Shown one piece after another: positions 1 through 64,000 of a stretch of 64,000 nt of DNA; the first letter of the stretch is position 1, and the number at the start of each line of letters is the position of its first letter. Below the pieces are notes generated by a model that saw nothing but the letters and a program-made list of their open reading frames with translations, did no database searches and was not told where the DNA came from. Origin of the DNA: Amycolatopsis coloradensis (lineage in GTDB: Bacteria > Actinomycetota > Actinomycetes > Mycobacteriales > Pseudonocardiaceae); assembly GCF_037997115.1 (NCBI RefSeq), contig NZ_CP150484.1, positions 6,083,547 to 6,147,546 of the forward strand. The letters are read 5' to 3'. Both the position numbers and the translations under genes were made by a program.

Positions 1-939
1 GGGATCTCCCTCGCTCAAACCACCTACCGCGACGCCATCGGCGCCCGGCTGGTCAGCCTCCGCGACTTCCTACTGCTGTTCTTCTTCCTCGACCTGGGCG
101 CCAAACTGGAGTTCACCGACGTCGCACGGCAGATCACCGAAGCCGCCGTCTTCTCCGTCTTCGTGCTCGTCGGCCACCCCGTGATCGTCATCGCGATCAT
201 GTCCGCCCTGCGCTACCCGGTCCGCGTCGGCTTCCTCACCGGACTCACCTCCGCCCAGATCTCCGAGTTCTCCCTCATTTTGGCCGCACTCGGGCTCAGC
301 CTCGGGCACATCACCAACGCCACCGTCAGCCTGATCACCGTCGTCGGCCTGATCACCATCGGCGCCTCCACCTACCTGATCATGTACTCCCACCAGATCT
401 ACCGGCGCCTCCAACGCCGGCTCACCATGTTCGAGCGCGCCCACACCAAATCCGACCAGTCGTCCGACAAGGACGACGACATCGACGTGATCCTCTACGG
501 ACTCGGCCGGTTCGGCGGCCACCTGGCCGACCGGCTCGGCCAGACCGGGAACCGGGTCCTCGCGATCGACTTCGACCCCCACACCATCGCCACCACCCGC
601 CGAGACGGCGTCACCGCAGTGTTCGGCAGCGCCGAGGACATCCACTTCCTGGAGTCCCTCCCCCTGTCCCGCGCTCGAGCCGTTGTCAGCGCCATCCCCA
701 CCCGAGAGACCAATCTGACGCTGCTGCACAACCTGCGCCACCACAACTACGACGGCACGGTCGTGCTCACCGCACACACCAGCCACGACGCCGACCGACT
801 CCGCACCGCCGGTGCCGACGCCGTCCTCGAACCCTTCTCCGCAGCCGCGACCACGACCTCCGATGCCCTGAGTGACCTGCTCGGCACAGGCCACGACCCA
901 GATCACGGGGCCTGCCCCGGCGGTCGCGCATCGTCCTGA
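1..939 (+). CDS. K+/H+ antiporter with NAD-binding RCK domain, 5' truncated by window edge
   Basis: The frame is open from base 1, so the start lies outside the window. About 312 residues remain. The N-terminal part holds the last membrane helices of a CPA2 (KefB/KefC-like) monovalent cation:proton antiporter. A Rossmann TrkA-N/RCK domain follows at about residues 160-290, with the nucleotide-binding motif YGLGRFGG and the acidic end of strand 2 at IDFD. Such proteins move K+ or Na+ against H+ across the cytoplasmic membrane and are gated by nucleotide binding. The first eight codons through the helix LLLFFFLDLGA match the family before the first available ATG. It begins the long run of cation transporters in this window. 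The family is clear; the transported ion is inferred. Confidence 0.85.
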   Translation, partial: GISLAQTTYRDAIGARLVSLRDFLLLFFFLDLGAKLEFTDVARQITEAAVFSVFVLVGHPVIVIAIMSALRYPVRVGFLTGLTSAQISEFSLILAALGLSLGHITNATVSLITVVGLITIGASTYLIMYSHQIYRRLQRRLTMFERAHTKSDQSSDKDDDIDVILYGLGRFGGHLADRLGQTGNRVLAIDFDPHTIATTRRDGVTAVFGSAEDIHFLESLPLSRARAVVSAIPTRETNLTLLHNLRHHNYDGTVVLTAHTSHDADRLRTAGADAVLEPFSAAATTTSDALSDLLGTGHDPDHGACPGGRASS

Positions 940-1170
940 GCAGCCTGATGAGCAGAGAATGACGGCGGGCCAGCCAACGCCGAGCGGGCGGCGTCCCGTG
1001 ACCGGGAGCCAAAAGACCCGCCAGTCGAAGACCATCGGTCCTGCTGTGGGCCGGCACCGGACACCCATAATCAGGACGAGTCCGGCGAACCGGCGCAGAG
1101 GTCCGCGATCGACGTGGCAGACCTCCCGCGAACGCGCCACCACGGACAGACCGACGTGAGGAAAGATCTG

Positions 1171-1517
1171 ATGGTGGTTGAAGCGAGTCGGCCGGTTGTG
1201 GTCGGGGTGGACGGATCGACCTCGGCGACACAGGCCGTGCGCTGGGCCGCACGCGAAGCTGTCCGGCGTACTACGCCGCTGGTGATCGTGCACGGGTGCG
1301 CGCTGGTTCCCGCCGCGGTACCGCACGCGGTGGCACTGGGCCCCTATCGGGATGCGCTGGAGAAGCAGGGCCGGGAGTGGGCTGGCGGAGGCGGCCACTC
1401 CCGGCCGAGGAGGCAGCGTCCGACGTGGTGGTGAGCACGGAGCTGAGCGGCGGCCGGGCGGCCGAACATCTGGTCACGCGAGCGATGCGATCGCGTGTCA
1501 GTGATCGCCTGGGGTGA
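1171..1517 (+). pseudogene. Decayed universal stress protein (UspA) gene
   Basis: The ATG at 1171 starts a typical Usp N terminus: VVVGVDGS, then TQAVRWAAREAVRR, then VIVHG. Homology continues to about 1380 and then needs two single-base corrections near 1380-1400 to reach the next segment (PAEEAASDVVVSTELSGGRA), which is in another frame. The sequence stops at 1517 before the C-terminal ATP-binding G-x2-G-x9-G(S/T) motif, and its tail overlaps the end of the response-regulator gene on the other strand. It is therefore frameshifted and truncated. A sequencing error could explain the shifts but not the missing C terminus. Confidence 0.7.
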
Positions 1518-2157
1518 TCAACCCTGTCTCGTAAGCGATCGCGACGAGCCGTGCGCGGTCACGGGCTCCGAGCTTGCCGAGCAGGCGGCCGACGTGGGTG
1601 CGCGCGGTGGCCGGGCTCATATGCAGGCTTCGCCCGATCTCGGTGTTCGACTGGCCCGCCCCGACCTTGGCGAGGACCTCACGTTCCCGTGCGGTGAGCG
1701 AGTCGAGCGGTTCGGCCGAGGCCAGATTCGGGCTCGCTGCCGCGGCTCGCATCACCCGGCGGGTCACGGAAGGTGAGAGCAACGCGTCGCCGCGGGCTAC
1801 GGTCCGTACGGCTCCGCGCAGGTCGTCCGGGCTGGTGTCCTTCACGAGGAATCCGGCCGCACCCGCCCTGATCGCGTCGAGGATGTGTTCATCGGTGTCG
1901 AACGTGGTGAGCACGACGACCTGCACCTGCCGTAGCTCCGGATCCGCGACGATCCGGCGGGTCGCCGCGATGCCGTTTTCGCCCGGCATCCGGATGTCCA
2001 TCAGCACGACATCGGGACGCTCCCGCGCGGCGAGCACGACGCCTCCGGCCGCGTCGCCCGCTTCTCCGACGACGGTGATGTCGTCGGCACGTTCCAGCAG
2101 AGACCGGAGCCCTTCCCGGACCAACGGCTGGTCGTCCACGAGCACCACGCGGATCAC
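1498..2157 (-). CDS. NarL/LuxR-family response regulator
   Basis: This 219-residue protein has a receiver domain at residues 1-120, with the phosphoacceptor Asp in VLMDIRMPG, the acidic pair VDDQ and the conserved Lys in FLVKD. A LuxR-type helix-turn-helix follows at about 150-215 (LTAREREVLAKVGAGQSN, then a recognition helix ending in TARTHVGRLL). The GTG start at 2157 overlaps the stop of the upstream histidine kinase by 4 bp (GTGA), so the pair is translationally coupled. It should bind DNA once phosphorylated by that kinase. The nearest candidate targets are the two membrane proteins and the ABC exporter just upstream on the same strand, which is an inference from position. Confidence 0.93.
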   Translation of the reverse strand: MIRVVLVDDQPLVREGLRSLLERADDITVVGEAGDAAGGVVLAARERPDVVLMDIRMPGENGIAATRRIVADPELRQVQVVVLTTFDTDEHILDAIRAGAAGFLVKDTSPDDLRGAVRTVARGDALLSPSVTRRVMRAAAASPNLASAEPLDSLTAREREVLAKVGAGQSNTEIGRSLHMSPATARTHVGRLLGKLGARDRARLVAIAYETGLITPGDH

Positions 2158-3335
2158 GCGCGCCCTCGCACGGGGATCCGGGCCTGGACCACGAACGACT
2201 CTCCTGGTCGGGACCGGACGTCCAAGTCGCCGCCGAGCAGTACCAACCGTTCGCGCATGCCGACGATGCCCCAGCCCGCCGAGGTGTCAGCGGTCGCTTC
2301 GCTTCCGCGGCCGTTGTCGGTCACGCTGATCACCACGGTGTCCTTGTCGTAGTCCAGTCCGATGAGCACAGTACTGGCATCGGCGTGTCTCAGTACGTTG
2401 CTCAGTGCCTCCTGGATCATCCGGTAGGCGGTCACGTCCGCGATCGCGGGCAGCGAGACCGGGGTGCCGGCGGTGCGTACCCGTACATCGAGTCCGGCGT
2501 CGGTGGCGGTGCCGACGAGGACGTCCAACCGGTCGAGCCCGGGTGCCGGGGATTCGTGGGTCCCTTCGGGTGCGCGCAGGGCGTGCAGCGTTGCCCGCAG
2601 CTCCTCGCCCACGTTCCGGCACGCCGCCCGAGCCGCCGCGAGCGAACGTATCGCCGTCTCGGGGTCGTCGGCCAGTGCTTCCCTCGCCACATCGGTGTGC
2701 AGTGAGATCACCGATACCGTATGCGCCATGAGATCGTGCAGGTCCCGCGCGATCCGCACACGCTCTTGCTCGACCCGGGCCGCCGCCTCGCGCTCTCGCT
2801 CCAGCTGGGCGGCCTGGGCTTGTTTGACCAGTTCGGCCCGCCAGCCACGCCGGGAACGAAGACTGTCGCCCAACGCGATGACCGTCGCCATCAGCGCCGC
2901 CGACGTCGGCACCTCCAGGCCGAGCACGAAACCGAGGTTGTCGCCCTGTCCGATCCGCACCCCGGTGGAGATGGCCAGCAACCCCGCGGCAGTGCCGACG
3001 GCCCAGTACAGGCGGCCGTACTCGGTAGCCGAGAACAGCGCGGCGGCCACCGGCACGGCGAGACCGATCGGCGGGTAGGACAGCATGTAGTAGCCCAGCA
3101 GCGCGACGGCCGTGACGAGCAGCGTCGCGACCGGCCAGCGTCGACGCACCAACATCAACGAGCCGAACAACGCTCCGAACAAATAGGCGGCGAGACCCGG
3201 CGAGGACGGGCCGCCCACATTCGCGGCGACAGCCGTGCCGACCGCGACCAGCACGAGCATGCCGAGACCCAGATCGACGAGGAACCGCCGTCCGCCGCCG
3301 GGGCCAGCCTCCCCTGTGGACTGTCCGATGGCCAC
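2154..3335 (-). CDS. Sensor histidine kinase (NarX/LiaS type, HisKA_3)
   Basis: A protein of 393 residues is expected from the GTG at 3335, which has a GGAAGGGGG ribosome site just upstream. The frame is open further upstream but has no better start. The N-terminal half has about five or six membrane helices. A coiled linker leads to the HisKA_3 dimerisation/phosphoacceptor helix with RDLHDLMAH, and a HATPase_c domain at the C terminus carries DNGRGS and GIVGMRERL. It autophosphorylates the His and passes the phosphate to the overlapping response regulator. The membrane part has no large extracellular loop, as in kinases that sense envelope stress or membrane-active agents. Confidence 0.92.
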   Translation of the reverse strand: MAIGQSTGEAGPGGGRRFLVDLGLGMLVLVAVGTAVAANVGGPSSPGLAAYLFGALFGSLMLVRRRWPVATLLVTAVALLGYYMLSYPPIGLAVPVAAALFSATEYGRLYWAVGTAAGLLAISTGVRIGQGDNLGFVLGLEVPTSAALMATVIALGDSLRSRRGWRAELVKQAQAAQLEREREAAARVEQERVRIARDLHDLMAHTVSVISLHTDVAREALADDPETAIRSLAAARAACRNVGEELRATLHALRAPEGTHESPAPGLDRLDVLVGTATDAGLDVRVRTAGTPVSLPAIADVTAYRMIQEALSNVLRHADASTVLIGLDYDKDTVVISVTDNGRGSEATADTSAGWGIVGMRERLVLLGGDLDVRSRPGESFVVQARIPVRGRA

Positions 3336-3355
3336 GATCGTGTCCCCCTTCCGGT

Positions 3356-3811
3356 TCACTTCCGCTGGCGTAGGCCTGGAACCATCTTGGCCAACAGCCA
3401 GGCGACGGCTCCGCTCGCCGCGCCGGTGAGCAGTCCGGTGAACAGACTGCTGCCGAACGCGAAGATCCGCAGCACCACTGCCTCCGAGGAGGGCGGCAGC
3501 ATGCCGGTCAGGTTGCCGCCAAGACTCGGTGGCCCACCGGGGAATGCCTCGGTCCACAACAGCTGATGGGTGACGCCGAGCAGGACACCGTAGACCAAGC
3601 CCACCATGAGCAAGGTGAGGAATGGATTCGGCACCCTGTGCCACAGAACGATCGCGAGCCAGATGGCGAGCGGCACGAACACCAGCAGCGCGTTGCCCAC
3701 CGGTCCCACCAGGCCGAGGTCGTGCGCGACCACCCTGGGTACGCCGAGAGCGGCGAGGCCGAGGATTCCCGGCCGGGAGATGCCGAGAGAGGGACGAACC
3801 CTGCCCTTCAC
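3356..3811 (-). CDS. Small membrane protein, unrecognised family
   Basis: The GTG at 3811 gives 151 residues and overlaps the stop of the upstream gene (GTGA), with GGAGGT as ribosome site inside the upstream coding end. Four hydrophobic segments are visible, including GILGLAALGVPRVVAHDLGLV and LLTGAASGAVAWLLAKMV. I do not recognise the family. It resembles small actinobacterial integral membrane proteins that travel with two-component systems. It is co-transcribed with the gene before it and with the kinase-regulator pair after it; the gap to the kinase start is 20 bp. A longer reading that begins near 4351 joins this frame to an unrelated one and was not used. Confidence 0.72.
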   Translation of the reverse strand: MKGRVRPSLGISRPGILGLAALGVPRVVAHDLGLVGPVGNALLVFVPLAIWLAIVLWHRVPNPFLTLLMVGLVYGVLLGVTHQLLWTEAFPGGPPSLGGNLTGMLPPSSEAVVLRIFAFGSSLFTGLLTGAASGAVAWLLAKMVPGLRQRK

Positions 3812-4320
3812 GCCAGACCTCCCGAAAGTGTGCGTGCCCGGTGGTAGCGCAGGAAACCGATGAAGGCCGCCGTCGCGGTGACCGCGCTGAACGTGAGCCG
3901 GAACCAGTGACCGGTCTCGAACTCGACCGCCGTCTGACGGAGGAACTCCACGGAATGCACAGCGAGCCCCTCCTCGAACATGATGTCGTTGCGTGGCCAG
4001 AAAAAGAGCACAGAGAACAGGAATTCGCCGACCAGCAGGGTGGCGAGGCTCCCTGCGATCCACCACCGTGCCTGACGTGCCCGGCGCAGTAGCAGCAGGG
4101 TGACCGCGGCCGCCACCACGGTGACCGCGCCCATCGGCGGGAAGAAGTCGGCCGGTCCGGTGATCACGAAGAATTCCATCGACTTGGCCAAGGACGCAGG
4201 GGCGTCGTGGAAGACATTCGGATAGATGACTATGGTTTCGACCGCGATACCTCCGAAAGCCACCATGGCTATCCAGACGTAGGCGCCCGAAACGGCAAGG
4301 GAATTGCCGTTGTGTCGCAC
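3808..4320 (-). CDS. Four-helix membrane protein (DUF1772-like)
   Basis: This 170-residue protein starts at ATG 4320. Four membrane segments are spaced through the protein, with a charged loop (FFWPRNDIMFEEG) between the third and fourth. The overall shape resembles the DUF1772/anthrone-oxygenase-like membrane fold, but I see no diagnostic catalytic motif, so the function is unknown. It is the first gene of an operon with the small membrane protein (4-bp overlap), the histidine kinase and the response regulator. The upstream gap of 125 bp to the ABC permease gene may hold the promoter. Membrane proteins at this position often serve as accessory sensors or as targets of the kinase, which is inference only. 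Confidence 0.72.
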   Translation of the reverse strand: MRHNGNSLAVSGAYVWIAMVAFGGIAVETIVIYPNVFHDAPASLAKSMEFFVITGPADFFPPMGAVTVVAAAVTLLLLRRARQARWWIAGSLATLLVGEFLFSVLFFWPRNDIMFEEGLAVHSVEFLRQTAVEFETGHWFRLTFSAVTATAAFIGFLRYHRARTLSGGLA

Positions 4321-4445
4321 GTACTTCTCCGCTCGACGAGGAAGGAACCACTACCTCGTCGAAGGTATGTCCCTCCTCGGCTCCTCACATCCGCACGCGG
4401 TCTCCATCCGAGTACGTAAATCGACGTAGTGATACCGGGCGGAGT

Positions 4446-6092
4446 TCAGGTATTCAGGTCACGGCGGCGGTAGCCGAGGACACCGAGCGCAGCGAGCGAT
4501 GCGGCGATCGTGATCAGGACGGCGATCGCGCCCCAATCAGGCGGAGTGCCGGGAACCGCGGCGAGATGTCCGAACGGTGTGAGGTAGGTCAGCCAGACAG
4601 GCGCTTCGGTGCTCTGCAGAATGACGTTGAGGAGGAAGCCGCCGACGACCGGGACCGCGCCGATCAGTGCGACCGCGCGAGGCGCCCAGCCGAGCGCGAA
4701 AAGGGCAGCGCCGAGCGCGAGCAGCGCGATCGGCATAGTGTTCCAGGCGCCGCCGACCGCGGACGCGATGTCGAGCGGCGCGTCGGCGATACTCGCGCCG
4801 ATCCACAGTGTCAGGCCAGCCGTGGTGAGAAGGGCGAACACCCCAGCAGCGGTGACGGCTAGTTCGGTGACCGCGAACCTCTCGCGCCGAATGGGCAAGG
4901 CGAACAACGATGTCGACCGGCGGGCGCTTTCGTCGGCGGCGAAAGCGGCGATACGGGTGACGGCGTAGAGGCCGACGGGAATGGCGACGAGGCCGAATAT
5001 CGCCGCAGCGAAGCCCTCAGCGGTTCCGAGGCTACCGAAGCCGGCCGCGGCGGCGAGCTCGGCGAACTTCGGATTCTCTTGCATGAACTGGAGAACCGAA
5101 GCTAGGAGAGCTCCGATGAGGAGAAAGTAGGCCGCGATTCCGGCAGCCCAGCCCGCGGTGGCGCGGAGTGCGCGGCGGACGGCGAATCCGGTGATCGAGT
5201 GCAGCAGCCATGTCTTGGGGCGGCGGTGGCCGGACGGGTTCAGCAGCCCGCGGCCGACATCCCGCCGGGAGGCGACGATCACCGCGGCCGCGCCCAACAG
5301 GATCGGGAACATGGCCAAGACGAGCAGCGGGAGGAGCCGGTTGCAAGCATAGGGCGCCGTTTGAGCCGTGAGACCGAATGGGGTGACCCACGCGGCCCAT
5401 GAGAGCATGCCGATGCCATCAGCGAGCATGCGCAGCAGCAGGCTCACGCCGAGTGCGGCCACCGCGAGCCCGGTGGCGGCGGCGCGGGTGGGCATGATCT
5501 GCGCCGAGAGCGCACCCGCGGCGGCGAAAGTCACGGTCCCCCCGAGGATCCCGCCGGCGTGGACGAGTGCTCCGGTGGGCTGGGTGCCGGTCACCAGCAT
5601 GGCCAGGGCGAGGGCCGCGGCGATCACGACCGCCGCCGCGCCCAGCGCGGTCAGGCAACGGGTGAGCAAGTCGACCGCGCGGAGGCGGCCGCCGAGCAGC
5701 AGGTCGGCGTGACCGGCATCCTCTTCTCCCCGGGTGAGCCGGGTAGCGGTCAGCAGAGCCCACACACCGGTCAAGACCTCGACGGGTGTGCCGGTGCGCC
5801 AGACGGTGAATCCGCCTGGGTCATCGAGTGCGATCGGTGGTCCGAACAGGATCCGGATGGCCGGATTCTCCGCCAACGCCCGTAACGCCGATCCATCGAG
5901 GGCGCCGGCGAAGGTGGATTGGTACTGGCCTGCCACCACCGCGGACATACCGGCCACGGCGAGAGCGACGATCAGCGCGCCGCGCCGGATTAGCCGGGCG
6001 AGGTGGCGGGTGACGGCGAGCCCGGCGCTCCCCTGCGTCGGGAAGGCCGGCCCCGCCGGGGTCCCGACGGCCTCGGCGGGTGTCGTGGTCAA
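4446..6092 (-). CDS. ABC exporter permease, two fused halves
   Basis: I place the start at TTG 6092, which overlaps the stop of the ATPase gene (TTGA), with GGGGAG eight bases upstream. The product is 548 residues with about twelve membrane helices in two six-helix blocks, a duplicated ABC-2-type permease. This layout is common in actinobacterial exporters with a single ATPase. Conserved pieces include the short helix ending RLTRGEEDAGHADLLLGG, which recurs in the second half as FAADESARRSTSLFALPI. With the ATPase it should form an exporter for a hydrophobic compound, drug or lipid. A much longer in-frame extension up to 6467 is antisense to the ATPase gene and is not credible. Confidence 0.9.
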   Translation of the reverse strand: MTTTPAEAVGTPAGPAFPTQGSAGLAVTRHLARLIRRGALIVALAVAGMSAVVAGQYQSTFAGALDGSALRALAENPAIRILFGPPIALDDPGGFTVWRTGTPVEVLTGVWALLTATRLTRGEEDAGHADLLLGGRLRAVDLLTRCLTALGAAAVVIAAALALAMLVTGTQPTGALVHAGGILGGTVTFAAAGALSAQIMPTRAAATGLAVAALGVSLLLRMLADGIGMLSWAAWVTPFGLTAQTAPYACNRLLPLLVLAMFPILLGAAAVIVASRRDVGRGLLNPSGHRRPKTWLLHSITGFAVRRALRATAGWAAGIAAYFLLIGALLASVLQFMQENPKFAELAAAAGFGSLGTAEGFAAAIFGLVAIPVGLYAVTRIAAFAADESARRSTSLFALPIRRERFAVTELAVTAAGVFALLTTAGLTLWIGASIADAPLDIASAVGGAWNTMPIALLALGAALFALGWAPRAVALIGAVPVVGGFLLNVILQSTEAPVWLTYLTPFGHLAAVPGTPPDWGAIAVLITIAASLAALGVLGYRRRDLNT

Positions 6093-6997
6093 CGCGCGTT
6101 CTCCCCGTAGTAGTCGAGGAAGATCTCCTGGAGGGTCGGTTCGCGCATCGACACCGTGGTGATGTCGGCACGGGCGAGTACCCGTAAGGCCGGCCCCGGC
6201 GGACCCGACAGGGTGATCCGCAGACGGGAGCGATCCAGCCGCTCGACCTCGACCACCCCGGGTACGTCCACAAAGGACGGTTCCTCGCCGTGATAGCCCA
6301 CCTCGACCGTGGTGCGGTGCAGGCGACGCAGCTCGGGGATCCCCGCGATCTCGACCAGTCGCCCGGCGCGCAGGATCCCGACCCGGTCGCAGACGGCCTC
6401 GACCTCGGTGAGCTGGTGCGAGGAGAGGAACACCGTCTGGCCTCGTTCGCGTGCCTCGGCTACACAACGCCGGAATTCCTGCTCCATCAAGGGATCCAGA
6501 CCACTGGTCGGCTCGTCGAGTACGAGCAGCTCCGCCCTGGTCGCGAATGCCGCGACCAGGGCGACCTTCTGCCGGTTGCCGGTCGAGTAGGTCTTCGCAG
6601 GCTTGTCCAGATCGAGCATGAACCGCCGGACGAGCTCCGTGCGATAGCGCGCGTCGACGCCGGGGCCGGTCCGGGCCAGCAGTTCCAGGATTTCAGCGCC
6701 GGTCAGGTCCGGCCACAGCGCGACGTCGCCGGGCACATACGCCAGCAGGCGGTGTGCCCGTCGCACGTCCGACGCGGGCACGCCGAACACCGTCGCCGTC
6801 CCGGAGGAGGGAAGGATCAGGCCGAGCAGAAGCCGGATGGTCGTGGACTTACCCGCGCCGTTCGGTCCGAGAAAACCGAACACCTCACCGGCGGGGATCG
6901 CCAGGGAGAGGTCGTCGACAGCGAGCGTGCGACCGAACCGTTTGGTCAGCCCATCGACACGAATGGCGGCATGCGGTGACACGGTGGTGCTGGACAT
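6089..6997 (-). CDS. ABC exporter ATP-binding protein (DrrA-like)
   Basis: The protein has 302 residues. The Walker A motif is GPNGAGKST at about residues 44-52, the Q-loop lies near residue 92, the signature reads YSTGNRQKV (a degenerate LSGGQ), Walker B is LLVLDEPTSGLD, and the switch His is in SSHQLTEVE. The C-terminal region resembles the DrrA/CcmA extension that contacts the permease. It hydrolyses ATP to drive the coupled permease. The ATG lies 30 bases after a copy of the GCCGGGAAG leader motif, so transcript-level control is possible. The degenerate signature (N replacing the second G) is seen in some DrrA-type proteins and need not mean loss of function. Confidence 0.95.
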   Translation of the reverse strand: MSSTTVSPHAAIRVDGLTKRFGRTLAVDDLSLAIPAGEVFGFLGPNGAGKSTTIRLLLGLILPSSGTATVFGVPASDVRRAHRLLAYVPGDVALWPDLTGAEILELLARTGPGVDARYRTELVRRFMLDLDKPAKTYSTGNRQKVALVAAFATRAELLVLDEPTSGLDPLMEQEFRRCVAEARERGQTVFLSSHQLTEVEAVCDRVGILRAGRLVEIAGIPELRRLHRTTVEVGYHGEEPSFVDVPGVVEVERLDRSRLRITLSGPPGPALRVLARADITTVSMREPTLQEIFLDYYGENAR

Positions 6998-7026
6998 GGT
7001 GGCCCTTTCCCGTCGGCGAATCGACT

Positions 7027-7062
7027 GCCGACCAGGCTTCCCGGCGCACCTGGGAGGAATGT
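7027..7062 (-). promoter_or_regulatory. Leader motif copy 4, upstream of the ABC exporter
   Basis: Read on the minus strand, GCGCCGGGAAGCCTGGTCGG is followed by C and lies about 30 bases before the ATPase ATG. It differs at one base from the core found in the three plus-strand leaders. The segment 5' of it keeps a CAT start but is otherwise diverged. The last bases can pair GTCGGC with GCCGAC nearer the gene (6-bp stem), so here the hairpin uses the core itself. Shared sequence is observed; a regulatory role is inferred. Confidence 0.55.
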
Positions 7063-7170
7063 ACTCCCGTCACCGCCGCCGCACCAGGAGAAGACTCCGG
7101 ACGCCTCATACCTGACGCCCTTGCAGACATGTGCCACGGGTAGCGGTTTGCGCCTGACGCCCCCATACGG

Positions 7171-7233
7171 CATCTTTACGCGCGGAGCGCCGGGAAGTCT
7201 GGTCGGCACGACCCATCCACGAGGGATGGGTCG
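7171..7233 (+). promoter_or_regulatory. Leader motif copy 1, upstream of the NhaP antiporter
   Basis: The conserved block begins CATCTTTACGCGCGGAG and ends with the core GCCGGGAAGTCTGGTCGGC at 7189-7207. It is followed at once by a perfect hairpin: 10-bp arms CGACCCATCC (7209-7218) and GGATGGGTCG (7224-7233), with loop ACGAG. The antiporter start follows about 20 bases later. The same block, also followed by a GC-rich hairpin, precedes the SulP and ArsB/NhaD genes. The arrangement of a conserved core followed by a variable hairpin close to the ribosome site is what a cis-acting RNA element would look like. Confidence 0.65.
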
Positions 7234-7254
7234 TTCGACGTGGACGGAGTTTCC

Positions 7255-8466
7255 GTGACACTTGCCTTGGCCTTCGGTCTGGTGCTGTTGATCAGCGTGT
7301 CCTTGTCTGGACTCGCGGCACGCACCGTGCTGTCGACCGCGCTGCTGTTCCTAGTGGCGGGAGCACTGATCGGGCAAGGCGGATTCGGCCTCGTCGACAT
7401 CCCCTCCAACGGCGCCTTCGTGACCGGCCTTGCCGATCTGGCCTTGTTCACCGTGCTGTTCACCGACGGCCAGCGCGCCAGCCTGCCCTCTCTGAAGGAA
7501 GGCTGGAGACTCTCCGGCCGCGCGCTGGGCTTGGCGATGCCCTTGACCATGGTGGGCATCGCGGTGCCGACGCACTACCTCACCGGCCTGGACTGGACGA
7601 CGTCGTTCCTGATCGGCGCGATCCTGTCGCCGACCGACCCGGTATTCGCCTCCGCCATCGTCGGCCGCACGGATGTGCCGCTACGCCTTCGTAGGTTGCT
7701 CAACGTCGAATCCGGGCTGAACGACGGCCTCGCGCTCCCCTTCGTGCTGATCTTCCTCGCGACCGTCGCGAACCGGGACACCGACTTCGGCGGCATCGCC
7801 ATCGAACTCGTCGCCGGCCTCGCGCTCGGCGTCGCCATCCCCGCCGCCATCGCGCTCGCCTGGCGGCTGAAAGTCCTCACCGCGGAACCACGACTACAGG
7901 CCTTGGGTCCGTTGGCGGTCGCGGTGATCCTGTACGCGACCTGCCACCTCACCCACGCCAATCCTTACCTCGCCGCGTTCGCGGCCGGCGCCACACTGGC
8001 CACAATGGACCGGGTATCGGCTGAGCACTTCGAGCATTTCGGCGACCTGCTGTCCGAAACGACGAAATTCGCCGCACTTCTGGTATTCGGCGCACTCATC
8101 ACCCCGGAACGGCTATCTCACCTCAGCATCGGCGACTGGGCGGTCGCGGTGATCGCGATCGTGCTGGTGCGGCCCGCCGCGATGATGCTCTCCCTGATCC
8201 GCACCCCGCTGCCCGCACGGGAACGTTCGGTCGCGGCCTGGTTCGGCCCCAAGGGCTTCGCCTCCGTCGTCTACGGACTCCTCGCCCTACAAGCGGGGAT
8301 CCCAGCGGGAGAGCATGTCTTCGACCTTGTCGCGATCACCATCGCACTGTCGATCGTGCTGCACTCCTCCACCGACGTCCCCGTCGCCAAAGCACTGCGC
8401 ATCGAACCACCGGACAATCTGCCCACCGGACAACCGGAAAAGCTTCCGCAGAAGGAGAGTTCCTGA
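7255..8466 (+). CDS. Na+(K+)/H+ antiporter, NhaP/CPA1 family
   Basis: This 403-residue protein has about twelve membrane helices. The CPA1 core motifs are visible: SPTDPVFASAIVG and, in the next helix pair, NVESGLNDGLALPF with the catalytic ND. It exchanges cytoplasmic Na+ or K+ for H+ at the plasma membrane. I chose GTG 7255 because GGAG lies six bases upstream; an in-frame GTG at 7240 has no good ribosome site. The stop overlaps the start of the next small gene by one base. The leader with the conserved GCCGGGAAG motif ends about 20 bases upstream and suggests regulation at RNA level by an ion or pH signal, which is untested. Confidence 0.92.
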   Translation: MTLALAFGLVLLISVSLSGLAARTVLSTALLFLVAGALIGQGGFGLVDIPSNGAFVTGLADLALFTVLFTDGQRASLPSLKEGWRLSGRALGLAMPLTMVGIAVPTHYLTGLDWTTSFLIGAILSPTDPVFASAIVGRTDVPLRLRRLLNVESGLNDGLALPFVLIFLATVANRDTDFGGIAIELVAGLALGVAIPAAIALAWRLKVLTAEPRLQALGPLAVAVILYATCHLTHANPYLAAFAAGATLATMDRVSAEHFEHFGDLLSETTKFAALLVFGALITPERLSHLSIGDWAVAVIAIVLVRPAAMMLSLIRTPLPARERSVAAWFGPKGFASVVYGLLALQAGIPAGEHVFDLVAITIALSIVLHSSTDVPVAKALRIEPPDNLPTGQPEKLPQKESS

Positions 8467-8708
8467 TGGGAGGCATCACACCCGCCCTGGTATTCGCATT
8501 GCTGTTCATGGTCCTGCTCGGCGTCATCCCCAGGCGCTACTGGTACCTGCAGCTGCCCGCCGTGCTCGGCTGGGTCCTGGTCTGGATCGACAGCGCGTTC
8601 ACCGGTCACTGGACCGATTCGCTGGGCGTGACGATCACCGTCTTCAGCCTGCTCTGGCTTGCCTTGACTTGGAAGCGTGCCCGCTCCGGCACCGAGCCGG
8701 ACAGGTGA
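8466..8708 (+). CDS. Small three-helix membrane protein coupled to the antiporter
   Basis: This 80-residue protein starts with the ATG that shares its A with the antiporter stop TGA, so the two are translationally coupled. AAGGAGAG about ten bases upstream serves as ribosome site. It has three hydrophobic stretches (near residues 5-22, 27-43 and 52-70) and a charged tail. I do not recognise the family. The strict coupling suggests an accessory subunit or assembly factor of the antiporter. Confidence 0.75.
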   Translation: MGGITPALVFALLFMVLLGVIPRRYWYLQLPAVLGWVLVWIDSAFTGHWTDSLGVTITVFSLLWLALTWKRARSGTEPDR

Positions 8709-8716
8709 GGAGTTCG

Positions 8717-9577
8717 TCAAAGCTTCTCTGCGTGAACGGTTCGTTCCAGGTCCGAGACCGGTGTGGACCGTCCCGACGGGCGGACATATCGGGCTGTGAG
8801 TTCATCGGAGCCCATTTGCTCGAGTTCACGCCAGCCGTGCTCGCCGAGGAACCGGTCGACGTCGTCCGGATTCAGCCCGAACCGCCAGATCCGGTCCTTC
8901 TCGACGAACTGCCGGTGCAGGGCCTCCGCGCCGTACATCGCGGTTCCGTCAAGGAAGTCCTTGCACACGTAGGTGAACAGCAGCCGACTTCCCGAACCGG
9001 CCTTGGCCAAGACATCGAGCGTCTTGCGGACACCGGCCTCGGTCAAATACTGGGTCACTCCCTCCCAGACGAACACCGTTACACCGTCCGGCCGGTATCC
9101 GTGTCCACTGAGGACGGTCTCCAGGTCGTCGCTCTCGAAGTCGATCGGGACCAGCGTCACCGCGTCCGGCACCCGGATCCGTTCGCGCTTGTCCTCGATG
9201 TTGCCCGGGAGATCCACTTCGAACACCCGGACCCCCGCGGGCACAGCCAGGCGATAGGCACGCGTGTCGAGACCGGCACCCAGCACGACCACGGCACCGA
9301 CTCCTTCGCGCACGTCCTCGGCGAACATCTCGTCCAGATAGCGCTTGCGGCAGGCGATGCCACCCCAGATCCCGGGCGCCTTCTTCTCCGACGCCGCGAC
9401 CAGCAGATCCCGGATCACCCGCCACCTGGCCAACCCGGCCAGAAACCTCACGGCCGCGGGGAGAACCTGGATCGCCATCTCGTCCTGTACCAGCCGCCGC
9501 GCGGGATGGTGCTGTTCCACGGCTGCGATCACCATCGGCCCGACCGCGGTCCCGGCCACTGTTCCCGTCATCGTCAC
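8717..9577 (-). CDS. SAM-dependent methyltransferase, LCM/TIGR00027 family
   Basis: The product has 286 residues. The class I methyltransferase motif is VVLGAGLDTRAYRL, with an acidic end of strand 2 at VFEVDLP and the family-specific WEGVTQYL at about residue 190. This is the leucine-carboxyl-methyltransferase-like family that is expanded in mycobacteria and other actinomycetes. Members transfer a methyl group from S-adenosylmethionine to a small-molecule or protein carboxylate or hydroxyl, but natural substrates are mostly unknown. It lies tail-to-tail with the antiporter unit and is 16 bp downstream of the RCK gene on the same strand, so it may be the last gene of the TrkH operon. Confidence 0.88.
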   Translation of the reverse strand: MTMTGTVAGTAVGPMVIAAVEQHHPARRLVQDEMAIQVLPAAVRFLAGLARWRVIRDLLVAASEKKAPGIWGGIACRKRYLDEMFAEDVREGVGAVVVLGAGLDTRAYRLAVPAGVRVFEVDLPGNIEDKRERIRVPDAVTLVPIDFESDDLETVLSGHGYRPDGVTVFVWEGVTQYLTEAGVRKTLDVLAKAGSGSRLLFTYVCKDFLDGTAMYGAEALHRQFVEKDRIWRFGLNPDDVDRFLGEHGWRELEQMGSDELTARYVRPSGRSTPVSDLERTVHAEKL

Positions 9578-9592
9578 GCCCCCATTTCCTGG

Positions 9593-10255
9593 TCAGGTCA
9601 GATCCGCCACTCGTTCGACCTCGGCTGTCCGTCCGGCCACGATCAGCACGTCGCCCCGGTTCACCACGGTGTCCGCGGTCGCGTAGGTGAAGCCCTCACC
9701 CGGTCGTTTGACCCCGACCACGGTGACGCCGTACTTGGCCCGCAGCCGGCTGTCACCCAGCTGACGCCCGACCGCCTCTTCCGGCGCGCGGGTCTTGACC
9801 ATCGCGTAGTCGTCTTCGAATTCGATGTAGTCCAGCATCCGTCCGGTCACGAGATGGGCCACGCGTTCGCCCATCTCGTGTTCGGGGAGCACGACGTGGT
9901 GCGCGCCGATCCGTTCGAGGATGCGGCCGTGCTGGCGGCTGATCGCTTTGGCCCAGATGTTCGGGATGTCGAAGTCGACCAGCAGTGCGGTGGTGAGGAT
10001 GCTGGCTTCCAGGTCGGTGCCGATACCCACGACGGCGCGGAAGAACTGGTGCACCCCGAGCTGCCGCATCACGTCCGGATCGGTGGTGTCGGCGACGACG
10101 GCGTGGGTGAGGTCGTCGGCGTGCCGCTGGACGATCTTCGGGTCCGAGTCGATCCCGAGCACCTCCGATCCGCGGGCGACGAGTTCCGACGCCAGCGAGC
10201 TGCCGAACCGGCCGAGACCGATCACAACGACACGGGAGATCTGCTTATCCGACAA
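9593..10255 (-). CDS. TrkA/KtrA-type RCK regulatory subunit
   Basis: The protein has 220 residues. An N-terminal Rossmann fold begins VVVIGLGRFGSSLA with the acidic IDSD that binds the adenosine ribose. The RCK_C domain occupies about residues 135-215. It forms the cytosolic octameric ring that gates a TrkH/KtrB K+ channel in response to ATP/ADP or NAD(H), and in many Gram-positives RCK_C also binds c-di-AMP. The start overlaps the end of the channel gene by 11 bp, so the two are co-expressed. Confidence 0.93.
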   Translation of the reverse strand: MSDKQISRVVVIGLGRFGSSLASELVARGSEVLGIDSDPKIVQRHADDLTHAVVADTTDPDVMRQLGVHQFFRAVVGIGTDLEASILTTALLVDFDIPNIWAKAISRQHGRILERIGAHHVVLPEHEMGERVAHLVTGRMLDYIEFEDDYAMVKTRAPEEAVGRQLGDSRLRAKYGVTVVGVKRPGEGFTYATADTVVNRGDVLIVAGRTAEVERVADLT

Positions 10256-11609
10256 TGGGTCGCTCCTCGGGATACTCGTAGCGCCGCGCGCGTTCGCGGA
10301 GCGCCAGTGCGGTGGCGAGCGTGATCGGGCCGAGTCTGCCGAGGAACATCAGCACCATCAGCACGATCTGGCCCGTGACGGGAAGCTGTGCGGTGATACC
10401 GGTCGACAGGCCGACCGTGCCGAACGCGGACGTGACCTCGAACAGCACATCGTCCAAGGCGAACGAGGTGATCGAGAGCAACACCACGGTGCCTGCCACA
10501 ACAGCGCCCACACCGAGCAGAGCGATACTCAAAGCCTGGCGCTGCACCTGATCGGTCAGCCTGCGCCCCATCACATGCACGGTCGGTTCGCCCCGGATCT
10601 CGGCGTAGATCACGTACCCGAGCAACGCGAACGTGGTGACCTTGATGCCGCCGGCGGTGCCCGCACTGCCGCCTCCGATGAACATGAGGATGTCGCTGAT
10701 GAACAACGTCGACGGTTGCAGCTGACCGACATCGAGGCTGTTGAACCCGGCGGTGCGGGGCATGACACCGTGGAAGAAGCCGACCAGCAGCTTGTGGTGG
10801 ACGTCGAGCTTGCCGAGGGTGTTTCCCCACTCGAACAGCAGCACCGCCACGGTCCCGACGAACAACAGTCCGAAGTAGACAGGGACCGTGATCTTCGTGT
10901 GCAGCGACCAGCGCCTCCGGCGACGTCTCCTGAGCACCTCGAACAGCACCGGAAAGCCGAGCCCACCGGCGATCACCGCGAACATGATCGGCACACAGAT
11001 CCAGGGGTCGGTCGCGAACCCGATCAGGCTGTCGGTGTAAAGGGCGAAACCCGCGTTGTTGAACGCCGACACCGCGTGAAAGACCCCGAGATATATCGCG
11101 CGCCCGAACGGTTCGCCGTATCCGGTGGCGAACCGGATGGTCAGCGCGGTGGCGATGACCGCCTCGATGCCGAGGCTGACGAGGATGACACCGCGGATGA
11201 CCGTGCGGACGTCACCGAGCCCGAGCGTTTTCGTCTCGGCCTGTGCGGTGAGCTGCATCCGCAGCCCGATCCGTCTCGACACCAGCAGCGTCAGCAGCGA
11301 CGCCAGCGTCATGATGCCGAACCCACCGACCTGGATGAGGCCGAGCACGACGAGCTCGCCGAACGTCGACCAGTAGGTCGGGGTGTCCACCACGACGAGG
11401 CCGGTCACGCAGATCGCCGACACGGCGGTGAACAACGCGCTCACCAGGCCGGTGGCCTCGCCGGACTCGGTGGCGACAGGCAGGGCGAGCAGCAGCGTGC
11501 CGGCCAGGGTCGCCATCCCGAAGCCGAACACGACCACACGAGCCGGGTGCCGCCAGCTCGGCATCAGCCGACGCCACCACGGCGAAGCACTGAGGAACGA
11601 GGTCACCAC
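10245..11609 (-). CDS. TrkH/KtrB-family K+ translocating subunit
   Basis: This 454-residue membrane protein has the four-fold M1-P-M2 layout. The filter-region glycines are in QVGGFGIMT, NNAGF, GGSAGTAGGIK and GTVGLSTG. It imports K+ (or Na+) through the cytoplasmic membrane under control of the overlapping RCK protein. I list the GTG at 11609; an ATG at 11564 would remove 15 residues and neither has a clear ribosome site. The channel gene that follows upstream (11644-12666) is 34 bp away on the same strand, giving one K+ transport operon. Confidence 0.92.
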   Translation of the reverse strand: MVTSFLSASPWWRRLMPSWRHPARVVVFGFGMATLAGTLLLALPVATESGEATGLVSALFTAVSAICVTGLVVVDTPTYWSTFGELVVLGLIQVGGFGIMTLASLLTLLVSRRIGLRMQLTAQAETKTLGLGDVRTVIRGVILVSLGIEAVIATALTIRFATGYGEPFGRAIYLGVFHAVSAFNNAGFALYTDSLIGFATDPWICVPIMFAVIAGGLGFPVLFEVLRRRRRRRWSLHTKITVPVYFGLLFVGTVAVLLFEWGNTLGKLDVHHKLLVGFFHGVMPRTAGFNSLDVGQLQPSTLFISDILMFIGGGSAGTAGGIKVTTFALLGYVIYAEIRGEPTVHVMGRRLTDQVQRQALSIALLGVGAVVAGTVVLLSITSFALDDVLFEVTSAFGTVGLSTGITAQLPVTGQIVLMVLMFLGRLGPITLATALALRERARRYEYPEERPIVG

Positions 11610-11643
11610 GGCCCGCCACGAAGCTCGATCGGTTTCCGGATGC

Positions 11644-12666
11644 TCACGAAGCCGCCATCGCGGCAGTGAGCTGACCAGGCGTGATCGGCCGGTGCCCGAC
11701 GTAGTAGAGCACGGTCCCGACGGGGAGAGTGGTCTTCCACGGTGGGCTGATCAGCAGCTGGTCAGCGGTCCGGACGGCGAGCACGGTCGCACTGTGTCTC
11801 CATCCGAACGCCGCCTGGCAATCGCCGAAGGTCGAAGGCTCTGTCAGCCGTAGCGTGTAGGTGTTGCCACCACCGTGGGTCATCAGCTCGGCGTAGACCT
11901 CGGTGATTCCCGGTGCCTGGATCTCTTCGGTCACCATATGCGGGCTGTGCCATTGGACGCACCGGATTCCGTCGTTCACATAGCGGAAATGCGCCTCCTT
12001 GGCGAGATCGCGGAGGGCGACCACGATATGCGCGCCTACCGCGACATGATCGACGGTGACCGCGACGGCCAAGGCCTCGTTGTCGTCCCGCGCGTCGATC
12101 AGCACGCTGTTCGCCCGGTGCACACAGGCGCGCCGCAGGACATCGTCCTCGGCGAGATCACCACGGACGAAGCCGATACCGCGGTCCGCCATCGGGTGGG
12201 TGTCGACCTCGTCCCACGTGGCGAGCACGATCGGACGGTCCCCACCCGCGACCAGTTCATCGACGATGCGCTGGGTCCGCCCTGGTGAGTACCCCAGCAC
12301 GACGACGTGGTCTTCGATGTCCAGAGTGACCGCCCCCTGCATACGGCGCCCTTTCGTCTTCTCGATGATCTCCGCCAGCTGAGCAAACACGGTCGTCAGT
12401 GTGACGATTCCACCCACGATGACATACACGCCGATCACGTGCCCCCACGACGACTCCGGATAGAAGTCGCCATATCCCACCGTCGCGGCGGTGACGACGA
12501 ACCACCACCAGTAGTTCTCCGGTTCCGTGATCGGGTTGCCCGATCGCTCGGCAAGCAGCATCAGCGGCCAGCTCGTCGCGAAGACGAACACGATCACGAC
12601 CAGCGGCGGCAAGCCGGTCCGCAAGCGTACGAACTTCCGCAGAAGCCGAATAAGGATGATCGGCAC
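11644..12666 (-). CDS. Two-helix K+ channel with cytosolic TrkA-N domain (Kch/MthK-like)
   Basis: The GTG at 12666 has GGGGAG six bases upstream and gives 340 residues. Two membrane helices flank a pore loop with the K+ selectivity filter TVGYGD at residues 62-67. A Rossmann domain follows (HVVVLGYSPGRTQRIV), then an RCK_C-like C-terminal part. It is a ligand-gated K+ channel. The nucleotide motif here is GYSPGR rather than GxGxxG, so the domain may bind a different ligand or none. A longer frame to 12948 lacks a convincing start. It heads the operon with TrkH and the RCK protein. Confidence 0.9.
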   Translation of the reverse strand: MPIILIRLLRKFVRLRTGLPPLVVIVFVFATSWPLMLLAERSGNPITEPENYWWWFVVTAATVGYGDFYPESSWGHVIGVYVIVGGIVTLTTVFAQLAEIIEKTKGRRMQGAVTLDIEDHVVVLGYSPGRTQRIVDELVAGGDRPIVLATWDEVDTHPMADRGIGFVRGDLAEDDVLRRACVHRANSVLIDARDDNEALAVAVTVDHVAVGAHIVVALRDLAKEAHFRYVNDGIRCVQWHSPHMVTEEIQAPGITEVYAELMTHGGGNTYTLRLTEPSTFGDCQAAFGWRHSATVLAVRTADQLLISPPWKTTLPVGTVLYYVGHRPITPGQLTAAMAAS

Positions 12667-12932
12667 GCAACTCTCCCCAGCAGCATGAACTCGCCCATGT
12701 CGTCGGCCACCGTAGCTCCTATCCGGACGAGCCGGACATGAGAACACAAAACCGATCACCTCACGGCCGCCCACAGAATCCGTCGGCACTCGCAAGCTCG
12801 CCGGGGCAATTTTTGCGATATTTTGACGACCGTCGCGCACTCGACCTGGGGCTATCAAAAACACGTCAGGAACCGTTAGCGCATGCGGACAATTCAGGCG
12901 TGTCTCACTAGGGTCCTCGCGGAGGTTCCTGA

Positions 12933-13553
12933 ATGCACGGTCAGACACTGGTGGTCGGGTTCGGTGTCACCGGCTCCAGCGCCGCTAGCCATCTGCTCGC
13001 CTGTGGCGCTGATGCCGCTGACCTCGTCGTGCTCGATGCCGACGCGGACGCGGTCCGGTCGGCCACAGAACTGGGCGCCCGTGCGTTGCGTGGCGACGGG
13101 ACCGATCGCGTCGCGTTCGCGCGGGCGGCCTCCGTAGAGGTCGATCGGATCGTCATCGCCTTGGTACCGGATCACACCGCGGTGATGTCGACGATGCTGG
13201 CACGCGAGCTGTGCCCTTCCGCGATGATCGTGACCGCTGTGCGCGAAAACGCTCACGTGACCACTGCCCGCCGCCTTGGCGCCGACCACGCGGTGGTCAC
13301 CGCCGAAGCCGCCGGCAGTGCCCTGGCCGGAGCTCTGCACCAGCGTCACCGTCCGGCGCGCACACCGTGGGCGATCGCCCAACGACCGGCCCGGGCATCC
13401 GAGGTGGGAAGAGAGCTGAGGGACAGCGACCCGACAGCGGTCGGACTGATCCGCGACTGCCGACGTCACTGGGGCACACACGCAGCCGGACTACGTGTGG
13501 CGCCTGGGGATCAGATCGTGCTCCTCCGGACACACACCCTCACAGAAAGCTAG
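12933..13553 (+). CDS. Stand-alone RCK (TrkA-N/TrkA-C) protein
   Basis: The ATG at 12933 has GGAGG eight bases upstream. The 206-residue protein starts with LVVGFGVTGSSAASHLLA and has a strand-2 acidic VLDADAD, followed by a short TrkA_C-like domain. No channel is fused to it. It lies 12 bp before the KimA-like permease and may gate that permease or the divergent channel set. It faces the channel operon across a 266-bp intergenic region that must hold both promoters. Confidence 0.85.
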   Translation: MHGQTLVVGFGVTGSSAASHLLACGADAADLVVLDADADAVRSATELGARALRGDGTDRVAFARAASVEVDRIVIALVPDHTAVMSTMLARELCPSAMIVTAVRENAHVTTARRLGADHAVVTAEAAGSALAGALHQRHRPARTPWAIAQRPARASEVGRELRDSDPTAVGLIRDCRRHWGTHAAGLRVAPGDQIVLLRTHTLTES

Positions 13554-13565
13554 GCTGCGCCGTCC

Positions 13566-15587
13566 ATGCCCAGAATTGCCGCCATCACCAAGCGCCTCCT
13601 TGTGGGCAGGCCCTTCCGTAGTGATCGCCTGTCCCACACGCTGCTGCCCAAGCGGATCGCGTTGCCGGTGTTCGCGTCCGACCCGATGTCGAGCGTGGCC
13701 TACGCACCCGAAGAGATCCTGCTGGTGCTCTCGGTCGCGGGGGCATCGGCGTTCGTGTTCAGTCCCTGGATCGCCCTCCTGGTCGCCGTCGTGATGATCT
13801 CGGTCGTCGCCTCCTATCGGCAGAACGTCCGCGTCTACACCTCCGGCGGCGGCGACTACGAAGTCGCCACGGTCAACCACGGTCCCCGATGGGGTCTCGT
13901 GGTCGGCAGCGCCCTGCTCGTGGACTACGTGCTGACCGTGGCGGTGTCGATCGCCTCCGCCGCAGCCAACATCGGTTCGGCCGTGCCCTTCGTGGGAGAA
14001 CACAAGGTCGAGTTCGCCGTCGGAGCGATCCTGGTGCTGACGGCCATGAACCTGCGCGGTGTCCGGGAATCGGGCACCGCGTTCGCGATCCCCACCTACG
14101 CCTTCGTGTTCGGCATCCTCGCCATGATCATCTGGGCACTGGTGCGGGTTTTCGTCGTGGGTGACGAGATCCGGGCCGAGAGCGCCGACTTCACTCTGGT
14201 CGAAGAAGGCGGGCATCTCGCCGGTCTCGGCTTCGCCTTCCTGATCCTGCGCGCGTTCTCCTCCGGCAGCGCGGCCTTGACCGGGGTCGAAGCGATCAGC
14301 AACGGCGTCCCGGCCTTCCGCAAACCCAAGGGCCGCAACGCCGCGACCACGCTGCTGATGATGGGCGTGCTCGCGATCACGATGTTCCTCGGGCTGATCA
14401 TGCTCGCCCGGCTCACCGGCGCCCAGGTCGCCGAAGACCCCGCACACCAGCTGATCGGCGCTCCGGAGGGCTATGAGCAGAAGACGCTGATCGCCCAGCT
14501 CGGCAACGCGGTGTTCGCCGGTTTCCCGCCGGCGAGCTGGTATGTCATCTTCTTCACCGGCCTGATCCTGGTGCTGGCGGCCAACACCGCGTTCAACGGT
14601 TTCCCGGTGCTCGGCTCGATCCTCGCCCAGGACCGCTACCTGCCCCGCCAGCTCTACACCCGCGGCGACCGGCTGGTGTTCTCCAACGGCATCGTCTTCC
14701 TCGCCGCGGCCGCGATCCTGCTCGTCGTCGCCTTCGACGCCGAGGTCACCCGGCTCATCCAGCTCTACATCGTCGGCGTGTTCATGTCGTTCGTGATCAG
14801 CCAGAGCGGAATGATCCGGCACTGGAACCGGCGACTGCGCACCGAAACCGACCCGGTCGTGCGCCGCCGGATGCGCCGCTCCCAGGCGATCAACGCCTTC
14901 GGCTTCTCCATGACCGCCCTGGTCCTGATCGTCATCCTCGTCACCAAGTTCACCCAGGGCGCGTGGATCTCCCTGGCCGCCATGGCCGCCATCTACCTGC
15001 TGATGACCGCGATCCGCCGCCACTACCAGCGGGTCGGCGACGAGCTCCACGACAGCGACGAGGACGAGCCGATCGTCCTGCCTTCACGCAACCACGCGAT
15101 CGTCCTGGTCTCGAAGCTGCACCGCCCGACCCGACGCGCCCTGGCCTATGCCAAAGCGGTACGGCCCGACGTGCTCGAGGCGATCACCGTCAACGTCGAC
15201 AACCAGGAAACCCGGGAACTTCTAGACCGGTGGGCCAAGCAGCCCTTCTCCATCCCGCTCAAGGTCATCGAATCCCCGTACCGGGAAATCACCAAACCGA
15301 TCCTCGATTACGTCAAACGCATACGCACCAACAATCCGCGCGACGTGGTCACCGTGTTCATCCCCGAATACGTCGTCGGACACTGGTGGGAGAACCTGCT
15401 GCACAACCAGAGCGCACTGCGACTGAAAGGGCGCCTCCTGTTCCAGCCCGGCGTCATGGTCACCAGCGTGCCCTGGCAACTCGACTCCTCCACGAAGGTC
15501 CGGCACCGGCCCGAACTCGCCCCCGGCTCGATCCGCCGAGGCCTCTACACGAAGGACACCAACGGCGAAGACCGGCACAACCCGTAA
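13566..15587 (+). CDS. APC-superfamily permease, KimA-like K+ importer
   Basis: This 673-residue protein has about twelve membrane helices (residues 30-490) and a C-terminal soluble domain of about 170 residues containing HAIVLVSKLHRPTRRALAYA. The N-terminal signature PVFASDPMSSVAYAPEEIL and the following LLSVAGA-like helix match the family that includes Bacillus KimA, a high-affinity K+/H+ symporter controlled by c-di-AMP. In this context of TrkH, a K+ channel and RCK proteins, K+ uptake is more likely than amino-acid uptake. That substrate is inferred. I see no ydaO-type c-di-AMP riboswitch upstream; only 12 bp separate it from the RCK gene. Confidence 0.85.
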   Translation: MPRIAAITKRLLVGRPFRSDRLSHTLLPKRIALPVFASDPMSSVAYAPEEILLVLSVAGASAFVFSPWIALLVAVVMISVVASYRQNVRVYTSGGGDYEVATVNHGPRWGLVVGSALLVDYVLTVAVSIASAAANIGSAVPFVGEHKVEFAVGAILVLTAMNLRGVRESGTAFAIPTYAFVFGILAMIIWALVRVFVVGDEIRAESADFTLVEEGGHLAGLGFAFLILRAFSSGSAALTGVEAISNGVPAFRKPKGRNAATTLLMMGVLAITMFLGLIMLARLTGAQVAEDPAHQLIGAPEGYEQKTLIAQLGNAVFAGFPPASWYVIFFTGLILVLAANTAFNGFPVLGSILAQDRYLPRQLYTRGDRLVFSNGIVFLAAAAILLVVAFDAEVTRLIQLYIVGVFMSFVISQSGMIRHWNRRLRTETDPVVRRRMRRSQAINAFGFSMTALVLIVILVTKFTQGAWISLAAMAAIYLLMTAIRRHYQRVGDELHDSDEDEPIVLPSRNHAIVLVSKLHRPTRRALAYAKAVRPDVLEAITVNVDNQETRELLDRWAKQPFSIPLKVIESPYREITKPILDYVKRIRTNNPRDVVTVFIPEYVVGHWWENLLHNQSALRLKGRLLFQPGVMVTSVPWQLDSSTKVRHRPELAPGSIRRGLYTKDTNGEDRHNP

Positions 15588-15752
15588 GCCTGTGGAGCAC
15601 AATGCCCAACAGGATTCGCCTGACTGGTCCAACGCCGTAGAGAAAGCATCAAAATACGGCGGTGCGGCAGCACATCGGCCGTGCGCGTCGCGCTTTCACG
15701 CTTATCGTGTAATGCCGACTATCTCGACGGCGGGAAAGGGGAACCACGGCCG

Positions 15753-16247
15753 GTGCCCGACCACCCCACAGCAGAGCTGGCCTGGCTGGTCAGCCAACCC
15801 TACGCGGTCGAGATCCTCGACGTCCTCGCCGAAGCGCCTCGCCCGCTCACGGATCTGCACCGGCAGCTGAAGGTTTCTCGCCGGACGATCTCCTCGGCGC
15901 TGCGCGTCCTCGCCGCGGCCGGGGTGGTCCGTCGCCGCGACCACTGTGGCAGCTGGGATAGCCTGCCTCCTCCGTCGACCCGCTTTGAGCTCACCCCTAC
16001 CGGTCGCGAATTCACTCGGCAGCTGAATCGGGTCGAGGTCTGGACGACGCTCTACGAGCAGTACCTCGGTACTCCGACCATCAGGAAAAGGACGAAGGCC
16101 ATGTGGGCACCGATCTCCATCGTGCTTCTCCTCGCCTGCCTCGGAAACATGATGCTCGGCCATGCCGGGCACGCGATCGTGTTCGGCATCGCTTGGCTGG
16201 GGCTCGTCGCCGCGGTGACGTATCGGGCACAGCACCGGACCACCTGA
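15753..16247 (+). CDS. Winged-helix transcriptional regulator with C-terminal membrane helices
   Basis: The GTG at 15753 with AAAGGGG upstream gives 164 residues; an in-frame ATG at 15681 would add 24. The winged helix (about residues 5-80) contains EILDVLAEAPRPLTDLHRQL and the recognition helix SRRTISSALRVLAAAGVVRR, most like HxlR/ArsR proteins. After a linker come two hydrophobic helices (ISIVLLLACLGNMMLGHAG and IVFGIAWLGLVAAVTY), so the DNA-binding part may be tethered to the membrane. It lies 25 bp before the PEP-synthase-like gene and probably controls it. The signal is unknown. Confidence 0.75.
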   Translation: MPDHPTAELAWLVSQPYAVEILDVLAEAPRPLTDLHRQLKVSRRTISSALRVLAAAGVVRRRDHCGSWDSLPPPSTRFELTPTGREFTRQLNRVEVWTTLYEQYLGTPTIRKRTKAMWAPISIVLLLACLGNMMLGHAGHAIVFGIAWLGLVAAVTYRAQHRTT

Positions 16248-16272
16248 TCACCCACGCGGCGAGGAGAATGAG

Positions 16273-18714
16273 ATGAAACTCCTTCAGCTGTCCGAGATCG
16301 ATGCTTCGATGATCGATTTGGTGGGTGGGAAGGCCGCCGGGCTCGGTCAGATGATCAAGGCGGGCGAGCGTGTGCCGGATGGTTTCTGCTTGACCGTCGA
16401 GGCCTATACATCGAGAGACCTCCCGGAGAAGGAGTTGCTCGACGCCTACGAGCGGCTCGGCGGCGGCCGGGTCGCGGTGCGTTCCAGCGCCACCGCCGAG
16501 GACTTGCCGGACGCCAGCTTCGCCGGTCAGCAGGACACCTTCCTCGATGTCGACGGGGCCGCCGCGCTCGTCGACGCCGTTCGCAAGTGCTGGGACTCCC
16601 TGCATTCGGATCGGGCGGTGGTTTATCGGGCCACCGTCGGTATCGACGACGCCGCGATGGCGGTGGTGATCCAGCGGATGATCGACCCGACCGCGGCCGG
16701 CGTTCTGTTCACCGCCAATCCGATCACCGGTTGCCGCACCGAGATGATCGTCGACGCCGCCCCCGGGCTGGGGACAGCGATCGTCGACGGCACCGTCGTT
16801 CCCGATCACTACGTCTTCGACCACCGTGCGCGGGCCATGCCGCACCAGGCCGAGGGATGCCTCGATACGCGACAGCTGGAACAGCTCCGGGACGCCGGTC
16901 TGCGCCTGCAACGGCATTTCGGTTCGCCGCAGGACATCGAATGGGCGATCGATTCCGGCGGCGTGCTGTGGCTGTTGCAGTCCCGGCCGATCACCACCCT
17001 GTTCCCGCTGCCGCCGGACACCGGCGAGGCCCGGCTGTACCTCGAGTTCGGCCACATCCAGGGAATGCTCCGCCCGTGCACGCCCATGGGGATCTCCTTG
17101 CTCAAGACCGGATCGGCGATGTGGTTCCAAGCGAACGGCGTCCGAGGCGGTCCACGAGACCCGCTGCCCCGGCTGGTGCCGATCGGCGGGCGTCTCTACT
17201 TCGACCTGACCGACTTCGTCCGCAGCAAGGCCATGCGCAAGCGGCTACCGACGTCCCTGCAGGTATACGGACCGCGAGTGCAGGGCGCCGTCGAGCGCAT
17301 CATGACCGATCCCCGGTTCGCCCCGCGGCGAGGCTTTCCGCTCCGGACGGGCAACATACTCAGAGCCACGGCGAAAGTGCTGCCGAACGTGGTCTCGGGA
17401 TTCGTGTCGAGCCTGGCGCGCCCGGACGCGGCGCGTGCCCGCGCTTACCGGGCGGCGGAGGAGATCCGGCGCCTGACCGTCCCGCCTCCGGGCTCGGCGA
17501 CCACGGCGGAGCGGCTGAGATGGGTCATCGAGGACTCGCATCGAGCGATCATGAGCCACGGCATGCTGGGGCTCACTGGGCCGTTGATGGCCGGGATCGT
17601 CCTCGGGGTAGCGCCCTCCGGTCTGCTCAAGGGAATCGCCACGGACGAGGAACTGGACATCGTCCTGGGCGGAATGCCCCACAACGTGACCACCGAGATG
17701 GATCTGGCCCTCTGGGAGCTCGCGGTGAACGCGCGAGAGCACCGCGAGGTATTCCTCTCCACCCCACCCGGCGAACTGGCCGCGGCGTACCGCGCCGGGA
17801 GACTTCCCGACATCGGAATGGCCGGATTCCTGGACAAGTACGGCATGCGCGCCGCGGCCGAGATCGACGTCGGCATGCCCCGCTGGGACGAGGACCCGGC
17901 GCCACTGTTCGCTACGATCGCCAACTACCTCCGCGTCGACGACCCCGAGCAGGCCCCCGACCGGCGATTCCAGAGAGCCGCGGAGAAGGCCGAGGCGATG
18001 ATCGAGACGCTGTCCCGCCGGGCGCGGCGACTGCGTCCGGTCCGCGGCCGGGTCGCGACTTTCCTCATGCGCCGTTCGCGCAAGCTCACCGGCCTGCGGG
18101 AGATCGGGAAATTCGCGTGGCTGCCCGCGATTCAAGCGGCTCGCCGGCAACTTCTCGTCGTCGGTGACGACCTGGTGTCGCGTGGCCTGCTGGAACGCGG
18201 CGACGACATCATGTTCCTGACTCTCGACGAAGCACGCGCGGCCGTTGACGAGGCGACCGACCACCGTCCCCTGATAGCGGCGCGCCGTGCGGACCATCGG
18301 CGAGAGTTACGACGGCACACCGTCCCCGGCGCCTTGCTCTCCGACGGGACCGACGTGGAAGCACTTGCCCCACCCAGGTCCGCCGAAGACGGCGTACTGG
18401 TCGGGATGGCCGGCGCGGCGGGCCAGGCGACCGGAAGGGCGCGCGTGATCCGCGATCCAGTCGGCGCGTACATCGAGCCGGGCGAGATCCTCGTGGCGCC
18501 GACCACCGATCCCGGGTGGACCCCGCTGTTCCTGACGACGGCAGGCCTGGTCACCGAGACCGGCTCGCCGGTCGCGCACGGCCCCACGGTCGCCCGGGAA
18601 TACGGCATCCCGGCCGTCATCTGCGTCCGCGACGCCACCCGCGAGATCACCACTGGCCGGCTGATCGCCATCGACGGAACCGCGGGCACGGTACGGATGG
18701 TCGACGACGACTGA
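16273..18714 (+). CDS. PEP-synthase/rifampin-phosphotransferase-like enzyme
   Basis: The 813-residue protein has three parts. The N-terminal ATP-binding PPDK domain (about 1-320) carries LVGGKAAGLGQM, AVRSSATAEDLPDASFAGQ and ending DIEWAIDSGGVLWLLQSRP. A long middle region (about 320-680) follows. The C-terminal swivelling His domain contains ETGSPVAHGPTVAREYGIPA, with candidate phospho-His 769 and the upstream DPGWTPL. This is the architecture of phosphoenolpyruvate synthases and of rifamycin phosphotransferases, which move the ATP beta-phosphate through the His to the acceptor. The middle region lacks a recognisable PEP/pyruvate TIM barrel, so I favour the antibiotic-phosphotransferase side of the family. 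The acceptor is unknown. AGGAGA lies seven bases before the ATG. Confidence 0.85.
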   Translation: MKLLQLSEIDASMIDLVGGKAAGLGQMIKAGERVPDGFCLTVEAYTSRDLPEKELLDAYERLGGGRVAVRSSATAEDLPDASFAGQQDTFLDVDGAAALVDAVRKCWDSLHSDRAVVYRATVGIDDAAMAVVIQRMIDPTAAGVLFTANPITGCRTEMIVDAAPGLGTAIVDGTVVPDHYVFDHRARAMPHQAEGCLDTRQLEQLRDAGLRLQRHFGSPQDIEWAIDSGGVLWLLQSRPITTLFPLPPDTGEARLYLEFGHIQGMLRPCTPMGISLLKTGSAMWFQANGVRGGPRDPLPRLVPIGGRLYFDLTDFVRSKAMRKRLPTSLQVYGPRVQGAVERIMTDPRFAPRRGFPLRTGNILRATAKVLPNVVSGFVSSLARPDAARARAYRAAEEIRRLTVPPPGSATTAERLRWVIEDSHRAIMSHGMLGLTGPLMAGIVLGVAPSGLLKGIATDEELDIVLGGMPHNVTTEMDLALWELAVNAREHREVFLSTPPGELAAAYRAGRLPDIGMAGFLDKYGMRAAAEIDVGMPRWDEDPAPLFATIANYLRVDDPEQAPDRRFQRAAEKAEAMIETLSRRARRLRPVRGRVATFLMRRSRKLTGLREIGKFAWLPAIQAARRQLLVVGDDLVSRGLLERGDDIMFLTLDEARAAVDEATDHRPLIAARRADHRRELRRHTVPGALLSDGTDVEALAPPRSAEDGVLVGMAGAAGQATGRARVIRDPVGAYIEPGEILVAPTTDPGWTPLFLTTAGLVTETGSPVAHGPTVAREYGIPAVICVRDATREITTGRLIAIDGTAGTVRMVDDD

Positions 18715-18720
18715 CACCCA

Positions 18721-19206
18721 TCACGCGGCCGACTGCTCCTCGGCCCGTTCCCAGAGCCAGCCGAACCGGTCGATCCGCCACAGCTGGGCCATCACGACCA
18801 CCGTCGCGCCGAACAGGGTCGGCCAGAACTCGAGCGCGATCAGGCCCCAGGTGACGAGGCCGAAACCGGCGAGACCGAGTACGACCAGGACACGCAGCAC
18901 CGCGCGGTGGTCCGGCGGGACCGACGATTTGTCGTGCGCCCAGACACGTTCGCCGTAGATGCCGCGTGCGGCCCAGCTGCGTGGTTCGACCGGCGGGAAA
19001 GCCGAGGGATTGAGGAACAGCCACACCACGACCGCCGCGATCGGCGCGAGGCACCACCAGCCGATCCAGGCCCGGCTCCAGATCGCGAGCAGCATCAACG
19101 GGATCGCGGCGAAGCGGGTCCACACGCTCCAGGGATTCGCGTGGCGGCGCCAGGCTTCGTCGTCCATCCGGAAGGTCTTCGTCACCGCGTTGGTGAGCTC
19201 CATCAT
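18721..19206 (-). CDS. Membrane protein, DUF6653-like
   Basis: This 161-residue protein begins with an amphipathic stretch (MDDEAWRRHANPWSVWTRF) followed by two hydrophobic helices, a charged loop with WAARGIYGERVWAHDK, and two more helices. The N-terminal motif and length match small actinobacterial proteins labelled DUF6653, whose function is not known. It starts 10 bp after the glycosyltransferase stop, on the same strand, so it is probably the third gene of the TetR-glycosyltransferase operon. Confidence 0.7.
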   Translation of the reverse strand: MMELTNAVTKTFRMDDEAWRRHANPWSVWTRFAAIPLMLLAIWSRAWIGWWCLAPIAAVVVWLFLNPSAFPPVEPRSWAARGIYGERVWAHDKSSVPPDHRAVLRVLVVLGLAGFGLVTWGLIALEFWPTLFGATVVVMAQLWRIDRFGWLWERAEEQSAA

Positions 19207-19216
19207 GATCTCCTTA

Positions 19217-20485
19217 TCAGGTCAGCTTTTCGAGCAGGGCGACCGCTGCGGCCACGCCGTTCTCCGCGCGGATTTCCCGGCCGAGCCGTTCGGCCCGTTC
19301 GCGCATCCCGACGTCATCAGTGGCTTGCCGCAGCGCCGCGGTGAGCCGATCGACCGTGAGGTGCTGCTGGCGTATCGGCGGCGGCGCGACGCCGACGGCG
19401 TGCATGCGGTTCGCCCAGTACGGCTGGTCGGCGACGAACGGGCACACCACTTGCGGCTTGCCCGCGGCCAGCGCGGCACCGGTCGTACCGCCGCCCCCGT
19501 GGTGCACGACCGCGCTCGTCCGCGGGAACAGCCAGTCGTGCGGCGCGTGGTCGAGCACGAACAGATCGCCGGTTCCGGCGTCCGCGGCGATGCCGCCCCA
19601 GCCGGTGGCGAGCACCGCACGCACCCCGGCCCGGCGGACCGCTTCCTCGACCACCGCACGGGTGCGGCGTGAATCCCTGCCCGCCATGCTGCCGAATCCG
19701 ATGTAGACCGGAGCCGGGCCGGCGTCGAGAAAGTCCCGCAACGCCGCAGGCGGTTCCCATCCCGCCGCCGCAGGGAGATACCAGAAACCGGTGGTGTGCA
19801 CCGAATCCGGCCAATCCGAAGCCGTGAGGGTGACCTGGCGGCTGAACGCCTGCAGGACCAGCCGGTCGCGGCCCTCCGCGTCGTGCAGGATGTCGTGGCT
19901 CCCCCGGCGGCGCGGCAGCCCGAGTTCGGTCGTGCGCCAGGTGGAGGTGATCCCGGTGAAAGCGCGCAAGATCGCGGCCACCGCGAGATACGTGGCGCGG
20001 TTCACCACCTTCGGCAGACGGGGCAAGGGAATCATCGGGCACGGGAACTCGCCCGTGGGGATCCAGCCGGGCTGCAACGCGACGACCACCGCGGGCACGC
20101 CGAGCATCTCTGCCGCGTGGTGGGCGGGCACCCCGGTCGTGTGCACGACGACATCCGTGCGAGAGGTCTTCGCGGCCACACCGACGTGGTGCAGGACCTC
20201 GGCCATCATCGGTTTGACCCGCTGGGCCGTCCGCAGGGCGGTGATCTTGCCCCGGATGCCCCGGTACCCGCCCTCGATGGCCTCCTTCACCACCGGGTCG
20301 TCCATCAGCCGGTTCGCTCCCTCCCCGAGCGGGGCGAACTCGATGTCGTACTCCCCCGCGGCATCGGCGAACGAGTCCGGCGCGGCCAGCACCGCCTCAT
20401 GCCCGCGATCGCGCAGGGCGACCGCGAGAGCCAGCATCGGCTGCACGTCACCGCGGGTTCCGTGGGTGGCCAGCAGCACCCTCAC
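19217..20485 (-). CDS. GT1-family glycosyltransferase (MGT/erythromycin-type)
   Basis: The 422-residue protein begins with RVLLATHGTRGDVQPMLALA, as in GT-B natural-product glycosyltransferases. The C-terminal nucleotide-sugar site reads HHGGGGTTGAALAAGKP followed by FVADQPYWANRM. Such enzymes transfer a sugar from UDP or dTDP to an aglycone such as a macrolide, polyketide or sterol. The GTG start overlaps the TetR stop (GTGA), so the two are one unit. This arrangement is typical of self-protection or detoxification by glycosylation of a compound sensed by the regulator. The acceptor cannot be told from sequence. Confidence 0.92.
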   Translation of the reverse strand: MRVLLATHGTRGDVQPMLALAVALRDRGHEAVLAAPDSFADAAGEYDIEFAPLGEGANRLMDDPVVKEAIEGGYRGIRGKITALRTAQRVKPMMAEVLHHVGVAAKTSRTDVVVHTTGVPAHHAAEMLGVPAVVVALQPGWIPTGEFPCPMIPLPRLPKVVNRATYLAVAAILRAFTGITSTWRTTELGLPRRRGSHDILHDAEGRDRLVLQAFSRQVTLTASDWPDSVHTTGFWYLPAAAGWEPPAALRDFLDAGPAPVYIGFGSMAGRDSRRTRAVVEEAVRRAGVRAVLATGWGGIAADAGTGDLFVLDHAPHDWLFPRTSAVVHHGGGGTTGAALAAGKPQVVCPFVADQPYWANRMHAVGVAPPPIRQQHLTVDRLTAALRQATDDVGMRERAERLGREIRAENGVAAAVALLEKLT

Positions 20486-21093
20486 TTCGACCGCTTCTGG
20501 TCGTTGATGGTGGTGTATACGGTCAGCCAGCGGTCATCGGTGAACAGACCGTTGGTCAGGATCTCCAGCCCCGCCCGGGCACCCCGGACCGCGGTCGCGG
20601 TCTCCGCCGCGTCCCCGCCGAGCAATCGCCCGACGTGGTCACCGAGCACGAGCGGTGCCAGCAGCCAGGACACATAGACGACCACGCGCGCACGCGAGTC
20701 GTCCGACGGGTGCACCCAGCCCTCCCGCTCGCCGTCGGCGAGCCACGCTTCGGTGCGGTCCACGATCTCGGTGAACAACGCCGACGCCCCGCTCGATCCG
20801 TCCAGGAACGCCCGGGCCAGATAGCGCCGCACCGGCGTGGCCGCCTGCAGCACCTCCGCCAGCGCATCATCGCCGGCCTCGCCTCCGCCCCGGATCGAGT
20901 CGAGCACATGCTCGTCACAGGCCTGCCGCAGCCCGTCCTTCGAACCGAAGTGGTGCAGCACCAAGCCCGGCGACACCCCGGCATCGGACGCGACCGCACG
21001 CACCGAGGTCCCGGCGATGCCGTCGGCGCCGAACCTGGCCAGCGCCGCATCGCGGATACGGGCCCGGGCCGTCAGATCAGAGATTGAACTCAT
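20482..21093 (-). CDS. TetR-family repressor
   Basis: From ATG 21093 the protein has 203 residues. The N-terminal helix-turn-helix contains ARIRDAALARFGADGIAGTSVRAVASDAGVS (given here as the region of residues 10-40) and HHFGSKDGLRQAC. The C-terminal ligand domain is of the AcrR type. No Shine-Dalgarno precedes the ATG, and the ATG itself lies inside one of two palindromes, so the transcript may be leaderless and self-repressed. A GTG at 21111 is an alternative start that would also fall in the palindromes. It heads the operon with the glycosyltransferase. Confidence 0.9.
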   Translation of the reverse strand: MSSISDLTARARIRDAALARFGADGIAGTSVRAVASDAGVSPGLVLHHFGSKDGLRQACDEHVLDSIRGGGEAGDDALAEVLQAATPVRRYLARAFLDGSSGASALFTEIVDRTEAWLADGEREGWVHPSDDSRARVVVYVSWLLAPLVLGDHVGRLLGGDAAETATAVRGARAGLEILTNGLFTDDRWLTVYTTINDQKRSK

Positions 21094-21118
21094 GTTCAGA
21101 GTATTGAACACTTGTTCA
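21085..21118. promoter_or_regulatory. Tandem palindromic operator of the TetR gene
   Basis: Two 14-bp palindromes with the same half-site lie six bases apart: TGAACTCATGTTCA at 21085-21098 and TGAACACTTGTTCA at 21105-21118. Both have the arms TGAAC and GTTCA. The first covers the start codon of the TetR gene. Paired palindromes over the start of a tetR gene are standard autorepression sites. Confidence 0.8.
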
Positions 21119-21157
21119 GTCCCGTCAAGTGGCGAGAGTGTTCGCGTTCTGTCTGGA

Positions 21158-23194
21158 TCACCCGCCGGCCGGCGGTTCCTCCGCGTGGTCGTCCGTCCAG
21201 CCGAGCGCGGCGGTGATGGCCTTCTCGGCGATGGCCGACATGGTCGACATGTAGGTGCCGCTGACGTGGTTGTCGTCGAGGTAGACGAGCACGTTGCCGA
21301 TCACCGGCGGGCAGACCTCGGCCGTGCAGAAGTAGTCGCTGAAGTCGACGAACCGCACGTTCGGCGGGAGATCCGGAAGTGTTTCGTACGGCGGCTGGGC
21401 AGCGTAGAGCTCTGACCGTGGAGTCGCGCATTCAGGCGCCGTGACACCGCGGGCTTCGACACACGCTGACGGCGACTGGCCGAAGCGCGGGTTGTCCCGC
21501 ACCGCGAGCACCGGGATGCCCGCGTCGTCCACCTTGCGCCACTGCGCGACGTAGCCGGACGGCACTCGTTCCTCGACGCCGGGTTTCACGTCCCTGGTGC
21601 CGATCGTCATCACCGCGTCGGGGCGGGTGGTGACGATCTCGTCCACCACGGCGGCGTTCCAGTCGATGCAGGACTGGTCCCCCGGCACGGTGTCGGAGTC
21701 GGTGGAGAACGGGCAGCCGCCGCGGAGGATCGACGTGACCTCCCAGTTCTTCTTTTCGGCGACCGGGAGCAGAGCGCCGAGAAGTTGGCCGGCGTGGGAG
21801 TCGCCGGTGACCACGATCCGCCGCGCTGGGTGCGCTGTCGTCTCGGAGGTACAGATCTCGAGCCCCGAATCGCGAGGGGACGGGGCGCACCGTGCCGGGT
21901 CGATCCCGGCCCAGTCTTCGGACACGGCGACGAAGGAAGGGACCGGCTGTACGTCGGTGGCTCCCCAGTAGCTGAAACCTGTTGAGTGCGCGAGGGCGCC
22001 GGGGTGGTTGGGGTCGTTGACCGCGATCGCGTAGTTCTCCGCCTGCCGCACACTGGTCCACTGCCAGGCACCCGAGGCCGCCAGCACCACGGCCATCGCG
22101 AGGACGCCGAATCGGTAAGCGCCCCAACGGTTCACGGTCCCGATCGCGGACACGCGGACCGGTTTTGCGACCAGGTGATGGGTGAGCACGGCGAGCACGA
22201 ACGACAGCGCGATGATCACCGCGCCGCCACGGAGGCCGACCTCTTCCCGATCGCGGGAAACGAGGTAGAACACCAGGACCGGCCAATGCCAGAGGTAGAG
22301 CGCGTAACTCAGGTCGCCCAGATACGTCAACGGACGGCTGGACAGGAAACGATCCGCGCCGCCGGCGAACGCGGTGTCCCCCGCGAGGATCACCAGCGCG
22401 GCCGAAAGAGTCGGCCAGAGCGCGAGATAGCCCGGGAAGACCGTGCCGACCTGGAGCACCAGTCCGCAGGAAACGAGCCCGGCGACCCCGGCCCAGCCGA
22501 ACACGACACGCGCCTGCTGGGGCACCTGGATCCGGTCGATGAGCAAGGCGAGCAGGCCACCGAGTGCGAATTCCCAGACCCGCGTCAGCGAATCGAAGTA
22601 CGCCAGCGGCTGATCGACCGCGGTCAGCCACACCGAATACGCCAGCGAAGCCGCGAACACCGTGCCGAGTACGCCGAGGAGCATCGGCCGGACGTCGTGG
22701 CGTGTTCGCCGGGCGACCAGCAGCACCAGGCCGACCAGCAACGGCCAGACCACGTAGAACTGCCCCTGGATCGACAACGACCAGAAATGCTGGACGACAC
22801 TGGCCGAGTCGTGCTGCGCGAAGTAGTCGGCAGAATCCGCCGCCAGCCGCCAGTTCTCGACGTAGAGGGCGGAGGCGACGACCTCCTTGATCGTCTGGAA
22901 CCAGCGATTCTGCGGCAACAGCACCGTGCTCACCGCGACGACCAGCAGCAGCACGGTGAGCGCGGCCGGGAACAACCGCTTGATCATCCGGCCCCACATC
23001 GGCCGGTACTCGATCCTCCCGCGCACCGCCGCCCGGTGGAGCTGGCCGGTGACGAGGAAGCCGGAGATCAGGAAGAACGCGTCGACGCCGCCGGAGATCC
23101 GGCCGAGCCACACGTGATAGACGACCACCAGAACGCACGCGAGTGCCCGCAGCCCCTGAATTTCCGGGCGGAACCGCCGCTCCGTCTCCCGCAC
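21158..23194 (-). CDS. OafA-type membrane acyltransferase with SGNH domain
   Basis: The 678-residue protein has an acyltransferase-3 domain of about ten helices (residues 1-390) with the family motif RPEIQGLRALACVLVVVYHV and the catalytic His in it. An extracytoplasmic SGNH hydrolase-like domain (about 430-678) carries VVTGDSHAGQLLG with the nucleophile Ser and the closing DDNHVSGTY with Asp and His. These enzymes O-acetylate cell-surface glycans or secreted glycosylated compounds. The stop lies 40 bp from the TetR gene. It may modify the same compound that the neighbouring glycosyltransferase acts on, but no direct link is visible. Confidence 0.9.
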   Translation of the reverse strand: MRETERRFRPEIQGLRALACVLVVVYHVWLGRISGGVDAFFLISGFLVTGQLHRAAVRGRIEYRPMWGRMIKRLFPAALTVLLLVVAVSTVLLPQNRWFQTIKEVVASALYVENWRLAADSADYFAQHDSASVVQHFWSLSIQGQFYVVWPLLVGLVLLVARRTRHDVRPMLLGVLGTVFAASLAYSVWLTAVDQPLAYFDSLTRVWEFALGGLLALLIDRIQVPQQARVVFGWAGVAGLVSCGLVLQVGTVFPGYLALWPTLSAALVILAGDTAFAGGADRFLSSRPLTYLGDLSYALYLWHWPVLVFYLVSRDREEVGLRGGAVIIALSFVLAVLTHHLVAKPVRVSAIGTVNRWGAYRFGVLAMAVVLAASGAWQWTSVRQAENYAIAVNDPNHPGALAHSTGFSYWGATDVQPVPSFVAVSEDWAGIDPARCAPSPRDSGLEICTSETTAHPARRIVVTGDSHAGQLLGALLPVAEKKNWEVTSILRGGCPFSTDSDTVPGDQSCIDWNAAVVDEIVTTRPDAVMTIGTRDVKPGVEERVPSGYVAQWRKVDDAGIPVLAVRDNPRFGQSPSACVEARGVTAPECATPRSELYAAQPPYETLPDLPPNVRFVDFSDYFCTAEVCPPVIGNVLVYLDDNHVSGTYMSTMSAIAEKAITAALGWTDDHAEEPPAGG

Positions 23195-23319
23195 ACAACC
23201 ACCACCAAGATCACGGTCGCCGACAGGCGAGGACCCTACGGCAGGAAGCTGTGAGCGAGCCTAGATTCCGGACGTCCCGCTACCTGCCACCACCCCGAGA
23301 CGTCAGGCACGGAGTGGGA

Positions 23320-23766
23320 TCAGTGGGGCGCGAGCACCAGTTCGAGCAGCCGGGACGCGGTGATCACGCCGATCATCGTGCCGTTACGCAAGACTGCGGT
23401 CAGCGGGCAGCGCAGCCGGGCCATCATCGCGGCGACTTCCACGATGTTGTCGTCATGTTCGACAACAGCCAGATCAGAAGGCCGAGCGGAAAGGACTTCG
23501 CGGACAGTCTTTCCGCCCAGTTTGTCCGCGGCCCGGTCGGCCATCGATTCCGAGAGCACCGCGGCCAGCGTGGGTGCCTCCTGAACATAGGCGGGCACCA
23601 GGAATTTCACCACGTCCGAGGCGGGCAAGACCGTGTAGGGCCGTCCGTCGGCCGTGGCGACGACGAGCCCGGGTAGCCGGTTCTCGGCGAGAAGCCGAGC
23701 CGCCTGCAGCGCGAGCGAATCGAGAAGCACTACCGGGAACTTCTCGGCCATGACGGCGGCGTGCAT
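23320..23766 (-). CDS. CBS-domain protein, paralogue 1
   Basis: From ATG 23766 the protein has 148 residues with two CBS motifs, in FPVVLLDSLALQAARLLAEN and in VVEHDDNIVEVAAMMARLRC. Its closest relative visible here is the other CBS protein at 25965-26411, also 148 residues, and that alignment sets the start. No ribosome site is present; TACTCT lies six bases before the ATG, so a leaderless mRNA is likely. CBS pairs bind adenosine nucleotides and often regulate transporters. It sits head-to-head with the SulP operon, and 213 bp separate the two start codons. Earlier in-frame ATGs at 23793 and 23802 are possible. Confidence 0.85.
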   Translation of the reverse strand: MHAAVMAEKFPVVLLDSLALQAARLLAENRLPGLVVATADGRPYTVLPASDVVKFLVPAYVQEAPTLAAVLSESMADRAADKLGGKTVREVLSARPSDLAVVEHDDNIVEVAAMMARLRCPLTAVLRNGTMIGVITASRLLELVLAPH

Positions 23767-23890
23767 ATCCGCAGAGTACGGCAAATCGGTCATTTCAACC
23801 ATGACATGAGCGGCCGGGCATCCGTTAGGCCGTCGGCGTGACGATCTCGACCACAAGTCTCCTTTACTGGACCTTTACACTCTTTTGGGG

Positions 23891-23948
23891 CATCTTTACG
23901 CCCAGGAGTGCCGGGAAGTCTGGTCGGCGGCTTGGCCCACCGAGGGCC
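23891..23948 (+). promoter_or_regulatory. Leader motif copy 2, upstream of the SulP gene
   Basis: CATCTTTACGCCCAGGAGTG leads into the core GCCGGGAAGTCTGGTCGGC (ending at 23928). It is followed by a short hairpin with arms GGCCC (934-938 of the 23-kb block) and GGGCC (944-948) and loop ACCGA. The SulP ATG is at 23980. The core is identical to copies 1 and 3, whereas the hairpin stem differs in sequence but not in place. Confidence 0.65.
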
Positions 23949-23979
23949 GGGTTAGACGCATGCCGACGAGCGGGGACCG

Positions 23980-25476
23980 ATGCTCCAGCGTTTCGCCAGA
24001 GAACTTCTTGCCGGACTGACTGTGGCCATCGTGGCGCTGCCACTGGCGATCGCCTTCGGCATCACCGCGACCGGCACGTCCGAGGGCGCGCTCGTCGGCC
24101 TGTACGGAGCGATCTTCGCCGGGTTCTTCGCCGCGGTCTTCGGAGGAACACCCGCGCAGGTGACCGGTCCGACCGGCCCGATCACCGTGGTCGCCACCGG
24201 TGTCATCGCTGCGCACGGACTTGAAGGCGCGTTCCTCGCGTTCATCATGGCGGGCGCGCTTCAGATCCTGTTCGGCGCGTGCCGCCTCGGATCACTCATC
24301 CGCTACATCCCGCACCCTGTGGTGTCGGGATTCATGGGCGGGATCGCGCTGATCATCATCCTGGGCGAGCTCGACCAGGTGCAGAAGAGCTTTTTGGTGG
24401 TGGCGGCCACGATCGTGCTGATGCTCGTATCGGCGCGAGTGGTCAAGTCAATCCCGGCGAGCCTGATCGCGCTCGTGATCATCACCGGCATTTTGTCGTT
24501 CGCGGAACCCGTCCTGCAGAACCTTCGGATCGGGCCGGTTTCCCTCAACGGCACGGTCGACTACATCGGCCAGATCCCCGAATCGATTCCCTCCATCACC
24601 TTCCCGGAGTTCAGCGGTTCGCTGATCCTCACCCTCGTGCTGCCCGCCTTGAGCATCGCGCTGCTCGGCTCGATCGACTCGCTGCTGACCTCGGTCGTGA
24701 TGGACAACATCACGGGTCGTCGGCACCGCAGCAATCGTGAACTGGTCGGCCAGGGGCTCGGCAACATGGCCAGCGGGCTGTTCGGCGGATTGGCCAGCGC
24801 GGGGGCGACCGTCAGGTCCGTGGTCAACGTCCGAAGCGGGGGTAAAACCGCGCTGTCGGCCGCGACCCATAGCGTTATCCTGCTGGCGCTGGTGGCCGGT
24901 CTCGGCGCGGTCGTGCAGTACATCCCGCTCGCCGTGCTGTCGGGGATCTTGATCCTGACCGCGATCGGCATGTTCGACTGGGAAAGCCTCCGCAAGACCC
25001 ATGTCGCACCCCGGGGCGACGTCGTCGTGATGTTCGCGACGATGATCATCACCGTTCTCGTCGATCTGACCGTGGCGGTCGCGGTCGGCGTGGCTGTCGC
25101 GCTCGTCGTGCACCTCGTGCAATCGCGCCGAAGCAGGGCGTCGGTCGTCTACGACGAGACCGGCACCTACCACATCGAGGGACCGCTGTCGTTCCTCTCC
25201 ATCGACCGCGTCTTGACCAGACTGCGCGACGACGAGCCGAAACTGTCGCTCAGCCTGCAGAAGGTGAGCTACATGGACATGTCTGGCGCCAAGGGACTGC
25301 TGACCTTCATCGACCACTCCCACAGATCCGACGTGGAACTCGACTTCAGGGACCTGCCGCCACACGTCGAGCACAAACTGACCGCACTCGCGAACGACGA
25401 ACAACGCGACAAACTCACCACCGTCATCAGGAACGCGCCCAGTGCCGCGAACCGGCCGAACGATGGGAAGTCATGA
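23980..25476 (+). CDS. SulP-family anion (probable bicarbonate) transporter
   Basis: The 498-residue protein has the SulP membrane core with VTGPTGPITVVATGVIA-type helix-3 motif, PHPVVSGFMGGIALII and SIDSLLTSVVMD, and a C-terminal STAS domain at about residues 400-480 (SYMDMSGAKGLL). SulP proteins carry sulfate, bicarbonate or dicarboxylates with Na+ or H+. The stop overlaps the ATG of a beta-carbonic anhydrase gene (ATGA), which argues for bicarbonate as in BicA-type systems. The leader carries the conserved GCCGGGAAG motif. Regulation by the flanking CBS proteins is plausible but unproved. Confidence 0.93.
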   Translation: MLQRFARELLAGLTVAIVALPLAIAFGITATGTSEGALVGLYGAIFAGFFAAVFGGTPAQVTGPTGPITVVATGVIAAHGLEGAFLAFIMAGALQILFGACRLGSLIRYIPHPVVSGFMGGIALIIILGELDQVQKSFLVVAATIVLMLVSARVVKSIPASLIALVIITGILSFAEPVLQNLRIGPVSLNGTVDYIGQIPESIPSITFPEFSGSLILTLVLPALSIALLGSIDSLLTSVVMDNITGRRHRSNRELVGQGLGNMASGLFGGLASAGATVRSVVNVRSGGKTALSAATHSVILLALVAGLGAVVQYIPLAVLSGILILTAIGMFDWESLRKTHVAPRGDVVVMFATMIITVLVDLTVAVAVGVAVALVVHLVQSRRSRASVVYDETGTYHIEGPLSFLSIDRVLTRLRDDEPKLSLSLQKVSYMDMSGAKGLLTFIDHSHRSDVELDFRDLPPHVEHKLTALANDEQRDKLTTVIRNAPSAANRPNDGKS

Positions 25477-25964
25477 CCGCGATCGACGTACTGCTCAAAC
25501 GCAACGACGAACTCGGCGACGCGGTGCCAGGCGATCGGCGCTCGCCCCGTCCTTCCCTGCAGGTGACCATCCTGACCTGCATGGACGCGCGCGTGCGGGT
25601 GTTCGAGATCTTCGGTCTCATCCAGGGCGAATCACATGTGCTGCGCAACGCCGGCGGCGTCGTCACCGATGACGTGATCCGCTCGCTCGCGTTGAGCCAG
25701 CGGAAGCTGGGCACCCGTGAGGTCCTGATCGTGCAGCACACCGACTGCGGGTTGTCGCTGGTGACCGAAGACGACTTCAAGGACGAACTGGAAGCCGACA
25801 CCGGGCTACGACCTATGTGGTCTGTCGAGGCGTTCCGCGATGTTTCCGACAGCGTCCGCCGTTCGATGCAGCGCGTGAAGCGGTCGGATTTTCTCCTGCA
25901 CACCGACAATGTCCGCGGCTTCGTCTACGACGTGAAGGCCGGAGCGCTGACCGAGGTCAGCTGA
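25473..25964 (+). CDS. Beta-class carbonic anhydrase
   Basis: The 163-residue protein has the Zn-binding and catalytic set of beta-carbonic anhydrases: Cys36, Asp38 and Arg40 in TCMDARVRVFEI, and His89 and Cys92 in QHTDCGLSL. NAGGVVTDDVIRSL is the conserved segment between them. It interconverts CO2 and bicarbonate in the cytoplasm. The 4-bp overlap with the SulP gene shows joint translation, so the pair probably imports and equilibrates inorganic carbon. It is short, like other single-domain actinobacterial members. Its stop abuts the stop of the second CBS gene on the other strand with no gap. Confidence 0.94.
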   Translation: MTAIDVLLKRNDELGDAVPGDRRSPRPSLQVTILTCMDARVRVFEIFGLIQGESHVLRNAGGVVTDDVIRSLALSQRKLGTREVLIVQHTDCGLSLVTEDDFKDELEADTGLRPMWSVEAFRDVSDSVRRSMQRVKRSDFLLHTDNVRGFVYDVKAGALTEVS

Positions 25965-26411
25965 TCACCGTGGGGCGAGCGCCAGCTCCAGGAGGCGGGA
26001 CGCGGAGATCACGCCGAGCAGCGTCCTGTCCTGCATGACCGCGACCAGTGGGCAATGCAGTCTCGCCATGATCGCGGCGACCTCGATGATCGTGTCGTCG
26101 GAATTCACCCGAGGCAGCTCGGCGGGTTCCTCCGGAAGCAACGAACGCACCTTGCGGCCGCCCAGTTTGTCGGCGACACGATCGGCCATCGACTCGTTGA
26201 GGACACCGGCGAGCGACGGGTCGTCCTGCACATAGGTCGGCACCAGGAAACGGACCACTTCCGAAGCGGGCAGGACCGACTGAGGGCAGCCACTCCGGTC
26301 GGTCACGACGATGCCGGGCAAGCGGTGCTCCGCGAGAAGCCGCGCCGCGTCGAGCGCGTCGGAATCCATATCCACGACCGGGAATTCCTCGGCCATCTCG
26401 CTGGCTTGCAT
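25965..26411 (-). CDS. CBS-domain protein, paralogue 2
   Basis: This 148-residue protein is the paralogue of the one at 23320-23766, with the same two CBS motifs and the shared ending ASRLLELALAPR. No ribosome site is present; TAGTCT lies six bases before the ATG at 26411, matching the arrangement at paralogue 1 and pointing to a leaderless mRNA. The two genes enclose the SulP-carbonic anhydrase operon and both are transcribed opposite to it. CBS proteins sense AMP/ATP or SAM; a role in tuning carbon or ion transport is inferred. Confidence 0.86.
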   Translation of the reverse strand: MQASEMAEEFPVVDMDSDALDAARLLAEHRLPGIVVTDRSGCPQSVLPASEVVRFLVPTYVQDDPSLAGVLNESMADRVADKLGGRKVRSLLPEEPAELPRVNSDDTIIEVAAIMARLHCPLVAVMQDRTLLGVISASRLLELALAPR

Positions 26412-26449
26412 GACGCAAGACTACGACCGTCCGGGCAGGTGCGCCCGGG

Positions 26450-26605
26450 TCAGCCGTCGTTACTGTCCGATTCTTTACGGCCCGGCGAGATTCCGGTGCT
26501 GTTCGGCGATTCTCCGCGCTCCTGTCGCAGGTGCATTACGCGGAGGCCGGCCATCAAGAGGACGAACACGGCGATCAACGCGAGAGGACCGAGCAGTCCG
26601 GACAT
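26450..26605 (-). CDS. Single-span small membrane protein
   Basis: The ATG at 26605, with GAGGTGGGGG upstream, gives 51 residues: one helix (about 3-22, LLGPLALIAVFVLLMAGL) and a charged tail. A longer in-frame start at 26668 adds a segment with no hydrophobic or conserved character. I do not recognise it. It lies 38 bp upstream of the CBS paralogue 2 start on the same strand. Confidence 0.6.
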   Translation of the reverse strand: MSGLLGPLALIAVFVLLMAGLRVMHLRQERGESPNSTGISPGRKESDSNDG

Positions 26606-26723
26606 AAGCCCCCACCTCACACCACTGTGATCACCGGCACAGTCCAGGGTACAGGGTGACCCCAGCACCTAATCCACTGGACGGGTCGCAATTGTCCGAG
26701 TTGCCTCTGCGTCTCGTTTACGG

Positions 26724-26786
26724 CATCTTGACGCGTGGAGCGCCGGGAAGTCTGGTCGGCATACCCCGTCCCTGACCGGGCCGGGG
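26724..26786 (+). promoter_or_regulatory. Leader motif copy 3, upstream of the ArsB/NhaD gene
   Basis: CATCTTGACGCGTGGAGC runs into the core GCCGGGAAGTCTGGTCGGC, which ends at 26760. A GC-rich segment that can pair CCCCG (26764-26768) with CGGGG (26782-26786) follows. The gene starts 119 bases after the core, further away than in copies 1 and 2. Confidence 0.62.
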
Positions 26787-26879
26787 CGGTCGGTGCGGAC
26801 AGGAATCGGTGAGAGCACAAGTGATCTGGCAGCGTCTTCGGCCGGTATTCGCCCTTGATTCCGTTCCCGGGGACGTGGC

Positions 26880-28172
26880 ATGAGCGCCGCCGTCGCGATC
26901 GTCGTTTTCGTGGTGGCGTACCTGTTCATCGCCACCGAGAAGATCCCGAAGATGGTCACCGCCCTCGCCGGCGCGGGCATCGTCCTCGGCCTCGGCGTGC
27001 TCGACTCTGAGGACGCCTTCTACTCCCACGACACCGGTGTCGACTGGGACGTCATCTTCCTCCTGCTCGGCATGATGATCATCGTCGGAGTCCTCCGGAA
27101 GACCGGCGTCTTCGAGTTCACCGCGATCTGGGCGGCGAAACGCGCCAAGGGATCGCCGCTGCGTATCATGCTCCTGCTGGTCCTCATCACCGCGGTCGCT
27201 TCGGCGTTCCTGGACAACGTCACCACGGTGCTGCTAATGGCACCCGTGACCCTGCTCGTCTGCGATCGGCTGGACATCAAGCCGGTGCCCTTCCTGATCG
27301 CGGAGGTCATGGCCTCGAACATCGGCGGCGCCGCGACCCTGATCGGCGACCCGCCCAACATCATCATCGGCAGCCGCGCCGGCCTGACCTTCAACGACTT
27401 CCTCGTCAACATGGCACCGATCGTGGCGATCGAGCTGGTCGTCTTCTGCCTTGTCCTGCCGAGACTGTTCCGCGGTTCCTTCACCGTCGCCCCGGAACGG
27501 GTTGCCGACGTCATGGCCCTCAACGAACGCGAAGCCATCCACGACAAGAAACTCCTCATCAAATGCGGCGTCGTGCTCCTGGCCGTCTTCACCGCGTTCA
27601 TCGGCCACTCGATCTTCCACATCGAACCCTCGGTCGTCGCCCTCCTCGGCGCCGGAGTGCTCGTCCTGCTGTCCCAGACCAAACCGAAGGAATACCTCGC
27701 CAGCGTCGAATGGGAAACCCTGCTGTTCTTCGCCGGCCTGTTCATCATGATCGGCGCCCTCGTCAAGACCGGCGTCATCGGTGACCTCGCGAAACTCGCC
27801 GCCGACGCCACTGGAGGCAACGCGCTGCTCGCCGTCATGCTCATCCTCGGCGTATCAGCACTTTTGTCCGGCGTGGTCGACAACATCCCCTACGTCGCCA
27901 CCATGAGCCCGCTGGTCCTCGGCCTCACCAACGACATCGCCGACCCCACCCACTCCGAAGCCCTCTGGTGGTCCCTCGCCCTAGGAGCCGACTTCGGCGG
28001 CAACGCCACCGCCATCGGCGCCAGCGCCAACGTCGTCGTCCTCGGCATCGCCGCCCGCGCCGGAAGCCCCATCTCCTTCTGGGAATTCACCAAGAAAGGC
28101 GTCATCGTCACCCTGATCACCGTCCTCGTCGCCGCGCCCTACCTCTGGCTCCGCTACTTCGTCCTGGCATAG
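26880..28172 (+). CDS. ArsB/NhaD-family ion transporter
   Basis: The 430-residue protein has about eleven membrane helices. Each half carries the ion-transporter-superfamily motif: [17 protein letters not shown] with [18 protein letters not shown] in the first half, and [17 protein letters not shown] with [18 protein letters not shown] in the second. This is the NhaD/ArsB type, which exports Na+ in exchange for H+ or exports arsenite. The repeated D-N motifs and the neighbouring antiporters favour Na+/H+ exchange. GGGGA precedes the ATG by about ten bases. Its leader holds the same motif as the NhaP and SulP genes. Confidence 0.9.
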
Positions 28173-28283
28173 AGCGATCCAGCCGTCCGTGCTACGGAGA
28201 GTCGGGACGATGCCAGGCATGCCGTTCCACGTTTGTTCGGAGCTGGTCTTGCGAGTCGTTCTCTACGAATTCGCAACCAGTAG

Positions 28284-28858
28284 TCGTGCAGCGCTGCTGT
28301 AACCGAAGCCGGACGCTACGCTGCCTCGCAGAAGGTCCCGCGCCTCCGGGACCTTCTCGTCCGATGCGCTGTCCTGCCTGAGCGAGACGCTGAATACATC
28401 GACCGGATCAACCCGTGGCTGCGCGATCTGATGGCCGACGCGCCACCGCACCACCGGCACGTTCTCGGCCCCTTCACCCGCTGGTATCTCGTGCCGAAAG
28501 CACGCCGCACGGCGCACCGACGTGGAGTCGACCAGAGCGCCCCGACAACCATTCCTTCTACCGTCTTGGCCGCATCCCGCTTCCTGCACTGGCTCGACAG
28601 CCAGCAGCCCGCGCTCGCCGATCTTTCACAGTCGCATGTGGATGAATGGTTCGACAGCGGCCGTGGGCACTACCGATACCTGCATCCCTTCATCACCTGG
28701 GCCCGGACCCACAGCTTGATCCCCACGGTGATCCGGGCACCATTCCCGCAATACCCGCAACGGCTGACACTGCTCAACGACGACGAACGCCTGCACCAGC
28801 TTCGCCGATGTCTCGACGAGGAAGACATCCCGCTCACAGTTCGCGTTGCAGGCGTTCT
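28284..28858 (+). pseudogene. Integrase (XerD-like) remnant, both ends missing
   Basis: The frame opens just after a stop at about 28281 without a start codon, runs through AGRYAASQKVPRLRDLL, VLPERDAEYIDRI, LGPFTRWYLVPKARR and FLHWLDSQQPALADLSQ, and ends in DDERLHQLRRCLDEEDIP near 28855. This is the middle (core-binding) part of a family of actinobacterial tyrosine-recombinase-like proteins. The zinc-finger-like N terminus and the whole catalytic domain are absent. At about 28858 the sequence changes abruptly into the antisense of an unrelated hydrolase gene. Confidence 0.65.
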
Positions 28859-29093
28859 CCAGGCCGGGCTCGATGTCGTCGGCGGTGAACATCGGGTCGC
28901 CGATGGTCAGCCTATCGCCAGGTGGACGGAACAGGTTCCCGTAGAAGGCCATGGTCACGTCGGCGGCGGTGGCTGCACCAACATGGCCAGCGCGGGAGAG
29001 CCCGTCCAGGAGAGCGGGCGTCCAGTCACGCAGTAGCGACTGCTCCCCAGAGACTTGCTGCCCGACGCCGTGTACGCAGACGATCCGCCCCAC
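28859..29093 (-). pseudogene. Alpha/beta-hydrolase-like gene, N-terminal 78 codons only
   Basis: The GTG at 29093 has GGGAGG just upstream and begins VGRIVCVHGVGQQVSGEQSL, then FYGNLFRPPGD and FTADDIEPGLE. These are typical of a large actinobacterial hydrolase/peptidase-like protein whose fold starts with a first beta strand and the HGVGQQ loop. Homology stops at about 28858 where the integrase remnant begins in the opposite orientation, so at least two thirds of the gene is missing. Its good start and ribosome site show the loss is on the 3' side. Confidence 0.6.
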
Positions 29094-30333
29094 TACGCCT
29101 CCCAACGCGAGAGCGCACGAGTCTACGACGCGCTACGGCTAGTGATCACTGACCACTCCGACTACCTTCCAGTGTCGCCTATCAGCAACCCGTTCGGCGT
29201 AGCAGCCGCGGCGACCAGACACTGGCAACCGCGCGGAACTGGAGTTCGAACACGTGAGCGTCGGCGGGAATATCGCACGCTCGAATATGAGCACCCCACC
29301 GGTACAACGAGCCGAGTTGCCTCACTCACAGGGGCTGCACGTACAGTGTTTCTGCAGATCACAAAGTTGCCACCGACCAGACAGCGTTAAGCCGAGGCCT
29401 GAGACGGACCTGCGGACGCCACTGCCGCGTGGGTCAACGGAGGCCTTGACCGTTAGCTAGAACGAGTGAAGCAGACACACGAATGATCGCGGCCGCCATG
29501 AAGACGAATCAGCGCGCGGTACACGATTGGACCTCAGATCTCGCCACTCGCCTCCTCCACGAGCCCGGCGTCTGAGCTCACTCCCAAGCCACACCGACAC
29601 TGCGATACCGACATGCTCAGTCGGTGTCCGTCGCGGCCAGCACGGCCAGCCGTCTGTGGTCGGGAGCAACGCCGGCCACGCCGATGTCCCAGGCCATCCG
29701 GTAGAACCACTGCGTGTCTGCGTTGAAGACGTGCCAGATGCACTCCCCTACGCGCGCTTCGACCTCGCGGAAGGAGGCGCCGTTCGGAGTGCTGGTGAGG
29801 CCGGCCAGGGACTGCCACGCCGGCGAGTGTCCGCGCGGTGGCCAGCCAGCCGGGGGGCGTGCCGACCGGCCACCGCAACACTCACCACGAGGCCGCACGC
29901 CGGACGCTATGACGTCCCGGACTGGAGACCACCGGATCGGGTGAGAGCGCCAGGCCGTCGAGCCGGGCTGAGCACAAGGCGGAGTCAGAGCCCGGCCGGC
30001 ATGGCACGCGGGCGCGGACACCGGTCACGCTTCGCGTTGCCTGGATGTCGTACCGACGTGATAGACGGAGGGCATGGATGTCGATCTGGACGAGTCAAGG
30101 CTCGTGGCATTGGGCGCTGTCCGCGGCGAACTGCGCGGCCACAGCAGGCCGGGCGCGGCCAACCCCTTGCCGATGCCCAACTCGAAAGCCATGCTGCCGC
30201 GGACCGGGTCGCGTGATCGACGATCGGCGTCCACCAGGGCTGCGGCGACGGCGGCGACACCAGCCGGCACCGTGCCCTCGGCACCGGCGCGACACGACGG
30301 CTATGCCGCCAGTCATTGCAGGCAGGTGATCAG
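29094..30333. other. Gene-poor stretch with one possible remnant
   Basis: I see no convincing gene in these 1.2 kb. Around 29617-29790 on the minus strand a segment reads FREVEARVGECIWHVFNADTQ and ends RRLAVLAATDTD before a stop. It looks like the C-terminal end of a real hypothetical protein, but the upstream part in the same frame has low-complexity, antisense-like composition. The rest is composition noise. Confidence 0.4.
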
Positions 30334-31467
30334 GTGTCCCTGACCAGTGAACTCGCCAGTCCCCGAAGCACGCTCGCCGCGTGGTGCGAGCGAACGTTCA
30401 CCGGGACGGCGTCGGTGGTCGAGCAGATCGCGACCGCGGCGCGGGACGTCCGTCCCATCCGGCCATCCGGACAGGTCCCGGCACGATGGTGGGCCGAAGT
30501 CGGCGGAGCGTTCGGGCAGAGGCTCGCGGACCTCGTGCAGCCCGCGCCGCCGTACTACGCGCTGCTCGGGCTGATCCACGCCAAGTGGGTGTCCCCGGCG
30601 TGGGCGCACGATCAGGCCGCGCGCTACCCCAGCCACCGGGGCCTCACCGGCGAGTACCGCGCCCGCGCGCTGCACCTCCGCCCCGCTGCCTCATCCTGGC
30701 TCGACCTCAGCGGGCCTGGCGAACCGCGCTTGCCAGGAAACCCGGCCGCCGAGGCGGCATGGGCGGACTTCCTCGAGCGCGGCCGTACCTACCTGGCCCG
30801 CCACGCCCCGGCCGGGTCTCTGGGCTCCCCCGGCGCCGAAGCCGGACTGGCTCGCCTGTGCTGGCTGCTGACCGTGTGCGAGGACGTGTACCGCAGCGGG
30901 TTCATCGACGACCGCCTGGCCAGACTCTTCGACGCCGGACGCCCGACCGTCGACCAGCTGCGCGGCCTGGTCGAACAGCGCCAGGTCGACGAACTCGTCG
31001 CCCTCGCGCGGCGGCTGTATGACCGCGGAACCCTGTGGGAGCTCCGAAAACTCGCCGGCAACCCCGCCCCCGGCACACCACTCGGGATCGCCGGGCCGAC
31101 CATCGTGCCCCACTGGGCCGACGCCGACCTCCTCCTCGGCACGAACGACCCCGACCACGGCATCGACGCCCACGGCGCGACACTGCTCGACGTCAAGACC
31201 GTCGTCAGCGTCCGCGACACCAGCAAAGTCGGACGCTGGCTCTGGCAAATCCTGCTGTACGCGTGGCTGGACACCGCCGACCTGTACCAGATCCGGCAAG
31301 TCGGCCTGCTGCTCGCCCGCCACAGCCAGCTGGTCACCTGGCCCATCGACGAACTCGCCGAACGCCTCCTCGGCCGCCGCGTCACCGGCGACCACGCCCG
31401 CGACGCCTTCCACGACCTCGCCGGACAGATCATCACCGGCCACGGCCTCCCCTGGCCGGTTCTTTGA
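30334..31467 (+). CDS. Putative PD-(D/E)XK (RecB-like) nuclease
   Basis: The GTG at 30334, with AGG seven bases upstream, gives 377 residues. I do not know the family by name. The C-terminal third has the pattern of a PD-(D/E)XK nuclease: Asp265 in WADADLLLG, then Asp286-Val-Lys288 in LLDVKTVV, then Gln305 and Tyr309 in WQILLYAWLD. The Q-x3-Y motif after D-x-K is a mark of the RecB/Cas4/AddB branch, where it helps bind DNA. The N-terminal 240 residues are mostly helical with Trp-rich patches. No partner gene is adjacent. A DNA-processing or defence role is inferred. Confidence 0.65.
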   Translation: MSLTSELASPRSTLAAWCERTFTGTASVVEQIATAARDVRPIRPSGQVPARWWAEVGGAFGQRLADLVQPAPPYYALLGLIHAKWVSPAWAHDQAARYPSHRGLTGEYRARALHLRPAASSWLDLSGPGEPRLPGNPAAEAAWADFLERGRTYLARHAPAGSLGSPGAEAGLARLCWLLTVCEDVYRSGFIDDRLARLFDAGRPTVDQLRGLVEQRQVDELVALARRLYDRGTLWELRKLAGNPAPGTPLGIAGPTIVPHWADADLLLGTNDPDHGIDAHGATLLDVKTVVSVRDTSKVGRWLWQILLYAWLDTADLYQIRQVGLLLARHSQLVTWPIDELAERLLGRRVTGDHARDAFHDLAGQIITGHGLPWPVL

Positions 31468-31683
31468 CCATGCTCGCGGTTAACGAGCCGTTTCCGCTCG
31501 CGACGACCAGCCGTCCGCCGGGCCCCGGGCGCCGGCGGACAGTGGTGTCCCGCCCCCGTGACCTGCACCATCACATGCCACACCCAGCTGCCTCTATGGC
31601 TCGTTCGATGATCGGTGCGCAGACCGGAAAGGGGAAGCACCATCCAGGAGAGTGACGTCGGTGTGCGGCATCGTTGATCGACA

Positions 31684-31977
31684 TCAGCCCTCCCAGGCCA
31701 TCCTGTCGACCTCCTCCGCATCGCGCAGTTCCCGGTTCGACGCGTGAAGCTTCCTACCGAGATCATGCAGCAGATCGCGTGCCTGCTCAGGACTGACCTC
31801 CCTGTCTACGACGAGATCCAGCAGGTGCTGCATCGCAGCCAACTCGATGGCGATTCCGGACTCAGCACCGGGAAAATGCATCCGCACGTCGGGGACGGCG
31901 ATGACGTTGAGCGACACCGTGACGTCGGCGAGGGGATGGTCGCCGACCTGCGCCGTGAAGGTCCTGTCATGCGGCAT
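31684..31977 (-). CDS. Hypothetical protein, 97 residues
   Basis: The ATG at 31977 has GGAAAGAGA about eight bases upstream. The product starts MPHDRTFTAQVGDHPLADV and ends in a helical region (SPEQARDLLHDLGRKLHASN) followed by an acidic tail. No membrane segment is present. I do not recognise the family. A longer in-frame ATG at 32088 lacks a ribosome site. Confidence 0.6.
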   Translation of the reverse strand: MPHDRTFTAQVGDHPLADVTVSLNVIAVPDVRMHFPGAESGIAIELAAMQHLLDLVVDREVSPEQARDLLHDLGRKLHASNRELRDAEEVDRMAWEG

Positions 31978-32184
31978 AAGACATCTCTTTCCGGTTGAGG
32001 TGACCGTGGCTGCGAGAAACCGGCACGGTAGCGCCGCAGCCGCTCCCCGATCGAGAACCCTATCCGTCCGATGGGCCAGATCGGCCAACCCGTTCGCCTG
32101 GCTCGTCCGCTAAGCGCAGCATGAGCTCAGGCTCCCGCAACGCCTCGCCGAATCAGCACGCTCCCCGACGGTCCGCCAGGCTGA

Positions 32185-32513
32185 GACTCCAAGTTTGACG
32201 GAGCCAGCTTCCAAGGGGAAACAGCCGTTTCGACACAACAACGTTCGACAAGGAGGCAAGTTTCATCAGCACAACGTTCGCGTCTGGCCCCATCTTCGCA
32301 GGAGCGACCTTCACCCGCTCGACATAATTCGACCACGCGGAATTCCAGCGGCATGCGCCGTCCTTCGCCGGTTCTGCATTTCTGGACACAACCAGCTGCA
32401 ACGACACAGCCTTCTTTCGGACGCCTGACTTCAGCGGCGCGAACTTCAGCAAGGGATGGCCCAGCGAGATCCAGGAGTTCACGCGCAACAGCAAGGGCGC
32501 TGGCATCAGGTGA
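32185..32513 (+). pseudogene. Pentapeptide-repeat protein remnant
   Basis: Read from 32185 the sequence gives DSKFDGASFQGETAV; after a shift near 32215-32229 it continues with Phe at nearly every fifth residue (FDTTT FDKEAS-F-ISTT-F-ASGPI-F-AGAT-F). It crosses an in-frame TAA at 32325-32327 and resumes in the same frame with FDHAE FQRHAPS FAGSA, ending DFSGANFSKGWPSEIQEF and a stop at 32511. The five-residue period with central Phe is the right-handed quadrilateral beta-helix of pentapeptide-repeat proteins. The gene has a frameshift, a nonsense codon and no start, so it is dead. It lies opposite other spurious minus-strand frames. Confidence 0.65.
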
Positions 32514-32539
32514 AGTGATAACCGAGGAGGGCAGGTCAC

Positions 32540-32834
32540 CCTGCGACTGCGTGGCGTCGATGAGCCGGCTCAGAGCCCACGTGATGCGGGCCTCCACGTC
32601 CCGCGTGTCGGGTGGGCGGCGTGGTCCGCACAGCGCCTGAGCGGCCGCCTTCACCGCGTGATTGTGCGCGACGGTGTCGATCAGGCGGGTGAGGAAACCG
32701 GAGAGCTCCGCCATGGCAGGCGCGGCGTCTTCGGCGCGCCGCAGGGATTCCTCGGCGCGGTCGGCGACCGGCTCGAACGACGCGGCGACGACGGCGGCGA
32801 CCAGATCGGTCTTGTTCGGGAAGTGCTTGTAGCA
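32540..32834 (-). pseudogene. TetR-family regulator fragment
   Basis: The minus strand reads YKHFPNKTDLVAAVVAASF, the end of a TetR helix-turn-helix, then FEPVADRAEESLRRAEDA and AELSGFLTRLIDTVAHNH, ending RRPPDTRDVEARITWALSRL. The first half of the DNA-binding domain and the C-terminal part are missing. Both ends run into unrelated sequence, the pentapeptide remnant on one side and a featureless stretch on the other. Confidence 0.7.
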
Positions 32835-32836
32835 GG

Positions 32837-33166
32837 GTACAGCCGAACCAAGGAGGAACTGGATACAGCGAAGGCGAACGCCTGTGGGCGCCCGCGCGAG
32901 GGCGGGGATATCGGGAGCCTTTCTCGGAACTGGAATGGGCTGTGCGGCGAAGACGAGCTCGGCAACAACTGGGGAGTGAGCGCTCCTCGGCTGACTCGTC
33001 CACGTCGTTCCCAGCTATCGTTCAGCACGACTCCCCCAACAGCACCAGCGTGCGATGTTTTGACTTCGCGACGAACGTTATTTGGTCAGACTCCACCGTT
33101 GTTTGGCTCAGACCAGGACTCTCTACTCTTCGGTGCTGTCGAGCCGTCAAGCGACACTTGACCGCG
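32837..33166. other. Featureless stretch
   Basis: No gene, repeat or hairpin of note is visible in these 330 bases. The base composition is less GC-rich than the neighbouring genes (for example around 33030-33130), which fits remnant or foreign DNA. Confidence 0.4.
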
Positions 33167-33619
33167 CTATGACGACGGTTGCACCGGGGAGACGATGCGG
33201 AACAGCAGGTCGACGAGTTGGTCACGCTCTGCCGGCGTGAGCGCAGCGGTCAGTTCGTCGTTGGCTTCGTCACCCAGCTTTTCGGTACGGCGCAGGCGTC
33301 GGCTCCCGGCGGTCGAGATGGATATGGCGTTCTTGCGCCGGTCGGCTGGATCGGGGGTGCGGGCAATCAATCCCTCTCGGTGCAGATCGTTGACGATCGC
33401 GACCATGTCTTTGGGATCGACGCGCAGGGTTCGGCCAAGATCCGCCTGAGACACTGGCCCCAGCTCGGCGACGGAGGCCAGCACCGCGTGGTGCATCATT
33501 CGCAGGCCTTCGCGAGCCAGCGCCTCTGCCACCAGTCGATGACCGCGGGCCGCGGCGCGGCCGAGGAGCCAACTCGGGAGAGCGCGGATGCGGGCAGGGG
33601 CGTACGGGCCGTCGACCAT
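33167..33619 (-). CDS. MarR-family regulator
   Basis: The 150-residue protein has the winged helix-turn-helix of MarR: GPVSQADLGRTLRVDPKDMVAIVNDLHREGLI, with the wing DPADRRKNAISI at about residues 95-106 (given as positions to keep it short). Such dimers repress a divergent gene until a phenolic or oxidant ligand binds. It is divergent from the quinone-oxidoreductase gene, and the 81-bp gap holds two near-identical palindromes. Confidence 0.92.
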   Translation of the reverse strand: MVDGPYAPARIRALPSWLLGRAAARGHRLVAEALAREGLRMMHHAVLASVAELGPVSQADLGRTLRVDPKDMVAIVNDLHREGLIARTPDPADRRKNAISISTAGSRRLRRTEKLGDEANDELTAALTPAERDQLVDLLFRIVSPVQPSS

Positions 33620-33641
33620 CCCGTCAGGCTACCGAAACTCA

Positions 33642-33684
33642 TTGGGTGTACCCAACCAAATCCACTATCGTTGGGACTACCCAA
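33642..33684. promoter_or_regulatory. Two palindromic MarR operators
   Basis: TTGGGTGTACCCAA at 33642-33655 and TTGGGACTACCCAA at 33671-33684 share the half-sites TTGGG and CCCAA and are 29 bases apart start to start. They fill the space between the divergent MarR and oxidoreductase genes, so one set of sites should control both. Confidence 0.8.
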
Positions 33685-33700
33685 CAACCTGGAGGTAGCC

Positions 33701-34636
33701 ATGCGCCGAGTCCGCTTCTACGAGTACGGCGGTCCGGAGGTACTCCGCCTCGAACAGGCCCCGACACCCGAACCGGGGCCCGGGGAGCTCCTGGTCCGGA
33801 CCGAAGCCATCGGCGTGACCTTGCCGTCGGTGCGCAAAGTCCGCGGCGAAGGTGACCGCGCGCCGCTACCGGGTGTGCTCGGCGGGGAGATCGCCGGGCA
33901 CATCGTCGCTGTCGGCCCGCAGGCGACCGGCTTCACGGTCGGGGACCGGGTCACGTCTCTGACCTTCACCGGCTCCTACGCCGATATGGTCCTCGCTCCC
34001 ACCCCCATGGCGAGCCGCATCCCCGACGACGCGAGCTGCGTACAGGCTGTAGCGCTGGTACGCAGCGGACACGTCGCGCTCGGCGCGCTGTCGACCGCCA
34101 AGGTCACCGCAGCCGAATCCATACTCATCACCGGCGCGGCTAGCGGCGTGGGACACCTCGCGGTCCAACTGGCGAAAATCCAAGGAATCAAACGGGTCGT
34201 GGCAGCCGTCAGCTCACCTGACAAGGCGGACTTCCTGCGCGGACTCGGAGCCGACGAAGTCGTCATCTACGACAGCGACCACTGGGGCGATCCGGTCGAC
34301 GTGGTGCTCGACGGCGTCGGTGGCAAGCTGCTCACCCGCGCTGTCGAAGCGCTGCGGCCCGGCGGACGGCTGATCTTCTTCAACTCCGGCGGCGGCACAG
34401 TGCCCGCATTCGATCTGCTCTCCGGCTCCAAGACCATCACCGGCCTCACCATGGCCCGGTTCGCCAGCACCCAACGCGCACTCTACGACCGTCACCACGA
34501 GCAACTATGGCAACTCCACCGGACCGGACAGCTACGAGCCGTCGTACACGCCGAAATCCCCTTGTCCAACGCCGCGGCAGCACACGAAATCATCGAGGCC
34601 CGCGCCAACATCGGCAAAGTGGTTCTCCGCCCCTGA
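33701..34636 (+). CDS. Zinc-independent quinone oxidoreductase (MDR family)
   Basis: The ATG at 33701 with GGAGG five bases upstream gives 311 residues. It begins VRFYEYGGPEVLRLEQ, as in QOR-like medium-chain reductases. The Rossmann motif is ITGAASGVGHLAVQLAK (AxxGxxG type for NADPH) at about residue 145. No zinc-binding Cys cluster is present. It should reduce quinones or enones with NADPH. It is divergent from the MarR gene and shares the operators with it, so it is probably induced by its own substrates. A longer in-frame start at 33179 is antisense to MarR and is not used. Confidence 0.92.
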   Translation: MRRVRFYEYGGPEVLRLEQAPTPEPGPGELLVRTEAIGVTLPSVRKVRGEGDRAPLPGVLGGEIAGHIVAVGPQATGFTVGDRVTSLTFTGSYADMVLAPTPMASRIPDDASCVQAVALVRSGHVALGALSTAKVTAAESILITGAASGVGHLAVQLAKIQGIKRVVAAVSSPDKADFLRGLGADEVVIYDSDHWGDPVDVVLDGVGGKLLTRAVEALRPGGRLIFFNSGGGTVPAFDLLSGSKTITGLTMARFASTQRALYDRHHEQLWQLHRTGQLRAVVHAEIPLSNAAAAHEIIEARANIGKVVLRP

Positions 34637-34720
34637 TCTGCGCGCTGCGGGTCGCCCCATCGGCGGAAACGGGCGTTCGTGGCGAGAGGGGACTGAGGCA
34701 CGGGCACAGTTGTCGAGAAC

Positions 34721-34984
34721 GTGTTCTTACAACGGACCGCCGTCGCCGATCCCGAGTTCCGCGCGATCTACCTCGGCTACGACGCCGCGTTCGACTGGTC
34801 GCCGGACGACTCTCGGCTGCCCGTGGTAGCCGAGCGGGCCCGACTCTGGTTCGCCGCACAGGACGGCGACACCGAGGCCGGACCACCACCCGATCCCACC
34901 GTCACCCGGCTCGCCGCCATGACGACCGCCGCCTCCTCGCCCGCCTGGGCCCGGATCGCCGAACTGGCCAGGCGCCAGACCTGA
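34721..34984 (+). CDS. Short hypothetical protein or C-terminal fragment
   Basis: From GTG 34721 the frame gives 87 residues, containing FLQRTAVADPEFRAIYLGYD and AFDWSPDDSRLPVVAERARL, which read like real coding sequence. The frame is open back to a stop at 34694 with no better start, so this may be the tail of a longer gene. I cannot name the family. It starts 84 bases after the oxidoreductase. Confidence 0.4.
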   Translation: MFLQRTAVADPEFRAIYLGYDAAFDWSPDDSRLPVVAERARLWFAAQDGDTEAGPPPDPTVTRLAAMTTAASSPAWARIAELARRQT

Positions 34985-35123
34985 CCGAACCCTCCGCGAA
35001 GTAGAGGTCGCAGGCGCATCGGACTGGTGTGCACGAGGCAGCCGACAATCGGACTCTGAACCGGCCGACAGTGAGACGGACCCGGCGGAACTCCGACTCC
35101 TTGAGCGGGCAGACGGCAGGGCG

Positions 35124-35378
35124 ATGCGCTGCGACATCATGTTGCACATCTTCGTCAGCGACCTCGCTGGTCGACCTGTGCTGGGCAAACTGGCGCAGCG
35201 TATTGCGAAACGAACCCAGGGCTGGGCGTTCGTCGAGTTCCAGGCTCTACCTTCAGCGAGCCTGCTCGGCCAGTTGGAGACTGCGGGCCGTTGCATCCGC
35301 GTCAACGACTACGTCTACCTTGACTCATCGGCGATGGCAGCGTGGAACGCCCACCCGGACTTCCACGTCCTTAAGTAG
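35124..35378 (+). CDS. Hypothetical protein, 84 residues
   Basis: The ATG at 35124 is preceded by GGCAGGG. The protein has FVSDLAGRPVLGKLAQRIAK and ends SAMAAWNAHPDFHVLK, with no membrane segment. I do not recognise it. It ends 70 bases before repeat copy A. Confidence 0.45.
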   Translation: MRCDIMLHIFVSDLAGRPVLGKLAQRIAKRTQGWAFVEFQALPSASLLGQLETAGRCIRVNDYVYLDSSAMAAWNAHPDFHVLK

Positions 35379-35448
35379 ACACCGGTCTCACCTCCGCTTC
35401 ATAAATGAAGTGGAGATGAAGTGACCGATGAGAATATGAAATGAGTTT

Positions 35449-35570
35449 TGAGACCCCTACACATGTAGGGTCTCACCGCTCATGACGTATCGGTCTTGCG
35501 CGACCTGGGGACTCGCGGTTGTCTCACGGTGACGTCACCATGATCAATCTCAAGCTTTTGGCATTTCCTC
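35449..35570 (+). repeat. GTCTCA-hairpin repeat, copy A
   Basis: A hairpin with arms TGAGACCCCTACA (35449-35461) and TGTAGGGTCTCA (35464-35475; one bulged C) begins the unit. About 95 bases follow that align with copies B and C: CACCGCTCATGAC, a CGCGACCTG block, GTTGTCTCACGG, and TGATCAATCTCAA then TTGGCATTTCC. It lies upstream of the gene at 35762. The roughly 190 bases after it, to the next gene, show nothing else. Confidence 0.7.
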
Positions 35571-35761
35571 AGCTGGGGTGAGCCTGACGGCTGCGGTGAC
35601 CGGGCCTCGTGGGCTGGCACAGCCGCCTGCCCGGTCGACCTCATCGCGGCAGAAGCGGATGTTCGGCGGCGGTCCCCACGCGATCGTGTGACCGCACTAT
35701 GCAGACCGTTGATCTGTGCGGAAGCTGCTCACCGTGCGACACATGCGACATACTCTGCGCC

Positions 35762-36184
35762 GTGGACCTCTTCGTACTCTTCCCGGTCGTGACCGTGGTC
35801 GTCCTTCTCGGCCTGATGCTGCTGGTGGCGTTCACCAGAAAAGGCTCGGTGGCCACCATCGCGATGACCGCTCGGCGAATCAAGCTGCACACGGCAGCAC
35901 CGCCGGACATGGTCTATACCTGGCTCACCCAGCACTGCCCGACCGGGTACTCGGTCGATGATCACGATGCCGCCCGCGGCATCGTGATCCTGTCGTCCCG
36001 ACCGACGGTCTCCACATGGGGCTTCTTCTACCCGGCTGTCATCCACGCGGAGGGCGCCGGGACGCGCGTGGACCTCGGGATCACGTCGAAGCTGTTCCAG
36101 TACGGGCCGTTGGTAACGCGAGCGCACGGGAAACTCGCGCACGCACTGGCCAGTCTGACCCAAGGCCACATCGAAGGCGACTGA
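35762..36184 (+). CDS. Membrane-anchored hypothetical protein
   Basis: The GTG at 35762 lies five bases after TACTCT with no ribosome site, so a leaderless mRNA is likely. The 140-residue protein has one N-terminal helix (VLFPVVTVVVLLGLMLLVAF) and a soluble domain with strands and a MVYTWLTQHCPTGYSVDDHD segment. It may be a small ligand-binding (SRPBCC-like) fold, but this is a guess. An in-frame ATG at 35609 would add 51 residues without coding character. Confidence 0.6.
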   Translation: MDLFVLFPVVTVVVLLGLMLLVAFTRKGSVATIAMTARRIKLHTAAPPDMVYTWLTQHCPTGYSVDDHDAARGIVILSSRPTVSTWGFFYPAVIHAEGAGTRVDLGITSKLFQYGPLVTRAHGKLAHALASLTQGHIEGD

Positions 36185-36259
36185 CCCACACGATGCAGAG
36201 ATTCGGTGGCTCTGCCCGCAGATTCCCGAAGCGGCCTTGCACACCTTGAGTTCTCGACT

Positions 36260-36925
36260 TCAAGTCAAGCGGGTGTCGGTGCGCGCTTCGAGGTTCCTGG
36301 CCGACACGTCGGCGGGTATGGGAAGGTCCAGTGCGCAGGCGAGGGCTGCAATCACCGGAACAGCGTGGCGGGGCAGGTTCTGGTCGGCCCAGACGGCTGC
36401 CAGCAGGAGGAAAGCGGCGAGATCGTGCTCGGCTCCGGCAAGGAGGCGCCGTAGATCAGCGTCAGGCAACTCGATCATCGGGCTGTCGTTCAGCTCAGCG
36501 TCGACGGTCAGCCGGACAGTCTCGCCGTGGCGTTCGGCGCAAGGATCGGGATCGTGCCCGAACCCGACCTGCCCGTTGCCATCGAGGACCGCATGCCAGT
36601 CGCGCCAATCCTCCAGACCGTTGCAGCAGCCTGGCAGAAACTCCACGCCCGTGACGCTGTCTGTCACCCGCAAGCCGCCGGCCGCGAAGAGCGTGTCACA
36701 GGTGAGCAGGCCGTGCAGGAACGACCCCAGCGGGTCGGCGGGGCGGGGCGGGCGGCCGTCGTCCTCAGGTTCGATGTCGTTGCAGTCGGCGATGCGCATC
36801 ACCGCTGTGCCGACCTCCAGGGGTGTGAGATCGCCGCTTAGCGCCAGATAGCCGAACGATTCGACCTCCGCGACAGGCCAGAGGGCAAAGCCATCTGTCG
36901 CGTGGACCTCCAAGACAGGCTGCAT
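36260..36925 (-). CDS. Hypothetical protein, 221 residues
   Basis: From ATG 36925 the product starts MQPVLEVHATDGFALWPVAE and ends in a helical segment with LLLAAVWADQNLPRHAVPVI. It has no signal peptide or membrane segment and an acidic middle. I do not recognise the family. A start at 36952 is possible. It is convergent with the membrane-anchored gene at 35762. Confidence 0.6.
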   Translation of the reverse strand: MQPVLEVHATDGFALWPVAEVESFGYLALSGDLTPLEVGTAVMRIADCNDIEPEDDGRPPRPADPLGSFLHGLLTCDTLFAAGGLRVTDSVTGVEFLPGCCNGLEDWRDWHAVLDGNGQVGFGHDPDPCAERHGETVRLTVDAELNDSPMIELPDADLRRLLAGAEHDLAAFLLLAAVWADQNLPRHAVPVIAALACALDLPIPADVSARNLEARTDTRLT

Positions 36926-37088
36926 CGTGATCACCCAGGAAGTGTCGCGCAACCCGACCCGTCCTGCCTCCCAATTACGTTATGCGCCTCGCTTCCTGTC
37001 ATGCCTGAACTGACCCCCGCAGGTGCGCGCCTCGCTCGGAACGCGCGCCTCGCGGCACGAGAGGGCGTTGCTGACATTGCGGCCGGGG

Positions 37089-37356
37089 CTAGGCGCCGTG
37101 CTGGTGTTCGAGCCAACGGCGCCACGTCGTCCGCGTGATCCTGTGAGGGGGGGTGGTGAACGAGGTTCAGGATGAATGGGGCCCGGAGCTGGACGAGCGG
37201 GTCGTGGGCGCGGGTAAGAGCCGCGACACGGTCGCCGAACCCCACATCAGCGACGTGCCGGACCAAAAGCGCATACATCCAGTCCTTGCATCGATACGGG
37301 CGCTGGATCGCGGTGGCGATCAGATCAGCGGCGTCCGGCCCCACCTCTTCGGGCAC
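37089..37356 (-). pseudogene. Frameshifted hypothetical gene, 3' part
   Basis: The minus strand reads DLIATAIQRPYRCKDWMYAL and DRVAALTRAHDPLVQLRAPF in one frame. At a G7 run (37147-37153 on the plus strand) one extra base shifts it. Removing one base restores an ending TRTTWRRWLEHQHGA and a stop at 37089. The 5' part of the gene is not recognisable. HEAT-like helical repeats are a weak possibility. A sequencing error in the homopolymer could also explain the shift. Confidence 0.5.
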
Positions 37357-37526
37357 TCAGCGCGCGCTGACGAACGTGATCGTCCCGGGCGACAAGATCG
37401 AACACCCACGCGCCGGCATCAGGCCCCACAAGTTCCATCCACCGAGTTTTTCACGGTCATCGGCATGTCAGTGCGTCAGCTGCGGCCCGGCTATGCCTCG
37501 TTCTCGCGCTCGAACCTTGCGCGCGA

Positions 37527-38070
37527 TCAGCGATCGTGATGCCCGTGAGGGGATTGAGCCGTCGGGAGAGTCGAACGCAGTGATCGCGCGACTGCCCGCA
37601 CAACGGGCGCGGGTAGCCCCAAGGTCGGCATCGATTGCAGTTCCACTTCGAGCTCAAGATCGACCTCCACACAGCCGCAATCCAGGTACTCCTCCGCGGC
37701 TAAGCAACGGTTGACCAAGTCCGAGTCGAAATCCGACCCCGAACGGGGCCATGAGGCGAATCATCGGCGCGGTGACCACGGCCGGCCGAGCACGGAGGTC
37801 GTCCGCCATCAACCGGGCGACAAGATCGGCTGACTCATCCTGGCCGGGAAGTGAGACCTCGTACCGCTCACACGCGGCGGCCACCAGCGGTTCAGTGTCC
37901 CACCCGTTCACCCGGCGACTCAGGCCCGTTAGCTCAGCGATTTTAGGATCGTCAATGCCCTCCGGAAGCAGGCTGACCGCCACATCCGGCCAGTCGCCCG
38001 GCTGCAGGACACCATGGGACTCCGCCACCTTCGCCACCAAGAGCGCCGTTCGCACTGAGACATCGTCCAC
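37527..38070 (-). pseudogene. Frameshifted hypothetical gene beside IS copy 1
   Basis: The ATG at 38070 starts MDDVSVRTALLVAKVAESHG and the frame runs to MIRLMAPFG near 37740. There a GGGG run (CCCC at about 37739-37742 on the plus strand) shifts the frame. Removing one G continues as SDFDSDLVNRCLAAEEYLDC and ends at a stop at 37527, giving about 181 residues in all. I do not recognise the family. The start lies 30 bp from the left end of the IS110 element, so its promoter may be displaced by the insertion. Confidence 0.6.
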
Positions 38071-38191
38071 CCGTCGACTTTAACGTCCTCTCATCGGCAT
38101 AGACAGATGTTCTGCGTGTCGGTGCTCGACGAAGGAACGTCCCCCTGATGCGCTGTCGGGCTTGGTGTCCCATCGCACGAGGAGGACGTTC

Positions 38192-39544
38192 ATGGGTAAC
38201 AGTAGTGGGATCTCCCGAGGTGACCGCAACCGCAACACCCGACTGGCCCGGCTCCGCGCGCTGGTCCCCGCCCAGAACGCGATCGTGGGCATCGACCTCG
38301 CCGACACCAAACAGATGGTCGTCGTCACCGACCACGACTCGAAAGTACTGGCACGTAAAACATTCCGCTGCCGCGCTTGGGATCTCGGGACTGCTTTGGA
38401 CTGGGCAGCCCAGCGGGCGAGCACGGCCGGGCACACCGGAATCACCGTGGCATGCGAACCGACCGGACACCGGTGGCGGGTACTGGGCCAACTCGCCGCC
38501 GACCGTGGCATGCCGTTCGTCTGTGTCCAACCAGCGATGACCTCCTGGTCGCGGCGCGCCGAAGACCTCACCCACGACAAGACCGACGAGAAGGACGCCG
38601 TGCTGATCGCTCGACTGACCGCGCAACTTCGCTGCTATATCCCCGAACCTGTCGACGAGGTCTGGGGCAGGCTGCGCCACCTCGGCGCCCGTCGCGAGCA
38701 GCTGATCGTCGACATGGTCAGCCAGATCCAGCAGATCCGTGCCCTGCTCGAATGCGTGTGGCCCGCCGCCCTGGACACTGCCCGCCGGCCCTTCCGATCC
38801 CGCACCTGGGTGGCAGCCATCAGCGTGATCTGCGGCCGTGACCACGGCGAGCTGACCCGAACCCGCCGACTGGGCCCGGCCCGCTTCGAACAGGTCGTCC
38901 GCCGCGAGATCACCCGCCGCGGCGGCCAGAAACCATCGTTGCGGATCGTGCGTGAGCTGTTCGCCGCGCTCGAGGATCCGCGCGGTGTGATCGCCCACCG
39001 CGCAGGCGCGCTGGAACGGGTGCACCTGCTGCTGGCCGACTGGGCCGAGGACCAGCGTCGACTGGCCGACACCGAGACCCGCATGCTCACGGTGCTCGAC
39101 AAGCTGCGGCTGACCGACCTGGTCACCTCCATCGTCGGCCTCTCCGCGATCGGCGCCGCGGCGATCCTGGCCGAGACCGGTGACCTCACACGATTCACCT
39201 CGGCTCGCGCCGTGGTCAAACACGCCGGCCTCGCGCCCCGCGAGAAGACCTCCGGCACCTTCACCGGACGGACCAAACTCACCGGTCAGGGCCGACCCAG
39301 TCTGCGCTTGGCCGCGTGGCGCGCAGTCTGGGGCGCCCAGCGCGCCAATCCCGTCTACGCCGCCCGCTACCAGCACCTGACCAGCCGCACCGAGAACAAG
39401 CTCACCCCCACCCAGGCGCAAGCCGCGATCGCCGCGAGCATCCTGCGCCACCTGCACGCCGTCATCACCACCGGTTGCCGGTGGGATCCCCAGACCGCAA
39501 CACACGGCACCCGAATCTCGACACCATCGGCTATCGCCGCCTGA
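38192..39544 (+). CDS. IS110-family DEDD transposase (copy 1)
   Basis: The ATG at 38192 has GAGGAGG seven bases upstream, better than the in-frame ATG at 38162. The 450-residue protein has the RuvC-like catalytic residues Asp35 (GIDLADTK), Glu89 (ACEPTG), Asp132 and Asp135 (KTDEKDA). Its C-terminal transposase_20 domain carries the family serine, probably Ser354, in KTSGTFTGR. A helical linker lies between. In IS110 proteins the DEDD site and the serine act together, guided by a noncoding RNA from the element, to recombine donor and target. A long minus-strand frame covers the same bases and is only a shadow. Confidence 0.93.
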   Translation: MGNSSGISRGDRNRNTRLARLRALVPAQNAIVGIDLADTKQMVVVTDHDSKVLARKTFRCRAWDLGTALDWAAQRASTAGHTGITVACEPTGHRWRVLGQLAADRGMPFVCVQPAMTSWSRRAEDLTHDKTDEKDAVLIARLTAQLRCYIPEPVDEVWGRLRHLGARREQLIVDMVSQIQQIRALLECVWPAALDTARRPFRSRTWVAAISVICGRDHGELTRTRRLGPARFEQVVRREITRRGGQKPSLRIVRELFAALEDPRGVIAHRAGALERVHLLLADWAEDQRRLADTETRMLTVLDKLRLTDLVTSIVGLSAIGAAAILAETGDLTRFTSARAVVKHAGLAPREKTSGTFTGRTKLTGQGRPSLRLAAWRAVWGAQRANPVYAARYQHLTSRTENKLTPTQAQAAIAASILRHLHAVITTGCRWDPQTATHGTRISTPSAIAA

Positions 39545-39750
39545 GCGAGGCGGCCACCAAGCAGACGGTCGGGGCGAGCCCCACGCGGCATTGAGACACC
39601 TCGTGATCTCGACGCTCATCATGGGCAGCCCGTCCGTCGTCGAATCAACCCGATTACACGCTGCTGGGATCACCCCCATGACCGCTATGCAGGGACCGAC
39701 GACGGACGAGGCACCGACCATCCGCTTGACACAGAACGCCTTACGCTGAT
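39545..39750 (+). ncRNA. Candidate bridge/seek RNA region of IS copy 1
   Basis: The right noncoding end contains a perfect 12-bp stem, CGTCCGTCGTCG (39631-39642) with CGACGACGGACG (39697-39708), enclosing 54 bases. Two short stretches relate to the target: GCGGCATTGAG at 39585-39595 resembles the target GCGGCATGAG with one extra T, and CGCTCATCA at 39613-39621 is the exact complement of TGATGAGCG at the right junction. Elements of the IS1111 type encode their guide RNA downstream of the transposase, and the left end here is too short for one. The RNA is an inference. Confidence 0.5.
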
Positions 39751-39866
39751 GAGCGGACGTGCTGGTTCGTTTGTGCCACCGCATCTTCGACCGGTGGCGG
39801 CTGCAGCGCTCGACGAGCTCCACGACCTTGGTGCTCCACACCAGCACGTGAGGGCGCGACGACGAC

Positions 39867-39926
39867 CGGCGAGTCGCCAAGGCCCAGTCAGATGGCCCAG
39901 CGATGATCAATCTCAATCCAATGGCA
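39867..39926 (+). repeat. 60-bp dispersed repeat, copy 1
   Basis: This starts CGGCGAGTC and ends GATGATCAATCTCAATCCAA followed by TGGCA. It matches 41946-42005 at most positions over the full 60 bases. Its 3' half also resembles the last part of repeat copy A (35540-35565). It lies between IS copy 1 and repeat copy B. Confidence 0.6.
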
Positions 39927-39972
39927 TATTTGCCAATATTGGCCAAGATCAATGAGGTTTAGCCACCGGAAA

Positions 39973-40097
39973 TGAGACTCTACAGGCGGCGTGTAGGGTC
40001 TCACCGCGCGTGACATGTTGATCTCCCGCGACCTGCGGTTTTGCTTGTTGTCTCACGGGGATGTCATCAAGATCAGTCTCAAACCCGTGACATTTCC
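39973..40097 (+). repeat. GTCTCA-hairpin repeat, copy B
   Basis: The hairpin arms are TGAGACTCTACA (39973-39984) and TGTAGGGTCTCA (39992-40003), with one G-U pair if transcribed. The following block reads CACCGCGCGTGACATGTTGA, CGCGACCTGCGG, TTGTCTCACGGGGATGTCAT and GATCAGTCTCAA, then GTGACATTTCC. It lies upstream of the phosphotransferase gene. Confidence 0.72.
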
Positions 40098-40227
40098 TTG
40101 ACCGCGATCGCGCATCCGTGCCGCACCAGGCACGCCTGGGTTCAGATTTCCGGATCCGTCGCGACGGGGTACTTCCTGTCTGTGTGATATCTCGGTTGAC
40201 GGCTCGTTGATGATCGTCGGTGTGAGG

Positions 40228-41103
40228 ATGCACGCGGACGAGGCGGATATCGACGAGGAGCTTGTGCGCCGGCTGGTGGCTGGGCAGTTCCCGGCGTGGG
40301 CGGACCTACCGATCGAGGCGGTGGCGTCGTCGGGCACGGACAACGCGATGTACCGCTTAGGCACTGATCTCGCCGTGCGGTTGCCCCGCATTCCGGGTGC
40401 GGCGACGGACGTCGCCGCGGAACAGAAGTGGGTGCCGCTGCTGGCGCCGCACCTGCCGGTCGTGGTGCCGATGCCGGTCGCGTGCGGCGGGCCGGCGCTG
40501 GGCTACCCGTACCCGTGGACGGTGTGTCGATGGCTGCCGGGCACCAACCCGGCCGTGGACGACCTCGCGGCACCCGAGCAACTGGCGGCGGACCTCGCGT
40601 CGTTTATCACCGCGCTGCGGCGGGTGGCCCCGGACTGCGCGCCGTCTGGGGGCCGTGGCGTGCCGCTGGCCATGCGGGACAAGCCGACCAGGACGGCCAT
40701 CGCGGCGTTGGACGGGCTCGTCGACACCGCCGCGGTGACCGCGGTGTGGCAGGACGCGCTGCGTATCCCGGCCTGGTCTGATCCGCCCGCTTGGGCGCAT
40801 GCGGACCTCTCGCCCGGTAATCTGCTGGTTCGCGACGGCCGTCTGACAGCCGTGATCGACTGGAGCATTGCCGGTGTCGGCGACCCCACAGTGGACCTCA
40901 TCGTCGCGTGGAACCTGCTGCCAGCCTCTGCCCGGTTGACATTCCGCGAGGCACTGGATGTCGATGACGACACCTGGCGCCGCGGCCGAGGCTGGGCACT
41001 GTCGATCTCGCTGATCCAGCTGCCGTACTACGAGCACACGAACCCAGCACTGGCAGCCAACTCCCGCCACGTGATCGCCGAGGTCCTCGCCGACACCGCG
41101 TGA
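40228..41103 (+). CDS. Aminoglycoside/macrolide phosphotransferase-like kinase
   Basis: From ATG 40228 the protein has 291 residues; an ATG at 40210 is also in frame. It is of the APH fold: ATP-site segment NAMYRLGTDLAVRLPR, catalytic loop WAHADLSPGNLLV with the Asp base, and the metal-binding VIDWSIAGVGDP. Such kinases phosphorylate aminoglycosides, macrolides or other small hydroxyl compounds, or act in metabolism. The sequence does not fix the substrate. The gene stands alone after repeat copy B. No clear ribosome site is present. Confidence 0.88.
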   Translation: MHADEADIDEELVRRLVAGQFPAWADLPIEAVASSGTDNAMYRLGTDLAVRLPRIPGAATDVAAEQKWVPLLAPHLPVVVPMPVACGGPALGYPYPWTVCRWLPGTNPAVDDLAAPEQLAADLASFITALRRVAPDCAPSGGRGVPLAMRDKPTRTAIAALDGLVDTAAVTAVWQDALRIPAWSDPPAWAHADLSPGNLLVRDGRLTAVIDWSIAGVGDPTVDLIVAWNLLPASARLTFREALDVDDDTWRRGRGWALSISLIQLPYYEHTNPALAANSRHVIAEVLADTA

Positions 41104-41186
41104 ACTCACCTACGCCAGAAAGAATCTCACCACGATGTCGTACACGACGACCACACGACATCGCCCGTGAGATTACGACGCCAACC

Positions 41187-41315
41187 GTGAGACCCTACAG
41201 TGCGCCTGTAGGGTCTCACCGCTCGTGACATGTCGATCATGCGCGACCTGCGCGTTCTCTCGCTGTCTCACGACAGCAGCACAATGGTCAGTCTCAGTTG
41301 CCGTGTCACTTCCAC
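41187..41315 (+). repeat. GTCTCA-hairpin repeat, copy C
   Basis: This copy has the best hairpin: 14-bp perfect arms GTGAGACCCTACAG (41187-41200) and CTGTAGGGTCTCAC (41206-41219), with loop TGCGC. It continues CGCTCGTGACATGTCGATCA, GCGCGACCTGCG and CTGTCTCACG, then GGTCAGTCTCAG and GTGTCACTTCC. It lies between the phosphotransferase gene and the gene at 41387. Confidence 0.75.
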
Positions 41316-41386
41316 AGGCAGCCCTCCGTGCGCGACGGCTCACCGAGCAGCACTGGCGGTCATTGCCGCGGCACTATGCTGCGACG

Positions 41387-41914
41387 ATGATCGCAGCACG
41401 GCACGGCGTTCTGTTCGCCGAATACGGGCAGTTCTACGTCCAGGACGTTGACGCTCACGACCGCGCGATGCGCGGCGGCGCGGCCATGGACCCCGATCGG
41501 CCCGCGGGCGGCTGGACCGAGGACGCCGTCCAGCTGCACCGGATCGGGTTGGAACCGCATTCGATCTCAGTGGGGACAGCACGTGAGGACCTTGTCGAAA
41601 CGGTCCTGGCAGTCCACACCAGCCCGCCGCAACTGACCATCAACGCTGAACATGTCGTGGAAGCCGACCTCGACGTTCCGACCGGGTACGTATCGATCGT
41701 CGGCTGTACCCAGCCGCCGCAGCCCGAGCACGCGTTGACCGTGACTCCTGGCCGATACCGCGCGCGAGTCTGCTACATACCGTCAGTTCCACCCGCCGAC
41801 TCCGATCCAGACGCCCCTGGAGACCACTTCAGCTATCAGATCGACATCTGGCCGGCCAGCGAATCCAGTGCCCTCGCCATCGTCAGTCAGGGACCGTCTC
41901 CCTGGGCAGGTTGA
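41387..41914 (+). CDS. Hypothetical protein, 175 residues
   Basis: The ATG at 41387 lies six bases after TATGCT with no ribosome site, as expected for a leaderless mRNA. The protein starts MIAARHGVLFAEYGQFYVQD and has alternating strands to the end, with no membrane segment. It might be a small beta-sandwich, but I do not recognise it. The frame is open back to 41225 through repeat copy C. Confidence 0.6.
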   Translation: MIAARHGVLFAEYGQFYVQDVDAHDRAMRGGAAMDPDRPAGGWTEDAVQLHRIGLEPHSISVGTAREDLVETVLAVHTSPPQLTINAEHVVEADLDVPTGYVSIVGCTQPPQPEHALTVTPGRYRARVCYIPSVPPADSDPDAPGDHFSYQIDIWPASESSALAIVSQGPSPWAG

Positions 41915-41945
41915 TCCCACATCACGTCTCCGGCCACATATGAGC

Positions 41946-42005
41946 CGGCGAGTCACTGAAACCCGTTCGGATGGCTCGGCGATGATCAATCTCAACCCAA
42001 TGGCA
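41946..42005 (+). repeat. 60-bp dispersed repeat, copy 2
   Basis: This matches 39867-39926 over 60 bases: CGGCGAGTC at the start, then GATGGCTCGGCGATGATCAA, then TCTCAACCCAATGGCA. It occupies the gap between the hypothetical gene and the HEAT gene. Confidence 0.6.
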
Positions 42006-42073
42006 GCCGCAGCCACTCTGGCGGCGATTAACGCCGTCGACGAGGTTGCTCTTTGCATCTCAAGGGCCGGTGA

Positions 42074-44017
42074 TTAGCCGACCAGCAGTGCGGACGCTGC
42101 GGTGTAGACCTGTTCGTCCTCGGTGAAGGTGTGCCATCCGCCGAAATAGGCGATCCGCCGTTCACTGTCGATGACCGCCTGTGCCAGCTCGCGCACTCGA
42201 TCACCGGTCGCTTCGAGGTCGGCGAGGTGGCGCAGCGCGGCGATTCGGACAGGCAGGCAGTCGCCGTGCGCGAGTGGGTAGGCCAAGTCGGTCAAGATGG
42301 ATACAGACTCGGTCAGATCGCCGGTAATTCGCGCCAAGGCGTAGGCGGCTTCGACGCGAGTCCAGTCGTCGGCGGAACGACTCAAGGAACGGAGTTCGTC
42401 AACGCATGACGCGGCTTGTGGCCCCAGGTCGGACAAGAGGGCGATCGCCGTGTGCCGGAGGCCGGGCCGGGCGACATGATCTGTCAGCACGGCGACTGCC
42501 TTATCGGGATCGGCGCCGGTGCGCCACAGTGCCCATGCCGCGGCCGGTTCGCTTGCGTGGCTACGCAAGGCGGCTGCCGCACCGACAGCGGCGGGCCCCA
42601 TGGCCCCGATCGCTTTTGCGGCCGCGGGCCGGACCTTGTCGTCGTTAAGGAATCGGATGACGACGGGTAAGGCGGCTGCCGCGCTCGGGCCCCAGGCCTC
42701 GATCACCTGGCACAGGTTCAACGCGAGTATGGCGTCGCGGCGGGCTTTGGCCAGCCGGGCGATGACCGCATCCAGAAGGGCAACGACGTGTCCACGCAAT
42801 GGGGTCAGTACCTCGCCGATCCCCGGCTGCTCCAATATCGGCAAAGTCCTGTCGTGGTAGAAGCCCGCGTAGCTGAATCCGAGGTTACTGCCGGACAGCC
42901 GTTTCACCAGACCCGGTACACAGCCTGGATGATGCTGCCTTGCCAGTGCCCACACCGCGGCGTCGCCCACTGTCGTCGCAGTACGGGAGTCCCGCACCGC
43001 GTGATCGGTGGTGCGGGCAATCAACTGCTCGGCGTACGATGCTCCCCTCTCGCCCACGCAGGCGAGCAGGGCAGCCGCCCGGTAACGCGCCTCCGGTGAT
43101 TCGTCGTCGAGGTGCGCAGCCAGCAGCGGCAGCAGCTCTTCGGTGGTGGTGCGCCACTGGGACAGCACCTGCTGCACGTGTCTGAGCGCGCCGGCTCGCT
43201 TGGCCGCGTCACCGGAACGAGCGACACCGCGAGCGAACGCGGTGGCCGCAAGTGGGTCGCCGAGCAACAAGCTCCCGGTCTCGTGGACGAGGGCCGCCGG
43301 GCTATGGCCGACCCACTCGGAATCCCGATACTGCGCGGTATCGGCGTTCAGCACCCCCGATATGAGCAGGTCGACCTTGTCCGTCGCGACAGCAGGGTCG
43401 GACGCGGCCAGAGCGCGCACGGCGGCCAGCCCGGTCACTGGGTCATCATCAGTCAACAGCGCACGCAGACAATCGCCTAAGACCTCGTCCTGCGACCAAG
43501 CGAACACGGCACCCAAAGCGCACACGAGATCGATCCAGATCGTGCGATCGGTCTCCACCGTCCACCGACGGCGCAGCATCGCGACCGACTCGGGATGACG
43601 GATACCGTCCGCGACGAGCGAGATGGCCGACCGCCGCACAGCCGGATCCGCGTCGTCCAGCAAAGCAAGCAGTCGTGGTCTCACCCTGTCCAGCGCGGGC
43701 CACCAACCAGGGTCAACGAGCCGCTCGGAAAGCTCGGCCGCTTCACCAGCCAGCCAGCTGATCAGCTCAACCACCTCGCGCCGCCCATGGACGGCCGGAT
43801 CATCGGCGAGATCAACCAGACCAGGCAGCGCGGCCGACGCCGCCGAGCACACCCATCCCCCTTGATGGAAAAGCTTGTTCGACAGGTCGGCAAGCGAGTC
43901 CGAGGCAGTCTTCACGTCCGGGCTCGCGCAGCCTCGGAGCAACCCCGGGACGTCCGACGCATCGCCGTAATTGTGTTCGAGCCGTGACCAGTTCACCTCG
44001 TCCAACGTCTCCCCCAT
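42074..44017 (-). CDS. HEAT-repeat solenoid protein
   Basis: The 647-residue protein consists almost wholly of paired helices with HEAT signatures, for example RPRLLALLDDADPAVRRSAI, LAAHLDDESPEARYRAAALL and RPAAAKAIGAMGPAAVGAAA. Such solenoids bind proteins or nucleic acids and have no catalysis of their own. No signal peptide is seen. It is monocistronic, and the next gene upstream is debris. Actinomycete genomes carry many such proteins of unknown role. Confidence 0.88.
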   Translation of the reverse strand: MGETLDEVNWSRLEHNYGDASDVPGLLRGCASPDVKTASDSLADLSNKLFHQGGWVCSAASAALPGLVDLADDPAVHGRREVVELISWLAGEAAELSERLVDPGWWPALDRVRPRLLALLDDADPAVRRSAISLVADGIRHPESVAMLRRRWTVETDRTIWIDLVCALGAVFAWSQDEVLGDCLRALLTDDDPVTGLAAVRALAASDPAVATDKVDLLISGVLNADTAQYRDSEWVGHSPAALVHETGSLLLGDPLAATAFARGVARSGDAAKRAGALRHVQQVLSQWRTTTEELLPLLAAHLDDESPEARYRAAALLACVGERGASYAEQLIARTTDHAVRDSRTATTVGDAAVWALARQHHPGCVPGLVKRLSGSNLGFSYAGFYHDRTLPILEQPGIGEVLTPLRGHVVALLDAVIARLAKARRDAILALNLCQVIEAWGPSAAAALPVVIRFLNDDKVRPAAAKAIGAMGPAAVGAAAALRSHASEPAAAWALWRTGADPDKAVAVLTDHVARPGLRHTAIALLSDLGPQAASCVDELRSLSRSADDWTRVEAAYALARITGDLTESVSILTDLAYPLAHGDCLPVRIAALRHLADLEATGDRVRELAQAVIDSERRIAYFGGWHTFTEDEQVYTAASALLVG

Positions 44018-44087
44018 ACTTCAACTCTAGCCAAACGGAGATTGCCGGATCGGCTGGCATTCCTTGGGGGCACGCACGGTGAGGGGC

Positions 44088-44165
44088 GTGACGACGATTG
44101 CGATCCGCCCCGCCCGTCCTGCCGAGTTCGAAGCCGTCGCCGGGCTGCGGTGGCGCTGGTCACCG
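44088..44165 (+). pseudogene. GNAT acetyltransferase, N-terminal stub
   Basis: The GTG at 44088 with GAGGGGC upstream begins VTTIAIRPARPAEFEAVAGL and RWRW, the first helix of a GNAT acetyltransferase. After about 25 codons the similarity ends where an integrase remnant starts on the opposite strand. Only the stub is left. Confidence 0.5.
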
Positions 44166-44330
44166 AGCGGGGCGATCCGGATGGCACCGGCTGCGACGGG
44201 CGAGCTCGGGCAGGACGTGGGCGTAGGTGTCTGCGGTGACCGCGATGGAGGAGTGACCATCCCGTGCCTCGGCAACACCTTCGCCTATTTGCACCACAAC
44301 GGCGATATCCAGGCAACTGCCCCCACAAGC
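44160..44330 (-). pseudogene. Tyrosine-recombinase C-terminal remnant
   Basis: The minus strand reads VVVQIGEGVAEARDGHSSIA then VTADTYAHVLPELARRS before a stop at 44160. GHSSIAVTADTYAHV is the box II end of phage-type integrases, with the nucleophile Tyr in DTYAHV and the catalytic GH. The rest of the catalytic domain is missing. This is a different frame from the longer open frames in the region. Confidence 0.65.
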
Positions 44331-44585
44331 GCCGACAGGTCGTCACCCGACACACGGTCACCCTTCTCCAACTGCCAGTCGACTGAGGCTACGCCTGCCA
44401 CCGGGTCGACCGAGCCCGCTGAACCTACGCGCTGAGCCCCTCCATACGCAGCTCCCTATCCGCTCATCGACATGTACGGTCCACGTGTGTCCGAAAACCC
44501 GTTTCCGCCACAAGACATCGGTCGTACTCTGACCTGTTCCGCGCCAGGCAGGTCCGCGATGGCGGCGACCGGACCGGAGTGCAGA

Positions 44586-45572
44586 GTGGACGAACGAACC
44601 CGAGACATCGTGCTCGGCCTGACGGCGAACCCGGCTTTGCCCGATCACCTGCGTGCCCGCATACCCACCCGACCTGCGGTGCCACCGCGCGACACCACCT
44701 GGCACATCGACAAGGACATCGAACGCGCAGCTGATCCGACCACCTCACTGGACGAGGTGACAGCCCTGCTGGACCACGACAACATGGCGATTCGATGGAC
44801 ACTCGCCGACCGGCCGGATCTGCCTCGCGAGGCCCAACACCGGCTGGCGGCCGATCACATCCCCGGTGTCCGGGCGAACCTGGCCGCCAACCCCGTGGTG
44901 GTGGAGCCGATCCTGCGCGAGCTGGCGAACGACGCATCTGCGGACGTACGGCGAGGCGTGGCGCACAACCCGTCGGTCCCGCTGGACGTGCTCACATACC
45001 TGGTCGAGTCGACCAGAATTGGGCCGGTCGGGTTGCCCCGCGTCATGGCGGCGACCGATGAGGAGCTGCGTCTTCTCGCGGCATCACCGTCTCCCCGAGC
45101 CCGGATGCTGGTCGTCCAGCGCACTGCGCTGCCCGCGGATGTCTTCGAACTTCTCGTGGCAGACGACAACATCGATGTCGTCAAAGGGATCGCCCCGCAT
45201 CCCGCTCTGCCAGCGAACCGGCTACGGGCACTCGCCGCGCGGCATGGACCGAGCCTGTTCCGGAGGCTGGCGACGAACCCCAACTGTGATCCTGAGCTGC
45301 TGCACCACATGGCGTGCAACGCCACCGCACGGCGGGTGTACCGGGCGGTGGCCGAACACCCGAACGCCCACGCTGAGACCCTGCTGCTGTGCCTCGGAGA
45401 CGACGTCGCGCGACGGTGGGCCGCGGAACACCCGAACCTGCCGACCGACATCCTGGTCGAACTCGTGAACGACCCGGACTTGGCCCGGCACGCGGCCGCC
45501 AACCCGGCACTACCCATCAAAGTGATGGAGTCGTTGATCGCTACGAACCACGGGAATCTTCCGGACAGCTGA
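44586..45572 (+). CDS. LRV (leucine-rich repeat variant) protein
   Basis: The GTG at 44586 has GGAG six bases upstream and gives 328 residues. About ten repeats of the type ANPALPDHLRARI, HPALPANRLRALA and HPNLPTDILVELV run through the protein. This is the LRV/HEAT-like pattern with the motif N/H-P-x-L/V-P. The N-terminal cluster found in nitrogenase-linked LRV proteins is not seen. It is likely a binding scaffold. A longer frame starts at ATG 44472. It ends 60 bp before IS copy 2. Confidence 0.82.
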   Translation: MDERTRDIVLGLTANPALPDHLRARIPTRPAVPPRDTTWHIDKDIERAADPTTSLDEVTALLDHDNMAIRWTLADRPDLPREAQHRLAADHIPGVRANLAANPVVVEPILRELANDASADVRRGVAHNPSVPLDVLTYLVESTRIGPVGLPRVMAATDEELRLLAASPSPRARMLVVQRTALPADVFELLVADDNIDVVKGIAPHPALPANRLRALAARHGPSLFRRLATNPNCDPELLHHMACNATARRVYRAVAEHPNAHAETLLLCLGDDVARRWAAEHPNLPTDILVELVNDPDLARHAAANPALPIKVMESLIATNHGNLPDS

Positions 45573-45584
45573 TTCCCCGAACGC

Positions 45585-45600
45585 TCATCGGCATGAGCGC
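45585..45600 (+). other. Unoccupied IS110-like target site
   Basis: CTCATCGGCATGAGCG matches the joined flanks of IS copy 1 (CTCATCGGCAT with GAGCG) and lies about 35 bp upstream of the occupied site of copy 2. After GAGCG it continues CGCCTGCTCGTCTG, resembling the flank of copy 1 (GACGTGCTGGTTCG). It is a natural empty or partial target in the same locus. Confidence 0.6.
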
Positions 45601-45722
45601 GCCTGCTCGTCTGTCGACCCACCTGCGGCATAGACAGATGTTCTGCGTGTCGGTGCTCGACGAAGGAACGTCCCCCTGATGCGCTGTCGGGCTTGGTGTC
45701 CCATCGCACGAGGAGGACGTTC

Positions 45723-47075
45723 ATGGGTAACAGTAGTGGGATCTCCCGAGGTGACCGCAACCGCAACACCCGACTGGCCCGGCTCCGCGCGCTGGTCCCC
45801 GCCCAGAACGCGATCGTGGGCATCGACCTCGCCGACACCAAACAGATGGTCGTCGTCACCGACCACGACTCGAAAGTACTGGCACGTAAAACATTCCGCT
45901 GCCGCGCTTGGGATCTCGGGACTGCTTTGGACTGGGCAGCCCAGCGGGCGAGCACGGCCGGGCACACCGGAATCACCGTGGCATGCGAACCGACCGGACA
46001 CCGGTGGCGGGTACTGGGCCAACTCGCCGCCGACCGTGGCATGCCGTTCGTCTGTGTCCAACCAGCGATGACCTCCTGGTCGCGGCGCGCCGAAGACCTC
46101 ACCCACGACAAGACCGACGAGAAGGACGCCGTGCTGATCGCTCGACTGACCGCGCAACTTCGCTGCTATATCCCCGAACCTGTCGACGAGGTCTGGGGCA
46201 GGCTGCGCCACCTCGGCGCCCGTCGCGAGCAGCTGATCGTCGACATGGTCAGCCAGATCCAGCAGATCCGTGCCCTGCTCGAATGCGTGTGGCCCGCCGC
46301 CCTGGACACTGCCCGCCGGCCCTTCCGATCCCGCACCTGGGTGGCAGCCATCAGCGTGATCTGCGGCCGTGACCACGGCGAGCTGACCCGAACCCGCCGA
46401 CTGGGCCCGGCCCGCTTCGAACAGGTCGTCCGCCGCGAGATCACCCGCCGCGGCGGCCAGAAACCATCGTTGCGGATCGTGCGTGAGCTGTTCGCCGCGC
46501 TCGAGGATCCGCGCGGTGTGATCGCCCACCGCGCAGGCGCGCTGGAACGGGTGCACCTGCTGCTGGCCGACTGGGCCGAGGACCAGCGTCGACTGGCCGA
46601 CACCGAGACCCGCATGCTCACGGTGCTCGACAAGCTGCGGCTGACCGACCTGGTCACCTCCATCGTCGGCCTCTCCGCGATCGGCGCCGCGGCGATCCTG
46701 GCCGAGACCGGTGACCTCACACGATTCACCTCGGCTCGCGCCGTGGTCAAACACGCCGGCCTCGCGCCCCGCGAGAAGACCTCCGGCACCTTCACCGGAC
46801 GGACCAAACTCACCGGTCAGGGCCGACCCAGTCTGCGCTTGGCCGCGTGGCGCGCAGTCTGGGGCGCCCAGCGCGCCAATCCCGTCTACGCCGCCCGCTA
46901 CCAGCACCTGACCAGCCGCACCGAGAACAAGCTCACCCCCACCCAGGCGCAAGCCGCGATCGCCGCGAGCATCCTGCGCCACCTGCACGCCGTCATCACC
47001 ACCGGTTGCCGGTGGGATCCCCAGACCGCAACACACGGCACCCGAATCTCGACACCATCGGCTATCGCCGCCTGA
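45723..47075 (+). CDS. IS110-family DEDD transposase (copy 2)
   Basis: This 450-residue protein reads the same as the copy 1 transposase, with the DEDD residues in GIDLADTK, ACEPTG and KTDEKDA, and the serine in KTSGTFTGR. The intact frame and the identity of the two copies point to recent transposition. The ribosome site GAGGAGG is also kept. Confidence 0.93.
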   Translation: MGNSSGISRGDRNRNTRLARLRALVPAQNAIVGIDLADTKQMVVVTDHDSKVLARKTFRCRAWDLGTALDWAAQRASTAGHTGITVACEPTGHRWRVLGQLAADRGMPFVCVQPAMTSWSRRAEDLTHDKTDEKDAVLIARLTAQLRCYIPEPVDEVWGRLRHLGARREQLIVDMVSQIQQIRALLECVWPAALDTARRPFRSRTWVAAISVICGRDHGELTRTRRLGPARFEQVVRREITRRGGQKPSLRIVRELFAALEDPRGVIAHRAGALERVHLLLADWAEDQRRLADTETRMLTVLDKLRLTDLVTSIVGLSAIGAAAILAETGDLTRFTSARAVVKHAGLAPREKTSGTFTGRTKLTGQGRPSLRLAAWRAVWGAQRANPVYAARYQHLTSRTENKLTPTQAQAAIAASILRHLHAVITTGCRWDPQTATHGTRISTPSAIAA

Positions 47076-47281
47076 GCGAGGCGGCCACCAAGCAGACGGT
47101 CGGGGCGAGCCCCACGCGGCATTGAGACACCTCGTGATCTCGACGCTCATCATGGGCAGCCCGTCCGTCGTCGAATCAACCCGATTACACGCTGCTGGGA
47201 TCACCCCCATGACCGCTATGCAGGGACCGACGACGGACGAGGCACCGACCATCCGCTTGACACAGAACGCCTTACGCTGAT
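47076..47281 (+). ncRNA. Candidate bridge/seek RNA region of IS copy 2
   Basis: This has the same noncoding end as in copy 1, offset by 7,531 bp. The 12-bp stem lies at 47162-47173 and 47228-47239, and the target-like segments at 47116-47126 and 47144-47152. The case for an RNA rests on structure and target complementarity, not on expression data. Confidence 0.5.
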
Positions 47282-47429
47282 GAGCGGACGCTTCTGGTTC
47301 GTCCGATTTACGGCACCTTCGAACGACGGCACGCTCGACGAGCGCCACAGGCTTGGTGCTCGTGCGCCCATCCCAGCAAGAACGCAGTCTCGCTTCTCTT
47401 CTCATACGCGGCTGGCCGAGTCGATCCAT

Positions 47430-48680
47430 TCACCTCTTCATCGCGTCGAGCGCACGCACGAAGGCATCTTCGGTAACGACGGGAACTCCTAGAGCCCGTG
47501 CGTCCTTCGCTTTGCCGGATAACGAATCCGGGTCCGCGGCGGCAACGACTCGGGTCTTCCTGCTCACCGAGCTGATCACCTGAAGGCCGAGGGCCAGCGC
47601 TTCTGCTGTGAGTTCGCTGCGGTGACGGCGCATCGTTCCTGTCAGAACGATCCGGTCACCAGGGCGCAGCACAAGCCCTCCGATACTGACCTCCACGACC
47701 TGGGACCGAGGCCGCTCCACCCGCGTGGACTGTTCCTCACGAAGAACGAGATCGACCTCATCGGCATCAAGGCCGAGAAGGGCAGCTACCGCTTCCAGAT
47801 CTCGTCGCTCTCCCACGGCCACGTGCCCGTCCGCCCAAGCGGCTTGCGCGAGGCTGCGTAAGTAGCCGTGGTGCAACTGGATGACCTCCGCCTTGTGCAG
47901 GCCGAGGTCATGAGCGACGTCGATCAACGCGTCGGCTTCCGAAGCCGAGATCTGCCGATCAAGCAAGGCTCTATCCAGGACGGCGAGGTACGCGTCGACC
48001 TCGGGCTTCCTCTCACGAGGGACACGATCCACCAACCGGGCAAGGAAGTGCGACCCGGCATGACCGGCCGCCTGCCGGTGTACTGGCTTGACCAGACCTT
48101 GAGGCATGGAGGGCAGATCCCCATGCACGTCCGGCAAGCCCCGAAGCCGAAATGAGGCCAACTCTGGGGCGCCTTCTACCAGCCGACCGAACAACTGGGC
48201 GGTGGCAAGGGCGTCACCGAGCGCAGTATGGAACCGCACGCCGTCCACGCCGACAGCCTTGCAGCACTCGGCGAGCGACCTTCGCATCCCAGGGAAAACG
48301 TCGCCTGCGAACCTCATGGTGCACACGCCGCCGGACAGGTACCGAGACAGATCCACATCCAAGCGGGCGAACTCGGCACGCAGGTGCATGGCATCGAACG
48401 GCAGGTTGTGCGCGACAGGAACACGACCTCGGAAGAGCTCGAGCAAGTCGCCGGCGAACTGCTCGAACTTCGGAGCACGACGCACCTCGGCGGCGCGGAT
48501 GCCATGGATGGCCTGAGGGCCGAGATCACGGTCCGGGTTCACCAGGGTCGACCACTCGCCGGTGACCTCACCGGAGAAATCGACATGGACGACCGCGATC
48601 TCGGCAATTCGATGTCGGAAGCCGGGTCGTATCCCCGTCGTCTCGGTGTCGACGACAGCAAACCCACGAAGCGACGTCAT
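47430..48680 (-). CDS. DEDDh exonuclease with TerB-like and BRCT domains
   Basis: The 416-residue protein has three parts. The N-terminal exonuclease (1-165) carries VVDTETTG (Asp and Glu of Exo I), AHNLPFDAMHL (Exo II) and HTALGDALATAQL (Exo III, with His five residues before Asp). The middle (about 215-310) has the helical TerB-like motif DRQISASEADALIDVA and AWADGHVAVGERRDLE. The C-terminal BRCT (about 335-416) starts GDRIVLTGTM and ends VPVVTEDAFVRAL. This suggests a 3'-5' exonuclease recruited to DNA lesions, like the epsilon subunit family. It overlaps the upstream gene by 4 bp. Confidence 0.92.
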   Translation of the reverse strand: MTSLRGFAVVDTETTGIRPGFRHRIAEIAVVHVDFSGEVTGEWSTLVNPDRDLGPQAIHGIRAAEVRRAPKFEQFAGDLLELFRGRVPVAHNLPFDAMHLRAEFARLDVDLSRYLSGGVCTMRFAGDVFPGMRRSLAECCKAVGVDGVRFHTALGDALATAQLFGRLVEGAPELASFRLRGLPDVHGDLPSMPQGLVKPVHRQAAGHAGSHFLARLVDRVPRERKPEVDAYLAVLDRALLDRQISASEADALIDVAHDLGLHKAEVIQLHHGYLRSLAQAAWADGHVAVGERRDLEAVAALLGLDADEVDLVLREEQSTRVERPRSQVVEVSIGGLVLRPGDRIVLTGTMRRHRSELTAEALALGLQVISSVSRKTRVVAAADPDSLSGKAKDARALGVPVVTEDAFVRALDAMKR

Positions 48681-49378
48681 AACGGCAGCCGGGTAGCCAT
48701 GCCTGCCCGCACCGACGCAAGCCAGGACGGCGGCAACGGCTCGGCTTCCCCGTGCGCGTCACGAACGTAGCTTCGCCTCTTCACGCCTTCGGTCTCGACC
48801 CATTGCCGGACCAGCCATCGCAGTACCCCGACCGCCGTCAACGCGGCGGAACCGACCTCTGTCGATCCCACGACGGCAGACACCTTCGACAAGGACCGTA
48901 GGTCATCGAATCCGACGACCTGCTCGACTGTGAGGTCGCGGCTCCATTCCAGGTCGGCCACGTTCTTAAGCTCACGCTTTGCCGCCGAGACGGTGCTGTC
49001 GTACGCCACCCGACGGCTAACGATATCCGCGAAACACTGAAGCGGTGAAAACAACTGCGCTGTCCACCACTTCTCCGCATCGACACCAGCAGCCTTGGTG
49101 ACTCTGTCGAGCACCTCATCCAGCTCTCCCGGAACGACCGCAGCGACCGACCGTCGCTCGACCAAGGTCAACAAGCGACGCGCCTCGTCCCGCGACACCA
49201 GCAAACGATCGAGCTGGTAGATCCACGCTCCGACCGGCATCCCTTGCGGACTCACATGCCAGACCGCGACTGACTCCTCTCCTGCCACTCCAGGACCGAC
49301 CACCACCACAGCGCTCGCAGGAGCCGACAAGGCGACCGAGCCCCCTACCACGCCTTCCATCCCGTCAACGTCGCTCAC
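48677..49378 (-). CDS. Hypothetical partner of the exonuclease (DUF6218-like)
   Basis: The 233-residue protein has a small beta-rich start (ASAVVVVGPGVAGEESVAVW), then helices with RDEARRLLTLVERR and EKWWTAQLFSPLQCFADIV. The size and the place right before a DEDDh-BRCT exonuclease fit the actinobacterial family labelled DUF6218, of unknown function. The ATGA overlap means the two are co-translated. I assign the label with modest confidence. Confidence 0.65.
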   Translation of the reverse strand: MSDVDGMEGVVGGSVALSAPASAVVVVGPGVAGEESVAVWHVSPQGMPVGAWIYQLDRLLVSRDEARRLLTLVERRSVAAVVPGELDEVLDRVTKAAGVDAEKWWTAQLFSPLQCFADIVSRRVAYDSTVSAAKRELKNVADLEWSRDLTVEQVVGFDDLRSLSKVSAVVGSTEVGSAALTAVGVLRWLVRQWVETEGVKRRSYVRDAHGEAEPLPPSWLASVRAGMATRLPL

Positions 49379-49491
49379 GCGCCACCCACCCTCGAATCAG
49401 TCGAACGACTCAACAAGTCGTAGAGCGGGTCAACCTGTTACGCGAACTTCTCCGACCGAAACAAAACTGTGGCCGTAGGTCCAGCACCTAG

Positions 49492-49788
49492 TGGGCAGCG
49501 ACCCGGCGCTTCGTCCGCGCCGAGTCCCTGCCCGGACACACCCTCGGCACACTCGGACTCCACGTGCGGTTGCCCGACGGCAAGCAGATCGTCCTCAGCA
49601 GCGACGCCGCCCACCTGCGCAGCAACATCGACCAGACCACCGGCATGCCTCTGGACGTCTCCAACCCCGACAAGGAGACCAGCCTGCGCAAACTGAAAAT
49701 CGCCAGCCGACCGGACACCACGATCTGGGTCAACCACGACCCCGACGACTGGAAACTCAACCGACCCAACGGACGTCAGATCGCCTGA
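49492..49788 (+). pseudogene. Metallo-beta-lactamase-fold lactonase, C-terminal remnant
   Basis: The frame opens after a TAG at 49489 with no start and reads LPGHTLGTLGLHVRLPDGKQ, then SSDAAHLRSN and DTTIWVNHDPDDW. These are the third His (PGH), the bridging Asp (SDAAH) and the last His (NHDPDDW) of AttM/AiiA-type N-acyl homoserine lactonases. The N-terminal HxHxDH site is missing, so the enzyme is dead. The C terminus is complete. Confidence 0.7.
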
Positions 49789-49963
49789 TCCCGTCGGCTC
49801 AGCAGTACGCTCAGGCGTTCGGCTTGAGCCACTTCAAACGATCCCACCCACGGTTGTCCCGTCCAGCGTCGTCTCGAGACCGTGGTCTCGCCCCACCGTT
49901 CGGCATCTGCCCCGAGCAGGGCAGGCCAGTAACAGTCGGTGACAAGATCCCGACCTTCATCTC

Positions 49964-51139
49964 ATGCCACCGCGACCACGATTTATGCACATGGTCGGCG
50001 CTTCTCGCGATGAAGCGCAGCTTGCCGTGCGCTTGTACAACGACTCGTCGGAGGTTCGTTCCTTCGAGGGCTTCGTAGTCCACATGCACCTTGCCTGGCT
50101 TTACCTCCTGCACGCCGAACTCACTCGGGACAGCATCGACTTCCGGTACTGGCGCACTCGGGGACGAGCACGGCGGCTGGAACGGGTCGACGGTGAACCG
50201 AAGCGCTGGGATCTAGCCACTTGCGTGCGGCATCGCTGGCCCGACAAGGCCGCCGCGGTGCGGGCCAATCTCGAGTTCTTCGTTGCGCTGCGCAACAAGA
50301 TCGAGCACCGGTACGCCCGCGAGCAGCAAGCACTCGCCGTCGCCGTAAGCGGCCAGAGCCAGGCGCTCCTGCTCAACTACGAGCAGGAACTCACTGGCCA
50401 ATTCGGAACCGGATCGTCCCTCGCCACCCGTCTGCGATTCCCGGTCTTCGTCGGAAGCTTCACCGACGAGGGCGAACGCACCCTGCGACGGCTGCGCTCA
50501 CAGCTACCCGTACCGCTGCGGACCTTCATCGCCGACTACGACGCCGGCCTCGACGCATCCGTCGCCCGGGACCCTCGGTACGACTTCCGGCTGCGAGTGC
50601 TCCAGGAACTCGCGCCCAAGGACCCGGACGCGCTCGCGGTCCAGTTCACCCGCTATGACGACCTGACCGACGAACAGCGGGCCGCCGTCGAGGCGATCGG
50701 CAGAAAAGGCTACGTAGTCGTCCGCGAACAGAAACGCCCGGTCGTCGGACACGGGTTGCTCCGGCCGACACAGGCCGCGCAAGCAGTTCAAGACCGGATC
50801 CCGTTCGTATTCAACACCAACCACTTCACAACCGCCTGGAAAAAGATCGGTGTGCGGCCGAAGGTGGGAGATCCGCATCCCGAGAGGACCGAAGAAAAGT
50901 ACTGCCTCTACGACGAGCCACACCACGATTACGGCTACACCGAGGCCTACATCGCCAAGCTTGCCCGCGAGTGCGCCACCGAAGCAGGCTTCCGCGCCTT
51001 ACTGGGGACCGCCCCGAGAGACAAAGTGACCGGAGGCTGGGTGGGATCGCCACCACTCAACGCGACACCTCCCTGGAGACGATCAGCCCCGTCTGCAGCA
51101 CAAGAACCTCCGGACATGGACACGATGCGCTCAGCCTGA
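49964..51139 (+). CDS. DUF3644/HEPN protein, putative defence RNase
   Basis: From ATG 49964 the protein has 391 residues; ATG 49985 is also possible and neither has a ribosome site. The N-terminal domain is that of DUF3644: DEAQLAVRLYNDSSEVRSFE and FVVHMHLAWLYLLHAEL. Then comes the HEPN motif R-x4-H in LRNKIEHRY (Arg110, His115), the active site of HEPN ribonucleases. The C-terminal half has FTRYDDLTDEQRAAVEAIG. Proteins of this kind occur in abortive-infection and toxin contexts. No antitoxin nucleotidyltransferase is adjacent. The role in defence is inferred. Confidence 0.78.
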   Translation: MPPRPRFMHMVGASRDEAQLAVRLYNDSSEVRSFEGFVVHMHLAWLYLLHAELTRDSIDFRYWRTRGRARRLERVDGEPKRWDLATCVRHRWPDKAAAVRANLEFFVALRNKIEHRYAREQQALAVAVSGQSQALLLNYEQELTGQFGTGSSLATRLRFPVFVGSFTDEGERTLRRLRSQLPVPLRTFIADYDAGLDASVARDPRYDFRLRVLQELAPKDPDALAVQFTRYDDLTDEQRAAVEAIGRKGYVVVREQKRPVVGHGLLRPTQAAQAVQDRIPFVFNTNHFTTAWKKIGVRPKVGDPHPERTEEKYCLYDEPHHDYGYTEAYIAKLARECATEAGFRALLGTAPRDKVTGGWVGSPPLNATPPWRRSAPSAAQEPPDMDTMRSA

Positions 51140-51232
51140 CATCTCCGAAGACAAAGATCGCGCTGCACCGTCACAGACGGGTGATTCAGAGATCGCAGGG
51201 GTTGCGCGGACCGAACCAGGCGAGACCATGGC

Positions 51233-51574
51233 ATGGTGGGACGACGCGTCCCCGGGACCGCACGGGCCGTCCGGCCTCGGGAGCAGTTGATCGCGGCACT
51301 GGCGCCCGACAGCATCCAGCGCCACTCCCAACCTGCCCGGCTACCGGCGTTGCCCGAGCCGAGCCTGCCGGTGGAATCAGGCCCCGAATTGTTGATCGGC
51401 GCCGTACGCATTGACCGGACCGGCCGCGTCAACGAACGCCTCCTCTTACGCGCGCTCGGCTGGCACCCAGGCCGCCGGCTCTCACTGGACACGCTGCGCG
51501 GGCTGATCGTGATCGCACCCGACAAATCCAGCCAGCACGTGGGTTCTCTCGCGATCAAACGACAGGCTCCGTAG
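51233..51574 (+). pseudogene. AbrB/SpoVT-like DNA-binding protein, C-terminal part missing
   Basis: From 51233 the frame gives 113 residues with LLIGAVRIDRTGRVNERLLL and RALGWHPGRRLSLDTLRGLI. These resemble the first swapped-hairpin domain of actinobacterial AbrB-like regulators, which have two such domains (a second RGxxxLPAAxR part is expected). Here the sequence ends at SSQHVGSLAIKRQAP without the second domain. It is probably truncated. Confidence 0.45.
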
Positions 51575-51994
51575 ACGGTCTGGCCGTGGTCGGTCACCAC
51601 CTTCATCCCCCAGGCAGCGGTCGAACCTCGGCCGCCGGCGGACGGCGACCTGTCGGAACGCGAGTTCGTAGCTGGATTCACCTGCTCGTGGCCGCTCGAC
51701 GGACACGTCGGCGACAAGGCCCTGATGACGATGAACGTGGCCATGCCCACTACGAGAACCGCGCAGAACGCGATGACGATCACCAGTTTTCGCTTCCGGA
51801 CCCGAGACGGAGGCTCAGTCCGGCACGGCGGTTGGGCAAGGTTCAAACTCTGGTCGTCGACTACACCCCAAGATCATCGACATACCTCACTCCTTGAGCG
51901 GAACCATGCCCGTGATCGAGAACGTATCGTTGTGTGTCGGTGTTGATCACGCGTAGTGCGACCAGGTCGACGTAGAGGGCGCATAAGGAAAATG
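51575..51994. other. Gap before the 458-residue gene, possible membrane-protein stub
   Basis: On the minus strand 51846 to about 51690 reads a charged start and one strong helix (KLVIVIAFCAVLVVGMATFI), like the N terminus of a secreted or anchored protein, then loses coding character. The promoter of the next gene must be here. Nothing else is seen. Confidence 0.4.
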
Positions 51995-53371
51995 ATGTTG
52001 AAGCCCGCGAGGCACGTGCTGAGGGATCTAGCGCAACGCTCGAACGTCTCCCTCCATTCGGATCCCGTTTTGGTTGGCGCTGTGGCCGCCGCAGCAGCTG
52101 ACGACGACGAAAGGCGCGCAAAGAAGCGGGAGGATGAGAGCAGCATCAAAGACGACGACGAAGTTCTACGGCGGAAGCCCGAACTCCATCCGATACGCGC
52201 GTGGGGAGACAAATCCTCGCAGCTGACACCGTGGGACGTGCTGCATGTACTCGGCAGAGCCATCGCATTGGCCAGACGAGGCGCCGCGCGCGGACTCGCC
52301 GAGCACTGGGGCGCGCTGAAGTACAGCCAGGCGCTGACCGGCGACACAGGTTCCTTCCTGAAGCTATCCGCTGAGGGCAAGGACACGGCGGACTACTACA
52401 AGGCCGTCCAGTCGAGCGAGCTCGGTGTCGGCTTCGCACTGGTACTGGCTAGGCGGATCCTGGCGCAACGATATCCGGATCGCGTCGTCTCCATCGTGCC
52501 CGCGGACACGGCGCTGCGCGCAGGCTGGGCCTTGACCAGCAGAGACAAGGGACAACGACAGAACTACCGGTACCGCCCGCAGTTCTTCGCCGAGCTGTGG
52601 AAGCCGGGAGCGCCTTCTCTAGTACTGCCGATCGCCTGTAAGGGCAACCACAGCAACGCCGCACACTCCCACGTCCAACTCGCGTCTGCATCGGCTCACG
52701 TCGAGGCGGTGCACGTCGGACCATGGAATGAGACCCCCTGCCTGATCTTCAGCACTGAGCTGCCCCTGGATGGCCACGTCACCGTGCACGCCCTCTGCGC
52801 TGAGGGAAGCGGCGGCTGGCTGGCCAATCCCAGCGCTGAGGGTAGCGACCTGGATGCCGAGCTCAGCGACGTCAACCATTTCCCCCAAATCCACCTGCCT
52901 TCCAACGGTGACGAAGCCCGTATCTCGATCCCCGGCTTCCATATCACACCGGATCACTACGAATGGTTCGGGCGCGTGCTCGCACGAACGGCCGCCGCGG
53001 GACTGACAGCCTTCGCCGGCAATGGCGAAAAGACCACCCAGTACCTGACCGAGCGCCAAGGACGGAAGCACTTCATCGGCTTCACGCACGCGGCCACCGG
53101 TAGCGTGCAGGACGCGAATCACACTCTCCTCGGCAAACGCTTCGTCGGCACCGACCACGTCTTCCGACTGAACGGCACCCGCGTTGAAGCCTTCTCTGGC
53201 GTAGATGCCGCACTATTCGATCTCCTGGCTCACGGACGAGTGACGCAGTACCGCCACAAGATCTACGAGCACCGCTCCGCCTGGCCCAGCGGTTCCTGGG
53301 ACAACTCATGGGGAGGCCCGGTATCAATTCACCCGGATGGAACCGTACTCGCCATACGCCTGCTCCCCTGA
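51995..53371 (+). CDS. Unrecognised protein, 458 residues, next to Ub-like remnants
   Basis: The second of two adjacent ATGs, at 51995, has AAGGAA at good spacing. Residues 20-60 form an acidic, Lys-rich coiled segment (DDDERRAKKREDESSIKDDD). The middle has ALRAGWALTSRDKGQRQNYR, then a strand-rich part with LVLPIACKGNHSN that could be a nuclease-like core in which A-x-K stands where E-x-K is usual; this is speculative. The end is strand-rich with YEHRSAWPSGSWDNSWGG. I cannot assign a family. It ends just one base before the GTG of the E1-like fragment, so the two may be coupled. Confidence 0.7.
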   Translation: MLKPARHVLRDLAQRSNVSLHSDPVLVGAVAAAAADDDERRAKKREDESSIKDDDEVLRRKPELHPIRAWGDKSSQLTPWDVLHVLGRAIALARRGAARGLAEHWGALKYSQALTGDTGSFLKLSAEGKDTADYYKAVQSSELGVGFALVLARRILAQRYPDRVVSIVPADTALRAGWALTSRDKGQRQNYRYRPQFFAELWKPGAPSLVLPIACKGNHSNAAHSHVQLASASAHVEAVHVGPWNETPCLIFSTELPLDGHVTVHALCAEGSGGWLANPSAEGSDLDAELSDVNHFPQIHLPSNGDEARISIPGFHITPDHYEWFGRVLARTAAAGLTAFAGNGEKTTQYLTERQGRKHFIGFTHAATGSVQDANHTLLGKRFVGTDHVFRLNGTRVEAFSGVDAALFDLLAHGRVTQYRHKIYEHRSAWPSGSWDNSWGGPVSIHPDGTVLAIRLLP

Positions 53372-53372
53372 C

Positions 53373-53855
53373 GTGACAATCCGTTGCAGGGACGCAAGGC
53401 CGACCGCATCAACTTCTTGGCCGATCGAGACCAACGTCGACGAACTCACCGACATGGACTTCGTGTTCCTCACCTTGACCGACGGCACCGCAAAGAAGGC
53501 GATCGTCGCCGCGCTCGAAGCGACCGAAATTCCCTTCACCGACTGCGGCGTCGGCCTCTACCGAGTCGACGACGCTCTGGCCGGCCAGGTCAGGACCACG
53601 ACCAGCTCTCCCGATCATCGAGACATCGCCCGCCAAAACATTCCGTTCTCCGACGGCGAACTGGACGAGTACGACCAGAACGTCCAAATCGCCGAGGTGA
53701 ACTGCCTCAACGCCGTGATGGCCGTACTCAAGTGGAAGAAGCTCAACGGGATCTACCTCGATCTGGACCGCGAGTTCAACAGCGTATACGTGCTGGACGG
53801 CAACACCATGATCAACGACACCGGGAAAGCCGATGCGGACCACGATCACACATAA
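53373..53855 (+). pseudogene. ThiF/E1-like enzyme, C-terminal half
   Basis: The frame is open from GTG 53373; ATG 53454 is the first ATG. It reads TNVDELTDMDFVFLTLTDG, then EIPFTDCGVGLYRVDDALAG, DIARQNIPFSDGELDEYDQN and AEVNCLNAVMAVLKWKKLNG, ending DREFNSVYVLDGNTMINDT. This is the second half of the E1/ThiF fold of bacterial ubiquitin-like systems. The N-terminal adenylate-binding GxGGxGS part is missing, replaced by the 458-residue gene. The next gene overlaps its end by 23 bp. Without the ATP site it cannot activate a Ub-like protein by itself. Confidence 0.72.
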
Positions 53856-54264
53856 GTTCGTCGAGACGGTCCCCGACCATGTCGAGGACGGCATCGTCTA
53901 CGTCAGCCTCACGTACGCCACCGCGGTCCACCGCTGCTGTTGCGGATGCGGCCACGAAGTCGTCACCCCCCTGCACCCCAAGCAATGGTCAATCACCTTC
54001 AACGGCGAGGCGATCTCACTATCGCCATCCATCGGCAACTGGAGCTTCGCCTGCAGGTCCCACTACTGGATACGCGCTGGACACATCCATACCGCCCGCA
54101 CGTACACCCGCGCAGAGATCACACACCTACGCGCTGATGACCAAGTCCTGCTCGATCAGCACTACGCTCACCGACCGCAGAGGCCACCCGACGACCCGAC
54201 CGAGTCCAGTCCTAAATGGCGGGGCGGCATCAAGGCGTGGTTCCAACGCCTGCGCCGCCCGTGA
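53833..54264 (+). CDS. DUF6527 protein of ubiquitin-like operons
   Basis: The 143-residue protein has the DUF6527 signature: ETVPDHVEDGIVYVSLTYAT, then HRCCCGCGHEVVTPLHPKQW and LSPSIGNWSFACRSHYWI. The Cys-x-Cys-Gly motif and the distal Cys and His suggest a zinc site. The family is known from operons with ThiF/E1, multi-ubiquitin-like and E2-like proteins, where its function is not settled. Its ATG overlaps the E1-like fragment. The C-terminal tail is Pro- and Arg-rich and variable. Confidence 0.85.
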   Translation: MRTTITHKFVETVPDHVEDGIVYVSLTYATAVHRCCCGCGHEVVTPLHPKQWSITFNGEAISLSPSIGNWSFACRSHYWIRAGHIHTARTYTRAEITHLRADDQVLLDQHYAHRPQRPPDDPTESSPKWRGGIKAWFQRLRRP

Positions 54265-54758
54265 CACTGTGTCCACACGTAGCTAGGTGGTTCGGACGCG
54301 GGCCGGGATCGATGTCCGAAGTGAGTGCTCAGATTACCGGTCCATCAAGCGAAGGTCGTGATGAGAACCGGCGGGAACTTCCTGGTCTACACATGTCGAC
54401 CGCTTCAAGACGCCATTCGAACAACCTCTGAGCATTCCCGCAGTACCTAGAAAGTCCATACCGCCCGCGCTGTTCACCAGCAGAGCATCCAGCCCGCGCG
54501 CCGTCGCGCGAAGATGCCGAGGACGCATTAGATCTCTGCGAGGCCCTATTGGACTACATGTTTGAGCTGACCGCGAAATTCACTGCGTTTCGACAACGAC
54601 GCAAGACGCCCATGGCCACCGAAGACAAGCAGTGATAGGCCCTCCGCGGCTGCTGAGTGGCGCAACGGTCTCGAGGTCATGTATCGTCCACACATGACCT
54701 CCCAGAAATTAGGAGATCTGCCAAGGATTTGTGACCGCGTCCCCCCTCGGACACTCTT
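54265..54758. other. Gap with a possible short remnant
   Basis: A plus-strand frame ending at 54633 reads REDAEDALDLCEALLDYMFE then LTAKFTAFRQRRKTPM. It looks like the C-terminal helices of a longer protein, perhaps DUF4145-like, whose upstream part is gone. Nothing else is visible. Confidence 0.35.
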
Positions 54759-55475
54759 TTACCCCACGGATCTTCGGGTCCGTGGGGTAATTCTCGACGG
54801 GCACGGAACACCGCGGTCGTTCAGCTCCCGCGCCAGTGACGCTACCGATCGACCGCGAGCCCGCTCGGCGAACATCCATCGCACCCACTGCACGGCCCCC
54901 GGATCCGGCTCCAGCACATGCAGGCGCCGGCCCCATCGCGCGTGGATGGCGTTCGGATGGGGCCCGCCGTCGGCCAACCGATACCCATACGGCGGACGAC
55001 CACCAAGAAAACGCCCCTGCAACCGCGTCTGCGCACGCATGGCTGCCATCACCCGGTGCCGAGCCCTCACCACCTCACGCTGCGCCTGCGCACCCAGCAA
55101 CGTCATCAACGCCAAATGAACCGGACTGTCCAACTCGACCGGTCCACCGGCCTCGGGCAACCACACTTGCACACCGAAGGCATTCAGCCGTGCGACCACC
55201 TCGCGGAACTGGTCGCCGTGGAAGGCCCGCTCGTATTCCCCCACTACCACGGCATCGAACTCACGGTCCCGATCCTCCGCGGCCGCCAGCAACGCAGACG
55301 CTGCCGGGCGCTCCCCCCACGACCACCGCCGCGACCGGCCCTCATCGAAAAACTCGACCACGACCTCACCGACGCCCTCGACCAACTCGTCCGACACCGC
55401 GCGCTGCCAGGCACGCGACGTCTGCGGGTCCTGGAATTCGCTGGTCGACATCCGACCGTAGAACGCAAACCGCAC
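54759..55475 (-). pseudogene. Serine recombinase, C-terminally truncated
   Basis: From GTG 55475 the product has 238 residues. The resolvase domain begins VRFAFYGRMSTSEFQDPQTS with the nucleophile Ser10, and has VVVGEYERAFHGDQFREVV and LLGAQAQREVVRARHR. The recombinase domain starts at GGRPPYGYRLADGG and stops after LARELNDRGVPCPSR. Large serine recombinases are 450-600 residues and need the zinc ribbon and coiled coil, which are lost. The coding frame ends within a perfect inverted repeat. It probably once integrated the accessory DNA here. Confidence 0.75.
54760..54789. repeat. 11-bp perfect inverted repeat at the recombinase end
   Basis: TACCCCACGGA (54760-54770) and TCCGTGGGGTA (54779-54789) flank the loop TCTTCGGG. 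There is no T-run on the proper side for a classic terminator of the recombinase strand, though TTTT precedes it on the plus strand. It marks the point where recombinase homology ends. Confidence 0.6.
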
Positions 55476-55943
55476 ACCCCCTACCACCCGACCAGGAGCC
55501 CGCGGCGAACCACGACGACGAGTCGCGACAGCCTCCACAAACCCCGCACCAGCCAACCCGCCCATCCCGGCCCCTTCCATCGACCCGAAGCCGAGACCGC
55601 GCGAGCACTGACCGATGACGAGAGACGACCAAGCATCGCCCGAACAGATCAACGACCGAAACTGCCCGATCCCTCGGACGTGTAAGACCACCTCCGGCGG
55701 CTCGATGCCCTCGATCATTCACGTCCGAAATGATGCGCGCCGGCATGCCTGACGCACCGTTGGCCCAATGGCCGGAGACGACCTGCGCTTTCCTGACCAT
55801 TCCGAGCACCCTGACGCTGCCCGGCGCGGTTGTCGAAACGCGCGGGACGAGAGCGGGGATCTGAGCGGCATGGCAAGAGGGCGCCTGCTGCGTCAAGCAC
55901 CGAAGAATGTTCAATTTCGGGTACGTGCTACGTCTCCGGCGCT
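55476..55943. other. Featureless stretch upstream of the recombinase
   Basis: I see no coding segment with family resemblance here. The recombinase promoter should lie near 55480-55560. The rest shows no repeat or hairpin. Confidence 0.35.
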
Positions 55944-56231
55944 TCACTCACTTGAAAACAGATCGTTTCCTCGCGGTGGTTTCGGAATGCTCCGCGCCGC
56001 AGCCGAAACGGGCAGGACCGCTGAGGCTGTCAAGTCATCGACCGTGATGAGCGGACCAGCAGCGATTCGGTCCAGCAGCTCCCGCTGCGCGGGTTCAAGT
56101 TCGAGCTGAAAGAACGACGAACGCGGGACAAGCTTGCCGTCGCGCAGTCCCGCCATGAGCCCGACGCACCGCTGGACGGGGTCGAGTCCGGCGTTGATGG
56201 CGGGCACGATCCCGCCTCGGACCACGAGCAC
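55944..56231 (-). CDS. Hypothetical fragment
   Basis: The frame reads LSREPGLSRQDVLVVRGGIV then INAGLDPVQRCVGLMAGLRD and FFQLELEPAQRELLDRIAAG. It is open back to about 56318 without a clear start. The composition looks like real coding sequence but I cannot identify it. It may be a remnant. Confidence 0.3.
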   Translation of the reverse strand: MLVVRGGIVPAINAGLDPVQRCVGLMAGLRDGKLVPRSSFFQLELEPAQRELLDRIAAGPLITVDDLTASAVLPVSAAARSIPKPPRGNDLFSSE

Positions 56232-56354
56232 GTCCTGGCGACTCAGTCCGGGCTCGCGGCTAAGGCCGACATACCGGCTGGGCGTATCTTTGACGTCGGG
56301 GCGTCCGTTTCGACGTGTTCAGAAGTAAGGCGAGTTAGTAGCACCGGACATGTC

Positions 56355-56406
56355 AAGTGCTCGATAATGTCTTGTTGCACCAACAAGTGGACATTATCGA
56401 GCACTT
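56355..56406. repeat. Perfect 17-bp inverted repeat (large hairpin)
   Basis: AAGTGCTCGATAATGTC (56355-56371) and GACATTATCGAGCACTT (56390-56406) are exact reverse complements. The 18-base loop holds a smaller stem, TTGTTG with CAACAA around CAC. It is clearly less GC-rich than its surroundings. It lies 34 bp from the broken end of the pRiA4b ORF-3 gene. It could be a terminator, but the arm length is unusual, and an element end or recombination site fits equally well. Confidence 0.7.
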
Positions 56407-56439
56407 TCCGTGGCTGGCCGCTACGCCCGATCTTCGACC

Positions 56440-56844
56440 TCACTGGCCGTCGTCCGGAGCTTCGCCTCGGCCCGCCACGCGGACCGGATACCTGATCGCC
56501 GGGTCGCGGCGGAGGACCCTCACCAGGGTGATCTCGTGGCACCAGGCATCGCCGACGTCGTAGAGGTACCGGACGGGCACACCGACGGTGAACACGTCGG
56601 CCACCGTGACGACCGCTTCGTCCGCCCCCACGGCGAGCCGCGAACCGTCGGACCGGTCGTCACCCAACGCGAACAGGTGCAAGTGGTCGTCGCGCCAGCC
56701 CATGACCATCTGGATGACTTCGTGCAGGCCTCCCAGCGTGATGGACGCCAGGACCTGCACTCGCCGCCAACACTCCGGTACGACGTCGATGACCCGGATC
56801 TCAAGCTGGAAGACCTCGTCGTCCGCGACCGGCCGACCGTTCAT
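56440..56844 (-). CDS. pRiA4b ORF-3-like protein, C-terminally shortened
   Basis: From ATG 56844 the protein has 134 residues with the family pattern: FQLEIRVIDVVPECWRRVQV, LGGLHEVIQMVMGWRDDHLH and VRYLYDVGDAWCHEITLVRV. Members are 160-200 residues and end with the motif PPEDxGG; here the end is VAGRGEAPDDGQ. The last part is therefore lost or altered, near the 17-bp inverted repeat. The family is common on plasmids and near recombinases. Its function is unknown. Confidence 0.8.
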   Translation of the reverse strand: MNGRPVADDEVFQLEIRVIDVVPECWRRVQVLASITLGGLHEVIQMVMGWRDDHLHLFALGDDRSDGSRLAVGADEAVVTVADVFTVGVPVRYLYDVGDAWCHEITLVRVLRRDPAIRYPVRVAGRGEAPDDGQ

Positions 56845-57097
56845 ACGCCCTTTTCTCCCGCCCTGATCATTCCTTCATGCTAGCGGCGACGACAACGGGA
56901 GGAAGTGATTACCTTGCACAGCAACGGAACTGGAGTTCACAACACTCGACGGCCCGATCTCGCAGACAACAAGGTCGATTATACTGCGGAAATCGTAACC
57001 ATCTCCCCTTCGGCGCCCGGACAACCGTCATCACTCATAGGGCATACTGAGCGGGTCCCTTCGAAGGAGTCCCTCACCACGATGCAAGACTGGGCGG

Positions 57098-57937
57098 ATG
57101 TTCCCTCAAGACGCCGCGCGCAACGCAGCGCGTTACCTCGGAATCGCGGATAGATTGCTGCCGGGGAAGATCACCGGATTCTACGTCGTCGGCTCAGTCG
57201 CCCTCGGCGCCTGGCGACCGAAGCGCAGTGACATCGATTTCGTCGCCTTCGTGCACGGCGATCTCGATGACCGGCAGCTCCGCCGACTGCGCGCCCTGCA
57301 CGTTCTGGGCAATGCGGCGACGGTCGGCCGATCGTTGCTCAGGGCCGATTCCAGCCTTCCCGGCACCATGAACGGCACGTTCGTTTCGATGGCGGACGTC
57401 CAAGAACCGGTGACGAAGATCCACGCCCTGGCTTCACACAGCGGATGGACTTTCACCCGAGGAGGCGGCTTCGACGTCAACCCCGTCTCGTGGAAGCTGC
57501 TGCAGCAAGGAGGAATCGCCCTACGGGGCCCGGATCCGGCCGATCTCCGACTGGACCCCGAACCGGAGCGGTTGCGCGCGTGGAACCTGGAGCAGCTCAA
57601 AGTCCATTGGAAGAACTGGGCCGAGCGGCTCCTGTCCGGTAACGCACCTAGGAAGCCGCTCGTACCCGCCCACCGCCTCGCCGTCTCCCGCGTCCTCGGT
57701 CCGCCACGTCTGCACCACACCCTCGTCACCGGCGATCTGATCTCCAAGGAATCCGCCGCCGAGTACGCGCTCGACACCTTCGGACAGCGCTGGCTGCCTC
57801 TCGTCCGGGCAGCGCTGGCGCAGCGCGAGGGCGAGCCGTTCCCCGTTTCCCCGCAACCCCGGGAACTCGTCCGCATGGCGGGTGAATTCACCCTCGAAGT
57901 GGTCGCCAGCGCCGAAGACCACCCAATGCCGGGGTGA
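57098..57937 (+). CDS. Nucleotidyltransferase, AadA-like (DUF4111)
   Basis: The 279-residue protein has the Pol-beta nucleotidyltransferase motif VVGSVALGAWRPKRSDIDFV, with GS and the DxD metal site. The C-terminal helical domain resembles ANT(3'')/DUF4111 (ISKESAAEYALDTFGQRWLP). Such enzymes adenylylate aminoglycosides or other substrates. The start at 57098 has only weak ribosome-site context. In the 253 bp before it I see no repeat. It is convergent with the AraC gene. Confidence 0.85.
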   Translation: MFPQDAARNAARYLGIADRLLPGKITGFYVVGSVALGAWRPKRSDIDFVAFVHGDLDDRQLRRLRALHVLGNAATVGRSLLRADSSLPGTMNGTFVSMADVQEPVTKIHALASHSGWTFTRGGGFDVNPVSWKLLQQGGIALRGPDPADLRLDPEPERLRAWNLEQLKVHWKNWAERLLSGNAPRKPLVPAHRLAVSRVLGPPRLHHTLVTGDLISKESAAEYALDTFGQRWLPLVRAALAQREGEPFPVSPQPRELVRMAGEFTLEVVASAEDHPMPG

Positions 57938-57967
57938 ATCGCCGGTGGAACTCGATCCAGGAAGAGG

Positions 57968-58951
57968 TCAAGCCCTGGATTCTCGCAAATCCTGGAACCA
58001 CTCTTCACGGAACTTTCCCGGCGGGTTTCCGTACTCCGACCGAAACGCCCGGCTGAATTCCGACGGCTGCACGAACCCGTTCCGGAGCCCGATCTCCCGG
58101 ACCGGTAACGACCGCAACGCCGCATCGCGCAGATCGCGCCGGGCGTTCTCGAGCCTGCGCCGACGAATCCACCTCGACGGGGTGCTCCCGTTGTTTTCGA
58201 ACAACCGCTGCAGGTAGCGAACCGAGATGTGGTGGCTCTCCGCGATCCGACGCGGGGTGAGCCCGGAGCTGCCGAGATTGCGGTCGATATGCGCACTGAT
58301 CCGGGTGAACAACCGATGTTGCCGCCTCAGGGAGCCGGCTTGCGCGGTCACCTGACGGTGTCGTTCGACCACGGCGGTGGCCAGGTACAGCGCGGCCTCT
58401 CCGGTCCGATCGGCCTCCGACGCACTCAGTCCTCGCGCTTGTGTCGTCGCCTCGACGAGGAAATCGCGAAGCAGCACACCGGGACCGGCCACGTCACACA
58501 CCTCCAGCCGGGGAACCAGGGGGCGCGACGGAGCCGATGAGGCGATCGAATCCGGTATGGCCAGAACGAGTCCCGCGGCCTCGACATCGGCCGACTGCGC
58601 GCTCACGGCCAGCGGCCCCGGAGTGGTGCAGAGCGCGAGTTCCGCGGCACCCAGCCGCGCGGCGTCGCCGCCCGTGGCGATCGTGAACACGCCGGACGTG
58701 GGCATGAACAGCGCGAAGTGTTCCTCGTCGACCTTCAGTTCGTGCGCCTTCACCACTGGCTCACGAAAAATGATCTCCTGAACGGTGACACAGCCCAGTT
58801 CGGTCCTCCGTACCCAGTGATCGTCATGACCGGCTTGTGTCGCGCGCACACCACCCCGGGGAACGGGCACCCGAGTCCCAGCGCTCGCCGGCCGTCCACT
58901 GCCCCGCCGGCCACCGCGTCTCGCCGTCTTCTCCCCAGTTTCGCAGACCAT
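57968..58951 (-). CDS. AraC-family activator
   Basis: From ATG 58951, with GGGGGA nine bases upstream, the protein has 327 residues. The N-terminal part is the AraC_binding_2-like domain found in regulators of aromatic or alkane catabolism (AlkS/ThcR type): LMPTSGVFTIATGG and LALCTTPGPLAVSA. The C-terminal double helix-turn-helix has LTPRRIAESHHISVRYLQRL and EIGLRNGFVQPSEFSRAFRS. It lies divergent from the catabolic operon across 946 bp and is the likely regulator of it. Confidence 0.9.
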   Translation of the reverse strand: MVCETGEKTARRGGRRGSGRPASAGTRVPVPRGGVRATQAGHDDHWVRRTELGCVTVQEIIFREPVVKAHELKVDEEHFALFMPTSGVFTIATGGDAARLGAAELALCTTPGPLAVSAQSADVEAAGLVLAIPDSIASSAPSRPLVPRLEVCDVAGPGVLLRDFLVEATTQARGLSASEADRTGEAALYLATAVVERHRQVTAQAGSLRRQHRLFTRISAHIDRNLGSSGLTPRRIAESHHISVRYLQRLFENNGSTPSRWIRRRRLENARRDLRDAALRSLPVREIGLRNGFVQPSEFSRAFRSEYGNPPGKFREEWFQDLRESRA

Positions 58952-59897
58952 CAGTGTTAATCCCCCACTCGTTCCTGTCATCGACAACATGTCCGGACAA
59001 GGCCGCCGTCGGTCCACGACGAGCCACCCCAGCAAGTGGCCGGCTTACGACGACACCGATGACATCCGGTCGAAGCCACTACGAAAACGTCACGTGCGGA
59101 AGCCCGGTGCACGCCGGCAAGTCGGTCCTGGTGGCCCTTGGCCGTGGACGACAACCGCCTCGACGCGCGACACTGACGACCGACCACCCTCTCCGCCGAC
59201 GCCGGATCCCAGAAAATGGACGTACGACGGCAAAAGCATGACTCGGCCCCGCCTCGACCCCAGACGCCATTCCGCGGCGACGTTCTACCCACGTATGACG
59301 TTTATCGTGCGCCACGGGAGCGGCTACGACGAATTCTCCACTTTCGCGACCTTCATCAGAAACCCCAGAATGATCAGCCAACGAGGAAACTTTTCGAATC
59401 GCGAATGGTAACTCAGCCCTCCCGCATCAGTCAACGCTAGCAGGAGGAACTCTCACCGTCAGTGGCCCATTCAGGTGAATAGCGACCGGCGCCACAAGAA
59501 GGCACCTGCCGCAAATGGCCACGGGCACCGACTCCGTTTCCCGGCGAGCCGACCGAACGCGCCCGAACACGGACTTGGGACCCGCTTCCCTCGTACACCG
59601 AGTGGAATTGCCTTGACACAGCAACAAGATCGCATCCATCGGGCACCATGCCGATCCGGCCGCGCCAAGTGCGTCTTACGTCAACTTTCGGGTCGCTCGT
59701 CGCCAATGACACGAGCAATGAACCGTGTGAGACTTGGTCATCCGGACGCGAATCGAAGCACTCGGAGACAATTCAGGGGACACGACCAACAAGACGAAGC
59801 CCGGCGCGTGCGGCAATTCTGCTCGCCGGATCTACCGGCCGAAATACCGCGAGCAACGAATGTCAGTGCCGACACTCATGAAGGATACGAATCGCTT
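58952..59897. other. Long intergenic region before the catabolic operon
   Basis: No gene is convincing in these 946 bases. Composition becomes more AT-rich between about 59280 and 59420 and again before the hydratase gene, as in promoter regions. No clear direct repeats for the AraC protein were found by eye. Confidence 0.45.
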
Positions 59898-60737
59898 ATG
59901 AAGTTACTTTCGACACCGGCCTTCAAACGAACATTCGACGAGCGAGCGGCTCTCCTGCCGCAGATCACCGAGGCCGCGGACCTCCTGTACGCCGCCGGGC
60001 GTGACAACACCCAGGTCGCCGCCGGGGACCTGGCCAAGTTCGCCTCCGGCGAGCTCGACGACGCTTACGCCGTCCAGCACCTGAACATCCGCCGAGCGCT
60101 CGATTCGGGTGCCAACGTCATCGGTCACAAAGTAGGCCTCACCTCGGAGGCCATGCAGCGTCAGCTCGGCGTGACCGAGCCGGACTCGGGCATCCTGCTC
60201 GACCGGATGATGCTGGCGAACGACTCGGTGGTGGCCGCCGGCACGTTCTTCCAGCCACGCGTCGAAGCCGAGTTCGGTGTGGTGATCTTGGCCGACTTCC
60301 CCGCCGGGCCGAGCCCGGACGAAGCGGCCGTCCGAGACGGCATCTCGGGGACGTTCCTCGCGCTGGAGATCCTCGAGACACGCTATCCGAGCTGGCTCAT
60401 TTCCCTGTGGCAGAGCATCGCCGACAACGCGTCCTGTGGCGCTGCCGTGGCCGGGCCGGTGACCCAAGCGGTCCCCGTCGACCGCCTGAAGGACCAGCGG
60501 ATCGACATATTCGTCGACGGTTTCAAGGCGGACACCGGTTTCGGACACGCCGTTCTCGGCGATCCCGTCAAGTCGGTGCTTTGGCTCGCTGAGCGACTGC
60601 ATCGAGCAGGGCTCGGCCTGCACGAAGGCGATCTGGTCATCACCGGCTCGGTCCACGCCAGTATCGGCCTCGACGGGGTGTCCGAGGTCCGCGCCGTTTC
60701 GAGTGAGTACGAGGACGTCCGATTGAGGTTCGAATAG
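59898..60737 (+). CDS. 2-keto-4-pentenoate hydratase
   Basis: From ATG 59898 the protein has 279 residues. It is of the FAA-hydrolase-related hydratase family (MhpD/DmpE): VIGHKVGLTSEAMQRQLGVT, EAEFGVVILADFP with the acidic metal ligands, and ASCGAAVAGP. It adds water to 2-hydroxypenta-2,4-dienoate to give 4-hydroxy-2-oxovalerate. The aldolase and dehydrogenase genes that complete this lower meta-cleavage pathway follow. AAGGA lies about twelve bases upstream. Confidence 0.92.
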   Translation: MKLLSTPAFKRTFDERAALLPQITEAADLLYAAGRDNTQVAAGDLAKFASGELDDAYAVQHLNIRRALDSGANVIGHKVGLTSEAMQRQLGVTEPDSGILLDRMMLANDSVVAAGTFFQPRVEAEFGVVILADFPAGPSPDEAAVRDGISGTFLALEILETRYPSWLISLWQSIADNASCGAAVAGPVTQAVPVDRLKDQRIDIFVDGFKADTGFGHAVLGDPVKSVLWLAERLHRAGLGLHEGDLVITGSVHASIGLDGVSEVRAVSSEYEDVRLRFE

Positions 60738-60812
60738 GCGCCTTCGGCCACAGGAGTGACGAATCCGTGCCAGCGCCGACACGTGCGGCCTGCCGAAACC
60801 CAGGAGATATCA

Positions 60813-61712
60813 ATGCCAGCATTGCGCGCTGCGATCGTCGGTGCCGGACTCATCGGCATGGACCTGTTCCACCGTATCCGCGAGGTGGACGACATCGAGG
60901 TGGCCATGATCATCGGGCGATCGCGCACCCGGAGGCTCGGCCAGCTCGGTGAACAGGGGTACGCCGTCTCCTATCGGGGCCTCGTCGAGGAGCTCGACGA
61001 CGGCGCCGACTTCGACGTGATCTTCGATGCCACGGACGCCCGTACTCACCCCGGTCACTGGGAACGGGCGCGGACGACACGCTCGCTCATGGTCGACCTC
61101 ACGCCGAGCCACGTAGGCGTTCCGGTCGTCCCGGTGGTCAACATCGACCACGTCCGGCACAGTATGAACATCAGCATGGTGAGCTGCGCCGGGCAGGCCT
61201 CGATCCCGATCCTCGCGAAACTGGTGGCGCATCTGGCACCCGGCTACGTCGAAGTGACCGCCACCGCGGCCAGTTCCAGCTTCGGACCGGGCACCAGGCG
61301 TAACGCCAACGAATTCATCGAAAGCACCAGGGACGCGATTCTGGAGCTGACCGGCTCGCCGTCCGCGAAGTTCATGGCCAGCGTGAGCCCCGCCAGGCCG
61401 GCGCCGGACTTCCGGCTGAGCGTGTCGCTGGCGGACTGCGGCAGGCAGGTGCCCGACGCCGACCTCGAATCCCTCGTCCAGTCCGTTCAAGACGGCGTCC
61501 GCCGGTACTCGCCCGGTTACTCGGCCCGGTTGACGTGCAACACCCCGGAGGTCGTCACGGTCGACGTGGCGGTTCAGGCGGTCGCGGCCACCTTGCCGAG
61601 CCACGCGGGAAACCTGGAGATCATCAATGGCGCCGCGGTTCAGGTCGCCCGACTTCACGGCCGTTCGTCCGGCCAACGACAGGGACAGCCTGGCGCGCTG
61701 ATGACCGCGTAG
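60813..61712 (+). CDS. Acylating acetaldehyde dehydrogenase
   Basis: The ATG at 60813 has CAGGAG six bases upstream. The 299-residue protein has the NAD motif AIVGAGLIGMDL and the catalytic Cys in MVSCAGQASIPIL, and ends AGNLEIINGAAVQVARL, as in BphJ/DmpF/HsaG. It turns acetaldehyde (or propanal) plus CoA and NAD+ into the acyl-CoA. It normally forms a complex with the aldolase encoded next, with channelling of the aldehyde. It is more diverged from textbook members than the aldolase. Confidence 0.92.
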   Translation: MPALRAAIVGAGLIGMDLFHRIREVDDIEVAMIIGRSRTRRLGQLGEQGYAVSYRGLVEELDDGADFDVIFDATDARTHPGHWERARTTRSLMVDLTPSHVGVPVVPVVNIDHVRHSMNISMVSCAGQASIPILAKLVAHLAPGYVEVTATAASSSFGPGTRRNANEFIESTRDAILELTGSPSAKFMASVSPARPAPDFRLSVSLADCGRQVPDADLESLVQSVQDGVRRYSPGYSARLTCNTPEVVTVDVAVQAVAATLPSHAGNLEIINGAAVQVARLHGRSSGQRQGQPGALMTA

Positions 61713-61774
61713 CACTCATGCGCTCTGCCGGCTTTCGGGATATGGGCGAGACCAAGGCAAGGAGCAACACGATT

Positions 61775-62803
61775 GTGAACGAGGATCCGGTGAACCCCCC
61801 TGAAATCATCCTGTACGACGTCACACTTCGTGATGGGCAGCACGCCATCGCACATCAGCTGAACGAGACGCAGATCCGTCGCTACGCCGAGGCGGCCGAC
61901 CTCGCCGGCGTCCCGATCGTCGAGGTCGGTCACGGCAACGGGCTCGGTGCCTCATCGTTGCAGATCGGACGCGCGCTGACCTCGGACAGGGTGATGCTGG
62001 AGACCGTCCGAGGTGCGCTGAAGTCCGCGAAACTCGCCGCGTTCCTCTGCCCCGGCCTCGGCACCTTCACCGATATCGAACTGGCGAAGGAGTGCGGCGC
62101 CGACATCCTGCGGCTGGGCGTCCACTCCACCTTGGCGGACTTCTGCGAGAGCTACGTCGAGAAGACTCTCGAGGAAGGGTTCGAATGCCACGTGGTGATG
62201 CTTCTGAGTCATATGGCGAGTGCCGAGAAGCTTGCCCGGAGCGCGACGCTCCTGGCGGGCTACGGTTGCACGGCGATCGGGCTCATGGACAGTGCCGGGT
62301 ATCTGCTTCCCGACGAGGTGCGCGAACGGATCACCGCGATGGCGGACGCCGTCCCCGGAGTGGCGCTGTCGTTCCATGCCCACAACAACCTGGGGCTGGC
62401 GACGGCGAACTCCATCGCCGCGCTCGAAGCCGGTGCGACCATCATCGACGCGAGTTCCAGGGGATTCGGCGCCGGCGCCGGTAACGCCCAGCTCGAGGTG
62501 ATCTGCGCCGTGGCCCAACGGCTCGGCAAACGAACCGGTGTGGACCTCAACCGGTGCCTCGACGCCGCCGAGCTCGCCGCGGCCGAGTTGGTGCGGTCGT
62601 TCCCGCTGATCGACTCGGCCAGCCTGGTGAGCGGGCTCGCCGGGGTGTTCTCCGGGTTCAAGCGGAAGGTTCTGAAGGCGGCGGCCGACTACGGGGTCAG
62701 TCCCTGGGACATCTTCGTCGAACTGGGACGCATGCAGGCGATCGCGGGCCAAGAGGATCTGATCCCGGAGGCCGCCGGCCGGGTGCGCCAAGCCGTGTCC
62801 TGA
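61775..62803 (+). CDS. dmpG: 4-hydroxy-2-oxovalerate aldolase
   Basis: I chose GTG 61775 (342 residues), with AAGGAG ten bases upstream; ATG 61742 and GTG 61790 are alternatives. Motifs match the class II aldolase family: ILYDVTLRDGQHAIAHQ with the active Arg-Asp, VGHGNGLGASS, and the metal ligands in SFHAHNNLGLATANSI. The C-terminal part that docks the dehydrogenase is present (QEDLIPEAAG). The product splits 4-hydroxy-2-oxoacids to pyruvate and an aldehyde. The usual RDGMHA has Q for M. Confidence 0.93.
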   Translation: MNEDPVNPPEIILYDVTLRDGQHAIAHQLNETQIRRYAEAADLAGVPIVEVGHGNGLGASSLQIGRALTSDRVMLETVRGALKSAKLAAFLCPGLGTFTDIELAKECGADILRLGVHSTLADFCESYVEKTLEEGFECHVVMLLSHMASAEKLARSATLLAGYGCTAIGLMDSAGYLLPDEVRERITAMADAVPGVALSFHAHNNLGLATANSIAALEAGATIIDASSRGFGAGAGNAQLEVICAVAQRLGKRTGVDLNRCLDAAELAAAELVRSFPLIDSASLVSGLAGVFSGFKRKVLKAAADYGVSPWDIFVELGRMQAIAGQEDLIPEAAGRVRQAVS

Positions 62804-62835
62804 CCCGACTACTCGAACGAGGTGGAAATCAGCTC

Positions 62836-63696
62836 ATGTCGACAGCAAGCCCGACAACCGCCATCCGAGACCGGCGTAGCTGCCTGCTGACCCCGGCGCT
62901 GCGAACCGATCGCTACATGGGTGCGCTGACCTGTGGCGCGACCGTCGCTCTCGTCGATCTCGAAGACTCGGTCATCCCCGCGATGAAGGAAGAGGGGCGT
63001 CACGCCGCGCGTGACTTCTTCTCGATGACCGTCGACACGAAGACCCTCCGCGGGGTTCGCATCAACTCGCTCACGACCGCGTATGGCCTTCAAGACGTCG
63101 TGGACATCGCCACTTGGCCCTGCCGGCCTCAGGGAATCCTGCTCCCCAAGGCGGACTCGCCGCGGGACTTCGACATCCTCGCCGAGGTGCTGGACACCGA
63201 CACCTACCGGCCGGAGCTGTACGCGCTGATCGAATCGGCGCGTGCCGTCGAGGAGGTTTCGGAAATCGCGGCCCATCCCCGTGTGGCCGGGGTCGCGTTC
63301 GGTGCCGCGGACTACGCCGTGACCATCGGGGCCGACGTCCGCGCGTCCTCGATGCTCACCGTCCGGCAGCTGATCGCCAACTCCGCGCGAAGACACGGCA
63401 AGATCGCGATCGACTCCCCTTGCTTCGCCCTCGACGGCGACGCGTCCCTGCTCGACGAATGCGCGACCGCGAAGGCCGCGGGCTTCGAGGGCAAGGGCGC
63501 GATCCACCCCCACCACGTGAAGGCGATCAACGAAGCTTTCGCCCCGACCGAAAAAGAACTGGAGTTCGCGCGCGCGATCGTCGACAGCGACGCGCGAGAG
63601 GTGGCCGTTCTGGAACTGAACGGCCGCATGATCGGCCCCCCGTTCGTCGAGGCCGCCGTACGTCTCGTCGAACGCTTCGGACAGGAGGACTCGTGA
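62836..63696 (+). CDS. CitE-like CoA-ester lyase
   Basis: The ATG at 62836 follows GAGGTGG. The 286-residue protein is of the HpcH/CitE family: RRSCLLTPALRTDRYMGALT, the acidic VALVDLEDSVIP, YALIESARAVEEV, AFGAADYAVTIG and GAIHPHHVKAINEAF. Members split citramalyl-, malyl- or citryl-CoA, or the reverse. The stop overlaps the start of the MaoC-like gene (GTGA), so the two work on one intermediate. Confidence 0.9.
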   Translation: MSTASPTTAIRDRRSCLLTPALRTDRYMGALTCGATVALVDLEDSVIPAMKEEGRHAARDFFSMTVDTKTLRGVRINSLTTAYGLQDVVDIATWPCRPQGILLPKADSPRDFDILAEVLDTDTYRPELYALIESARAVEEVSEIAAHPRVAGVAFGAADYAVTIGADVRASSMLTVRQLIANSARRHGKIAIDSPCFALDGDASLLDECATAKAAGFEGKGAIHPHHVKAINEAFAPTEKELEFARAIVDSDAREVAVLELNGRMIGPPFVEAAVRLVERFGQEDS

Positions 63697-64000
63697 CAGA
63701 AACACCGCTGAGCATCGAGGCGCTTCCGCAAGGCTTCCGCCGCTTGGAGGCGAACCGCTACCGGGAAGTGGTCGGACTCGGTTTCGACGACCTGCAGGAA
63801 GGGATGGTGATCGAACACCGCCCCGGACGCACCGTCACCGAATACGACAACGTGCTCTTCTGCGCGGTGACCGGAAACGTGGCCCCGATCCACACCGACG
63901 CCGAGTTCGCCCGGCAGACCCCCTGGCAGCGCCCGCTGGTGTGCGGCACGATCACGCTCGGCATCGCCGTCGGGATGACGACGAGGACGTTCAGCGGCAT
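63693..64000 (+). CDS. MaoC-like acyl-CoA hydratase, 3' truncated by window edge
   Basis: The GTG at 63693, with AGGAGG at good spacing, overlaps the CitE-like stop. The visible 102 residues read YREVVGLGFDDLQEGMVIEH, RTVTEYDNVLFCAVTGNVAP and IHTDAEFARQTPWQRPLVCG, the hot-dog fold with the Asp/His hydratase motif. Proteins of this type beside CitE act on mesaconyl- or 2-methylmalyl-like CoA esters. The C terminus lies outside the window. Confidence 0.88.
   Translation, partial: MTETPLSIEALPQGFRRLEANRYREVVGLGFDDLQEGMVIEHRPGRTVTEYDNVLFCAVTGNVAPIHTDAEFARQTPWQRPLVCGTITLGIAVGMTTRTFSG

Follow-up and report, generated by a model that had tools for sequence, protein, structure and literature searches.

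The ubiquitin-like operon and its intact relatives

Operon type 6e of Iyer, Burroughs and Aravind (2006) comprises genes for a ubiquitin-like (Ubl) protein, an E1 and a cysteine- and histidine-rich, potentially metal-binding protein, and in some bacteria its E1 carries another N-terminal domain in place of JAB (PMC1779556). The operon that combines Multi_ubiq (PF14452), a DUF6791/ThiF E1 (PF20590 and PF00899; PRK06153) and DUF6527 (PF20137) is likely to be type 6e, with the Cys/His pattern of DUF6527 lying near, while not identical to, the signature printed for that type (PMC1779556). The term DUF6527 was not found in the literature searched. The intact E1 also shares the ThiF adenylation domain with two bacterial E1 enzymes, BubCD (Citrobacter protein, profile E 2.9e-7) and Cap2 (profile E only 0.03). 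In both cases the match is limited to the adenylation domain, with DUF6791 outside it.

Here, we compare these systems with a locus in Amycolatopsis coloradensis. The window is the whole 64,000-nucleotide stretch analyzed, positions 6,083,547 to 6,147,546 of a single-contig, 9.06-Mb genome, and the close named genomes at this locus are Amycolatopsis. A search of related genomes for the intact operon, as proposed in the first-pass annotation, recovered it complete in two members of this family, G232 and G249: Multi_ubiq of 91 aa, a 400-aa E1 containing DUF6791 and ThiF, and DUF6527 of 142 aa. The G232 operon matches PF14452 (E 3.4e-20), PF20590 (E 8.3e-50), ThiF (E 8.8e-12) and PF20137 (E 1e-25). 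Intact E1-DUF6527 pairs occur in six further family genomes. Plasmid records yielded 113 with a relative; in the two that were read (Alphaproteobacteria and Bacteroidota), multiubiquitin is followed by ThiF and then DUF6527, and the genes overlap. The E1 and DUF6527 genes overlap by 23 bases in G232 (L056:7895-7917) and by 20 bases on plasmid NZ_CP021406.1. DUF6527 occurs here with multi-ubiquitin-like and E1 proteins, as had been stated at first pass.

E1 matches were obtained in 10 of 390 Pseudonocardiaceae genomes, one being a match to flanking sequence alone. All eight other E1 loci of the family hold open frames of 402 to 491 aa with DUF6527 behind; the exceptions are the window and the 22-residue flank match in G133, and no truncated E1 was found elsewhere in the 390 genomes. 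A search of the phylum (396 genomes) added one E1 match in a 402-aa frame and another in a 472-aa frame; one of the two has an internal TGA.

Genes at the window locus

The features of the locus, in window coordinates, are as follows.

51992 to 53371, plus strand: unrelated upstream gene, 459 codons from the ATG at 51992, of a widespread Pseudonocardiaceae family
53372 to 53426, plus strand: 3' flanking sequence of the upstream gene, which relatives G086 and G133 conserve and G136 conserves more weakly
53424 to 53432, no strand: recombination junction, where upstream-gene homology stops and E1 homology starts
53427 to 53855, plus strand: C-terminal 142 codons of an E1 (DUF6791-ThiF, PRK06153 family), with the N-terminal DUF6791 and the nucleotide-binding half absent
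53833 to 54264, plus strand: intact gene for a DUF6527 protein of 143 aa; its 23-base overlap with the end of E1 also occurs in intact operons
54759 to 55718, minus strand: serine recombinase gene with its 3' end truncated; relatives carry ~0.8 kb more between the positions matching 54791 and 54793

The locus has in common with the Multi_ubiq/E1/DUF6527 operon the C-terminal region of E1, DUF6527 and the 20- to 23-base overlap. Unlike that operon, it lacks E1 codons 1 to 258 and a Ubl gene, none of which lies upstream of the E1 fragment within the window, and an unrelated gene stands in their place. Most of the domain that intact E1 shares with BubCD and Cap2 is likewise missing from the remnant. 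Rfam gave zero hits within 47000-58000; in 51800-55800, no promoter-like site was found and terminator-like sites were no commoner than chance.

The first-pass annotation had read the open frame 53373-53855 as the second half of an E1/ThiF protein whose ATP-binding half was missing, and profile comparison bears out this assignment. Residues 19 to 149 of the frame match positions 257 to 388 of 392 in NCBIfam PRK06153.1-4 (E 8.6e-43), and residues 19 to 160 are 68% identical to codons 259 to 400 of an intact 400-aa E1. Because the fragment is truncated, the PRK06153 match scores under the whole-protein cutoff; no Pfam match was found for the fragment. Only the extent of the E1 part needs correction, to a start at 53427. 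Given the exact placement of the junction described below, residues 1 to 18 (53373-53426) are the 3' flank of the neighboring gene, placed in the E1 frame by accident, and not E1. A frame-based search recovers them in G133, where no E1 accompanies them.

The fragment is a C-terminal region of the PRK06153 family, without a full ThiF domain or an N-terminal DUF6791; beginning at codon 259, it enters the adenylation domain past the GLGGTG motif. From what is established for ThiF/E1 enzymes, it should not bind ATP, and it would be unable to activate a Ubl because the start of the Rossmann fold, including the GxGGTG motif, is missing.

The DUF6527 gene is complete, as first described (PF20137, E 3.7e-25), and lies directly behind E1 with the overlap seen in G232, which is normal for intact operons. 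Its product is 56% identical to DUF6527 of the intact operon and has a conserved Cys/His pattern (C35-x3-C39-x34-C74-x2-H77); structure prediction was poor (pLDDT 54, from 9 sequences).

Position and origin of the junction

A single block from 47412 to 53432 of the window is 95.5% identical to G086, and 51389-53432 is 95.6% identical to G133. Exact identity to these relatives extends to 53426, with homology to G086 and G133 over by 53432 at the latest, and E1 homology to G232 and G249 begins at 53426. The best placement of the junction is 53426/53427, with an ambiguity of at most a few bases and little or no microhomology at the join. Past the junction, G086, G133 and G136 run on together with a different sequence; theirs is therefore the ancestral arrangement, and the join in the window is derived. 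Of the genomes searched, the window genome alone carries this junction, which formed after its lineage parted from G086 and G133 (dS ~0.12 to G086 at the upstream gene).

We consider it highly probable (roughly 94%) that the locus is what is left of a known bacterial ubiquitin-like operon after recombination or deletion inside E1, in a defense-gene island. Illegitimate recombination or a deletion within the E1 gene would have placed DUF6527, together with the final 142 codons of E1, directly behind the 3' flank of the unrelated gene, thereby breaking the Multi_ubiq/DUF6791-ThiF E1/DUF6527 operon and inactivating it. The near lack of microhomology suggests that the event was illegitimate. DUF6527, if still made, would be without a partner, and the pathway would therefore be dead in this strain.

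Upstream of the junction, PADLOC reports two candidate defense families, PDC-S19 (DUF3644, 49964-51139, plus strand) and PDC-S48 (47430-48680, minus strand). Together with a DUF6218 gene (minus strand, 4-base overlap), PDC-S19 and the exonuclease/BRCT-like PDC-S48 make up a block of defense-island genes (47430-51139) that is conserved in G086. Farther upstream lie two IS110-family copies (38095-39836 and 45626-47361), 98.6% identical and in direct orientation. Downstream, the 3' part of the serine recombinase gene has been lost; between the matched stretches, G143 and G101 hold ~0.8 kb more, including the remainder of the gene. The region has thus been rearranged repeatedly, the E1 truncation being one such event.

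Two further elements were observed beside the recombinase gene. A strong hairpin at its end (54759-54792; TTACCCCACGGATC-TTCG-GGTCCGTGGGGTAA), conserved in relatives, is probably its terminator. An element of ~60 bp (54688-54747; ATGACCTCCC...CTCGGACAC) is conserved in G109, G133, G136 and G098 beside differing sequences and, in the window, abuts the recombinase 3' end at a shared CTCGGACAC; it may represent the end of a mobile element or a site of recombination.

State of the remnant

Decay after recombination was one of two explanations offered at first pass. The recombination itself is upheld by the exact junction, while "decay" proved too strong a word: the residual sequence shows no decay in the strict sense. 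The E1 fragment contains no stop or frameshift, and its pairwise dN/dS relative to G232 (~0.31) is similar to that of intact pairs. Tajima relative-rate tests showed no significant acceleration (maximum chi-square 1.5 for E1, 2.9 for DUF6527). Positions otherwise invariant were altered at 5/28 sites in the fragment, compared with 0/23 in G232/G249, 4/27 in G223/G043, 15/38 in G154/G160 and 9/32 in G274. These intact-looking rates do not show that the remnant functions. The join arose after divergence from G086, which is only dS 0.12 away at the upstream gene, so most substitutions probably predate the truncation; recent truncation explains the absence of visible decay, and the open frame needs no function.

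Alternative readings of the locus

The other first-pass explanation was a new functional arrangement, in which the 458/459-residue upstream protein is expressed together with the E1 fragment and DUF6527 and is served by them. The common strand, the open frame and the spacing (the upstream gene stops at 53371, one base before the GTG at 53373, as first noted) speak for such a unit, as does an intact DUF6527 that keeps 26 of 27 lineage-out invariant residues. We nevertheless regard it as very improbable. In a survey of 29 relatives of the upstream protein with flanks of up to 1.5 kb (one shortened by a contig end; six loci with 6 kb), none had E1 or DUF6527 beside it, so that the further cases sought after the first pass did not materialize, and the upstream protein is absent from all eight intact E1-DUF6527 loci. 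No other truncated E1 was seen in ~780 family and phylum genomes, the junction is private among the genomes searched, and the ancestral flank is retained in the closest relatives. Moreover, the GTG and first 18 codons of the frame are flank sequence present in G086 and G133 without E1; the one-base spacing is accidental.

The upstream gene was described at first pass as unrelated, which fits its product: it has no match above cutoff in Pfam, NCBIfam and PADLOC gave none either, and it therefore contains no E1 N-terminal domain. Its family occurs in 59/390 Pseudonocardiaceae genomes, the window's own included, and gave no match on plasmids. Distant relatives (L023, L024, L026-L028 and L031) have a PD-(D/E)XK-like motif, PDYF..VECK, which is degenerate in the window protein (PQFF..ACK) and its clade (PQFF/PQYF..(A/T/S)CK). 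A structural model of the window protein (pLDDT 83) retrieved nothing by Foldseek at E 0.001 or better. VIA-align gave weak matches, among unrelated rows and all at Z 3.4 or below, to TSEN (Z 3.4, rmsd 3.6, 107 aligned), MspI (Z 3.1, rmsd 4.1, 137 aligned) and EcoRV (Z 2.8, rmsd 4.4, 124 aligned). That the protein is nuclease-derived, and possibly inactive, is a reasonable guess and no more. A 369-bp segment of the window (51171-51539) recurs downstream of the homologue of this gene in G086 and G133 (84 to 86% identity). It is very improbable that DUF6527, with or without the E1 tail, was kept after truncation because it acts alone or with the upstream nuclease-like protein.

An assembly artifact, in which the join would be absent from the cell, could account for a junction private to one genome, but this is very improbable. 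The assembly is one contig with 100% completeness and 0.45% contamination, base composition shows no clear step, and the adjacent recombinase also carries a deletion, consistent with real local rearrangement. Least credible of all is trans complementation, with the other E1 half encoded elsewhere: searches of the window's own genome with the missing N-terminal half (a 266-residue query; best E 0.024 over 66 residues), PRK06153 (one place in all, with no second) and Multi_ubiq (best 18.6 bits against a cutoff of 24.5) refute it at the sensitivity used, although a plasmid outside the assembly could still carry that half.

Significance of the remnant

We conclude that the broken operon is an ordinary remnant in the genome and does not represent a new system; nothing in it is new in kind. 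We advise that 53427-53855 be annotated as a partial E1 pseudogene. The case also warns against inferring an operon from a single genome in which genes are adjacent and a frame is open. Its biological weight is small in itself; the locus is a clear example of the turnover of defense islands, with an identifiable breakpoint.
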